Of a stretch of DNA of 49,954 nt, positions 1 through 49,954 are shown in pieces. Numbering within the stretch: position 1 is the first letter of the stretch; each line of letters starts with the position of its first letter. Origin of the DNA: Burkholderiales bacterium (GTDB taxonomy: Bacteria > Pseudomonadota > Gammaproteobacteria > Burkholderiales > Burkholderiaceae_B). The DNA lies in NCBI GenBank assembly GCA_021300475.1, contig JAJTDO010000016.1:1-49954 (forward strand). Reading direction: 5' to 3'. The translations under genes and the position numbers were made by a program. Under the pieces are notes generated by a model that saw only the letters and a program-made list of their open reading frames with translations, had not been told where the DNA came from and did no database searches.

Positions 1-56
1 TTTCAGCCGAAACACTTTGCGAGCTGGTTGAAGACTGCATTGCTGAACTGGACTGA
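1..56 (+). CDS. Possible 3' end of an upstream gene (partial)
   Basis: Frame 3 reads an uninterrupted acidic, helix-like C-terminus (ending AELD) and stops with TGA at 54-56. The stretch is 17 codons long, so chance cannot be excluded, and frame 1 is also open to about base 135. It is listed because a Shine-Dalgarno-like GGAGG and a short ORF follow at once, as expected inside an operon. No product can be named. The sequence left of the window would decide it. Confidence 0.3.
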   Translation, partial: SAETLCELVEDCIAELD

Positions 57-74
57 ACTGAAGCGGAGGCTGAG

Positions 75-170
75 ATGTTCATGCCTGAAAAACCACCACC
101 GCCAATTCCTGATACCCCCATTTCCTGCCTCCTGATTAGTTGTCTGTTGGAGGTAATACTGTTCAGGTGA
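75..170 (+). CDS. Possible 31-residue small protein
   Basis: ATG at 75 is preceded by GGAGG at 65-69 with a 5-base spacer, a strong ribosome binding site. The reading frame has 31 codons and ends with TGA at 168-170. The product would carry a Pro-rich start (PEKPPPPIP) followed by a hydrophobic tail with two cysteines, so it could be a small membrane-associated peptide. It would sit 18 bases after the possible gene end at 56. No family is recognised. A chance ORF remains possible because it is so short. The rest of 1-243 shows nothing else convincing. Confidence 0.3.
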   Translation: MFMPEKPPPPIPDTPISCLLISCLLEVILFR

Positions 171-243
171 AAAGTCAGATTCGAGGGGTTTGTGTCTTAA
201 TACTAAAACCTGAATAAATGGGGGAATTCCTTCAATTACAAGT

Positions 244-1365
244 TCAAGAAATGGCTTGTGCGGTCTTTGAAAGCCAGCGTGCCAAGCCGGGCTGGGCGTT
301 TCGCATGACAGCGAGTTCGAGCTTTTCATAGACAGCCAAGGTGTTCATCAACCCCTTGGCAGCAACAAGACAAAACCCGTAACAAATAAAAGCTGCACAC
401 AGATTTTGCTCGACAGACTTAAGGTGCATTAAATCAATGAAGGCGAACAAAAGAACCGCGACCGGGTAGTGAATCAAAAACAGGGGGTAGGAAGATTGGT
501 TGAAAAAATTGACGCATCGCGTCTTCATCCAGTTAGGCAAATTCTGAATTGACGGGGCGATCAGCAAGAACCCTGCAGTGCCGGCGGCGACCAGCAGACG
601 CTCACGAAAATCAACCGCCATGGCAACACTGACCAGCACCACAATAACGGAAGCCCCGAGCATTTTTTCTTTGGCAACCACCGCTCTGTGAGCAATCACT
701 CCAAGGCCGTAACTTCCGAAAAAGTAGGGTGCCCACGCTTCAAGTTCCGGCAGCCGGTTGAAACCGAAAAATGCTGCGATGCTCAAACCCAAGGTGAAGG
801 TCAGCACGGTAAATGCAGCGTTGAGTCCAAAAAAACCGCTCAAGCGCTGGCTGAAAATTACAATCAGGGTGAACATTACAAACAGCTGAAAATCAATGGC
901 GACATACCACACACCAGCGGAAATGGCGTCGAACCCCATCACATCGTGAAGCAGAAACAAATGAGCGGCAAACTGCCGCCATTCAACACGCTCCAGTTCG
1001 GCATAGGGTGCGACTTTCAAGGTCAGCATGATGGACACAGTGGCCAACAGCAAGGCCAACCCGAAAGGCTTGATTAACCTGCTATAGCGGTTAGCCACGG
1101 CTTCAATTAGTACAGCTAGGGAAAATGTGGTGCGTGACCTATTGTTGGTTGAAACCAGATATTTTTCAAACGACTGGGCGGCGAGAAAACCACCGATCAC
1201 CAGGAACACTTGAACGGCGTATTTTGCTTCGTTTGCCAGAAAGCCGATAAATGCGGGAAACGCTTCTTCCAACGGCGCTCTCATGCTGCTGTAGAGCATC
1301 ATGTGGTGCCAGACGATGAGTTGGGCTGCGATTGCCTTAACCGGGTCAATCAGAGGAACGCGCAT
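244..1365 (-). CDS. Acyltransferase family 3 membrane protein (OafA/YrhL type)
   Basis: This 373-residue, strongly hydrophobic protein fits the acyltransferase_3 family: integral inner-membrane enzymes that transfer acetyl or other acyl groups to exported sugars, lipopolysaccharide or antibiotics. About ten membrane segments can be seen. The N-terminus carries the family hallmark of a charged patch before an early His-His pair (residues about 8-22, VKAIAAQLIVWHH), where other members have RGxAALxVVxxH. The Arg-Gly usual in the motif is replaced here by Lys-Ala, so the motif is degenerate. A second charged loop (ANRYSRLIKPF, around residue 90) matches the family's conserved R-R region. The gene stands alone, divergent from the glyoxalase gene. 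Its acceptor substrate cannot be told from sequence. Confidence 0.8.
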   Translation of the reverse strand: MRVPLIDPVKAIAAQLIVWHHMMLYSSMRAPLEEAFPAFIGFLANEAKYAVQVFLVIGGFLAAQSFEKYLVSTNNRSRTTFSLAVLIEAVANRYSRLIKPFGLALLLATVSIMLTLKVAPYAELERVEWRQFAAHLFLLHDVMGFDAISAGVWYVAIDFQLFVMFTLIVIFSQRLSGFFGLNAAFTVLTFTLGLSIAAFFGFNRLPELEAWAPYFFGSYGLGVIAHRAVVAKEKMLGASVIVVLVSVAMAVDFRERLLVAAGTAGFLLIAPSIQNLPNWMKTRCVNFFNQSSYPLFLIHYPVAVLLFAFIDLMHLKSVEQNLCAAFICYGFCLVAAKGLMNTLAVYEKLELAVMRNAQPGLARWLSKTAQAIS

Positions 1366-1488
1366 AGTATTTGCATAACTTTTTAACTATTTGCGCGGAT
1401 TATAGTCGGTTCATCGCTCAGGCTCTTGAAAAATCACTCTAGTGGGGAGGTATGATTACCACCAGCGTTTTATCTGAAAGGGAAATAC

Positions 1489-1908
1489 ATGAAATATCTA
1501 CACACGATGGTGCGGGTCACCGATCTGGATGCATCCCTGAACTTTTACTGTCGGGCACTTGGTTTGACAGAGTTGTCTAGAAAAGACTCGCAGACAGGTC
1601 GCTTCACCTTGGTATTTCTGTCCTGCAAAGGCGATGAAAACGCACAGATCGAACTGACCCATAACTGGGATCCTGAAAACTATACAGGGGGTCGCAATTT
1701 TGGACACATCGCCTACGCGGTTGAAAATATTTACGAAACCTGTGAACGGCTGATGACCCACGGCGTTGTCATCAATCGCCCACCAAGAGACGGTCGCATG
1801 GCCTTTGTTCGTTCCCCGGACAATATTTCAATTGAGCTGTTGCAAGCGGGCGCCCCATTGGCCGAGGCAGAGCCATGGATTTCCATGCCAAACAGCGGAG
1901 TGTGGTGA
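1489..1908 (+). CDS. gloA: Lactoylglutathione lyase (glyoxalase I)
   Basis: A 139-residue protein with two beta-alpha-beta-beta-beta modules of the VOC fold. The four metal ligands expected for bacterial glyoxalase I are in place: His5, Glu55, His73 and Glu116, close to E. coli numbering 5/56/74/122. It isomerises the hemithioacetal of methylglyoxal and glutathione to S-lactoylglutathione in the cytoplasm. The ATG has a purine-rich GAAAGGGA about 6 bases upstream. It reads in the same direction as the sox genes, with a 57-base gap before soxC, so it may share their transcript, but there is no functional reason to expect this. Confidence 0.9.
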
Positions 1909-1965
1909 GTTTTTCTTTCATTCTGGGAAGTCCTGTGGAATATTCTCAAAGGAAAAGGATGAAAA

Positions 1966-3234
1966 ATGAAAAAAATAGGGCGTCGTGAATGGATGCAAAA
2001 GGGGGTAACAAGTGCGTTGGGCCTGAGTTTGGGTTCAACAACGCTGGCCAAGGCTGACATCACAGGGCAAGGAGAGCCCGAGATTCTGCAAAAGCAGGCC
2101 TGGCAAACCCAGTTGGGCAAACCCGTGGCTACCTTCGGCTATGGCCAGCCGGCAGTTCAGGAGGCCAACCTTCAGCGCAGGGAGTCGCCCGGACTGACAA
2201 GAGTTTCAGCCGCCTCTGTTGCATTCACTCCATTGCAGGGGCTGTTCGGTACCATCACGCCCAACGGGCTGCATTTTGAAAGACATCACCAAGGATGGGT
2301 GGATGTCGACCCGCAAAAACACCGCTTGATGCTCAATGGTCTTGTAAAAACACCTCAAATCTTTTCAATGAGCGACCTGATGCGGCTGCCTTCGGTGTCC
2401 CGCACCCATTTTATTGAATGTGGTGCCAACACCGGTCTGGAATGGGGCAATGTCGCGGTTCCCACGGTTCAATACACCCACGGCATGTTGAGCTGTTGCG
2501 AATACACCGGCGTTTTATTGTCTACCTTGTTGGACATTTGTGGCGCCGACCTTAAAAAAGGCAGGTATGTATTGGCCGAAGGCGGAGATGGTTCCGGCAT
2601 GACCCGCACCATCGAGATGGCTCGAGCCTTGGACGACGTCATCGTGGCTTGGGGCATGAACGGAGAAATGCTCAGACCTGAAAATGGTTATCCGTTGCGA
2701 TTGGTGGTTCCTGGGGTTCAAGGTGTCAGTTGGGTGAAATGGCTGCGCAGGCTGGAAGTGGGTGACATGCCATGGGCCAGCAAAGACGAAGCGGTTCACT
2801 ATATAGATCTCATGCCAGACGGACTGCACCGTCAATACACCAGCATTCAGGAATGCAAATCTGTGATCACCACGCCGTCGGGCGGGCAACGGCTTGTGCA
2901 TAAGGGTTTTAACAACGTCAGTGGTCTGGCGTGGTCAGGCCGTGGCAAGATAAAACGGGTCGATGTGTCTTTTGACGGCGGTAATTATTGGAAAACCGCA
3001 CGCCTTGAAACCCCGATACTCTCGAAGTCGCTCACGCGCTTCAACATCGACTGGGTATGGGATGGCGGCTCGGCTATCTTGCAGTCCCGCGCAATCGACG
3101 AAACCGGTTATGTACAGCCCAACATCAGGGAACTGCGCGCCATTCGCGGCACCCGTTCCATCTATCACAACAATGCAATACAGTCTTGGCAAGTAGACCC
3201 TGACGGCGAGGTAAGCAATGTTCAAGTGGGTTGA
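1966..3234 (+). CDS. soxC: Sulfur dehydrogenase molybdopterin subunit SoxC
   Basis: A 422-residue protein of the sulfite oxidase/SoxC family. SoxC with SoxD forms the periplasmic sulfane dehydrogenase that oxidises the sulfane sulfur bound to SoxY during thiosulfate oxidation. The N-terminus carries a twin-arginine signal (RREWMQKG, residues 6-13), consistent with export of a folded molybdoenzyme. The molybdenum-ligating cysteine is Cys152 in HFIECGANTG. The C-terminal half is the Mo-co dimerisation domain, with the VDVSFDGG motif. AAAGGAAAAGG lies just upstream of the ATG. It overlaps soxD by 17 bases, suggesting coupled translation. Sulfite dehydrogenase SorA-like enzymes are related, but the soxD and soxB neighbours support SoxC. 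Confidence 0.94.
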   Translation: MKKIGRREWMQKGVTSALGLSLGSTTLAKADITGQGEPEILQKQAWQTQLGKPVATFGYGQPAVQEANLQRRESPGLTRVSAASVAFTPLQGLFGTITPNGLHFERHHQGWVDVDPQKHRLMLNGLVKTPQIFSMSDLMRLPSVSRTHFIECGANTGLEWGNVAVPTVQYTHGMLSCCEYTGVLLSTLLDICGADLKKGRYVLAEGGDGSGMTRTIEMARALDDVIVAWGMNGEMLRPENGYPLRLVVPGVQGVSWVKWLRRLEVGDMPWASKDEAVHYIDLMPDGLHRQYTSIQECKSVITTPSGGQRLVHKGFNNVSGLAWSGRGKIKRVDVSFDGGNYWKTARLETPILSKSLTRFNIDWVWDGGSAILQSRAIDETGYVQPNIRELRAIRGTRSIYHNNAIQSWQVDPDGEVSNVQVG

Positions 3235-4000
3235 TTTCAAAACGGATTTCAAATGCTGGGCACCCGTGTGGTGTCTCGTTTTTGCAAGCACATGCGCCGG
3301 CGCGCAGGCCGAGGCAAAAAAAACCTACCCTGGAGTTGGACGGCCAGCAACAACATCTGAAATTGCAGCGTGGGACATTGATGTCAGACCCGACTTCAAA
3401 GGACTGCCTGCGGGCAGGGGCACGGTCCAAAAGGGCATGGAAATCTGGGATGCGCAATGCGCAGGCTGCCATGGCACATTCGGCGAATCGAATGAAGTAT
3501 TCACGCCCATTGTTGGCGGAACCACTGAAAAAGACATGCAGACCGGTCGGGTGGCCTCCCTGATTGATCAAAAAACACCGCAACGCAGCACACTAATGAA
3601 AGTGGCCACGATTTCCACGCTGTGGGACTATATTTACAGGGCCATGCCTTGGTATGCCCCGCGCAGCCTGAGCGTAGACGACACTTATTCAGTGCTTTCC
3701 TATGTCTTGTATTTGGGGGAAATCATCCCTGAGGACTTTGTACTTTCGCAACAAACCATGGCGCAGGTTCAGGCGCGAATGCCCAACCGAAACGGCATGA
3801 CGCAACAACACGGGCTTGGCAAAGTAGACGGCCAACCGGATGTAAAAGCGGTTCCATGCATGCAGGCATGCAGGCCATTTGTACAAATTGGCTCGGTACT
3901 GCCCGAACACGCCCGCAATGCACACAACAATCTGGCCTTGCAAAACAGGCCGTATGGCCCGTTTTTGGGCATAGACACCACAATACCAAGGCAAAAATGA
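3218..4000 (+). CDS. soxD: Cytochrome c subunit SoxD of sulfur dehydrogenase
   Basis: A 260-residue exported c-type cytochrome that takes electrons from the SoxC molybdenum centre. A signal peptide occupies about residues 12-31. The single haem site is CAGCH (Cys81, Cys84, His85), and Met143 in RAMPWYAP is a likely distal ligand. Near the C-terminus a Cys-Met-Gln-Ala-Cys pair without a following His is visible; it is not a second haem site and may form a disulfide. The Paracoccus SoxD is longer and dihaem, so this is the shorter one-haem form. GAGG sits 8 bases before the ATG, inside soxC. The stop overlaps the soxB start in ATGA. Confidence 0.9.
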   Translation: MFKWVDFKTDFKCWAPVWCLVFASTCAGAQAEAKKTYPGVGRPATTSEIAAWDIDVRPDFKGLPAGRGTVQKGMEIWDAQCAGCHGTFGESNEVFTPIVGGTTEKDMQTGRVASLIDQKTPQRSTLMKVATISTLWDYIYRAMPWYAPRSLSVDDTYSVLSYVLYLGEIIPEDFVLSQQTMAQVQARMPNRNGMTQQHGLGKVDGQPDVKAVPCMQACRPFVQIGSVLPEHARNAHNNLALQNRPYGPFLGIDTTIPRQK

Positions 4001-5721
4001 ACAGAAGAGAGTTTCTGAACTTGCTGGCGCTGGCCAGCGCTGCCGGCATGGGGCTTCACAATGAAGCGCAGGCGGCACAACAGGCGGCTGAAACCCTCTA
4101 TGACGCGCCTGCCTTTGGAAATGTTCATTTGCTTCACTTCACCGACTGCCACGCCCAACTCAAGCCCATCTATTTTCGTGAACCTGGCTTGAATCTAGGC
4201 TTCGGAGAGCAAAAAAGCCAGGCCCCGCATTTGGTCGGAGAACATTTTTTAAATGCCTTCCAACTGGCACCCAACACCCGAATGGCGCATGCCTTCACAT
4301 GTCTTGATTTCGCACAAGCCGCCAAGAACTACGGCAAGGTGGGGGGCTTCGCACATCTTTCAACGCTGGTGCAGCGCATGAAAGCAAACCGCCCAGGAGC
4401 GCTGCTGCTTGATGGCGGCGATACCTGGCAAGGCTCAGGCACAGCCTTGTGGACACAAGGCCAGGACATGGTTGATGCCTGCCTCGCGTTGGGGGTGGAC
4501 GTTATGACTGCACACTGGGAAATGACGCTGGGCGAGGAGCGGGTCAAGCAAATCGTAGAAAACGACTTCAAAGGCAAGGTTTCCTTTCTGGCACAAAACA
4601 TTAAAACCAATGACTTTGGCGATCCAGTCTTTGAATCCTACGTCATGAAAGAAATGAACGGCGTGCCGGTGGCCATTATCGGTCAGGCTTTTCCATACAC
4701 GCCAATTGCAAACCCTCGCTACATGGTTGCAAACTGGACTTTCGGCATTCAGGAGGAGGGTCTGCAGGCGGTGGTTAATGAAGCCAGGGGCAAAGGGGCG
4801 CAGGTGGTGGTACTTTTGTCTCACAATGGCATGGATGTCGATCTGAAATTAGCCTCCCGTGTCAGCGGTCTGGATGCGATTCTGGGCGGCCATACCCACG
4901 ATGGCATTCCTGCGCCGATTCCGGTTAAAAATCGCGGTGGCATCACCTTGGTAACCAACGCGGGTTCAAACGGCAAGTTTCTGGGGGTGCTTGATTTTGA
5001 GGTGAAGGCAAAACGGGTCAGCAACTTCAAATACCGCCTGTTACCTGTGTTTTCAGATTTGCTGCCTGCAGACCAGGCAATGCAAAAACTGATCACCCGA
5101 ATCCGCGCGCCCTACGAGACCCGGCTCAATGAAAAACTGGCCATCACGGAAGGCACGCTTTACAGGCGCGGGAATTTTAATGGCAGCTTTGATCAACTGA
5201 TTGTAGATGCCTTGATGAAATCAAAAGAGGCTGAAATTGCATTTTCTCCAGGGTTTCGCTGGGGTACCAGTTTGCTGCCGGGGCAAACCATCACCATGGA
5301 AAACTTGCTGGATCAAACAGCGATTACCTACCCCTACACCACACTGAACAACATGAAGGGTGACATGATAAAAACCATTCTTGAAGATGTGGCGGACAAC
5401 CTATTCAACCCAGATCCCTATTATCAGCAAGGCGGTGACATGGTGAGAGTGGGGGGCTTGCACTACGACATAGACCCGGAGGGGGCTGCGGGCCAAAGAA
5501 TCAGCAACATGCGCTTGCGCGGAAAACTCATCGACCCCAATAAGGTCTACCGCGTGGCCGGTTGGGCACCAGTTTCAGAAGAAAGCAAAGCCGTGGGCGG
5601 GGAACCCATCTGGGATTTAATGTCTGCTTACCTTAAGAATGAAAAAATCATCAAAACAGGCCCTTTGAATTTACCCAACATCAAGGGCCTGAAAAACAAC
5701 AAGGGCTACAGCAAGTGCTGA
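3997..5721 (+). CDS. soxB: Sulfate thiol esterase (thiosulfohydrolase) SoxB
   Basis: SoxB is the periplasmic dimanganese enzyme of the 5'-nucleotidase family that hydrolyses the terminal sulfonate from SoxY-cysteine S-thiosulfonate, releasing sulfate. The start chosen is the ATG at 3997, overlapping the soxD stop in ATGA; it gives 574 residues and a clean twin-arginine signal (RREFLN, residues 3-8). A longer open frame reaches back to 3856 but would bury that signal. Metal-binding motifs are visible: Asp50 and His52 in DCHAQ, Asp142 in GGDTWQG, His173 in AHWEMT, His275 in SHNGMD, and His298/His300 in GGHTHDG. It is placed after soxCD; soxXA and soxYZ are not in the window. Confidence 0.94.
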   Translation: MNRREFLNLLALASAAGMGLHNEAQAAQQAAETLYDAPAFGNVHLLHFTDCHAQLKPIYFREPGLNLGFGEQKSQAPHLVGEHFLNAFQLAPNTRMAHAFTCLDFAQAAKNYGKVGGFAHLSTLVQRMKANRPGALLLDGGDTWQGSGTALWTQGQDMVDACLALGVDVMTAHWEMTLGEERVKQIVENDFKGKVSFLAQNIKTNDFGDPVFESYVMKEMNGVPVAIIGQAFPYTPIANPRYMVANWTFGIQEEGLQAVVNEARGKGAQVVVLLSHNGMDVDLKLASRVSGLDAILGGHTHDGIPAPIPVKNRGGITLVTNAGSNGKFLGVLDFEVKAKRVSNFKYRLLPVFSDLLPADQAMQKLITRIRAPYETRLNEKLAITEGTLYRRGNFNGSFDQLIVDALMKSKEAEIAFSPGFRWGTSLLPGQTITMENLLDQTAITYPYTTLNNMKGDMIKTILEDVADNLFNPDPYYQQGGDMVRVGGLHYDIDPEGAAGQRISNMRLRGKLIDPNKVYRVAGWAPVSEESKAVGGEPIWDLMSAYLKNEKIIKTGPLNLPNIKGLKNNKGYSKC

Positions 5722-5738
5722 GCGGCAAGGAGGTTCAG

Positions 5739-6053
5739 ATGGGCGGAGTGTTCAATTTCAAGTCGGTCTTTTTATTTTGCCTGATTGTTCTGGGTATTCA
5801 GGCCGCTGGTGCAGCGGACTTGGCCAACGGAGAAAAACTGCACACCGACAAATGTGTGGCCTGCCATGCTCAAAAGGCAGTTTTTGGTGAACCGGATATT
5901 TTCTACCTGAAAAAAGATAGAAAAGTAAATGATTTCAATGGCGTTAAGCGCATGGTCTCGCTTTGCAACACGGAATTGCGTCTCGATTTGTTTCCGGAAG
6001 ACGAACAAGACATCGCCTTGTTCCTGAATACCCGCTACTACCGGTTTAAATAA
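5739..6053 (+). CDS. Small exported monohaem cytochrome c of the sox operon
   Basis: A 104-residue protein with a signal peptide (about residues 1-24, ending AAGA) and one haem-binding CVACH site. The C-terminal half ends in NTRYYRF and carries Met and Cys residues after the haem, so the sixth ligand is probably the Met in KRMVSLC. The ATG at 5739 is preceded by AAGGAGG with ideal spacing; an upstream ATG at 5715 overlaps soxB but has no comparable site. It is the last gene of the sox operon and probably accepts electrons from SoxCD or SoxXA, or passes them to a terminal oxidase. Calling it SoxE would be too strong, since SoxE is usually dihaem. Confidence 0.8.
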   Translation: MGGVFNFKSVFLFCLIVLGIQAAGAADLANGEKLHTDKCVACHAQKAVFGEPDIFYLKKDRKVNDFNGVKRMVSLCNTELRLDLFPEDEQDIALFLNTRYYRFK

Positions 6054-6070
6054 GCAGACGCCCCATGGCT

Positions 6071-7042
6071 TTAACCGGCTAAAACCCTGGGAAGGGGTTG
6101 CTTTTTAAGCCAAGCACTGATGATTTCATGGGTGTCTTTGGCAAACTGCCTGAAAACGTCTTTCGCAACAAAGCCCAGATGTGGCGTTAGCAATACATTG
6201 GGGGCTTTGCGCAGCGGATGATCAATTGGCAGCGGCTCAATGTCAAACACATCAAGTGCCGCAGCCCCCGGGGTTCCTGCATACAACGCAGACACCAAGT
6301 CCGTTGTATTGACCAGAGATGAACGCGAGGTATTGACCAGAATTGCGTTGGGACGCATCAATTTAAGACGCGCAGAGTTTATTAACCCTTGGGTGTCAGC
6401 AGATGGCACCAAATGTAAGCTGACCACTCCCGAACTGGACAGCAATTCTTCAAGGCTGACGCTGCGCACTGACTTTTCAGCCGCCCGTTCGGCGGTCATG
6501 TTCGGACTCCAAGTGAGCACCTCCATTCCGAAGGCCTGTCCCATTTTTGCCACCCGACCGCCAATTTCTCCAAGACCGATCAGCCCCAAGCGTTCGCCCT
6601 TCAACACCGGCAACAAAGACTGGCTGTTGCGCCATTGCCCTGAACGCAGCAAATTGGACTGCCCCACAATCTGCTTGTGTGCGGCCATGATCATCGCCCA
6701 AGCCAATTCGGCAGTGCTGTCTTTCGACGGCCCCCACTCGGTGTGGCAGACGGGAATGTTGCGACGCTTGAGTGCCGCGAAGTCAATTGCTGCGTTGCGT
6801 GTGCCGGTAAAAACAACCAGTTCGAGTCGCGGCATCATGTCCAGCAACTCCACTGTCAAAGGGGTTCTGTCGCGCATCAGTACCAATACACTGGCTTTTG
6901 AAACCGCTTCGGTCAAGTCTCCACCTTTAAGCGGGGCGTGGTAAACCCGAACGGAGACATACTGCGCGATATCTTCATAGCTGACCAGACGCGTCATCGC
7001 ATGTTCGTAGTCATCTAAAAAAACAATTTCTTTGTTGAGCAT
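6071..7042 (-). CDS. D-2-hydroxyacid dehydrogenase family protein
   Basis: A 323-residue NAD-dependent dehydrogenase of the D-isomer 2-hydroxyacid family. The Rossmann motif GLGEIG is at residues 156-161. The catalytic trio can be placed: Arg240 in NTSRSS, Glu269 in DIEPLP and His288 in TPHLGF. Family members reduce 2-keto acids or oxidise D-2-hydroxyacids such as glycerate or phosphoglycerate; the ACT domain of true serine-pathway SerA enzymes is absent. GAGGA precedes the ATG. It converges on the sox operon with a 17-base gap and is divergent from the binding-protein operon, which may carry its substrate into the cell. Confidence 0.88.
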   Translation of the reverse strand: MLNKEIVFLDDYEHAMTRLVSYEDIAQYVSVRVYHAPLKGGDLTEAVSKASVLVLMRDRTPLTVELLDMMPRLELVVFTGTRNAAIDFAALKRRNIPVCHTEWGPSKDSTAELAWAMIMAAHKQIVGQSNLLRSGQWRNSQSLLPVLKGERLGLIGLGEIGGRVAKMGQAFGMEVLTWSPNMTAERAAEKSVRSVSLEELLSSSGVVSLHLVPSADTQGLINSARLKLMRPNAILVNTSRSSLVNTTDLVSALYAGTPGAAALDVFDIEPLPIDHPLRKAPNVLLTPHLGFVAKDVFRQFAKDTHEIISAWLKKQPLPRVLAG

Positions 7043-7115
7043 GGGGCAGTCCTCAGATTTTCGAGTTCATTATCTCAGACTTGTCTAGAGCAAAGACACT
7101 TCAAGGGAAAACCCT

Positions 7116-7181
7116 CGGTTTCCACTTGTATTTACGGGTTTCCGCTATTTGTCAGCAAAATGTAAGAATTACTGGAAACCG
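7116..7181. promoter_or_regulatory. Three GGTTTCC boxes in a divergent promoter region
   Basis: Within the 186-base gap between the dehydrogenase and the tctC-like gene, GGTTTCC occurs at 7117-7123 and again exactly 20 bases later at 7137-7143. Its complement GGAAACC lies at 7174-7180. The outer two form a 9-base inverted repeat (CGGTTTCCA at 7116-7124, TGGAAACCG at 7173-7181). Two sites two helical turns apart plus an inverted third suggest binding sites for one regulator acting on both genes. The regulator is not identifiable from the window. Confidence 0.4.
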
Positions 7182-7228
7182 TGTTTGGCTTTTGTTAGTC
7201 TTGCAACAGACAAAAAACGAGGGACAGC

Positions 7229-8209
7229 ATGAAAACTTTAGGCAAGTCAATCACAATCTTATGCAGTACAGGTCTGGTTTTATTGGGCTTGCAGACGACT
7301 TCGGTTCACGCATCTGAATGGCCCACCCAAAAAGCGATCCGTTTCATCTCGGTTTACCCACCCGGCGGCTCCGTAGATCAAGTCACTCGAATTCTGGCGC
7401 CGGCGCTTCAAGCCCAGCTCAAGCAATCAGTCGTTGTAGAAAACATTGGCGGTGCCTCGGGCATGATAGGCACGGCTGCAGTGGCAAAAGCAGATCCGGA
7501 CGGCTACACCTTCGGTTTGGTGTTTGACACCCATGCAGTCAATCCAGCCCTGAAAGACAAAATTCCATTCGATACAAAAAAAGACCTGGCCTACATCACC
7601 ATGATAGGCACAGCACCCATGGTGCTGGCAGCGGCAAAAAATACGGGCATCACCAGCTTCAAACAACTCATTGAATTGTCGAAGGCCAAGAAACCCCAGA
7701 CATTTGGCTCAATCGGCACAGGCAGTCTCGGTCACCTCTCAATGGCACAACTGGCAAAAAATGCAGGCTTTGACTGGAGTCACGTGCCCTACAAGGGCGG
7801 TGGCCCCTTGATGCAAGACGCCATCGGTGGGCATATTCCGCTGTCAGTCGGATCCATTTTTCTGGTCAAGCCCCATTCAGATGCGGGCAGCCTGATACCG
7901 TTGGCAGTCACTACCACAGCCAGATCCAAAGACATGCCCAACGTTCCCACAATCGCTGAAAGCGGGTTTCCGGGCTTTGAGGCGCCTGCATGGTGGGGTG
8001 TGATTGCACCAGCCAAAACACCAGTCGCAGTTATCAACCGCATGCATCAGGAAATTGCCATTGCGCTGAAGAAGAAAGAAATTTCGGAAAAACTTGACCA
8101 GCAAGGCATGGACATTGTCGGCTTGGGCCCTGAGGCATTCCGAGACTTCAATGACAAGCAAATGAGCCTGTGGGGCAAGTTCGTTATCGATAACGGCATC
8201 AAGGACTGA
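7229..8209 (+). CDS. Tripartite tricarboxylate transporter-type substrate-binding protein (Bug family)
   Basis: A 326-residue periplasmic binding protein of the Bug/TctC family, enlarged in Burkholderiales. Residues 1-28 form a typical Sec signal peptide (ending VHA). The ligand-binding loop YPPGGSVDQVTR and the VVENIGGASG and DGYTFG segments are hallmarks. Such proteins capture carboxylates and hand them to TctAB permeases, but no tctAB gene is present here, as is common for this family. GAGGGACAGC precedes the ATG. The next gene starts 2 bases after its stop, so the two are translated together. Confidence 0.9.
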   Translation: MKTLGKSITILCSTGLVLLGLQTTSVHASEWPTQKAIRFISVYPPGGSVDQVTRILAPALQAQLKQSVVVENIGGASGMIGTAAVAKADPDGYTFGLVFDTHAVNPALKDKIPFDTKKDLAYITMIGTAPMVLAAAKNTGITSFKQLIELSKAKKPQTFGSIGTGSLGHLSMAQLAKNAGFDWSHVPYKGGGPLMQDAIGGHIPLSVGSIFLVKPHSDAGSLIPLAVTTTARSKDMPNVPTIAESGFPGFEAPAWWGVIAPAKTPVAVINRMHQEIAIALKKKEISEKLDQQGMDIVGLGPEAFRDFNDKQMSLWGKFVIDNGIKD

Positions 8210-8211
8210 CT

Positions 8212-8751
8212 GTGGTTAAACGCATCATTTCCTATGTACCTGCGGACATCGCTCAACCCGCAGAGTTGGTCAATGCGATTCGCGAACGCCGAGGCGGTCA
8301 TTTGCTGGAACTTGACCGCATGCTGTTGCACAGTGCACCTTTTGCAAAAGGCTGGAATGCCTTCCTGAAAGAGGTACGGCAAAATCTTTCCATCAATGCA
8401 AAGTTGAGAGAGCTTGCCATACTGGCTGTGGCGGTTCTAAATAAAGCTGATTATGAGTTTTTTCAACATGCGCCAGTCTATTTGCAAGCCGGTGGAACAC
8501 AACAGGAATTGTTGGCGCTCAAGAGTCTCGGAATTGCCGGTTACGAACTTGGCGAGTTCAGTCCACTTGAGCAGGAAGTATGCGAACTGGCCGTGTCAAT
8601 GACAAGAGACATCGTTGTGCCTGATCAACTTCTACAAACCCTTAAAAACACATTGGGCGAAACCCAAGTCGTTGAATTGGTCGGTGTAATTTCAACCTAC
8701 AACATGGTGTCACGGTTTCTGGTGGCGCTGAACATTCACCCCAAAACCTGA
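8212..8751 (+). CDS. Carboxymuconolactone decarboxylase family protein
   Basis: A 179-residue, mainly helical protein of the CMD/AhpD superfamily. The core motif around residues 66-84 (RELAILAVAVLNKADYEFFQH) has the conserved Arg-Glu, Tyr-Glu and His of the family. The CxxC pair of AhpD peroxidase-type members is missing, so this is not a thiol-dependent reductase; a decarboxylase or lactonase-like role is possible. Start is GTG at 8212, two bases after the upstream stop. Co-transcription with a carboxylate-binding protein and an acyl reductase suggests a catabolic or modification step on an organic acid, but the substrate is unknown. Confidence 0.8.
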   Translation: MVKRIISYVPADIAQPAELVNAIRERRGGHLLELDRMLLHSAPFAKGWNAFLKEVRQNLSINAKLRELAILAVAVLNKADYEFFQHAPVYLQAGGTQQELLALKSLGIAGYELGEFSPLEQEVCELAVSMTRDIVVPDQLLQTLKNTLGETQVVELVGVISTYNMVSRFLVALNIHPKT

Positions 8752-8790
8752 CCAACACAAGGTCCGCCGCTGGTCTTGAAAGAAAACAAC

Positions 8791-10788
8791 ATGAGCTATT
8801 TCGTCACTGGAGCCACAGGCTTTATCGGTAAACGCCTTGTAAAACGTCTGCTTGAGCAAAACAGGCAAGGCAAAATTTATTTTCTGATTCGGGAAAGCAG
8901 TGCCAGTAAGGCAGAACCCTTGCAGGAATTCTGGGGGGCAGAAAAAGGACGTTGCATCCCTGTTTACGGTGATTTAACCGAATCAGGTCTGGGCATCAGC
9001 GAAGAGGACATTGCACGTTTAAATGGTGAAATTACCCATTTTTTCCATCTCGCTGCCATTTATGATTTGTCAGCACCGGCCGCCAGTCAAATACTGACCA
9101 ATACCGAAGGCACCCGAAACGCGCTCTCAGCGGCCAACGCCATGAAAGCAGGGTGCTTCCATCACACGTCTTCAATTGCAGCCGCAGGCCTGTACCCGGG
9201 AGAATTTTCCGAAGACATGTTTGATGAAGCCACCGTCGGCTTTGACAACCCCTACTACCAAACCAAGCACGACTCTGAGGGCATTGTCCGGAGAGAGGCG
9301 CGCGTACCCTTTCGAATTTATCGCCCCGGCGTCGTGGTGGGCGATTCCGTCACCGGAGAAATGGACAAAATCGACGGCCCCTATTATTTTTTCCGCCTGA
9401 TTCGCGCCATGAGAAAAAAAGTACCCTCGTGGGTGCCCGGCGTGGGCTTGGATGGCGGCTACATTAATTTGGTACCCGTTGATTTCGTGGTGAATGCGAT
9501 GGACCACCTGGCGCATAAAAGCAGCCTGGATGGCCAAACCTTCCACCTGGTTGATCCGAACCCGAAACGCATTGGCGAGGTGCTCAACCTGTTCGCACAG
9601 GCTGCCCGCGCTCCAACAGCCAAGCTCACGGTAGGCACCGGTCTGTTCGACAAATTGCCCGCGCAGGTCAAGAATGCCCTGATCAAGTCGCCTGCAGGCA
9701 TGATGACAAAACGCATCATGGAGCAGTTGGGCATTCCTGAGGCAGTGCTCAGCTTCATTAATTACCCAACCACCTTTGCAACCCGAAAAACCGCCAAGGC
9801 TTTGCGTGGCAGTGGCATTCAGTGCCCACAATTGGAAGACTATGCCAGCACACTCTGGAACTACTGGGAACTGCGCATGGATCCGGAATTCCACCTTGAT
9901 AAAAAAACCGTGCGTGTGGTTAAAAACAAGGTGATTTTAATTACGGGGGGCTCATCCGGTATCGGGTTGGCCACCGCCAGAAAGCTGGCGGCAGCCGGGG
10001 CCACCGTTATTATTTGCGGTCGCGATGTAGAAAAACTTGAAGAAGCGAAAGCGCTGATTGAAGGCGACGGTCACGAATTGCATATTTATCCGGCCAATCT
10101 GGCGGATCTGGAAGATTGCGATCGTTTTGTGGCCTTGCTCCTTGAAGACTTCGGGCGCGTGGACATTCTGGTCAATAACGCCGGGCGTTCAATTCGCCGG
10201 GGAGTGGAGAACAGCTTTGACCGTTTCCATGATCTTGAGCGTACGATACAGTTGAATTACCTTGGCGCATTGCGCGTTACTTACGGCTTACTGCCCGCCA
10301 TGATCAAGAACAGGGCGGGGCATGTCATTAATATCTCTTCAATTGGCGTGCTGACCAATGCACCCCGTTTCTCGGCTTATGTGGCTTCAAAAGCCGCACT
10401 GGACGCATGGACACGTTGCGCCGCGTCGGAATTTGCAGACAGAGGCATCAAATTCACCACCATCAACATGCCTCTGGTTCGCACGCCCATGATTGCGCCC
10501 ACCAAAATTTACAACAATGTTCCAACACTGTCGCCAGAGGACGCCGCCGACCTGATTGCCAACGCCATGGTCAGCAAGCCCGTCAGAATTGCCACCAATC
10601 TGGGCATCCTAGGGCAAATCACCCACGCATTTGCGCCACGGATCGCACAAAAAATCATGAATCGCTCTTACCGTTTGTTCAACGATTCCGAGGCAGCCAA
10701 AGGCAAAAAAGCACCAGAAATTAAAGCGACAGAAAAAACTGTGGAAGAAAAAGCCATGCAGACGCTGTTGAAAGGCGTTCATTTTTAA
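8791..10788 (+). CDS. Alcohol-forming fatty acyl-CoA/ACP reductase, two-domain SDR
   Basis: A 665-residue fusion of two short-chain dehydrogenase domains. The N-terminal extended SDR has TGATGFIG (residues 6-13) and the Tyr155-Lys159 catalytic pair. The C-terminal classical SDR has TGGSSGIG (385-392), NNAG (462-465), Ser516/517 and Tyr530-Lys534. Domain order, length and many recalled motifs (for example SSIGVLTNAPRFSAYVASK and NMPLV-TPMIAPTKIY) match the Marinobacter Maqu_2507 enzyme, which reduces fatty acyl-CoA through the aldehyde to the fatty alcohol using NADPH. The expected product is a long-chain alcohol for wax esters or lipids. ATG at 8791 was chosen; an in-frame TTG at 8776 is possible. 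A terminator follows. Confidence 0.88.
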   Translation: MSYFVTGATGFIGKRLVKRLLEQNRQGKIYFLIRESSASKAEPLQEFWGAEKGRCIPVYGDLTESGLGISEEDIARLNGEITHFFHLAAIYDLSAPAASQILTNTEGTRNALSAANAMKAGCFHHTSSIAAAGLYPGEFSEDMFDEATVGFDNPYYQTKHDSEGIVRREARVPFRIYRPGVVVGDSVTGEMDKIDGPYYFFRLIRAMRKKVPSWVPGVGLDGGYINLVPVDFVVNAMDHLAHKSSLDGQTFHLVDPNPKRIGEVLNLFAQAARAPTAKLTVGTGLFDKLPAQVKNALIKSPAGMMTKRIMEQLGIPEAVLSFINYPTTFATRKTAKALRGSGIQCPQLEDYASTLWNYWELRMDPEFHLDKKTVRVVKNKVILITGGSSGIGLATARKLAAAGATVIICGRDVEKLEEAKALIEGDGHELHIYPANLADLEDCDRFVALLLEDFGRVDILVNNAGRSIRRGVENSFDRFHDLERTIQLNYLGALRVTYGLLPAMIKNRAGHVINISSIGVLTNAPRFSAYVASKAALDAWTRCAASEFADRGIKFTTINMPLVRTPMIAPTKIYNNVPTLSPEDAADLIANAMVSKPVRIATNLGILGQITHAFAPRIAQKIMNRSYRLFNDSEAAKGKKAPEIKATEKTVEEKAMQTLLKGVHF

Positions 10789-10812
10789 AAACATTCAGCT
10801 TCAAGTTCTTTG

Positions 10813-10852
10813 AAAAAGCGCCACACAAAACCCGAGTGTGGCGCTTTTTTTT
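10813..10852 (+). terminator. Rho-independent terminator after the acyl reductase operon
   Basis: A 9-base perfect stem (GCGCCACAC at 10818-10826, GTGTGGCGC at 10836-10844) with a 9-base loop, flanked by five A on the left and eight T on the right. The symmetry would allow some function on both strands, but the nearest minus-strand gene is far away. Confidence 0.9.
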
Positions 10853-10857
10853 CATAT

Positions 10858-10917
10858 CACCCACATGGGTGGTGTAAGTGACAAAACGAACAGACAAGGT
10901 TAACTTGTTTTAAACAA
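10858..10917. promoter_or_regulatory. Two short dyads upstream of the protease gene
   Basis: CACCCA-CA-TGGGTG (10858-10871) and TTGTTT-T-AAACAA (10905-10917) are inverted repeats with perfect 6-base arms, 34 bases apart, in the space between the terminator and the protease start. No convincing -35/-10 pair was found nearby. They may be operator sites for the secreted protease, but short dyads also arise by chance. Confidence 0.3.
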
Positions 10918-11007
10918 CGAATTCATCCTTGAGTGACGGTGTCATAGTATTAAACAGTTTAGATGCCATTGCACTTACCAATAAATCTTAATAAAAACAG
11001 GTTCCTC

Positions 11008-13077
11008 ATGAAAATCCCACGTGGTTTCAAACATTTCATCGGCTCGCTGCTGTTTTGTGCTGTGGCTGGCGGCCAGGCTGCCTGGGCAGACACTGCAGCG
11101 CGCAGGTCTGATGATGTCCTAACCCCCGCAGTTCCGTCACGGGTGCAAGTCGCACTGCCTAAAGCAGTTCGCTCCAATGAAGCCATTGGCTTGCTCAAAA
11201 GTTCTGGAATGATGCCCCAGTGGGCAAACGGTTACGGCATGACAGAGGCAGAGGCCGTCGCAATGTTCAAAAAAGACCCTACGGTCTACGTGGACAAAAA
11301 AGCCAACTTGATGTTCATCGACGTAAAACGCCCGAAAAATGCCTCTGGCAAAGTCGCTGCCGCGTCTGGCATCAACACCGCCACCATTCCATTAAGCGAG
11401 ACTTTTTTACTGCACAGCAAGGCGGGCTCGCCCAGAAAGCTCTACCTCGACTTTAACGGCCATACCACTACAAACACCGATTGGAACGCCTCCTACGGTT
11501 TGAGCACCATCACCAGCCCACCGTTCAGCCTGGACAATGTACCCAACACCTTCAGCGATACAGAGCTTAGCGTCATTCAAAATATCTGGAAGCGGGTGGC
11601 TGAAGACTTTTCCGCCTTCGACATTGACGTAACCACAGAAGAGCCGCCAGCAGACCAGATGACTCGCACCAGCAGTTCAGACAACACCTTTGGTGTGCGC
11701 ATGGTCATTACCAATGACTTCACCGCTTCAACAAACGACCCCTGTCAATGCGGAGGCTTTGCGTATGTGGGCGTATTTGCAGCCACCAATGAAGCCAACA
11801 AGCCAGGGTTTGTCTTTGCAGACAATTTGGGGTTTGACGAGAAAAACATCGCTGAGGCAACCACCCACGAGGCTGGCCACACCATGGGACTTAACCATGA
11901 TGGCACGAACACCTTGGGTTACTATGAGGGGCAGGGCACTGGCATAACAGGTTGGGCGCCCATCATGGGTGTGGGTTACTCGAAAAATCTGGTGCAATGG
12001 AGCAAGGGTGAATATCCCCGGGCAAACAACACCGAGGACGATTATCTTGTCATGCAAAGAAACGGTGTGGTTTTTGCAGCCGACGACCACGGAAATTCAA
12101 TATCGACCGCCACGGCATTGCCTCCAACAGTCAGTAACGGCTTGAACAGTTTCACTGCAGCAGGCGTTATTCAAGGGCCATTGGACATCGACTTTTTCAA
12201 ATTTGATGCGGCTGCCGGTACGGTGACCATCAACGTAACGCCAGCGCTGACTTCACCCAACCTTGATACTCTGATCAGCCTGAAAGACGCTTCGGGTGCG
12301 GAATTGGCTATCAGCAACCCGATTGAAGCGCTGACCTCCAACATCACACTGACGCTGCCTTCCACAGGCTCTTACTACCTGTCCGTAAAAGGAACAGGAA
12401 AAGGCAGTCCGCTGACCACAGGTTACTCTGCCTACGGCAGTATCGGCACGTACTCAGTCAGCATCACAGCACCCATTCCCGGTAACACCACTGCACCTGT
12501 CGCAGCCATTACACCCACGTCCTCTTCTGGTGTGGCACCTCACTCCGTCACTTTCCGAGCAACGGGTTCCACTGGGTCTTCAGCGCTGACGTACCTCTGG
12601 GATTTCGGCGATGGCACAACTGCAACCGGCGCAACGCCTGCCACTAAAATTTACAGTGCTGCAGGTGTGTTTAAAGCCAGTGTGACAGTCAAGGACGCCG
12701 CAGGTCTCACCAATTCGGCCCACTCTGTTGTTACTGTGACAGCGCCCCCTGCAGCGAAATTTGCTTTTGCAGACAACTTCAGGATTGCGGGCCTTCTGGT
12801 CAGGCAAAATAGCCCCGATGGTTATGCCAGGGTCACAATAACCGTGAGGGGCAGCAATGGCGCAGTGGTACCCAATGCGACTGTAGCTGGTAACTGGAGT
12901 GGAATTGTCACGGGCAAGGTGTCAGGCGTAACCAACGCTAAAGGTCAGGTCAGCCTGAACTCTCCAATCACCCCGAATGTAGGAACGTTCACCTTCACCA
13001 TGGGCAGCATCTCAGCACCCACGTTCACTTACGATGCCAACAAGAATAGAAGACAGGGCATTTCCATCAATTTCTAA
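11008..13077 (+). CDS. Secreted metzincin-like metalloprotease with PPC and PKD domains
   Basis: A 689-residue exported protein. The ATG at 11008 gives a clean Sec signal (residues 1-27, ending AWA); the longer frame from 10963 would bury it. The zinc site is HEAGHTMGLNHD (His287, Glu288, His291, His297), with Met320 in PIMGVGY as the Met-turn typical of metzincins. After it come a pre-peptidase C-terminal-like beta domain (about 385-490), a PKD domain (about 497-580, with WDFGDG) and a final Ig-like beta domain. An N-terminal region of about 140 residues may be a propeptide. It probably degrades extracellular protein; C-terminal domains may bind surfaces. It stands alone between two terminators. 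Confidence 0.86.
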   Translation: MKIPRGFKHFIGSLLFCAVAGGQAAWADTAARRSDDVLTPAVPSRVQVALPKAVRSNEAIGLLKSSGMMPQWANGYGMTEAEAVAMFKKDPTVYVDKKANLMFIDVKRPKNASGKVAAASGINTATIPLSETFLLHSKAGSPRKLYLDFNGHTTTNTDWNASYGLSTITSPPFSLDNVPNTFSDTELSVIQNIWKRVAEDFSAFDIDVTTEEPPADQMTRTSSSDNTFGVRMVITNDFTASTNDPCQCGGFAYVGVFAATNEANKPGFVFADNLGFDEKNIAEATTHEAGHTMGLNHDGTNTLGYYEGQGTGITGWAPIMGVGYSKNLVQWSKGEYPRANNTEDDYLVMQRNGVVFAADDHGNSISTATALPPTVSNGLNSFTAAGVIQGPLDIDFFKFDAAAGTVTINVTPALTSPNLDTLISLKDASGAELAISNPIEALTSNITLTLPSTGSYYLSVKGTGKGSPLTTGYSAYGSIGTYSVSITAPIPGNTTAPVAAITPTSSSGVAPHSVTFRATGSTGSSALTYLWDFGDGTTATGATPATKIYSAAGVFKASVTVKDAAGLTNSAHSVVTVTAPPAAKFAFADNFRIAGLLVRQNSPDGYARVTITVRGSNGAVVPNATVAGNWSGIVTGKVSGVTNAKGQVSLNSPITPNVGTFTFTMGSISAPTFTYDANKNRRQGISINF

Positions 13078-13084
13078 AATTAGT

Positions 13085-13109
13085 TTTTGGAATTAATTTC
13101 CAAAATTTT
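13085..13109. terminator. Probable bidirectional terminator between convergent genes
   Basis: An 8-base perfect stem (TTTTGGAA at 13085-13092, TTCCAAAA at 13098-13105) with loop TTAAT lies in the 31-base gap between the protease and glycosyltransferase stops. Four T follow on the plus strand. The stem is A+T-rich, so it is weaker than the other terminators here. Confidence 0.5.
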
Positions 13110-14341
13110 CAGGCTGGGTTCGGAGTTTCCAACAGGGACTCCACCCAAGCCATTTGCTTGGGCAGGCAAACGGTTTTCAAATCGTAGTGTTTTACAACAT
13201 GTGCTCTGGCGGCTTCACCCAAGCGCTTGCGCCGCTCCGGGTCTGCGGCCAGGGCGGCCACCTTTTCCGCCAATGCCTGCGGATTGAAGAAATCGGTTAA
13301 AACGCCGGTTTCGTCGTCAAAAATCACTTCCTCTACAGGCTTGGTTTGACTCGCCACAATCGCGCAACCAGCACTCATGGCCTCCATCAAACTCCAGCTC
13401 AAAACAAACGGATAGGTCAGGTACACGTGCACTGTGGAGATCTGGAGTAACTGTGTAAAATTCCGGCGATCCAGCATTCCCAAGAAATGAATGCGGCTTA
13501 AATCAAGCTTTTCACGAACTTCATCTAAAAAAATCTGTTTCCAGGTTTTTCCACCGTCCGGCTTTTTGCCATAACTGACGCTGTCTCCACCCACAATCAA
13601 TATTCTGGCGTTCGGTCTTAATCGCATTAACTCCGGCAGCGCACGAATGAATTGGTGACAGCCCCTCATAGGTTCCAGATTCCGATTTACAAAGGTAATG
13701 ATCTCATGGGATCTGTCAATGTTACCGACGCGCCCTAAAACCAGCGAAACGGCAGGGTTGGGCTTTATGCTGTCCGTGTCCACTCCGTCATGAATGACGC
13801 TTATTTTTGACTGGAATGCCTTAGGAAACACGCTGGCCTGCCACTGAGTGGGTGCAATACCTGCATCGGCCATGTCCATGTGCAAACGCATATTGACGTT
13901 TTTCATACTCAAACGTGGGGCCATTCCAATGTCTTCAACCTCGAACTCCGGGTCGAAGCCCACATCAGCACCTTTTAAATGGTAAAAAAATTCGCAATAA
14001 ACAGCCAAGCGGGTGTTGGGCCAAACCTCTTTTATAAAAAGACTTTCCCCCCAACCCGGATGAGCAATTACCAGATCAGGCGTGAAACCGCTTTCGCGTA
14101 ACTCCAACATAACCATGTAAGCCGCTTCGGCCCGTATGACTTTTGTTTCCAGATCACCGACCCAAGGGTGGACCCCGGCAGTGCTGCCTTTTTTCGGGCT
14201 GTACTGAACAAGACGGATGGGCGCAGCGGGTTTGTGCGCGTTGATGGTCAGGCCCACCGCTTCGTGGTGCCTGACAAGTTCAGGATACAAGTGCTTGAAT
14301 TGTCCGGGAAAGTTTTGGTGAATGAGTAGAATTTTTTTCAT
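13109..14341 (-). CDS. Glycosyltransferase family 4-type protein
   Basis: A 410-residue GT-B fold glycosyltransferase. The start KKILLIHQNFPGQF resembles the N-terminus of family 4 sugar transferases. The C-terminal domain has a nucleotide-sugar-binding region near HVYLTYPFVLSWSLMEAMSAGC, followed by the EEV-F-D-TG pattern (about residues 335-370). It would transfer a sugar from a nucleotide donor to an exopolysaccharide or surface glycan on the cytoplasmic face. No signal peptide or membrane segment is visible. It lies 15 bases downstream of the glycine-zipper gene on the same strand, so a shared transcript is possible. The acceptor cannot be predicted. Confidence 0.86.
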   Translation of the reverse strand: MKKILLIHQNFPGQFKHLYPELVRHHEAVGLTINAHKPAAPIRLVQYSPKKGSTAGVHPWVGDLETKVIRAEAAYMVMLELRESGFTPDLVIAHPGWGESLFIKEVWPNTRLAVYCEFFYHLKGADVGFDPEFEVEDIGMAPRLSMKNVNMRLHMDMADAGIAPTQWQASVFPKAFQSKISVIHDGVDTDSIKPNPAVSLVLGRVGNIDRSHEIITFVNRNLEPMRGCHQFIRALPELMRLRPNARILIVGGDSVSYGKKPDGGKTWKQIFLDEVREKLDLSRIHFLGMLDRRNFTQLLQISTVHVYLTYPFVLSWSLMEAMSAGCAIVASQTKPVEEVIFDDETGVLTDFFNPQALAEKVAALAADPERRKRLGEAARAHVVKHYDLKTVCLPKQMAWVESLLETPNPA

Positions 14342-14356
14342 TCAATACAACTGCTT

Positions 14357-14833
14357 TCAGCGGGAATAGGGGTAAGGTTGGGGAGGGTACCCCTGATAAG
14401 GCTGAGGCACCACGTATACATATTGGGGTTGCTGATAAACGACTACAGGGGCCGGTTGGTAGTAGACGCTTTGTGGCGCGTAACTTTGGTATTGGTAGGA
14501 ATTGTCGTGATGGCGCCCATGCCCGCGGTGCCCACGGTGACGACCACGATCGTCATCATCGCAGTCTCTGTCATAGCCCCTGCCGTAGCCTCTATCGTAA
14601 TCTCTGCCGCGGCCATAACTTCTGACTTCATAGCCGCCATAAGGGTAGCTCTGGGAAGAGATTCGGTCACCAATGACGGCACCAATGGCAGCGCTGGCAA
14701 TTTTGCCGTTGCCCTTGCCAAATTGGGAGCCAACGGCACCGCCTACGATTGCACCGATGACATCGGCATGGGCGGTGGCTTGAAAAAGAGCGGCTGCAGA
14801 AACAACAGAGGCAAGCAGAAATTTCTTGAACAT
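14357..14833 (-). CDS. Exported glycine-zipper 2TM-type protein
   Basis: A 158-residue protein starting at the ATG at 14833, which has GAGG upstream and opens with a Sec signal (MFKKFLLASVVS..., cleavage after TAHA). The mature start is a glycine zipper (IGAIVGGAVGSQFGKGNG) of the kind that inserts into or packs against membranes. The rest is low complexity: a Arg/Gly/Asp/Tyr/His-rich middle (RGYGRGYDRD, HRGHRGHGRHH) and a Pro/Gln/Tyr/Val-rich tail. It is probably an outer-membrane or envelope protein; the His-rich stretch may bind metal. An open frame reaching 14893 lacks a signal at its start and is not favoured. Confidence 0.8.
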   Translation of the reverse strand: MFKKFLLASVVSAAALFQATAHADVIGAIVGGAVGSQFGKGNGKIASAAIGAVIGDRISSQSYPYGGYEVRSYGRGRDYDRGYGRGYDRDCDDDDRGRHRGHRGHGRHHDNSYQYQSYAPQSVYYQPAPVVVYQQPQYVYVVPQPYQGYPPQPYPYSR

Positions 14834-14938
14834 GACGCACCTCGATTCAGATTTTGAATGAGCATCATCACCTGATGAAGTCTCATAAGCCAATAACGTA
14901 AAGCCGGATTCAACGTTGACGCAAAAACGCTTTTTTTC

Positions 14939-15898
14939 TCAGTCAAAGCGGTGTGTACGCCTCGCCATGTAAAACCATTCCTGACCCGGCTTTGCGTTCG
15001 GGTTGGGGAATACGATCAAACCATCAAATGGTGCGCAAACCGCTTCACCGGATTCACGGTGACCCACGACCTCACCTTTGACAACCTCATCAAAGCTTTT
15101 CCAGACTTTTACAAACTGATCGCCCGGCGCGTCTTTGTCAATGACCTCACACAGGCTCAAGGCCTCGGCTCCTGTCATATAGGTGACGGTTCGCCCCTGA
15201 ATCATGCCAAGGTGCGCCAAGGTATTCAGAATTGCGTTGTAAGCCACCTCGGGGGCGTGTGGATCTTCATGCTGACCACATTCCAGGGTAATTGCATAAC
15301 CGCCGTTTTCACGCATGTATTCTGTGGTGCCAACGCCATATTTAATGTCTGCACTGATGTCATCTACGCTCAGGTCGCCCTTGGCCTGCCTTTGCATGCG
15401 ATTTTTTACACCTTTGGCATAGGTGTCGAGCCAACCGTCCACAAATCGGGTAACCCCGAGTGCGCGTGCCATGGCTTCTTCTTCGCGAGCAAACTTGAAC
15501 GGTTCCAGACGATGTGCGTTGTCTAGCGGGCCGACGAGCGCAAAAGGCACGCCGCCGGTGTGAAATGAATGCAGGTCAAGCAGTACATCGTGGTCAGCGA
15601 GCAACGGGCAGAGCCAGTTTGCAATCCTGTCCTCAAAGTCTTGAGGATCGGCGCGCGGGTAGAGGTTACGATTCAAATTCCTGTCACCCATGCGCTGCTG
15701 CTTTTCATAAGCAAGCGGATTGGTAATGGGAACAAATGTCACGCTGCCCTGAATCAGCGCCAGTTCACCCGACTCAAACTGCTTCATGAGGCGCAAAATT
15801 GCCTTGGTACCGCAGACCTCGTTACCGTGAACTGCACCCGTCACCATCAATTTGATGCCACCCTGTGGCGACGCGTATTGAACTGACTTGAAATGCAT
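14939..15898 (-). CDS. Succinylglutamate desuccinylase/aspartoacylase family hydrolase
   Basis: A 319-residue zinc carboxypeptidase-like amidohydrolase. Zinc ligands are visible in the HGNE motif (His24, Glu27) and in DLHSFH, and the catalytic Glu is likely that in TLECGQHE. Family members remove an acyl group from N-acylated amino acids such as N-acetylaspartate or N-succinylglutamate. There is no signal peptide, so it is cytoplasmic. No arginine succinyltransferase (ast) genes are nearby, so a role as AstE is not supported; a more general deacylase is likely. It is divergent from the monooxygenase gene. Confidence 0.86.
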   Translation of the reverse strand: MHFKSVQYASPQGGIKLMVTGAVHGNEVCGTKAILRLMKQFESGELALIQGSVTFVPITNPLAYEKQQRMGDRNLNRNLYPRADPQDFEDRIANWLCPLLADHDVLLDLHSFHTGGVPFALVGPLDNAHRLEPFKFAREEEAMARALGVTRFVDGWLDTYAKGVKNRMQRQAKGDLSVDDISADIKYGVGTTEYMRENGGYAITLECGQHEDPHAPEVAYNAILNTLAHLGMIQGRTVTYMTGAEALSLCEVIDKDAPGDQFVKVWKSFDEVVKGEVVGHRESGEAVCAPFDGLIVFPNPNAKPGQEWFYMARRTHRFD

Positions 15899-15936
15899 AA
15901 CTGCCCTTTGTAAATTCCTTCACCTGATTGTAGAGG

Positions 15937-15967
15937 TTGCAGCAAAAAACAGGAAATCTGGTATAAA
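15937..15967 (+). promoter_or_regulatory. Candidate promoter for the monooxygenase operon
   Basis: TTGCAG (15937-15942) and TATAAA (15962-15967) are separated by 19 bases, longer than the ideal 17. The predicted start of transcription would leave a leader of about 30 bases before the ATG at 16004. No clear ribosome binding site precedes that ATG. Confidence 0.3.
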
Positions 15968-16003
15968 AACACATGAGACACAACTTATAAGTACAACAAT
16001 ACA

Positions 16004-17452
16004 ATGCGCACAGACGTTATTATCATTGGGGCCGGTTTCGGTGGTTTGGCAATGGCCATTGCCCTGAAAAAAGCGGGTTTTCAAGACTTCCTGATTCTTG
16101 AGCAAGGGCAGTCTGCTGGAGGAACCTGGCGAGACAACCAGTATCCGGGGGCAGCCTGTGATGTTGAATCCCACCTGTACTCCCTGTCGGCTGCGCCGAA
16201 CACGCATTGGTCGAGAAAATTCGGGGCTCAAGCCGAAATCAAGAACTACATCGATAATTGCGTAAAAGAGCAGGGTCTTGCCAACCACATTCGCTACGGT
16301 GTCACAGTCAGCGACGCGACATTCAACGACAACAGCGAACTCTGGAATGTCGCTTGTGAATCTGGAGAGATGTTTACCAGTCAGGTTTTGGTGAGCGCCT
16401 GCGGACAATTGAATCGTCCGGCCTATCCGAAACTCAAAGGTCTGGAGCGATTTAAAGGCCAGGTGTTTCACTCAGCCCGTTGGGACCACACATTCGACCT
16501 CACCGGAAAGCGCGTCGCGGTCATTGGAACCGGTGCCAGCGCAATACAGTTTGTCCCTGAAATAGTGGACAAGGTGGCAAGCCTTACTTTGTTTCAACGC
16601 ACGGCGGCCTGGGTCATCAGCAAAGGAGACCGTCCATTCAACCTTGCAGAAAAATGGGCATTTAAAAACCTGCCATTGCTGGACAATGCCTACCGCGGCC
16701 TCATCTACTGGAAAAATGAGTTCCGCGCCTTGGGGTTCACTCAATTTTCAAAAGCCTTGGAAGTGTTCGCTTTGGAGGCCAAATACATGGCCAAGCGCGA
16801 CATCAAAGACCCGGAAAAGAGAAAAAAAGCCATTCCAGACTATAAAATCGGCTGCAAACGCATCCTGATTTCCAATGAATGGTACAAGGCGCTCAACAAA
16901 AGCAACCTGGATCTGGTCAGCACTGGAATTTCAAATATTTCTGAAAATGCAGTGCACACCACTGACGGTGTGGAGCACGAAGTGGATGCCATTATTTTTG
17001 GTACAGGTTTTAGCAGTACCGAGTTTTTGTCTCCCATGAAAATCCACGGCAGAAACGGACTTGATCTGAACGAGGCCTGGAAAGAGGGCGCCCACGCCTA
17101 CAAAGGCATCACCGTTTCCGGCTTTCCCAACTTTTTCATGCTGTACGGCCCCAATACCAATTTGGCGCACAGCTCCATTATTTTCATGCTGGAATGCCAG
17201 GTGCGGTATGTCATGGATGCCGTCAAATGGCTGAAACAAAGCCGCGCCCGCTCCATTGATGTGAAACCGGAAGCGTTGTCGGCGTTCGACATTCGCACGC
17301 AAAAGAAACTTGAAGGCACCGTCTGGCAATCCGGTTGCAAATCCTGGTACATCACCGAATCAGGGCGAAATGTCTCAAATTGGCCGGGGTTTACATTCAC
17401 TTACCGGTGGCTGACCCGAAAAGTTGAAAAATCGGACTACACAGTACGCTGA
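16004..17452 (+). CDS. Baeyer-Villiger-type flavin monooxygenase
   Basis: A 482-residue class B flavoprotein monooxygenase. The FAD-binding GAGFGG is at residues 9-14 and the NADPH-binding GTGASA at 175-180. Between them lies the Baeyer-Villiger fingerprint FKGQVFHSARWD (residues 150-161; consensus FxGxxxHxxxW-P/D). Such enzymes insert oxygen next to a ketone, giving an ester or lactone, in the cytoplasm with NADPH and O2. The substrate could be a cyclic, steroid-like or aliphatic ketone; sequence does not decide. The next gene begins 17 bases after its stop, so they form an operon. Confidence 0.88.
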   Translation: MRTDVIIIGAGFGGLAMAIALKKAGFQDFLILEQGQSAGGTWRDNQYPGAACDVESHLYSLSAAPNTHWSRKFGAQAEIKNYIDNCVKEQGLANHIRYGVTVSDATFNDNSELWNVACESGEMFTSQVLVSACGQLNRPAYPKLKGLERFKGQVFHSARWDHTFDLTGKRVAVIGTGASAIQFVPEIVDKVASLTLFQRTAAWVISKGDRPFNLAEKWAFKNLPLLDNAYRGLIYWKNEFRALGFTQFSKALEVFALEAKYMAKRDIKDPEKRKKAIPDYKIGCKRILISNEWYKALNKSNLDLVSTGISNISENAVHTTDGVEHEVDAIIFGTGFSSTEFLSPMKIHGRNGLDLNEAWKEGAHAYKGITVSGFPNFFMLYGPNTNLAHSSIIFMLECQVRYVMDAVKWLKQSRARSIDVKPEALSAFDIRTQKKLEGTVWQSGCKSWYITESGRNVSNWPGFTFTYRWLTRKVEKSDYTVR

Positions 17453-17469
17453 TTTTTAAAGGAATTTAC

Positions 17470-18603
17470 ATGTCTATTTTTAAACGTCTCTTACTTGCGC
17501 TGTTAATTGTTGTTGTGGCGGTCGCCGGTATGACCTACGCCCGACATGGCGGTGGCATTCCATATACCGATGTGTCCACCGCGCCAAGCCTCAGCCCGGA
17601 TCAGCTTGAATTGGTGTTGTCTTACCCGGAACCCTTGGCCAACGTGGCGGTGGCGCAAGACGGGCGCGTCTTTTTTACAATACATCCGGAATCAAGACCC
17701 ACAGGCGCAAAGCTGCTGGTCAAAGAGCTAGATGGCAGCATCAAACCCTACCCCTCCGAGGAGCAGCAGGCAACGCTGTTTGACGCGGTCATGGGCGTGG
17801 TCATCAATGCCGGGAACATCCTCTACACCATTGACCACGGCCAACATGCCTCCAAGGCACCCAGAATTATCGGCTTTGACTTGAGCGACAACAAAAAAGT
17901 GCTGGATCATGTTTTTTCTGCAGAATCAGCTCCGTTGGGTGCCATGCTGCAAGACCTGCAAGTGGATTCAAAAGGAGAGTTTGCCTATGTGGCCGACGTT
18001 GGCTTTCTGAACCAACGCCCCGGGCTGGTGGTGTTGAACCTCAAGACCCTTGAATCTTGGCGTGTGCTTGATAAGCATCCTTCCGTCACCCCGCAGAACT
18101 GGCTGATCAGAACCTCCACCAAACCCATGCGCTTTTTAGGGGGACTGATCGTGCTCAAACCTGGTGTAGACGGCATAGCCATTTCCAAAGACGATCAAAC
18201 ACTTGTTTATGGTGCGATGTCTCACGACACACTGTTTTCCGTACCCACAAGCAAGCTCAGAGAAAATAAAGGTGCGCAGGCGGAAAGCTTTGTGAAGGCA
18301 CTGGGCAAGAAACCGCTCAACGACGGGTTGTCGATGGACAAAGAAGGCAATGTGTTCATCACCGATGTTGAACACGGCAGTGTGATGAAAATGACACCAG
18401 ACGGCACCTTGAACACTGTTATTCAGGATCAGAAAAAAATCCGTTGGGCTGATGCATTGTCATTCGGACCGCACGGATATCTGTACGTGGCAGATTCCGC
18501 CATTCCGGATCAAATGTTGCAGTCAAAGGCGCACATGGCAGCGCAGGGTCCCTACTCAATTTTCCGGTTCAAGCCGGGCACGGAAGGTGTCTCAGGGCAA
18601 TAG
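17470..18603 (+). CDS. Yellow/MRJP-like beta-propeller protein (SMP-30/gluconolactonase-like)
   Basis: A 377-residue protein with an N-terminal hydrophobic segment (residues 5-23) that is either a signal peptide or an anchor, followed by beta-propeller repeats. Segments such as DGIAISKDDQTLVYG, SVPTSKLRE and NVFITDVEHG match the major royal jelly/yellow family, related to SMP-30 lactonases. The family in bacteria has no settled activity; lactone hydrolysis is one possibility. GGAATTTAC precedes the ATG. Being directly behind a Baeyer-Villiger enzyme, it could act on an ester or lactone product outside the cytoplasm, but that is inference. Confidence 0.8.
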   Translation: MSIFKRLLLALLIVVVAVAGMTYARHGGGIPYTDVSTAPSLSPDQLELVLSYPEPLANVAVAQDGRVFFTIHPESRPTGAKLLVKELDGSIKPYPSEEQQATLFDAVMGVVINAGNILYTIDHGQHASKAPRIIGFDLSDNKKVLDHVFSAESAPLGAMLQDLQVDSKGEFAYVADVGFLNQRPGLVVLNLKTLESWRVLDKHPSVTPQNWLIRTSTKPMRFLGGLIVLKPGVDGIAISKDDQTLVYGAMSHDTLFSVPTSKLRENKGAQAESFVKALGKKPLNDGLSMDKEGNVFITDVEHGSVMKMTPDGTLNTVIQDQKKIRWADALSFGPHGYLYVADSAIPDQMLQSKAHMAAQGPYSIFRFKPGTEGVSGQ

Positions 18604-18610
18604 CACCGGC

Positions 18611-19033
18611 TCAGACAAGCACCAGCAGTTTTGGAATGCAGTCTGGGCCCACCCACACAATTGCATTTTGCTGAAATTCCCGGCCGAAAGAACATGCGTC
18701 CTCCTGACTCAGGCCGGGTACAAGCACTGAGGGTTCAGACTTCCAACCGCCGCTGCGTGCTCGCCCCTCACCAGCCAGACAACTAAAGCCTTTGGATTCC
18801 AGTTTCTTTATCATCTGGTTCTGAAGATGCTCGTTTTCCTGATCGCTCAAGACCTTGGAATAAGGATTGCAGGCGGTTAAAAAGGCTGCACAACTCAAGG
18901 AATATATTTCATAAACCACTTTTAATTCAGGCTGTGGTTCATTGATATTCAATACGAAATCATCGTTTTTTCCAATGCCGAAACACCAATAATTTGTCTG
19001 TTCATACGCTTTCAACAAGTCGGGATCCAACAT
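18611..19033 (-). CDS. DUF3293 domain protein
   Basis: A 140-residue protein recognised as DUF3293 from the pattern AAFLTACNPYSKVLS, then GEGR, EPSVLVPGLS, and QNAIVWVGPD near the C-terminus. Function is unknown; it is soluble and probably cytoplasmic. The ATG at 19033 lies 10 bases after the stop of the isochorismatase-like gene on the same strand, so both are likely co-transcribed. A longer frame running into that gene is an overlap artefact. It converges with the beta-propeller gene, with only 7 bases between stops. Confidence 0.8.
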   Translation of the reverse strand: MLDPDLLKAYEQTNYWCFGIGKNDDFVLNINEPQPELKVVYEIYSLSCAAFLTACNPYSKVLSDQENEHLQNQMIKKLESKGFSCLAGEGRARSGGWKSEPSVLVPGLSQEDACSFGREFQQNAIVWVGPDCIPKLLVLV

Positions 19034-19043
19034 GTTCAAGGCC

Positions 19044-19577
19044 TCACTTGATAAACGACTGGATTTCTTTGAAGTTTGGATGCTTGCTGGTGCGCATCCA
19101 TTCAAACAACACCATTTCTGTGGTGACACGTTGGGCGCCGTTAAAGACCATACGCTCAATGGCGATCTGTTTGCTGTAATTTTCCCGAGCACCAAGCGCG
19201 TCATCAACAATAAAAACTTTCCGACCTTGGTTAAGCAGACCAATCACCGTTTGTAAAACACAAATATGCGTCTCACATCCGGCCACCACCACATCCCGAC
19301 CCGCTGGTAGCCAAGGATTGAAACCCGCTTCCAGCGTGGCTCCAAAGTGGTTTTTTATCTGTACTGGTTCGTCGCCCTGTAACAGGCCACCCACGGTAGG
19401 GCCCAGGCTGTCAGGCGCCTGTTCTGTGGCGTGAATGGGAATGTTCAATATCCGGGCACTTCTGGCCAACGCGCTCGCATACTTTAAGATCATTTCTCCT
19501 TGATCAATCGCGGGCATCAATTTTTGCTGAAAATCAATGAGTAACAAAACCGACTTATCTGCAGTGATCAGTTTCAT
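19044..19577 (-). CDS. Isochorismatase family hydrolase
   Basis: A 177-residue cysteine hydrolase of the isochorismatase superfamily, similar to YcaC-type members. The catalytic triad can be read as Asp15 (LLIDFQ), Lys75 (QIKNHFGA) and Cys101 (VAGCETHICV). Members hydrolyse amides or vinyl ethers such as nicotinamide, carbamoyl compounds or isochorismate; the substrate here is unknown. The ATG at 19577 is preferred because GGAG lies 9 bases upstream; an ATG two codons earlier (19583) is too close to it. Cytoplasmic. Confidence 0.87.
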   Translation of the reverse strand: MKLITADKSVLLLIDFQQKLMPAIDQGEMILKYASALARSARILNIPIHATEQAPDSLGPTVGGLLQGDEPVQIKNHFGATLEAGFNPWLPAGRDVVVAGCETHICVLQTVIGLLNQGRKVFIVDDALGARENYSKQIAIERMVFNGAQRVTTEMVLFEWMRTSKHPNFKEIQSFIK

Positions 19578-19688
19578 GAACATCCACTCCGGTAAAACAG
19601 GTTGGCAAGGTGTAAACGCTTAGTAGCCACAGTCTAAACGAAGTCGATAAGATGCTAGGAAAACAATGTTTTACTCGGAGACAAATAA

Positions 19689-20462
19689 ATGAGTTCTACC
19701 CCTGACGCTTTAATCTATCTTTTAGCAGGAACGCTACGCGGATGGCGTGGTGCCATGGTTTTAGACCGCAAAGGGCCAAAGCCTGAACGCATGCTGAAAC
19801 TGTATGACATTGAAGCGTCACCTTATTGCAGAATGGTTCGAGAAGTGCTGACTGAACTGGATCTGGAAGTTCTCATATTGCCATGCCCGAAAGGCGGGCG
19901 CCGTTTCCGGCAAGAGGCTGAAGCCATTGGCGGCAAACAGCAGTTCCCCCTGCTCATTGACGACAACACCAACACGATTCTGTATGAGTCCTCTGACATT
20001 TCAAATTACTTGATCAAGACCTACGCCAGCAAGCCGGAACGGTTCAAACGCCTGCCTCGTAGACTGGACCTTGCTTCCCTGTTCGTAGGGTCGGCCTTGA
20101 TGTACCGCTTCGGCGGCATAACCGGCTTGGCAGCAAAACCATCAAAATTGCCCCAAAAACCTCTGATTCTCTACAGCTTCGAGAGCAGCCCCTATTCAAA
20201 ACCTGTCAGGGCGCGTTTGTGTGAGCTTGAATTGCCTTACATCCTTCGAAACACAGGGAAAGGCAAAACCACAGACATCGGTCCTCCTATGTTCAGAGAC
20301 AAACTGTTCAAAGGACCGAAAGGAACAACACCCACAAGAGCGTGGCTGGAGGAAAATACCGGCAAAGTTCAGGTGCCTTACCTAATAGACGAAAACACTG
20401 GCGTGGCGATGTATGAGTCTCAGGACATTTTGAACTACCTCGACCTAACATACGGAAGTTAA
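19689..20462 (+). CDS. Tandem glutathione S-transferase N-terminal (thioredoxin-fold) protein
   Basis: A 257-residue protein made of two GST_N/glutaredoxin-like domains: residues about 36-118 (with ASPYC) and 158-256 (with SSPYS). Both end in the glutathione-binding YES-DI pattern (LYESSDISNYL and MYESQDILNYL). The first keeps the redox cysteine, while in the second it is replaced by serine. No C-terminal helical GST domain is present, so this is not a classical GST. It may be a glutathione-linked reductase or disulfide-handling protein. An amphipathic N-terminal stretch of about 30 residues is unlike a signal peptide. GGAG lies 8 bases before the ATG. Confidence 0.82.
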   Translation: MSSTPDALIYLLAGTLRGWRGAMVLDRKGPKPERMLKLYDIEASPYCRMVREVLTELDLEVLILPCPKGGRRFRQEAEAIGGKQQFPLLIDDNTNTILYESSDISNYLIKTYASKPERFKRLPRRLDLASLFVGSALMYRFGGITGLAAKPSKLPQKPLILYSFESSPYSKPVRARLCELELPYILRNTGKGKTTDIGPPMFRDKLFKGPKGTTPTRAWLEENTGKVQVPYLIDENTGVAMYESQDILNYLDLTYGS

Positions 20463-20482
20463 TCAGAAAAATACTGCTTTTT

Positions 20483-20500
20483 AAGTGTTGATCAACACTT
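20483..20500. promoter_or_regulatory. Perfect 18-bp palindrome (candidate operator)
   Basis: AAGTGTTGATCAACACTT is identical to its reverse complement. Its last two bases are the first two of a -35 hexamer, so a bound dimeric protein would block or direct polymerase. No T-run follows, so a terminator for the upstream gene is less likely. Confidence 0.65.
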
Positions 20501-20526
20501 GACTAGACTGCGATTGCGCCTATAGT
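20499..20526 (+). promoter_or_regulatory. Sigma-70-type promoter for the secreted unknown protein
   Basis: TTGACT (20499-20504) and TATAGT (20521-20526) are 16 bases apart, close to consensus. Transcription would start near 20533, giving a leader of about 35 bases that includes the strong ribosome binding site GGGGAGG before the ATG at 20569. Confidence 0.6.
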
Positions 20527-20568
20527 TGGACGTAACAAGGTGCAAGTCGCATGGTCTGGGGAGGCAGT

Positions 20569-21195
20569 ATGCGAACTGATTTTCTAAATCTTTTTCGCGA
20601 AAAAAAATCGCCGTTTCTACCAGGATGCGTGATTTCAATTCTGCTTTTTGCTGGTAACACAGCCCAAGCCGCGGCAGCCGTTCCGGAGGCTTCAAACTTC
20701 TCTTTTGGTCAATCGCCAACTTATTCAGCTCGAGAATACGATTTAAAGCTATTTGAATTTCCACGTGGGGTCAAGACCGGCCTCAGGTTTCGCACTGAAA
20801 GTTCGGATCTCTCCATGCCAGATCTGGGCGGTCCGTCGAGTTTTATCAATGTCGATGCAGAAGCACTGGCCAATGACATCGGCAAACCCAAAGAACGGGA
20901 TCTTGCCGCTGCAAACACCAGGAGCTTAAGGTCAAGTTGGTTAAATTATGCCAATGAAGATTTCAGGGTGGATCTCATACAAAGTCCTTCCAGATCCGGT
21001 GTTCGATTTCATCACTTGGCAACAGGGCTGAGATTTGAAGCGGAACGCAAGTTGCTGACGGGTTTGAGCAGCGTGTTCATTGGCGTTCGATTGTCAGAGG
21101 ACAAGCGATTCGAGCCTACTGCCGGGTGCACTTACACCCATCAAAACAGCGACTCAAGGTCCTTTTGCGGTTTGCGAGTGAGGGTGGGGCTCTGA
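20569..21195 (+). CDS. Exported protein of unknown function
   Basis: A 208-residue protein not recognised. The ATG at 20569 has GGGGAGG five bases upstream, and is preferred over an upstream ATG at 20551. A signal peptide spans about residues 18-38 (LPGCVISILLFAGNTAQA). The mature part shows alternating polar/apolar stretches (GVKTGLRFRTE, GVRFHHLATGLRFEAE, SSVFIGVRLSE, SFCGLRVRVGL) and ends in an aromatic-poor beta strand with Leu at the C-terminus, suggesting a small outer-membrane or periplasmic beta protein. Two cysteines near the C-terminus may form a disulfide. It is transcribed alone from a palindrome-overlapped promoter. Confidence 0.7.
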   Translation: MRTDFLNLFREKKSPFLPGCVISILLFAGNTAQAAAAVPEASNFSFGQSPTYSAREYDLKLFEFPRGVKTGLRFRTESSDLSMPDLGGPSSFINVDAEALANDIGKPKERDLAAANTRSLRSSWLNYANEDFRVDLIQSPSRSGVRFHHLATGLRFEAERKLLTGLSSVFIGVRLSEDKRFEPTAGCTYTHQNSDSRSFCGLRVRVGL

Positions 21196-21207
21196 TTTTT
21201 CGCTAGT

Positions 21208-21807
21208 TCAAGATTTTTTAGCACTTTTAGGGCGAAACGCAACCACTCTATCCGGATTTGTTTCCAGATAAGGCCCTTCCAGCAAGTCAATGCAGTAGGG
21301 TACCGCAGCAAAGATTCCATTGACGCGCACGCTGCCGTCCGGATGTTTCAACCCTTCCAACGTTTCCTTGATGGCCTTGGGTTGCCCAGGCAAATTCAAA
21401 ATCAGACACTTGCCACGAATAACCGCCACCTGACGGGACAAAATGGCAGTGGGTACGAAGCTGAGGCTGATTTGGCGCATCTGCTCGCCAAAGCCGGGCA
21501 TTTCCCGATCGGCCACCGCCAGAGTTGCTTCAGGCGTCACATCTCTTTTCGCAGGGCCGGTACCACCGGTTGTAAGCACCAGATCACATCCGACTTCATC
21601 CACAAATCTTTTTAATTGGGCTTGTATGACGGGTTGCTCATCGGGTATGACCAACGCATGAACCTCGAAAGGCGAGATCAGCGTCTCGCTCAACCAAGTT
21701 TGCAGGCTGGGAAGCCCCTTGTCTTCGTAAATGCCGGCGCTTGCCCGGTCGCTGATGGAAAGCAAACCGATGCGGGCAGGCTGCACCTGCGCTTGCGAAT
21801 CACTCAT
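21208..21807 (-). CDS. mog: Molybdopterin adenylyltransferase (MogA)
   Basis: A 199-residue protein of the MoaB/Mog family that adenylates molybdopterin before molybdenum insertion. The nucleotide/pterin-binding TTGGTGPAKRDVTPEA segment, LNLPGQPKAI and GLLSISDRASAG are family motifs. The product is needed by SoxC, the molybdoenzyme encoded earlier in this window. The start codon overlaps the darP stop in ATGA (21804-21807), so translation is coupled. The exact split between MogA and MoaB names is by homology only. Confidence 0.9.
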   Translation of the reverse strand: MSDSQAQVQPARIGLLSISDRASAGIYEDKGLPSLQTWLSETLISPFEVHALVIPDEQPVIQAQLKRFVDEVGCDLVLTTGGTGPAKRDVTPEATLAVADREMPGFGEQMRQISLSFVPTAILSRQVAVIRGKCLILNLPGQPKAIKETLEGLKHPDGSVRVNGIFAAVPYCIDLLEGPYLETNPDRVVAFRPKSAKKS

Positions 21808-22406
21808 TCTTGCGTTCCTTCATCCAGACCATCTTCTTCTTCGCCCTCAACTGGAGCAGCCGGGTCGCCAGGAACAGAGACCCAGCTTTTGATCAGCTTG
21901 AACAACTCCCGCGCAGACTTTGGAGGTTTGTTTTTTTCCTTTTCATTTCTGGCGTTGCGTATCAGCGTGTGCAAATCGGTGTCCAAGGCCACCGGGTAGG
22001 CGCGTATGAACTCAGCAAGCAAGGTGGGTTGCTCAATGAGCTTGTCTCGCCACTGCTCGGCTGCATGCATGCGGGTGACGTCGAGGCGTTGGTCCAGGGT
22101 TTCCCCGGCAATCCACTTCTCAAGCAACTCGCCATCCTCATTGCGCATCACTTTACCGATGTACTGAAGCTGTCTGCGACGGCCTTCATGGCTGCGGGTG
22201 CGCTGGTATTCACGGATTGCTTCAAGCAGTGCAGGGCCGGCAGGCGAACGCTTGAGACGATCCATCGGCATGTCTGCCAAGGCTTGTCCAGTTTTCTGCA
22301 GGGCGGTCATCTGGCGCTTGACCAAGGACTTGCTGGGACGGCTGTCATCGTAACCAGCGTCGTTTTCAAGCTTATTTTCAGGTTTATTTGGGTTTGACTT
22401 TCTCAT
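21804..22406 (-). CDS. darP: Ribosome biogenesis factor DarP (YjgA family)
   Basis: A 200-residue, highly charged protein of the DUF615/YjgA family, which associates with late 50S ribosomal assembly intermediates. The family signature is clear in SLVKRQMTALQKTGQAL, RLKRSPAGPALLEAIREYQR and RRRQLQYIGKVMR. Start is the ATG at 22406; the open frame extends further but into the divergent promoter region. It is divergent from pmbA with a gap of 43 bases, a common arrangement in betaproteobacteria, and ends with an acidic tail. Confidence 0.92.
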   Translation of the reverse strand: MRKSNPNKPENKLENDAGYDDSRPSKSLVKRQMTALQKTGQALADMPMDRLKRSPAGPALLEAIREYQRTRSHEGRRRQLQYIGKVMRNEDGELLEKWIAGETLDQRLDVTRMHAAEQWRDKLIEQPTLLAEFIRAYPVALDTDLHTLIRNARNEKEKNKPPKSARELFKLIKSWVSVPGDPAAPVEGEEEDGLDEGTQE

Positions 22407-22449
22407 GGGCGGTATATTACGGGTTTCTGGATCAAATTGGGTCAATACA

Positions 22450-23817
22450 ATGAGTTTTGCGTACACGGCAGATCAACTTCGTCATCTGGTTCAATTCTCT
22501 CTGGCTGAAGCCAAGCGAATCGGGGGCACCGATGCAGCAGCCGACGTGTCTGAGAGCGTTGGACTTTCTGTCAGCGTTCGCTGCGGAGAAATTGAAACCA
22601 TCGAAAACAACCGCGACAAATCGTTCGGCATCACGGTCTACCAAGGGCAACGCAGGGGCCACGCAGCCTCGTCCGATTTTTCCGAATCAGCCATCGCCAC
22701 CACGGTCAAGGCAGCCTACGATATTGCCAGATTCACCGCTGAAGACGAGTTCGCCGGCCTTCCCGAAGAAGAGCTGCTTGAAATGGCCCCCCAGGATCTG
22801 GATCTCTACCACCCGTGGAAATTGTCCGCTGACAAAGCCGTTACATTGGCAAAAAAGGCGGAAGCAGCCGCCATGGACTATGACAAGCACATCAGGAACT
22901 CTGATGGCGCGGGGGTCTCCACCGAAACCGGCCAGTTTATTGCAGCCAACACACGGGGCTTCATGGGCGGCTACCCATACAGTCGTCACTCTTTTTCCGT
23001 ATCGCCGATCGCCCAGCTAAAAAAAGGCGACAACAGCACCATGCAGAGAGACTATTGGTATTCCAGCGCACGCAGGTCCAAAGACCTTGCAGACCCCAAA
23101 GCGGTGGGCATTTATGCGGCTCAGCGTGCACTGGCCAGACTCAACGCAAGAACCATACAAACACAACAATGCCCCGTCTTGTTCGAGGCACCATTGGCTG
23201 CCGGAATACTGGGTGGGTTTGTTCAGGCGGTGTCCGGCAGCGCGCTTTACAGAAAATCGAGTTTTCTGCTCGACTCATTGGGCAAGCCCGTGTTTGCAGA
23301 CCACCTGAGCGTCCATGAAGACCCGTTTACAACGCTGGGCATGGGCTCCTCACCTTTTGATGAGGAAGGGGTAAAAACGCAGGCCAGGCAAGTGGTCACA
23401 GACGGCATACTCGAAGGCTATTTCCTGTCTTGTTACTCTGCCAGAAAATTGGGCATGAAAACCACAGGGAATGCGGGCGGCTCGCACAATCTCACATTAA
23501 CCAGCAAACACACGCAGAAAGCAGACACGCTGGCGGGCATGGTCAAGAAAATGCACCGTGGCCTGTTGGTCACTGAACTCATGGGGCAAGGGGTCAACTA
23601 TGTAACGGGCGACTATTCAAGAGGCGCCTTTGGGTTTTGGGTTGAAAACGGTGAAATCGCTTACCCGGTGGAAGAAATCACCATTGCCGGCAATTTGAAA
23701 GACATGCTGCGCTCCATCGTTGCTGTCGGCAACGATACGCTGGCCAGGGGTACAAAAATTACCGGCAGTTTGCTCATTGAAGGCATGACGCTGGCCAGTG
23801 GTGCTGTTAGCGAATAA
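22450..23817 (+). CDS. pmbA: Metalloprotease subunit PmbA/TldE
   Basis: A 455-residue member of the TldD/PmbA family. PmbA (TldE) forms a heterodimer with the zinc subunit TldD and takes part in degradation or maturation of small modified peptides such as microcin B17 and the antitoxin CcdA. The N-terminal segment with DVSESVGLSVSVRCGEIE and the C-terminal GNAGGSHNLTL and MGQGVNYVTGDYSRGAFGFWVENG are characteristic. The ATG at 22450 is used; the frame extends upstream without a site. tldD itself is not in the window. Cytoplasmic. Confidence 0.93.
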   Translation: MSFAYTADQLRHLVQFSLAEAKRIGGTDAAADVSESVGLSVSVRCGEIETIENNRDKSFGITVYQGQRRGHAASSDFSESAIATTVKAAYDIARFTAEDEFAGLPEEELLEMAPQDLDLYHPWKLSADKAVTLAKKAEAAAMDYDKHIRNSDGAGVSTETGQFIAANTRGFMGGYPYSRHSFSVSPIAQLKKGDNSTMQRDYWYSSARRSKDLADPKAVGIYAAQRALARLNARTIQTQQCPVLFEAPLAAGILGGFVQAVSGSALYRKSSFLLDSLGKPVFADHLSVHEDPFTTLGMGSSPFDEEGVKTQARQVVTDGILEGYFLSCYSARKLGMKTTGNAGGSHNLTLTSKHTQKADTLAGMVKKMHRGLLVTELMGQGVNYVTGDYSRGAFGFWVENGEIAYPVEEITIAGNLKDMLRSIVAVGNDTLARGTKITGSLLIEGMTLASGAVSE

Positions 23818-23831
23818 AGGAATGTCGGACC

Positions 23832-24929
23832 ATGAGTCGTAGAAAGTTTCTGGAAAAAGCGGGCTTGCTCGGGGCCTCAACAGTGGTGGCAACGGTTGCT
23901 TTACAACCGGCTGTTGTTCAGGCTGATGCACAGCCCAGCGTGAAATGGCGACTGACTTCCAGTTTTCCGAAAAATCTGGATGTTATTTATGGCACCTCTG
24001 AAGTGGTGGCCAATCGGGTGAGGGCGCTCACCGATGGGAAGTTTGACATTCGTGTGTTTGCCGCCGGGGAAATCGTACCCGGACTGCAGGCACTGGATGC
24101 GGTTCAAAACGGCACCGTTGAAGTGGCGCATTCAGCCAGTTATTACTACGTTGGCAAGGACAAAACATTTGCCTTTGATACCGCATTGCCTTTCGGTCTG
24201 AGTGCGAGACAACAAAACGCGTGGCTCTACCATGGCGGCGGGCTTGAACAATTGCGTGAATTCTATAAAGACTACAACGTCATCAACTTCCCCGGAGGCA
24301 ATACCGGAACGCAAATGGGCGGTTGGTTCCGAAAGGAAATCAAAGGTCTGGCGGATTTGAAAGGCTTGAAAATGCGCATACCAGGCTTTGGCGGAGAGAT
24401 CTTGTCGAAGTTGGGTGTGGTGCCGCAAACCATTGCAGGTGGAGATATTTACCCCTCGCTGGAAAAAGGAACCATAGATGCTGCAGAGTGGGTCGGTCCC
24501 TATGACGATGAACGGCTGGGATTTTCCAAAGTGACGAAGTTCTACTACGCACCAGGCTTCTGGGAGGCCAGCGCAGGCTTGAGTTTCTTCGTGAACACCA
24601 AAGAATGGGAAAAACTGCCTACAAGCTACAAGGCCGCCTTTGAAGCCGCCTGTGCCGAAGCAAATGTACTCATGTTGGCCGCCTATGACGCCAAAAACCC
24701 TGCAGCGCTGGCAAAAATCCTGAATTCAGGTGTCCAACTCAAGGCCTTTCCGTCAGACATCATGGAAGCCGCCTACACGGCCAGTGAAGCGCTGCTAAAA
24801 GAAGAGGCTGCAAAAAATCCGAAATTCAAAAAGATACTCAACTCATGGTTGCGTTTTCGCTCCGATCAAGCCAATTGGTTCAAAGTGGCTGAAAATCGAA
24901 TGGCAAACTTCCAATCTTCAAAACCTTAA
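23832..24929 (+). CDS. TRAP transporter DctP-type substrate-binding protein
   Basis: A 365-residue periplasmic binding protein with a twin-arginine signal (SRRKFLEKAG, residues 2-11; cleavage after VVQA near 31). The sequence is of the TRAP DctP family, closest in style to those binding 2-oxo acids or other monocarboxylates (SSFPKNLDVIYG, the conserved Arg in LKMRIPG, and PSLEKGTIDAAEWVGPYDD). Its permease genes dctQ and dctM are not adjacent, so the partner must be elsewhere or is lost. It begins 14 bases after pmbA and may share its transcript. Confidence 0.9.
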   Translation: MSRRKFLEKAGLLGASTVVATVALQPAVVQADAQPSVKWRLTSSFPKNLDVIYGTSEVVANRVRALTDGKFDIRVFAAGEIVPGLQALDAVQNGTVEVAHSASYYYVGKDKTFAFDTALPFGLSARQQNAWLYHGGGLEQLREFYKDYNVINFPGGNTGTQMGGWFRKEIKGLADLKGLKMRIPGFGGEILSKLGVVPQTIAGGDIYPSLEKGTIDAAEWVGPYDDERLGFSKVTKFYYAPGFWEASAGLSFFVNTKEWEKLPTSYKAAFEAACAEANVLMLAAYDAKNPAALAKILNSGVQLKAFPSDIMEAAYTASEALLKEEAAKNPKFKKILNSWLRFRSDQANWFKVAENRMANFQSSKP

Positions 24930-25327
24930 ACACCCCTAAAGGTTCACCACCACCTCTGGGTGACCAACTGCACCTAGCCTGTTTGCGGTAGGGGGCTTAC
25001 ACAAGCGTGGGCCCTCTCTTTCATTACTCTAAAAACGGGGTTTTTTTGGAAAGCTGTAATTTAAAACAGTGATTAACCCGAAATAAAAGCACTTTTCCCA
25101 CCATTTTTAGTGAACGTCCTTGCGTAATTGATCACTCATATAAAAGTTCAGGTCTCGCTTCGCAGAACGGAACACCTTTTTCACCCATTCACTCCGCTGG
25201 GCTAACCTAGACAACTTGGGTTACACCCGCCTCGGGGTTTTAGGTGAAGAGATTCTATGAATAAATAGAACCGTGTAATCGAGGCGCAAGAATCTTTGCC
25301 AATTACAACCTAAGATGGGAAAAAAAT
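24930..25327. other. 398-base intergenic region
   Basis: No gene of convincing length was seen on either strand. A weak 7-base hairpin (AGGGGGC near 24992 with GCCCTCT near 25013) might end transcription of the binding-protein gene. TATAAA at 25139-25144 lacks a well-spaced -35. The right part holds the nested inverted repeats listed separately. Confidence 0.5.
25228..25286 (+). promoter_or_regulatory. Nested hairpins in the leader of the two-component operon
   Basis: An outer inverted repeat (CGCCTCG at 25228-25234, CGAGGCG at 25280-25286) encloses an inner hairpin with 6-base arms (TTCTAT at 25253-25258, ATAGAA at 25265-25270; loop GAATAA). The element ends 41 bases before the regulator start. 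If transcribed, it would fold as a stem with an internal loop and a terminal hairpin, so it could be a regulatory leader. No known riboswitch motif is recognised. Confidence 0.4.
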
Positions 25328-25987
25328 ATGTTACGCGTTTATATCGTCGATGATCATCCAATCCTTGCAATGGCCTTGCGAGATCTACTCACAGCCCGCT
25401 ATCCAGACTTGGAGGTCAAGCTGTTCAGTCGGCTGGCACCATCACTGGAGTACGCTCGTTTTGAACGTCCAGATCTGGTCATTCTCGACCCGGGTTTGCC
25501 GGATGGAACCCCGGACTTTGTAGTGTCCACCGCCATTGAAGAGTTTCCATCGTCCGGAATCCTTGTACTTTCCGGCAGCGAAGATGTGCTGGAAAGCATT
25601 GCGCCACGCTACCCCTCCATTGAGTTTCTCTCAAAAGGCGTTTCCCAAGACAGGCTGTTTGCGTTTCTGGAAAGCGCGTTGAACCAGGTCAGGCGCGCAT
25701 CTTGGGCGCAACAGATGACAGACAAACCCCAACAATCGCCCAGCGAACTTGGCGTCAGCCAGCGAATTTCCCGCATCACCGACCGTCAGATCGTGGTGTT
25801 GCATCGCATAGCCAAAGGAGAGTCGAACCATGAAATCGCACGAGCGCTCAGCCTGTCGCCTGAAACGGTGAAAACCCATGTACGCAGTATTCTTGCACGG
25901 CTGAATGCAAGAAACCGCCTGGAAGCCGCCATGTTGTATCGCAACTGGAAAGAACCCAAAGCCATGGACGAAACCCTCGGAAAATGA
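25328..25987 (+). CDS. LuxR/NarL-type response regulator
   Basis: A 219-residue two-domain regulator. The receiver has Asp8-Asp9 in the acidic pocket, Asp54 as phosphorylation site (VILDPGLPDG) and Lys103 in FLSKG. The C-terminal helix-turn-helix of the LuxR class is at about residues 150-205 (TDRQIVVLHRIAKGESNHEIARAL, then SPETVKTHVRSIL). It would bind DNA as a dimer when phosphorylated. The stop overlaps the kinase start in ATGA, so the cognate partner is clear. Purine-rich GGGAAAAAAAT precedes the ATG. Target genes are not known. Confidence 0.92.
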   Translation: MLRVYIVDDHPILAMALRDLLTARYPDLEVKLFSRLAPSLEYARFERPDLVILDPGLPDGTPDFVVSTAIEEFPSSGILVLSGSEDVLESIAPRYPSIEFLSKGVSQDRLFAFLESALNQVRRASWAQQMTDKPQQSPSELGVSQRISRITDRQIVVLHRIAKGESNHEIARALSLSPETVKTHVRSILARLNARNRLEAAMLYRNWKEPKAMDETLGK

Positions 25988-27144
25988 AAGGCCTAAGAAA
26001 AACCAGCCTACTGCGGCAAATCGCCTATACATTGCACCGTAACAGCGAACGTTGCCTTTTCGGGCTGATTCTTCTATTCCCGCTCACGCAGTCCTTTGCT
26101 TCGTCGCCGCTTACAAAAAGCCTGATCACCCTGCTCATCAGCGCAACCTGCCTCTCCGTCTACTCCATCCGCAGCAAAAGCCGCTGGCTCAGAGAGAACC
26201 GCTTCCTTAGGGCTCCTTGGGGTCTGAGTTCGGTGGGCATGTTGTGCCTGTCCATGCTGTTCCTCAGCGAGGCGCTTCCTGAGGGCTTCTTGTTCGTCAT
26301 CACGGTGGTCATGGTGGGGCAACTGATATTCGTGGAAATGAGAAACCGTCGCTTCATGGCTTGGGCCCGCGTCAGCCGTCGAAGAAACCAGCATATTCGC
26401 TGGCAGCGTCAAAGAACCCTCTTGCAAGCGCAATTGTCAGAAGGATTGCAGTGGGTATCGGCGCTGCAGCACGATATTCGTCAGCCCTTGCAGGCATTGG
26501 GTTTGCTGTTGAGTTCCCCCAGAATTGAACGGGACCCAAGCTTTGAATCACTGGTCAAGCAACTGCAAGGTTGCCACCAGTGGATTTACGAACTGTCGGA
26601 GAATGCCACGGAGGTTGCCGCCATTCAGGCCAACAAACGTCCGCTGGTCAGTCTTCGGCCCACAGACGCGTATGCAGTGGTTGCGTCTTTTTCCAGTTGG
26701 TGTCAGCCCTTGGCCACCAGTAAAGGCTTGCAGGTATTTTTGACGTTGCCGGCAGAAGCTTCAATGCTGATGCTGACCACCGATGAGCGCAAACTAAAAC
26801 GCGTGCTCGCCAATCTCATACACAACGCACTCAGATACACAGACAATGGAAAAGTAAACATTTCCTTGTTGATCTCTGCGGAGAGCCTCACATTTCAAAT
26901 CACTGATTCTGGTCCGGGGTTACCGCCACACATTCGGGGCATGCTGGAAAACCTGACCCTGCCAGACCCCGGTAAAGGCGGTTTGCACAGGGGGTTGGGC
27001 CTGTTTGTGGTGGTCGGCTTTTGCAAGCAAATGCGATGGAAAATTTCCATCCCGAAAACCGACCCCTCGGGCACCTGCATAGAGCTTACTGTCCCTTTGA
27101 CCAAAGTCACGCAGACTCAGATCGACAATCTGACCTTGGCTTGA
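25984..27144 (+). CDS. Membrane sensor histidine kinase
   Basis: A 386-residue kinase with about four membrane segments in the first 120 residues and hardly any periplasmic domain, so it may sense a membrane or intracellular signal. The phosphoacceptor is His163 in [12 protein letters not shown], an HDIRQP-type H-box. The ATP-binding domain shows the N box ([10 protein letters not shown]), DSGPGLP and GLGLFVV. Translation is coupled to the response regulator by a 4-base overlap. Its 3' end overlaps the end of convergent argH by 28 bases. Confidence 0.91.
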
Positions 27145-28541
27145 GCCACTGCGGCTTTAACCTGATCTGGGCTGGTGCCGCCCACATGCGAACGGGCATT
27201 AACAGAACCTTTCAAGGTCAGGCTGTCTGCCAGTGCTTGGTCTACAACCACTTGGGCATGTCCATGTTTGGCAAGGCTCAGCGCTTCAGACAACTGCTGC
27301 AAGTTTAGGCTTTCAAGCGTTGCCCCCTGATCTACACAATAGCGCACCGCGTGTGCCACCACTTCATGCGCGTCCCTGAAAGCCAACCCTTTCCTGACCA
27401 AAGCATCGGCCAGATCAGTGGCGGTGGCGTAACCTTCAATGGCGGCTTCCGCCATGCGGTCTGCCTTCACCGTAATGCCGGAAACCATGTCAGCAAAAAT
27501 GGTCAAGGTGTCGGACAAGGTGTCCACGGTATCGAAGAGGGGCTCTTTGTCTTCCTGATTGTCCTTGTTGTAGGCCAAAGGCTGACCTTTCATCAAGGTC
27601 ATCAAGCCCATCAGGTGCCCGAATACCCGGCCGGACTTGCCTCGGGCCAATTCAGGTACATCCGGGTTTTTCTTTTGCGGCATGATGGAGGAACCGGTGC
27701 AAAAACGATCCGCCAGATCAATAAAGCCAAAGCGGGGGCTCATCCAGATGATCAACTCCTCGGAAAGTCGGGAGATGTGGATCATCACCAGTGAGGCGGC
27801 ACCACAAAATTCAATAGCGAAATCCCGGTCTGAGACGGCATCCAGCGAATTGCGACAAACACTTTCGAAGCCCAGCAGGCGCGCCACTTGCTCGCGGTCG
27901 ATCGGGAAAGTGGTGCCCGCCAGAGCAGCTGCGCCCAGAGGCAAACGGTTAATACGCTTGCGCAGGTCCACCATGCGTTCGCGGTCACGCTCAAACATTT
28001 CGACATAGGCCATCATGTGATGCCCGAAGGTCACCGGCTGAGCCACCTGCAAATGGGTAAAACCGGGCATGATGGTCTGAGCATGTTGCTCAGCCATCAG
28101 TATCAGCGAAGTTTGAAGCCCGCAAAGCAAACCTGTAATGTGATCGACACGGTCGCGCAAGTAGAGGCGGATGTCTGTGGCGACTTGATCATTGCGTGAA
28201 CGGCCAGTGTGCAAACGCTTGCCGGCATCACCCACCAATTCTGTGAGCCGGCGCTCAATGTTCAAGTGCACATCTTCCAAGTCCAACTGCCAGTCAAACT
28301 GCCCGGCGTCTATTTCACTTTTTATTTGCGCCATGCCCCGTTCAATGTCGGCCAGGTCCTGATTGCTGATCAGCCCGCAGGTATTGAGCATGGTGGCGTG
28401 CGCGACAGAGCCTTGAATATCAAACAAGGCCAGCCTCTTATCAAAGTCCACGGACGCGGTGTAGCGCTTCACCAAATCTGACATGGGTTCATTGAATCGG
28501 GCAGACCAGGCTTCTTGCTTGCGGGAAAGTTGGGGCAACAT
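27117..28541 (-). CDS. argH: Argininosuccinate lyase
   Basis: A 474-residue enzyme of the fumarase/aspartase superfamily that splits argininosuccinate into arginine and fumarate, the last step of arginine synthesis. The signature [12 protein letters not shown], the HTGRSRNDQ motif and [11 protein letters not shown] with the catalytic His region are visible. Start at ATG 28541 suits the family length; the open frame continues upstream through the divergent hemC promoter and is not coding there. It is divergent from hemC (84-base gap), an arrangement frequent in Burkholderiales. Confidence 0.95.
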
Positions 28542-28625
28542 GTGCGGATGTCCAAAAAAGGGAAAGACGGTTGTTAGCCCTCCATTATACGTTTCTTGGC
28601 ATGCTAGACTCTCAGGCTGTTTCGA

Positions 28626-29564
28626 ATGTCCAAACCCATGAAACTGACCATCGCATCTCGCGAGAGTCGCCTGGCCCTGTGGCAGGCCGAGCACGTAAAA
28701 AACCTCATCGAGCAATTTGAAGGCAAGCCCAGCGTCGAAATTTTGGGCATGACCACCCGTGGAGACCAAATCCTGGACCGTGCACTGTCAAAGGTGGGCG
28801 GCAAGGGGCTATTTATCAAAGAGCTTGAGGTTGCACTGCTGGAAGGCCACGCAGACTTGGCCGTTCACTCAGCCAAAGACGTGCCCATGGACCTTGAGCC
28901 CGAGTTCGAATTGCTGGGTTTCATGAAGCGTGAAGACCCCAGAGACGCGTTTATTTCTTCCCAGTACGCCAGCCTGTCTGAACTTCCAGAGGGTTCGGTT
29001 GTGGGTACCTCCAGCCTGCGCAGACAAGCCCAACTGCTTGCGCTCTTTCCCCATCTGAAAATTGAGGCACTGCGCGGCAACCTTGATACCCGTTTTGGCA
29101 AACTTGACCGTGGTGAATATGCAGCCATCATTCTTGCCGCCGCGGGCGTAAAGCGCTTGGGGTTGGCACACCGAATCCGCGATCTGCTGCCCCAAAGCCA
29201 GTTTTTACCAGCGGCCGGGCAGGGTGCACTTGCGTTGGAAATTCCGGCGAACCGTGCCGATCTTCAGCAATTGCTGGCGCCCTTGCTGTGCCCACAAACC
29301 ACCGCAGCCGTTCGCGCAGAGCGGCAGGTCTCGCGTTTGTTGGGTGGCAGTTGTCAGGTGCCGTTGGCTGCCTACGCAGAAATCACCACAACAGGTTCCT
29401 TGCACTTACGCGCCCGTGTGGCCAACCCGCAAGGTACGGAAATTATTTACGCCGAGGCCAGCGGTTCATCTGCGAACCCGGAACAATTAGGGCAACAGGT
29501 AGGCGAAGAATTGTTGGCCAAAGGTGGCAAAAGAATTCTTGCGTTGTGCCAGTCGGCTGACTGA
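28626..29564 (+). CDS. hemC: Hydroxymethylbilane synthase (porphobilinogen deaminase)
   Basis: A 312-residue enzyme polymerising four porphobilinogen units into hydroxymethylbilane for haem and other tetrapyrroles. Catalytic Asp85 is in HSAKDVPMD and the dipyrromethane-binding cysteine is Cys243 in [11 protein letters not shown]. The ATG at 28626 is used; an in-frame ATG four codons later is equally possible because neither has a clear ribosome binding site. It begins the hemC-hemD-hemX-hemY operon. The organism makes c-type cytochromes here, so demand for haem is expected. Confidence 0.95.
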
Positions 29565-29588
29565 GCTGACGCAAAGTCACTAGGACGC

Positions 29589-30416
29589 ATGAAGCCCCTG
29601 ACACTGATTTCAACGCGCCCGACCATCGTGCGTGCAGACCAAAGCATTCAGCACGAAAGTGTGCTGGAACCGATATTTTGCGAACAACACGGCATCACGG
29701 AAATTCAGATGCCAGCTTTTGAACTGTCCACGCGCGCCCCTGCGCTGGAAACCATACAGCGATGGCTGATGACCGCTAAAAGTGCAGTGCGAGGCAGTTG
29801 CATGGTGGTGTTTGTGAGCCCCGGAGCGCTGGAGTTGCTGCGGTCAAGCTTCCCGGATCCGTGGCCTGACGGGTTGCGGGTGGGCCTGATGGGAGACGGC
29901 AGCGCCAGCAAGGCCATCAAGCTGGGTATTCCGCAAGGTCTCCTGACCTACCCCAGTCAAAGCAAGGGTGAAAATCAAGATTCCGCCGCACTGCTTGATT
30001 GCATAAAAAAAAACAGTGCCACCGAAACCATCCAACGGCTTTTGCTGCTTAAGGGGCCGCGCGGGCGAGATGATTTTGCCCAGCAAGTACAAGCCTTGGG
30101 CATTGAGTTGCAAACCTGCCATGCTTACCATCGCAAAGCCTTTCACTACACCACGCAAGACATTAAAAGTCGCACCGGAACAGTTGCAACGCCTTCCAAG
30201 CTGTGCTTTTACCTCACCAGCAGCGAATCGGTTGATGTGTTCAAAAGTGTTATGGCGGACATGAGCTCAGCAAGGTCGGACAGCCAATGTCTTACGCTGG
30301 TCACTCACCCACGCATCGCGCAAGCCGCAATAGCCGCCCAACACAGGCAAGTCGTGTTGATTGAGCCGGGTCAAAAAGCCTTGCAAGAACGACTTTTACA
30401 ACAGATTCAAACTTAA
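29589..30416 (+). CDS. hemD: Uroporphyrinogen-III synthase
   Basis: A 275-residue, poorly conserved two-lobe enzyme that closes hydroxymethylbilane with inversion of ring D. Support comes from its start (LTLISTRPTIVRADQ), the conserved VFVSPGALELL and LLLKGPRGRDDFAQQVQALG segments, its length, and above all its place just after hemC and before hemX. AGGA precedes the ATG. A 24-base gap separates it from hemC. Confidence 0.9.
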   Translation: MKPLTLISTRPTIVRADQSIQHESVLEPIFCEQHGITEIQMPAFELSTRAPALETIQRWLMTAKSAVRGSCMVVFVSPGALELLRSSFPDPWPDGLRVGLMGDGSASKAIKLGIPQGLLTYPSQSKGENQDSAALLDCIKKNSATETIQRLLLLKGPRGRDDFAQQVQALGIELQTCHAYHRKAFHYTTQDIKSRTGTVATPSKLCFYLTSSESVDVFKSVMADMSSARSDSQCLTLVTHPRIAQAAIAAQHRQVVLIEPGQKALQERLLQQIQT

Positions 30417-30477
30417 TGTGACCGAATACGCATTTCCTTGACCCCAAACGTATTAAGCGCGTCATTTGGGAGATAAA

Positions 30478-31536
30478 ATGCTGCGCATGCAAGCCGATCA
30501 ACAGAACTCAAGCTCCCGTAAACGTCACCCGGAAATGGTTTTGGCCATTATCAGTCTGGTCGGCTTGGTTTGGCTGGCCATCAGCGTTCGCAACTGGATG
30601 GGGCAGACACGAGAGGAACTAGGAACCCGCATTGTTGCGCTGGAATCCAGGGTTAAAGGTGAAAGCGAACAGTTCAATCAGGCGGTGGCCAAGGTAGAAG
30701 ATGCCAATGCCAGATTGCTGATACTCGAGCAAAAACTCAAAGAATCTTCTGCTCAGCAGGAATCGCTGGAACGTCTCTATAAAAACATGCAACGCAGCCG
30801 CGATGAAACCGCCATTGTTGAAGTTGAACAATTGCTGAACCTTGCATCGCAGCAACTTCGCTTGTTGGGTAACGTGGAATCGGCCATTCTTGCCTTGCAG
30901 CAAGCAGAATCCAGGTTAGGAACTCAAGACAGACCTAGCTTCGTCAATGTGAAGCGAGCCATCAACCGCGACCTGTCACGTCTGCGCAGCCTGCCAAAAC
31001 TTGACTTGGCAAGCCTTGCACAACAACTCGATGAAATCCTGAGAAACATCGACAAGTTTCAACTGCTCTCAGACATTCGGAGCGTAGAACCGGAGGAGGC
31101 CCAAGTTGCCACCGTCACCTTGGCTGAACCTGTCGCCAAGGAATTCAATGCCATGGACTGGATTGTCGATGCGCTTCAGACCGTCATAAAGGGCGCTTGG
31201 TCAGACGTAACGCAACTGGTTCGAATACGTGAGGTTGGCAATCCGGATGCAATGATGATGTCGCCCTCGCAAGCCTATTTTGTGAGGGAAAACTTTCGAC
31301 TCCGCCTGCTCAATGCCCGCTTGGCCTTGCTCTCCAGACAGCAAAAGCTGCTGCGGGAAGACCTCAATGCAGCCGACCTTTGGTTGAAGCGTTATTTCGA
31401 TCTTCAAGACCCCAGGGTTGCCGAGGCGAAAAAAGTTCTGGAGGGCATTCGTCAGGTTGAAGTGGCCTTTGAGTTGCCCACGCTTCAAGACTCACTCAGT
31501 ACGCTGAAATTAAACAGAACAGACTCGGAACGATGA
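30478..31536 (+). CDS. hemX: HemX-like membrane protein of the haem operon
   Basis: A 352-residue protein with one N-terminal membrane segment (about residues 18-34), a long coiled-coil stretch (about 45-105) and a helical domain facing the periplasm. It matches the HemX family often annotated as uroporphyrinogen-III methyltransferase, but the SAM-binding methyltransferase motifs are absent, so enzyme activity should not be assumed. ATG at 30478 is preceded by GGGAG with 6-base spacing. A TTG-initiated extension to 30466 is less likely. It lies between hemD and hemY. Confidence 0.88.
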   Translation: MLRMQADQQNSSSRKRHPEMVLAIISLVGLVWLAISVRNWMGQTREELGTRIVALESRVKGESEQFNQAVAKVEDANARLLILEQKLKESSAQQESLERLYKNMQRSRDETAIVEVEQLLNLASQQLRLLGNVESAILALQQAESRLGTQDRPSFVNVKRAINRDLSRLRSLPKLDLASLAQQLDEILRNIDKFQLLSDIRSVEPEEAQVATVTLAEPVAKEFNAMDWIVDALQTVIKGAWSDVTQLVRIREVGNPDAMMMSPSQAYFVRENFRLRLLNARLALLSRQQKLLREDLNAADLWLKRYFDLQDPRVAEAKKVLEGIRQVEVAFELPTLQDSLSTLKLNRTDSER

Positions 31537-31540
31537 AACC

Positions 31541-32719
31541 ATGCGTCGCCTGATAACCCTGATCTTGTTGGCTTTTTTTGCGGTGGCGCTCAGCCTCACC
31601 GCCAAGGTGAACACGGGTCAGGTTGCTGTTTTTTTTAGCCCTTACCGCATCGATCTCTCGTTAAATCTGGTGATTGCCGGGCTTTTCGTCGGGTTTTTAC
31701 TGTTTTACGGCATTGTTCGAGCGGTTTATGTGGCAATCGGGTTACCGGAACGGGTTCGCGAATTCAAGCTGACCCGCCGTCGCGAAGGTGCCCACAATGC
31801 CCGCAGAGCCTCGGTAATGGCGCTGACAGAGGGGCGCCTGACACGTGTTGAGCATCTGGCCACGGAAGCGCAGGTGTTCCCGGCAGATGGACTGCCTGCC
31901 GCATTGTTGGCGGCAATGGCAGCACACCGCCTGAAACAGTACGAGCGTCGAGACAAATGGCTGCAGGAACTTTCAAAAGAAGAAGGTGAGGTTGGTCTGG
32001 CCGCCAATCTTATGGCAGCGGAGTTTCTGGAAGAGCAGGGAAGGTTCGAGGATGCAGAGGTCGCCATCAAGAAAGTTCTCGCCGGCAACCGCAGAAACCT
32101 TCGGGCTCAACAAGTGGCATTAAAGGTGTTCAAGGCATCGGGCTATTGGGAAGGCGTGTTGAAAGTCTCCCGCCTCCTGACCAACCGCGGTACCGGCACT
32201 GAAGTCGATCTGGACCAAATTGTTGCAGAGGCCTACCGCAATCTGATTGCCAGAAGATCACAAGTGATTCAGCAAATCTGGCAACTCTGGAGAAATGCCA
32301 CCCCCCGCGAACTCGGGTTGTTGGATGTCACCAGGGCATTCGTCTACGGTTTCAGTCGCATAGGGGCACCAAGCCACGCCCGGGCATTAATCGAAAATTA
32401 TTTGAAAAATCAATGGAATGGCGAACTTGTTCAACTCTTTGCCGAAATTTTTTATTCTCAACCCTTGTCCACCATCAAAACGGTTGAGGAATGGAAAATA
32501 CAACATCCCGACGACCCGCACGTGCTTCGCGCCCTCGGTCTTCTGCATGGCGCAATTGAAAACTGGAGTGAAAGCGCAGCAAGCTATGAACGATTGTTTG
32601 CAATCCAACCGTCCCCAGAGATCGCAGCCCAGCTCGCACGCGTGTACAGTCGCAGCGAAGATGCTGAACGTGAAGCGCATTATCGGACCACCTGTGTGGC
32701 CCTGTTACTAAAAGTATAA
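31541..32719 (+). CDS. hemY: HemY-like TPR membrane protein
   Basis: A 392-residue protein with two membrane segments (about residues 4-20 and 40-62) and a soluble part of tetratricopeptide-like helix pairs. It belongs to the proteobacterial HemY N-terminal family found at the end of hemCDXY operons; its role in haem synthesis is not settled, and it is unrelated to the Bacillus HemY oxidase. It starts 4 bases after the hemX stop. Its final codons overlap a TATAAT that may serve the next gene. Confidence 0.9.
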   Translation: MRRLITLILLAFFAVALSLTAKVNTGQVAVFFSPYRIDLSLNLVIAGLFVGFLLFYGIVRAVYVAIGLPERVREFKLTRRREGAHNARRASVMALTEGRLTRVEHLATEAQVFPADGLPAALLAAMAAHRLKQYERRDKWLQELSKEEGEVGLAANLMAAEFLEEQGRFEDAEVAIKKVLAGNRRNLRAQQVALKVFKASGYWEGVLKVSRLLTNRGTGTEVDLDQIVAEAYRNLIARRSQVIQQIWQLWRNATPRELGLLDVTRAFVYGFSRIGAPSHARALIENYLKNQWNGELVQLFAEIFYSQPLSTIKTVEEWKIQHPDDPHVLRALGLLHGAIENWSESAASYERLFAIQPSPEIAAQLARVYSRSEDAEREAHYRTTCVALLLKV

Positions 32720-32720
32720 T
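32715..32720 (+). promoter_or_regulatory. Candidate -10 element for ppa
   Basis: A perfect TATAAT overlaps the hemY stop codon 48 bases before the ppa ATG. A -35 at the right distance is not convincing (CTGTGT), so the call is tentative. Confidence 0.35.
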
Positions 32721-32767
32721 GGCGCGAACTTGAATTTTTCTGATTGTGAAGACCAAAGGAGTGTTGC

Positions 32768-33310
32768 ATGAGTTTTGATAAAATCCCCGCAGGAAAGAAC
32801 ATCCCCCACGATTTCAACGTCATTATTGAAATCCCGATGAATGCCGATCCAATCAAGTACGAAGTGGACAAAGATTCCGGCGCTATCTTCGTAGACCGCT
32901 TCATGATGACCGCCATGCACTACCCTTGCAACTACGGTTACATTCCAAAAACGCTGGCTGCAGACGGCGATCCTGTTGATGTGCTGGTCATTACGCCATT
33001 CCCCTTGCATCCTGGCGTCGTTGTCCGTTGTCGCGCTATTGGCGTGTTGCAAATGTCTGATGAAGCCGGCGGCGATGCTAAATTGCTGGCAGTTCCTGTA
33101 GACAAAATCTTGCCGACCTACAGACACTGGCAAAAACCCGAAGACATGCAGCCAGAACGGCTGATGCAAATCCAGCACTTCTTTGAACACTACAAAGACC
33201 TTGAAAAAGGCAAGTGGGTAAAAGTGGAAGGTTGGGGCGGTCCTGAAGCTGCGCACGCCGAAATTCTCTCAGGCATCGAAAGCTACAACAAGGAACAGGG
33301 CGAACAATAA
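32768..33310 (+). CDS. ppa: Inorganic pyrophosphatase
   Basis: A 180-residue family I soluble pyrophosphatase; it hydrolyses pyrophosphate to phosphate and so drives biosynthetic reactions. The metal-binding aspartates Asp66, Asp68 and Asp71 in DGDPVDVLV correspond to E. coli 65/67/70, and [10 protein letters not shown] is conserved. AAAGGAG sits 7 bases before the ATG. It is followed by a strong terminator. Cytoplasmic and probably essential. Confidence 0.96.
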
Positions 33311-33335
33311 TTTTTTAGCTCGGTATTTGTCATGC

Positions 33336-33367
33336 AAACCCCGCCTTTTGTGCGGGGTTTTGTTTTT
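33336..33367 (+). terminator. Rho-independent terminator after ppa
   Basis: A 9-base perfect stem (AAACCCCGC at 33336-33344, GCGGGGTTT at 33352-33360) with a 7-base loop, followed by a T-rich run. It lies between two convergent genes and its A-rich left flank may serve the minus strand also. Confidence 0.9.
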
Positions 33368-33381
33368 ATCGCATGACAAAA

Positions 33382-34572
33382 CTAGGCCTGCTTGAACGGA
33401 TTGTGCTCTTTCAACTCATCCATATAGGCTGAAATCCCACCGCCTTCACGCGCCAGAAAACGGTCTACCGCCTCTGCAAATCCTTCGTGGGCCAACCAGT
33501 GCATCGACTGTGCCTGCACCGGCTCGAACCCTCGACTCCACTTGTGTTCCCCCTGTGCGCCACCTTCGAATCTGGAAATACCTTTTTGAATGGCCCAGGT
33601 TAAAGGTGCGTAATAAGCCGCTTCAAAATGCAGGCAAGGCACATGCTCCAAGGCCCCCCAGTAGCGTCCATACAGCGTAGTGCTCGAATGCAGACAAAAG
33701 CTCGCTGCGATTGATTTGTCAGCCCTCTTTGCAATGAACAACACCACCTGCTCAGGCATGGTTTGCCTCAAGCGCACAAAAAAGTCGGGGGTCAGATAGG
33801 GCGTAGAGTGATGCTGCCGGTAGGTGGTGACATAGCACTCATAAAAGAAAGCCCAGTCACTGTCTTTCGCCTCGGTTCCCTCAAGCACCTGTATGTGAAC
33901 GCCGGCTTCTTCAACCTTGCGACGCTCAGCCCGAATGTTCTTTCGTTTCTTCTGGTTTAACTGCTCCAGAAAGTGTTCAAAATCCTGATACTGTTCTTCA
34001 GAGCCCGGCACACGGTTTTGCCAGTGAAACTGAACCCCCGTGCGTTTCATGCAAGCGCTGTCCGCAAGGGCGGGAAGGTCGGAGTCATCAAGAAACAAAC
34101 CATGCCAGGAGCTGGTGCGCAGCCCGAGCGTCTCCTCTGAAACACTGCTTTGCTGGGCAAGCTCGAACAAGGCATGCCCTAAAAATGCGAGTGTCTTGTC
34201 ATCCTGGGCCAACAAGCGACGACCGAAAACAGGCGTAAACGGAATGGCTGTCAGCAATTTCGGGTAATAGACCAACTGGTGACGCTGATAAGCGTCCGCC
34301 CAAGCCCAGTCGAATACATACTCGCCATAGGAATGCGATTTAAGATAAACGGGAGCCGCGGCAACCAGACAATCGGCATCGTTTAAAATACCCAGATGGC
34401 AAGCCGCCCAACCTGTGGCGGGGCTGGCACTACCGGAGGCCTCCATGGCCAACAAGTAGGCATGGCGCAAGGCGGGGTGAAGCACGCCGCCATGGCTGGC
34501 CAGAACCAAAGCATCCCATTGGGCCTGCGGTATGTCGGAAAAACGAGAATACAAGCGCGTGCGATAATTCAT
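33382..34572 (-). CDS. FemAB-like/GNAT-type acyltransferase (DUF482)
   Basis: A 396-residue protein of the DUF482 family, sometimes called peptidoglycan biosynthesis-like because its fold resembles FemAB/GNAT acyltransferases. Recognisable segments are SHSYGEYVFDWAWADAYQR, the NQKKRKNIRAERRKV basic stretch, and HYFEAAYY-type sequence near FEGGAQGEHKWSRGFEP. The biochemical role in proteobacteria is not established. No signal peptide. The ATG at 34572 is only 26 bases from the divergent nadE start, so the promoters must lie in each other's gene or overlap. Confidence 0.85.
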   Translation of the reverse strand: MNYRTRLYSRFSDIPQAQWDALVLASHGGVLHPALRHAYLLAMEASGSASPATGWAACHLGILNDADCLVAAAPVYLKSHSYGEYVFDWAWADAYQRHQLVYYPKLLTAIPFTPVFGRRLLAQDDKTLAFLGHALFELAQQSSVSEETLGLRTSSWHGLFLDDSDLPALADSACMKRTGVQFHWQNRVPGSEEQYQDFEHFLEQLNQKKRKNIRAERRKVEEAGVHIQVLEGTEAKDSDWAFFYECYVTTYRQHHSTPYLTPDFFVRLRQTMPEQVVLFIAKRADKSIAASFCLHSSTTLYGRYWGALEHVPCLHFEAAYYAPLTWAIQKGISRFEGGAQGEHKWSRGFEPVQAQSMHWLAHEGFAEAVDRFLAREGGGISAYMDELKEHNPFKQA

Positions 34573-34598
34573 GCGTGAATTTTAAGAGGTACAGAACT

Positions 34599-36586
<1,988 letters not shown>

Positions 36587-36633
36587 AGGCAATATTGCCT
36601 GCTTTTCCTGCCTATCTGAGGGGTTATTCGGTT

Positions 36634-36639
36634 TATAAT
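36634..36639 (+). promoter_or_regulatory. Candidate -10 element before the unknown small gene
   Basis: Perfect TATAAT, 38 bases before the GTG start of the 119-residue protein. The expected -35 position is poor, so this alone is weak evidence of a promoter. Confidence 0.35.
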
Positions 36640-36677
36640 TTTTTACATTCGGGATCACCCGCTCAAAGGATGTTGTC

Positions 36678-37037
36678 GTGGCCTCTCAAGTTCTGCAATT
36701 CAAGACACCTGTCACTCCACGCAAGCCGGAAGCGGCGAGCAGTATTTTCAGCAAGGAAGCCATTGGGTTGCGCTACATCGATCGACTGGACGAAAAGCTC
36801 AAACACCACGGCATTGAGGCCTGGCTGGATGCAGACCTCAGTTCTTTGGTGTTGCTGAGGATTTTTGTTGACCGATCCTGGATGCAACATGGCAAAGCGT
36901 TGGAAGTGCTGGAAAGCCTGATTGACCCTTGCCCCTTCAATACCGTCAGTTTAAGCGCGTTGGCCGAATTGCCCCATGCAGACAGAGCGGTCATTTATGA
37001 GGACTGCGTATCGGTGGGTGGCTTTCAGAGCGTCTGA
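36678..37037 (+). CDS. Small protein of unknown function
   Basis: A 119-residue soluble protein that is not recognised. GTG at 36678 follows AAAGGA with 7-base spacing, and a TATAAT lies at 36634-36639, so it may have its own promoter. The sequence is rich in Leu and acidic residues with a central Trp-containing stretch (RIFVDRSWMQHGKALEVLESL) and ends VYEDC-like (AVIYEDCVSVGGFQS). No signal or membrane segment. Codon use looks like its neighbours. It converges with the smr gene. Confidence 0.7.
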   Translation: MASQVLQFKTPVTPRKPEAASSIFSKEAIGLRYIDRLDEKLKHHGIEAWLDADLSSLVLLRIFVDRSWMQHGKALEVLESLIDPCPFNTVSLSALAELPHADRAVIYEDCVSVGGFQSV

Positions 37038-37099
37038 AAATCCATTCAAGTTAAATTGACAGCGGGCACTAAATACAAACGCCCGCTCGTGCTTCAGGA

Positions 37100-37747
37100 T
37101 CACTGAGAGCGCAACAACACCAAAAGGGCGCCTGCGCCCCCGTCTTTGGGGGTTGCCTGACAAAAAGCCAACACTTCTTCCTTTTGAACCAACCAGCGGC
37201 GTGCTTTGTCTCGAAGAACCGACTCTTTCCCCGCAGATCCCAAACCCTTGCCGTGAACAATGCGGACACAACGAACATCGTGCCTTACACAGGTTCTAAT
37301 GTAGTCTGCCACCGCCTCACGTGCCTCATCTACCCGCAATCCGTGTAAATCCAGTTGGCTTTGTATCACCCACTTACCGCGGCGCAGCTTTCTGACGGTT
37401 TCAGGTGGAATTCCATCTCTTCGGTAGGACAATTGATCGTCTGTGTCCAACAATCGCTCAACATCCATTTCGTCTGACAGACTGGCCTTCATCACCTGCT
37501 CTTCGTCACTCCAGCGCTGCAACGGCAGTGGCGCAGGTTTTGGCAACTCAAGCTCGATGCGCCCTTGGGCAGCGATTGGTTTTACTTCACCCACCAAATT
37601 GCGAAACAGGTTTTTCTCTGCCTCGATCTGCGCCAAGGCGAGCGCAGCTTCGCGTCTGCGCTCTTCCTCAGCGGCTTTTTGATCGGCAAGCGCCTTTCGC
37701 AAGCCGGAAAGCTGTTCGAACTCTGTCAGAGAAGGCTTTTTCGGCAT
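37100..37747 (-). CDS. Smr domain protein
   Basis: A 215-residue protein with a charged, partly coiled N-terminal region (residues 18-50) and a C-terminal Smr domain of the MutS2 type. The two hallmark motifs are present: LDLHGLRVDEAR (about 132-143) and VHGKGLGS (about 164-171). Stand-alone Smr proteins cleave nucleic acids, either nicking DNA or cutting mRNA at stalled ribosomes (SmrB-like); which applies here is not clear. It follows trxB after 17 bases on the same strand and probably shares its transcript. Confidence 0.87.
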   Translation of the reverse strand: MPKKPSLTEFEQLSGLRKALADQKAAEEERRREAALALAQIEAEKNLFRNLVGEVKPIAAQGRIELELPKPAPLPLQRWSDEEQVMKASLSDEMDVERLLDTDDQLSYRRDGIPPETVRKLRRGKWVIQSQLDLHGLRVDEAREAVADYIRTCVRHDVRCVRIVHGKGLGSAGKESVLRDKARRWLVQKEEVLAFCQATPKDGGAGALLVLLRSQ

Positions 37748-37764
37748 GGCGCGGGGCTGTCAGC

Positions 37765-38748
<984 letters not shown>

Positions 38749-38798
38749 TCACAGATCAGCGAAGAGTGACCTGAAATTAGTACAATGACGAAATGTGA

Positions 38799-38819
38799 AT
38801 TATACGCAGTGCACACTGC
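38799..38819 (-). promoter_or_regulatory. Candidate trxB promoter with adjacent dyad
   Basis: On the minus strand TATAAT occupies 38804-38799, about 63 bases upstream of the trxB ATG. Just beyond it lies a dyad, GCAGTG-CA-CACTGC (38806-38819), which would sit in the spacer between -10 and -35, a classic place for a MerR-type or repressor site. No clear -35 is seen, consistent with an activator-dependent promoter, but this is inference. Confidence 0.4.
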
Positions 38820-38878
38820 TTTTGCCGCGCCTTGATTTTTTTTACGTCACAGCGTGGTTTTTTATATCGCGAAATGCC

Positions 38879-41230
38879 TTGAACACAAGAACTCATCAAC
38901 AACTTCCACAAAAAATAGCACGGCTTCTACTAGAAGTACGCTGGGGCAGTTTCGCCGTTCTCGCAGTTTATCTGCTGATGGTCTTTGTTTCCTACAACAA
39001 AACCGACCCCGCTTGGTCGCATTCATCGGCGCAATCAATGGTGAGCAACCTCGGAGGAAAAATAGGCGCCTATCTGGCGGATATTTTTTTCTATCTGCTG
39101 GGAATGTCCGCTTGGTGGATGATTGCCTGGGTGGCTTGGTTGTTGGCTCAGAACTGGAAAAGCCTGCATCAAACCAAACTTGCCATGTTCACCGAAGACC
39201 CACCGAATCCTTTGGTGATGTGGATCCGAACCGCAGGCTTTGCTTGTTTTTTAACGGGTTCCATGGGAATTGAAGCCCTCCGGATGGGGCGGTTATCCTC
39301 TTTTCTGCCCCAAGGCAGCGGCGGTGTGGTGGGGCAAGCGATCGCGGGCATCACACAAACCGGTTTTGGCTTCACGGGCGCCAGCTTGCTGTTTCTGCTG
39401 CTGCTGGCTGTGGGGTTTTCCCTGTCAACAGGCATTTCATGGGTTCAGGTGGTTGAAAATCTGGGCAAGTGGCTGGAAAAAGTCTGGCTGGCAGCGATCG
39501 CACTCATAGATGCCAGAGCGGACCGGAAGCTCGGCGAGGTGGCGGCTGTGAAGCGACAGGAAAAGGTCGTGGAATATGTTGAAAAAGTCAGCAAACCTGT
39601 TGAAGCTGATTTTTCACGCCCCGAGGCGCCAAAAACTGAGGTTCAGAAACCCGAACCCCTTCGAATCGAACCCGTCATTGTTCGGATCGAACCTTCTCCC
39701 CGGGTTGAGCTTGAAAAACAGCAACCACTTTTTAGAGACATGCCAGACTCCTGCCTTCCCGCACTTGGTTTGCTTGACGATGCGCCGCCCGTTACTGAAA
39801 CGGTATCTGCGGAAACTCTGGAATACACCTCACGCCTCATAGAAAAGAAACTTTCCGACTTTGGGGTGCAGGTCAAGGTGATTGCCGCCATGCCTGGTCC
39901 GGTGATCACGCGCTTTGAAATTGAACCAGCCGCTGGCGTCAAGGGCTCGCAAATCGTCAATTTGGCACGCGACCTCGCACGGGCTCTATCTTTGGTGTCA
40001 ATCCGCGTGGTCGAAACCATTTCCGGCAAAAACCTGATGGGCCTTGAACTGCCAAACCCCCGCCGGCAAATGGTAAAACTGACAGAAATTCTGGGCTCTG
40101 CGGTCTACAACAACTCCAGTTCAGCGCTGACCATGGCCTTGGGCAAAGACATTCAAGGCAAGGCTGTGGTCGCAGACCTGGCAAAAATGCCGCACTGTCT
40201 GGTCGCCGGTACAACGGGCTCAGGTAAATCAGTGGGTATCAATGCCATGATTTTGTCCTTGCTCTACAAATCAGAACCCAAAGAGGTTCGCTTGATCCTC
40301 ATCGACCCGAAAATGCTGGAAATGAGCGTCTACGAAGGCATAGGACATTTGTTGTGCCCAGTGGTGACCGATATGCGTCAGGCCTCCAACGCATTGAACT
40401 GGTGCGTCGGCGAAATGGAACGTCGCTATCGCTTGATGAGCAAGATGGGGGTTCGAAACCTCGCAGGCTACAACCAGAAAATTGCAGAGGCAGAGAAAAA
40501 AGACGAATGCATACCTAATCCGTTTTCCTTGACGCCGGATGCGCCCGAGCCTTTGGGCCGTCTGCCCAACATTGTCATTGTGATTGATGAGTTGGCCGAC
40601 CTCATGATGGTGGTGGGCAAAAAAATTGAAGAGTTGATCGCCCGATTGGCGCAAAAGGCCAGGGCAGCGGGTATCCATTTGATTCTGGCAACCCAGCGTC
40701 CCAGCGTAGACGTCATCACGGGCTTGATCAAAGCCAACATTCCCACCCGGATAGCGTTTCAAGTGTCATCAAAAATTGATTCAAGAACCATTCTGGACCA
40801 AATGGGTGCAGAGGCGCTGTTGGGGCAGGGCGATATGTTGTACCTGCCGCCCGGTTCGGGCAATCCTTTACGAGTTCACGGCGCTTTTGTCTCTGACGAA
40901 GAAGTTCACCGCGTAGTTGAGCACATCAAGGCGCAGGGTGAACCCGACTACATTGATGGCATTCTGGAAGGAGGCACCACCGAAGAGGGTGGCTCCGAGA
41001 CGGTTGCAGGCAGCGTGGACGGTGAAAAAGACGCACTCTATGACGAGGCCGTCGGCATCGTTCTAAAAAATCGCAGAGCGTCCATTTCATTCGTTCAGCG
41101 GCATTTGCGCATCGGTTACAACCGCGCAGCCAGATTGCTCGAATCCATGGAGGCAGCTGGTCTGGTTTCCGCCATGCAATCAAACGGCAATCGGGAAATT
41201 TTAGTCAGAGCAGAAACAGGTCAAGATTAA
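38879..41230 (+). CDS. ftsK: DNA translocase FtsK
   Basis: A hexameric motor that pumps DNA at the septum during chromosome segregation and dimer resolution. Four membrane segments lie in the first 190 residues, then a linker rich in Pro, Glu and Lys, the alpha/beta motor with GTTGSGKS (Walker A) and [11 protein letters not shown] (Walker B), and a C-terminal gamma winged helix ([22 protein letters not shown]) that reads KOPS. The start is uncertain: TTG at 38879 gives 783 residues and aligns with the usual family N-terminus; a GTG at 38795 would add 28 residues and fall in the trxB promoter. Neither has a good ribosome site. lolA overlaps its stop by one base. Confidence 0.93.
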
Positions 41231-41889
41231 TGATCAAATTTTTCAAATACTTATCAATTTTTACTCTTTCAATTTCTGAGGTTTGCAATGCGGGTGGCAT
41301 TGATGAGCTTCGTTTATTCAGCCAGCGGGTTAGCGGCGCGCAAGGTGAGTTTTCCCAATCCGTTATTGGAAGAAACGGGCAGACCGGAAAAACCAGCAGC
41401 GGAGATTTTTCTTTTCAGCGCCCAGGAAAATTCAATTGGCAGATAAAAAAACCTTTTGAACAGCGCATTGTGTCAGACGGCGTTAAGTTATTCATCTATG
41501 ACACTGATTTAGCTCAGGTTTCTATCAGGCCACTGGGAGATGCCCTAGCCTCGACACCAGCGGCCCTTTTGTTTGGAACACAAGCCCTCGATCGTTTGTT
41601 TGAACTCAAGGACGAAACGCCTGCAGATGGCTACCAATGGGTGACGGCCATTCCAAAAGCGAAAGACAGCAACTTCACGCGGATTCGTATTGGTTTTCAG
41701 GACCACTGGCCAACTCAGATGGAAATTGCCGATGCGCTGGGTCAAACAAGCCGCTTGAGCCTGAAGAATTGGCGCAGCATGGAATCAGCGCCAGAGGACA
41801 TGTTCCGTTTTGTGCCCCCACCGGGCGTTGATGTCATGGACGCTACACAAAACTCCAAACGCGGCGCGCCTCCAGCTCAAAAACCCTGA
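41230..41889 (+). CDS. lolA: Outer-membrane lipoprotein carrier LolA
   Basis: A 219-residue periplasmic chaperone that ferries lipoproteins from LolCDE to LolB. A signal peptide covers about residues 1-21 (cleavage near CNA). The mature sequence has the LolA pattern: QGEFSQSVIGRNGQTGKTSSGDFSFQRPGKFNW and SDGVKLFIYDTDLAQVSIR. A Pro-rich, Lys-rich tail is unusual but not disruptive. The start shares a base with the ftsK stop (TAATG), and its stop overlaps rarA, so ftsK-lolA-rarA form a tight operon. Confidence 0.93.
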   Translation: MIKFFKYLSIFTLSISEVCNAGGIDELRLFSQRVSGAQGEFSQSVIGRNGQTGKTSSGDFSFQRPGKFNWQIKKPFEQRIVSDGVKLFIYDTDLAQVSIRPLGDALASTPAALLFGTQALDRLFELKDETPADGYQWVTAIPKAKDSNFTRIRIGFQDHWPTQMEIADALGQTSRLSLKNWRSMESAPEDMFRFVPPPGVDVMDATQNSKRGAPPAQKP

Positions 41890-43208
41890 TGTTTGATGCC
41901 CATCCACCCACCGGCAGCCATGTGCCGCTGGCTGAACGACTCAGGCCAAGCCACCTTTGCGATGTAATAGGGCAGGCTCACTTGCTGGGCGAAGGCATGC
42001 CTTTGCGCGCAGCGTTTGAAGCCGGACTTCCTCATTCCATGATTTTATGGGGACCACCCGGGGTTGGCAAAACCACGCTGGCCAGAGTGCTTGCCAACAG
42101 CTGCGACTTGAAATTCATCAGTATTTCTGCAGTGTTGGGAGGTGTAAAAGACATCCGTGATGCAGTCGAGATCGCGCAGTTTGAAATGCAAACCCACAAC
42201 AAACCTTCTCTCATTTTTGTAGACGAGGTTCACCGGTTTAATAAATCACAACAAGATGCGTTTTTACCCCACGTAGAGTCGGGGCTGTTCGTTTTTATTG
42301 GCGCCACCACGGAAAACCCGTCATTCGAAGTGAACAACGCCTTGTTATCGCGAGCCCGGGTCTATGTCTTAAAGTCTTTAAACCCGCAGGAATTGCAGGA
42401 GTTGTCTCACCGGGCGCTTGAAACAGTAAACAGGCAGTTTTCACCCGAGGCTCTGGATCTGCTGATTCAGTGGGCCGATGGAGACGCAAGGCGCTTTTTA
42501 AATGCACTCGAATCTGTCGCAAACACCACACGCGGGCCTGCGGGGACAAAAACAGAGCCGGTCAGTGAAGCGCTTGCCGCCAAGACACTGGGACAAAGCA
42601 TCAGGCGCTTTGACAAAGGTGGAGACACCTTTTACGACCAAATCAGCGCCTTGCACAAGTCCGTCCGAGGCTCTGACCCTGACGCTGCGCTCTACTGGCT
42701 TTGCCGGATGCTCGAGGCCGGCGCAGATCCTTTGTACTTGGGCAGGCGTCTGGTGCGCATGGCCAGCGAAGACATTGGCCTGGCAGACCCCAGAGCCCTG
42801 CAGATTTGCCTTGATGCCGTTGCAGCCTTCGAGCGTCTCGGTGCACCCGAAGGTGAACTTGCGCTTGCTCAAGCCACCGTCTATTTGGCCTGCGCAGCAA
42901 AATCAAATGCTGTTTATACCGCCTACAAAGCTGCCAAGGCACTGATTGCCCAGCGAGGCACCGATCCGGTGCCTGACCATCTTAGAAATGCACCCACTCG
43001 CTTAATGAAGGAAATCGGCCTTGGGAAAACCTACCGATACGCCCATGACGAGCCTGATGGCTACGCAGCAGGAGAACGCTATTTTCCTGAAGAAGTCGGA
43101 GAGCCTGTCTTTTACCAACCGGTGGAGCGGGGGTTGGAAATAAAAATTGCGGAAAAACTGCGCTGGTTGGCAGACAAGGACAAAGCATCAAAAAAACGAA
43201 GCCAGTGA
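41889..43208 (+). CDS. rarA: Replication-associated recombination protein RarA (MgsA)
   Basis: A 439-residue AAA+ ATPase of the clamp-loader-like RarA/WRNIP1 family acting at stalled replication forks. Walker A is GPPGVGKT (55-62), Walker B/DEAH-like is [17 protein letters not shown], and sensor 1 [10 protein letters not shown] follows. The C-terminal region ([20 protein letters not shown]) is the tetramerisation domain. Its ATG overlaps the lolA stop (TGATG), indicating coupled translation. Confidence 0.95.
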
Positions 43209-43219
43209 ATTTAAAATAG

Positions 43220-44605
<1,386 letters not shown>

Positions 44606-44630
44606 TAGCGCTCATGAAATTAAAAGTCAG

Positions 44631-44655
44631 AAAGGCCGCGGTTGCGGCCTTTTTC
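44631..44655 (+). terminator. Rho-independent terminator after serS
   Basis: A 9-base perfect stem (AAAGGCCGC at 44631-44639, GCGGCCTTT at 44644-44652) with a GGTT loop and T-run. It ends the ftsK-lolA-rarA-serS group and, read on the other strand, could also end the convergent unknown membrane protein gene. Confidence 0.9.
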
Positions 44656-44675
44656 AATTGGGTGGTTCCAAGCAT

Positions 44676-45287
44676 TCAAACCGACTCGGCGGCTTCCAAT
44701 TCGCGCTCGAATGCGTTTTCCAGCGTCCAGCGGTAGACCGAACCGGGAGGGAGTACCACGTCGTTGTCATCGAGTTCAACGCCTTGGCCCAAAATCCCCA
44801 CATAAACCGCTTTTCCCGGGTAGCCCTCCGCCGATATCCACTCGTAGATAGGCTTGCTACCCAAAATCCCGATGACTGCACCATAACGCACATCACTTGG
44901 CTTGATAGACACCATTTTCACTGTTTTTTCAACAGGAGCGGACACCTTGGCCAGGCTGGACTTGACTGCAACAGGTGCTGGCTTTCGAGCAACTGAACCC
45001 ACTGGGCGTCCACCTGGCGCCATGCGCTTGCGTGGTGCAGTACCGTTGTAGGTTTGCCGGGCGACACTTATAATTTTATAAAGATCTGCGAACCACCAAC
45101 ATACAGCAACAACCAGGCAGGCGTACGCCCAAGGTGTCACCTCTGCTTCGCCTTGGGAAACCAGGTAGCCCAAGGGAAGCGCAAACAGCGTCATCTGGAG
45201 GATTCCGCGCAAATCCAGACTGACAGTGAATCGGTAAGCGGCCATGAAGCCGAAAGCAAACAGGAGAATCAGGTATTGGTCTTTCAT
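44676..45287 (-). CDS. Membrane protein of unknown function
   Basis: A 203-residue protein, not recognised. Three N-terminal membrane segments (about residues 4-20, 28-45 and 50-70) are followed by a basic linker (about 75-105, with GTAPRKRMAPGGRP and several Pro/Ala/Lys) and a compact C-terminal domain (about 128-200) containing GAVIGILGSKPIYEWI and DNDVVLPPGSVYRW. The C-terminal domain may face the cytoplasm and bind a ligand or partner. The gene appears single. Confidence 0.7.
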   Translation of the reverse strand: MKDQYLILLFAFGFMAAYRFTVSLDLRGILQMTLFALPLGYLVSQGEAEVTPWAYACLVVAVCWWFADLYKIISVARQTYNGTAPRKRMAPGGRPVGSVARKPAPVAVKSSLAKVSAPVEKTVKMVSIKPSDVRYGAVIGILGSKPIYEWISAEGYPGKAVYVGILGQGVELDDNDVVLPPGSVYRWTLENAFERELEAAESV

Positions 45288-45314
45288 GGAGCCGCCTCTT
45301 TAAGCCATTCAATC

Positions 45315-45384
45315 GCGGGCAAATTCGACTAAGCCCGCTCGGTTTGATAACATCCGTGTTTCGACGAGTTGTAACGACACGGAT
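45315..45384. repeat. Inverted repeats leading into tRNA-Ser
   Basis: A 6-base hairpin GCGGGC/GCCCGC (45315-45320, 45333-45338) is followed by an 8-base inverted repeat ATCCGTGT (45352-45359) and ACACGGAT (45377-45384), whose right arm includes the first four bases of the mature tRNA. The second could form a structure in the tRNA precursor. Confidence 0.4.
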
Positions 45385-45471
45385 AGGTGCCGGAGTGGTC
45401 GAACGGGCCGGACTCGAAATCCGGTGTACGGCTCCGCCGTACCGTGAGTTCGAATCTCACCCTATCCGCCA
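45381..45471 (+). tRNA. tRNA-Ser, anticodon CGA
   Basis: A 91-base class II tRNA. The acceptor stem GGATAGG pairs with CCTATCC, the anticodon stem CCGGA/TCCGG holds loop CTCGAAA with anticodon CGA at 45415-45417 (reads UCG), a long variable arm follows (TACGG...CCGTA), the T arm GTGAG-TTCGAAT-CTCAC is intact, and the 3' CCA is encoded. It has no obvious defects. Confidence 0.96.
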
Positions 45472-45482
45472 AATTTGGTGTT

Positions 45483-46049
45483 TCAAGCACCAATGGTTGT
45501 CATCAGGTTTTTCAGGAATACGTCGCTTTGGCGAATGTCGTCCACGCGCACATCAACTCCACACCTCGCAGCAGCCAACCGCACAAATCTTTCCATACGG
45601 CGCTTTTCGTGTCCGTTCCATCGGATCACAAAGCTCTTTACATTGCCGTTGCTCACCCATACCTTCGCAGGCTTCAAGAACATGAAATCGCTAAGGTTGG
45701 CGCGTGGCAAACCGGCGGTCTTGTCTTCATTAAATGGCTCGAAGGTCACTAGCAGAGGCGTTCCGGTGCGTAACCAGGCTTCGTTTTCAACGGCATCACA
45801 AAAAATTCCGCAGGTCGACCATGTCAGGCCACTGTAGCGCACCATGAAAGCCAGGCGATTGTCTTCAAAAGAATCTGAGTAGTTTTGTGCAGCCAGCGAC
45901 AAGTCATTGGGCTGAACCCGCAACTGGAGGAGTTCCTGCTCTAAAGAGGCATAAGAGAGCGTTGAACGAATTGGCTCAGGAATTGGCTTGACGTGAAGCC
46001 AGTTGAACAGGCAGTAAGCGCGGGTAAGACGATCAGCGATTGAGTTCAT
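45483..46049 (-). CDS. Protein of unknown function beside tRNA-Ser
   Basis: A 188-residue soluble protein, not recognised. GGAG precedes the ATG at 46049 with 8-base spacing. The N-terminus has a hydrophobic-aromatic helix (LTRAYCLFNWLHV), the middle a Trp/Cys-rich part (MVRYSGLTWSTCGIFCDAVENEAWL) and the C-terminus a basic stretch (WNGHEKRRMERFVRLAAARCG). Five cysteines suggest metal or redox chemistry but form no known motif. Its stop lies 12 bases from the tRNA end, and an inverted repeat lies just upstream of the start. Confidence 0.65.
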   Translation of the reverse strand: MNSIADRLTRAYCLFNWLHVKPIPEPIRSTLSYASLEQELLQLRVQPNDLSLAAQNYSDSFEDNRLAFMVRYSGLTWSTCGIFCDAVENEAWLRTGTPLLVTFEPFNEDKTAGLPRANLSDFMFLKPAKVWVSNGNVKSFVIRWNGHEKRRMERFVRLAAARCGVDVRVDDIRQSDVFLKNLMTTIGA

Positions 46050-46067
46050 TTGAGTTGCTCCGTGTGA

Positions 46068-46086
46068 GGTATTTGTAAGTAATACC
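46068..46086. promoter_or_regulatory. Short inverted repeat upstream of the unknown gene
   Basis: GGTATT (46068-46073) and AATACC (46081-46086) flank a 7-base spacer, 19 bases above the ATG at 46049 on the minus strand. It may be an operator or a hairpin in the leader. The short arms make chance possible. Confidence 0.3.
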
Positions 46087-46168
46087 CCGACACGTGCAAA
46101 TCAGATTCAAAAAAATCGCGCCTCGCAAAAATAAACTGAATTTTTTTACGAACTGCTTTGAAACACCC

Positions 46169-46525
46169 TCAGGCACTTCGTTTCAGCAACTCCTGTTTGT
46201 CCATACCCATCGAATCGAACAGCTTTCCTGTCAATTCGTCCCAGTCAGGATTCAACGATTCAATCAGTAATATTCTCATGTCCCGGGGCCAGTTTCGAAC
46301 ACGTCGTAAACGGGCTGCAAACTTGTTTGGATCCGACCAGCTTTCAAAGTACACCAGTTTTTCCAGCTTGTGGTAGTGCGCGAAATCGCGTCGTTCACCT
46401 TTCAAATGTTCAACCATACGACCGGTGAGGTCTGTGGTGTCCCCAAGGTACAAGGGCCCCTGAAAGGTGTCATTCGACAACATGTAAAGCCAGAAGCTGT
46501 TTGCTGTCTGAGGGGCATTGTTCAT
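46169..46525 (-). CDS. GIY-YIG domain protein, probably without nuclease activity
   Basis: A 118-residue UPF0213-like protein. The fold is shown by WLYMLSND, the GPLYLG strand with Tyr26, Arg36 and His40 in TGRMVEH, and the family ending LNPDWDEL. In active GIY-YIG nucleases a glutamate follows Arg in the REKQLK-W segment; here the matching residues are Arg72-Leu73 in AARLRRVRNW, so the metal-binding Glu seems lost. It may keep nucleic-acid binding. It is divergent from the NYN-domain gene across an A+T-rich 136-base gap. Confidence 0.82.
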   Translation of the reverse strand: MNNAPQTANSFWLYMLSNDTFQGPLYLGDTTDLTGRMVEHLKGERRDFAHYHKLEKLVYFESWSDPNKFAARLRRVRNWPRDMRILLIESLNPDWDELTGKLFDSMGMDKQELLKRSA

Positions 46526-46661
46526 TACTACTCCTAATTGTTAATTTTACTTGTTACTGTTAATTGACATTTTGATTGCATCAGTAGAGTATTTAGACGC
46601 TTTGCTCTCTTTTATTGAGACTGCAACCAATTTTTATTACTGACTTACCGGACTTGTTTAA
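46526..46661. promoter_or_regulatory. A+T-rich divergent promoter region
   Basis: Contains two copies of TGTTAATT and a consensus TTGACA at 46564-46569. The best -10 on the plus strand is TAGAGT at 46585-46590, with a short spacer of 15 bases, so activity is uncertain. It separates the GIY-YIG and NYN genes. Confidence 0.3.
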
Positions 46662-47387
46662 ATGCTCACTGCGATCCTTATTGACGGACCTTTTTTTATA
46701 AAACGCGTGCGTCAAATTTTTCCCCAATCAGTTCACTACGACGCCAAGACGATGGCCGACCTCGTTTGGCGTCTCAGCGCTGCGCACCTTTTTGAGCGCA
46801 ACCAGCCAAAACGACATTTATTCAGAATCTTTTTTTATGACAGCCCCGGAGCCGAACAAAAAGTCACATTGCCAGTGTCAAAGGCAATGATAGAAATCGG
46901 CAAGACCAAAGAAGGTCAGTTCAAAAACGCATTTCACAGGCAACTGCAGCGTAAGCGCAAATTGACACTCCGTTTGGGTGAACCGTTAGAGGTATGTGGG
47001 TGGCGTTTGAGGGATGACTCACAAAATGATCTGCTAAACAAGCGCTTGACCATAGACGAACTGGAGGACAGCGATTTTCTGCCGTCAGGCAGCCCCCGTG
47101 GACTTGAGTTGCGCATGGGTGTGGATCTAGCGTCTTTGTCCTACAAGCGACAAGTTCAGCAGGTGGTGCTGGTGACAGGTGATGGCTTCTTCTCGGCCGC
47201 GTCAGAGCTGGTGAGACATGAGGGCATTGACATTGTTTTAGACCCCATGTGGCAAAACATTCCGGAAGAACTGTTCGCTCATATCGATGGACTGCGTTCT
47301 ACATGTCCGCCGGCAGAGCGCGCTGTTGAGTTTTTAAGTCGCCTGAACAACGAACATGCCGAGCATGACGACGAAGTGACGGTCTAA
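46662..47387 (+). CDS. NYN domain (PIN-like) putative ribonuclease
   Basis: A 241-residue protein of the LabA/DUF88 NYN family, PIN-fold proteins thought to act as Mg-dependent RNases. The acidic residues expected at the active site are visible: Asp8 (ILIDGPF), Asp60 (FFYDSP), Asp155 (GVDLAS) and Asp174 (VTGDGFF). A basic insert of about 60 residues (88-150, KNAFHRQLQRKRKLTLRL) is larger than in minimal NYN proteins and may bind RNA. The tail is acidic and His-rich. No partner domain is fused. A terminator follows. Confidence 0.82.
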   Translation: MLTAILIDGPFFIKRVRQIFPQSVHYDAKTMADLVWRLSAAHLFERNQPKRHLFRIFFYDSPGAEQKVTLPVSKAMIEIGKTKEGQFKNAFHRQLQRKRKLTLRLGEPLEVCGWRLRDDSQNDLLNKRLTIDELEDSDFLPSGSPRGLELRMGVDLASLSYKRQVQQVVLVTGDGFFSAASELVRHEGIDIVLDPMWQNIPEELFAHIDGLRSTCPPAERAVEFLSRLNNEHAEHDDEVTV

Positions 47388-47415
47388 AACTTTCAGGAAA
47401 ACCAGTGTCAGACTC

Positions 47416-47443
47416 AAAAAAGACCGCAGCAGCGGTCTTTTTT
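47416..47443. terminator. Bidirectional rho-independent terminator
   Basis: AAAAAAGACCGC and GCGGTCTTTTTT form a stem (core AGACCGC at 47421-47427 and GCGGTCT at 47432-47438, extended by A/T pairs) around loop AGCA. It lies between the convergent NYN and acyl-CoA synthetase genes and has a T-run on either strand. Confidence 0.9.
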
Positions 47444-47459
47444 ATTCCGGAAGTGCTGT

Positions 47460-49169
47460 TTAGGCGTCTGCCGCTGAACCATCAGAATAGATGGCTTCAA
47501 TCTGGTCATGGAATTTCTCCATGACCTTCGCACGCTTGACCTTTAAGGTCGGCGTCAACAAACCGTTGTCTACCGTCCAAGGATCTCTGGTGATAATAAT
47601 GCGGCGTATGCGGATGTAGCGAGGGAAGCTTTTGAGCTTCTCGTTTGCCCGTTTGATCAATTCTTTTTCATTGGGATTTGCGCTGACTGCCACCATGGAC
47701 AGGTAAGGTTTGCCTTCTCCCACCAAAGTGATTTGCTCAAAAACATCATCGCTCATGATGGCCATTTCAACATCCTGAGGCGAAAGTTTTTCACCATTTG
47801 ACAGCACCAGAATGTCTTTAATGCGGCCGCGAATAAATACGCGGTCATCAATAATTTGGGCGACATCCCCTGTTCGAAGCCACCCTCCGGGCATCAAGGC
47901 TTTTTCAGTTGAAATTTCATCTTGCCAATAGCCCAACATGACATTGGGACCCTTGACCTGCAATTCGTCATCATCGCCCAATCGGACTGAAACATCTGGG
48001 AGAGGAGGGCCAACAGACTCGGGCACATTTGAACCTGGGCGGTTCACCGCAATGACCGGGCACGCTTCGGTCATACCGTAGCCATGCAGAATGTTTAAAC
48101 CCATGGCAATAAACGCCTTGGCGATGTTGGCATCCAAAGCGGCGCCACCAACAACCGCAAGGCGAAGGCGCCCGCCCAAACGCTCTAGAATCGGCTTTGC
48201 CACCTTACTGCGAAGCAAAGGCAACTGGAAGTGATCCATTACGCCGCCCTCACCAGTGCTCATGCGCCAGCCCACATCGACCAAGCGCTCAAACGCCTTG
48301 CGCTTCATGCTGGAATCGCGAACGCTGGCCTGGATGCGACCATAGAACTTTTCGAAAATTCGAGGCACTGCGAAAATAATCGTAGGAGCTTGTGTCACCA
48401 GATCGTCTGGCAGCTGGTTTACACCACGGGAATAAACCACCTTGGCGCCTACGCGCAAGGGCAGATAATAGCCACCGGTGCGCTCAAACATGTGCGAGAG
48501 CGGCAAGAACGACAGAAACGTGTCTTCGCGGGTGGCTATTCCCAACTTGTGGCAGCTTTCTACGTTTGAAAGCATATTGCCATGGGAAAGCATCACACCC
48601 TTGGGGCGCCCGGAGGTGCCAGAGGTATAACAAATCGTTGCCAACTCATCCACGCCAGCTTCTTCAACCTTGTAGACGGCTCGCTTTTTACCTTGCATGG
48701 CTTTTTCAAGTGCAGACTGCCAGGTTTCAAGTCTGGCGTCTCTTGGCACAGGTTCACCTGTGGAAGGCGCATCTGGTTTGGCCACAATGATTCTGGGCAT
48801 GGGCACTTCGGTCTTGAGCAGCGCCTTGCCGATGCGGTCATTTTCTACGATGAGAACGCTGGCGGCACTGTTTGACACGCAGTAGGCCACGTTACCGGCA
48901 TTGTCATCGACATACAAAGGAACACAGACCAGACCACTGGCAAGGGCTGCTTGATCAATGGTGACCCACGTCAAACCGTTTTTGAGGCAAATGGCAACCC
49001 GGTCGCCTCTTTTAAGGCCTTGCTCCCGAAAAACTTCCTGCCATTGGGCTACCAGTTCAATTGTTTCCTTGACGGTGTAATCAACCCACTGGTCATCAAC
49101 AAACTGACGGTAAAGTTGCCGTGAAGGATCATTCTGATGCTGCGCCAAGAGAGTAGCGACGTTCGCCAT
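47460..49169 (-). CDS. Long-chain fatty acyl-CoA synthetase (AMP-forming)
   Basis: A 569-residue ANL-superfamily enzyme. The AMP-binding P-loop YTSGTSGRPKG is at residues 181-191, HGYGMTE follows in the middle, and the hinge with WLRTGDVA and FIRGRIKDILVLSNGE lies in the C-terminal third. It activates a fatty acid to acyl-CoA through an acyl-AMP. Domain style resembles the FAA1/FadD15 group rather than short-chain ligases. It could supply acyl-CoA to the acyl reductase encoded at 8.8 kb, but they are far apart. Divergent promoter space lies before 49170; the gene is single. Confidence 0.9.
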   Translation of the reverse strand: MANVATLLAQHQNDPSRQLYRQFVDDQWVDYTVKETIELVAQWQEVFREQGLKRGDRVAICLKNGLTWVTIDQAALASGLVCVPLYVDDNAGNVAYCVSNSAASVLIVENDRIGKALLKTEVPMPRIIVAKPDAPSTGEPVPRDARLETWQSALEKAMQGKKRAVYKVEEAGVDELATICYTSGTSGRPKGVMLSHGNMLSNVESCHKLGIATREDTFLSFLPLSHMFERTGGYYLPLRVGAKVVYSRGVNQLPDDLVTQAPTIIFAVPRIFEKFYGRIQASVRDSSMKRKAFERLVDVGWRMSTGEGGVMDHFQLPLLRSKVAKPILERLGGRLRLAVVGGAALDANIAKAFIAMGLNILHGYGMTEACPVIAVNRPGSNVPESVGPPLPDVSVRLGDDDELQVKGPNVMLGYWQDEISTEKALMPGGWLRTGDVAQIIDDRVFIRGRIKDILVLSNGEKLSPQDVEMAIMSDDVFEQITLVGEGKPYLSMVAVSANPNEKELIKRANEKLKSFPRYIRIRRIIITRDPWTVDNGLLTPTLKVKRAKVMEKFHDQIEAIYSDGSAADA

Positions 49170-49273
49170 GTCATGTCTCCAGAGTGTTCTTGGTTCTTCT
49201 TATTCAGGTTTATATTTTTACCGCATTATTACCGAGCTTGCGGTTGTTTTACAAACAAGTGTTCACTCGCCTG

Positions 49274-49954
49274 TTAGACGGTGCTGCCATCGATTTCGCT
49301 AATTTGCGTCTCCAATGCCTCAATTTGTTCAGAGTCTGCGATCCATTGCTCTTCTCTTTTATGCAATTCGGCGTCAAGAATCTGGCGTTGTTGCGTAGTT
49401 TTCTGCGTAATTGAAAGCTTTTGAGGCTCGTAAGCATCCGGCAGCGCCAATTGTGTATCCAATTGCGCAATTTGGGCTTGAATTTTTGCAATTGCTTGCT
49501 CTTCTTGCTGTAGTTTTTTCTCCAACACCTTACGGTCGTTGGCCAACTGGCTACGACGTTGCAACAAAAGTTTTTTATCTGCCGGTGCCAAGAGCACTTT
49601 TTGTTTAACTGGCTGACTGTTTTTTGCAACCGCCGAGGGGTTCGCAAGTTGTCTGGCCAGCTCCGCTTTTTCCTGGGAAAGTGCAACCGAGTAATCTTCC
49701 AGATCACCGTCGAACACTTTCACGCTGCCTGCGTGAACGCGGTAATACACATCGGTGGTTGATTCCAACAGGTGCCTGTCGTGTGAAACCAGCACCATGG
49801 CGCCGTCAAATTCGAGCAGCGCTTCGCCCAAGGCATCTCTGGACTCAATGTCAAGGTGGTTGGTAGGTTCGTCGAGCAAAAGCAGGTTGGGGCGTCCATG
49901 AATAATGGTCGCCAAAGAAAGTCTGGCTTTTTCTCCGCCGGACATACTGCCTAT
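49274..49954 (-). CDS. ABC-F family ATPase, YheS type (C-terminal part)
   Basis: The window holds the last 226 codons; the frame runs off the right edge. Visible are the second nucleotide-binding domain's signature SMSGGEKARLSLA, Walker B LLLLDEPTNHLD and switch His in VSHDRHLL, then FDGDLEDY and a long charged coiled coil to the end. This order and the DGDLEDY segment match YheS, a translation-linked ABC-F protein without membrane domains. It probably acts on ribosomes. An extended coiled tail of about 130 residues is present. The gene start is outside the window. Confidence 0.88.
   Translation of the reverse strand: MGSMSGGEKARLSLATIIHGRPNLLLLDEPTNHLDIESRDALGEALLEFDGAMVLVSHDRHLLESTTDVYYRVHAGSVKVFDGDLEDYSVALSQEKAELARQLANPSAVAKNSQPVKQKVLLAPADKKLLLQRRSQLANDRKVLEKKLQQEEQAIAKIQAQIAQLDTQLALPDAYEPQKLSITQKTTQQRQILDAELHKREEQWIADSEQIEALETQISEIDGSTV

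Follow-up and report, generated by a model that had tools for sequence, protein, structure and literature searches.

A perfect 18-bp palindrome, AAGTGTTGATCAACACTT, lies immediately upstream of an orphan gene in the analyzed window, a stretch of DNA of 49,954 nt, and is a candidate operator through which a homodimeric transcription factor would act on this promoter alone, in this species or group of strains. We make this assignment tentatively, at close to an even chance; nearly as likely is that the promoter is constitutive or otherwise regulated and the sequence upstream of it is self-complementary by accident. The features concerned are as follows.

20483..20500, no strand assigned: candidate operator AAGTGTTGATCAACACTT, a perfect 18-bp palindrome, read from the sequence and present as a single copy in the genome
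20499..20504, + strand: -35-like hexamer TTGACT, its TT common to the palindrome, from the promoter scan
20521..20526, + strand: -10-like hexamer TATAGT, after a 16-bp spacer, from the promoter scan
20558..20564, + strand: ribosome-binding site GGGGAGG, 4 nt before the ATG at 20569, read from the sequence
20569..21195, + strand: predicted exported protein of 208 aa with no family assigned and a syntenic orthologue in genome G001, from the reading frame and homology searches

The first-pass annotation of this region had described a perfect 18-bp palindrome that shares two bases with a near-consensus -35, followed by a single gene with a strong ribosome site, and both descriptions were borne out: the final two bases of the palindrome (20499-20500) are the TT that opens TTGACT. 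No inverted repeat besides the 18-bp palindrome was found between positions 20400 and 20620 at the settings used. The two hexamers form a sigma-70-like promoter (TTGACT-16-TATAGT, 20499-20526) that matches the consensus at 10 of 12 positions and is the top promoter-like match in the region 19600-22600. The scan of that region gave two matches compared to 2.1 expected in shuffled sequence, and the consensus match is therefore not significant by itself. The direct adjoining of a perfect 18-bp dyad and the region's strongest promoter-like match, within an intergenic stretch of 106 bp, speaks for an operator and against mere accident.

Judging from the -10 hexamer, transcription would start near 20533, in which case the palindrome would reach from about -50 to about -33, with its centre near -41.5. 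Class II activators sit centred at -41.5. If a homodimeric regulator binds AAGTGTTGATCAACACTT, the position of the palindrome centre suggests that it may be an activator of this class, contacting RNA polymerase from there; alternatively, the bound dimer could block the -35 and act as a repressor. The product under control would be the exported, genus-restricted protein.

Every other perfect palindrome in the window is shorter than AAGTGTTGATCAACACTT. Among dinucleotide-shuffled windows, 22% contained one of 18 bp or longer, as would be compatible with chance, whereas only 26 of 1,500 shuffles (1.7%) of the window's 2,707 intergenic bp taken together and 8 of 20,000 shuffles (0.04%) of the 106-bp stretch holding AAGTGTTGATCAACACTT contained one, a rarity that argues for the operator. 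The palindrome was, however, picked by the first-pass annotation out of the whole window, which favours the chance reading; asking for an intergenic palindrome anywhere in the window comes closest to this selection, and the signal is thus suggestive, not strong. Scaling the intergenic-shuffle rate of the window to about 2.7 Mb, an extrapolation, we infer that approximately one intergenic palindrome of at least 18 bp per genome would occur by chance, a further point on the side of accident. Another perfect palindrome, TTTTTCGCGAAAAA (14 bp, 20591-20604), is located in the opening codons of the gene at 20569-21195; palindromes of 14 bp number five in the window, compared to about three expected.

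A structural role was also considered, in which the palindrome is an RNA or DNA element such as a hairpin or terminator at the 3' end of the glutathione-S-transferase-like gene that precedes it (19689-20462). It begins 20 bp past the stop codon of that gene (at 20462), and the sequence can fold into a 7-bp stem with a GAUC loop. This is the least probable of the readings discussed here, and by a long way improbable in itself, because on neither strand is the stem directly followed by a T-run, the site was not called as a terminator, folding was little better than in shuffled sequences (z -0.8 and -1.2) and a match in Rfam was lacking. An intrinsic terminator was rejected on the missing T-run and the folding scores, and the absence of a terminator-like appearance agrees with the operator reading. 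In the product of the upstream gene, two glutathione-S-transferase N-terminal domains stand in tandem (residues 38-115 and 167-252); a C-terminal domain was not found, and full-length relatives are confined to the same genus among 41 genomes.

The gene behind the palindrome (20569-21195) is real on the evidence of its syntenic orthologue, in which the reading frame and the C-terminal half are preserved, and this too supports the operator reading. A molybdopterin-binding (MoCF_biosynth) gene converges on it and ends at 21208, and the gene behind the palindrome is predicted to be a single-gene unit, provided that it is not co-transcribed with its upstream neighbour. The N-terminus of the product looks like a signal peptide in our own reading, made with no dedicated tool. 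The 208-aa protein had no match in Pfam, NCBIfam or PHROGs and none of weight among PDB sequences (best E 1.7), and the earlier description of an exported protein of no known family thus appears to hold. Apart from the syntenic orthologue, relatives were absent from genome contigs, plasmids, viral contigs and 399 genomes of the order. The gene is present in 2 of 269 genomes of the family, both of the same genus, and is restricted to this genus within the genomes searched. Structure prediction, which the first-pass annotation had proposed, yielded a model with a mean pLDDT of 32 and no usable fold. The description of the product as beta-rich is plausible, and the C-terminal strands that the model places at residues 125-188 agree with it, but at this confidence they prove nothing. 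The PDB fold search with the model gave nothing below E 0.3, a result that is meaningless at such pLDDT. With its signal-peptide-like N-terminus, lack of a family and fast divergence, the product resembles other lineage-restricted exported proteins of the Burkholderiales; it differs in having a single known relative, and therefore neither fold nor function can be assigned to it.

The sole orthologue found belongs to G001 (locus L003, 1252-1995), the single other genome of the genus among those searched, which is 66% complete; the same orthologue sequence also matches SXZD01000270.1, from Burkholderiales bacterium isolate F1-20-MAGs102. Next to the orthologue lie the same glutathione-S-transferase-like gene and, judging by the reading frames of the locus, apparently the same convergent gene. 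Overall identity of the exported protein is 39% compared to 75% for the syntenic glutathione-S-transferase-like neighbour, which indicates much faster divergence. The best-kept part of the pair is the C-terminal half, with the motif PSR-[ST]-G-[VL]-RFHH, the cysteines C187 and C200 and the terminal RVGL.

Conservation of the palindrome was not seen. The first-pass annotation had named its absence upstream of orthologues as refuting the regulated-gene reading, and it is indeed absent from the 201-bp region before the orthologue; the 18-mer was not found elsewhere in the G001 genome at up to three mismatches, nor as an exact copy in the other 268 genomes of the family or in viral contigs. These absences argue against an operator and for chance, although a single diverged orthologue is too little to exclude an operator that is specific to this species. 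Other inverted repeats precede the orthologue, e.g. TTGTGAGC-N12-GCTCACAA (L003, 1183-1210). Its two arms match the halves of the ideal lac operator but stand 12 bp apart, and the likeness is probably a coincidence.

A genome scan for further copies, as the first-pass annotation had suggested, made no regulon visible with the full 18-mer, its 14-mer core or the arms alone. With up to two mismatches allowed, the 2.73-Mb genome contains the 18-mer at this site only, and at three mismatches a single further match appears, within a frame of 912 codons. The 14-mer core at up to two mismatches was found at 33 places compared to two in the reversed control, and this excess was rejected as a regulon because 30 of the 33 sites are inside reading frames, almost all of which are long. 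Codon content, together with the presence in the reversed control of the usually rare CTAG, probably accounts for it. The three places outside clear long frames are the palindrome itself, L036:1941, at the start of a gene that we read as lytic-transglycosylase-like, and L038:1548, in a gap between reading frames; in the latter two, one half of the palindrome is broken. When any four central bases were allowed, the arms were found at eight places compared to nine in the reversed control, with one of the seven other than AAGTGTTGATCAACACTT outside a reading frame. A literature search for the palindrome motif returned the 12-mer in two papers, once in each, both on unrelated subjects. Additional copies at other promoters are usual for an operator and not obligatory; still, with the site unique in the genome and missing before the orthologue, the earlier portrayal of a tightly regulated gene failed in its testable predictions.

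In length, perfect dyad symmetry and overlap with the -35, AAGTGTTGATCAACACTT is like the operators of homodimeric regulators of the TetR, MarR, PadR, XRE and CRP/FNR types. It differs from them in that a second site, conservation in the orthologue and, in the annotation of its neighbours, an adjoining regulator gene are all missing; the last of these also weighs against the operator. The sequence of AAGTGTTGATCAACACTT does not allow the family of its putative regulator to be named. One possibility is a class II activator site of the CRP/FNR superfamily, with the arrangement AGTGT-N6-ACACT around a GTG-N8-CAC core that resembles CRP sites. The geometry is read directly from the sequence and the centre falls at -41.5 if transcription starts at 20533, as at class II CRP/FNR sites. 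Among the three CRP/FNR-like proteins of this genome, two (L049 and L050) have a recognition helix that opens with RRE. Nevertheless, we regard such a site as very unlikely. None of the three proteins resembles canonical cAMP-CRP; for the FNR-like one (L048), the expected preference would be TTGAT-N4-ATCAA, a motif absent here, as is TGTGA-N6-TCACA. The core alone is kept, base 5 of the half-site being T, not A, and its likeness to CRP sites extends to only three bases per half-site; the start position is itself deduced from the -10. The regulators L049 (1372-2154) and L050 (1414-2142) share an RREG recognition helix and lack the canonical CRP helix.

Even a perfect palindrome at a promoter is weak evidence for regulation when it has neither conservation nor a second copy. 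If genuine, the candidate would be a further single-gene operator before a genus-restricted exported protein; the orphan protein would gain a regulatory context, and general understanding would be unchanged. There is also a slim chance that the single exported orphan is controlled via AAGTGTTGATCAACACTT by a regulator specific to this species, possibly L049 or L050 with their RRE-type helices, which, if true, would represent a newly evolved one-gene circuit around a genus-specific protein.
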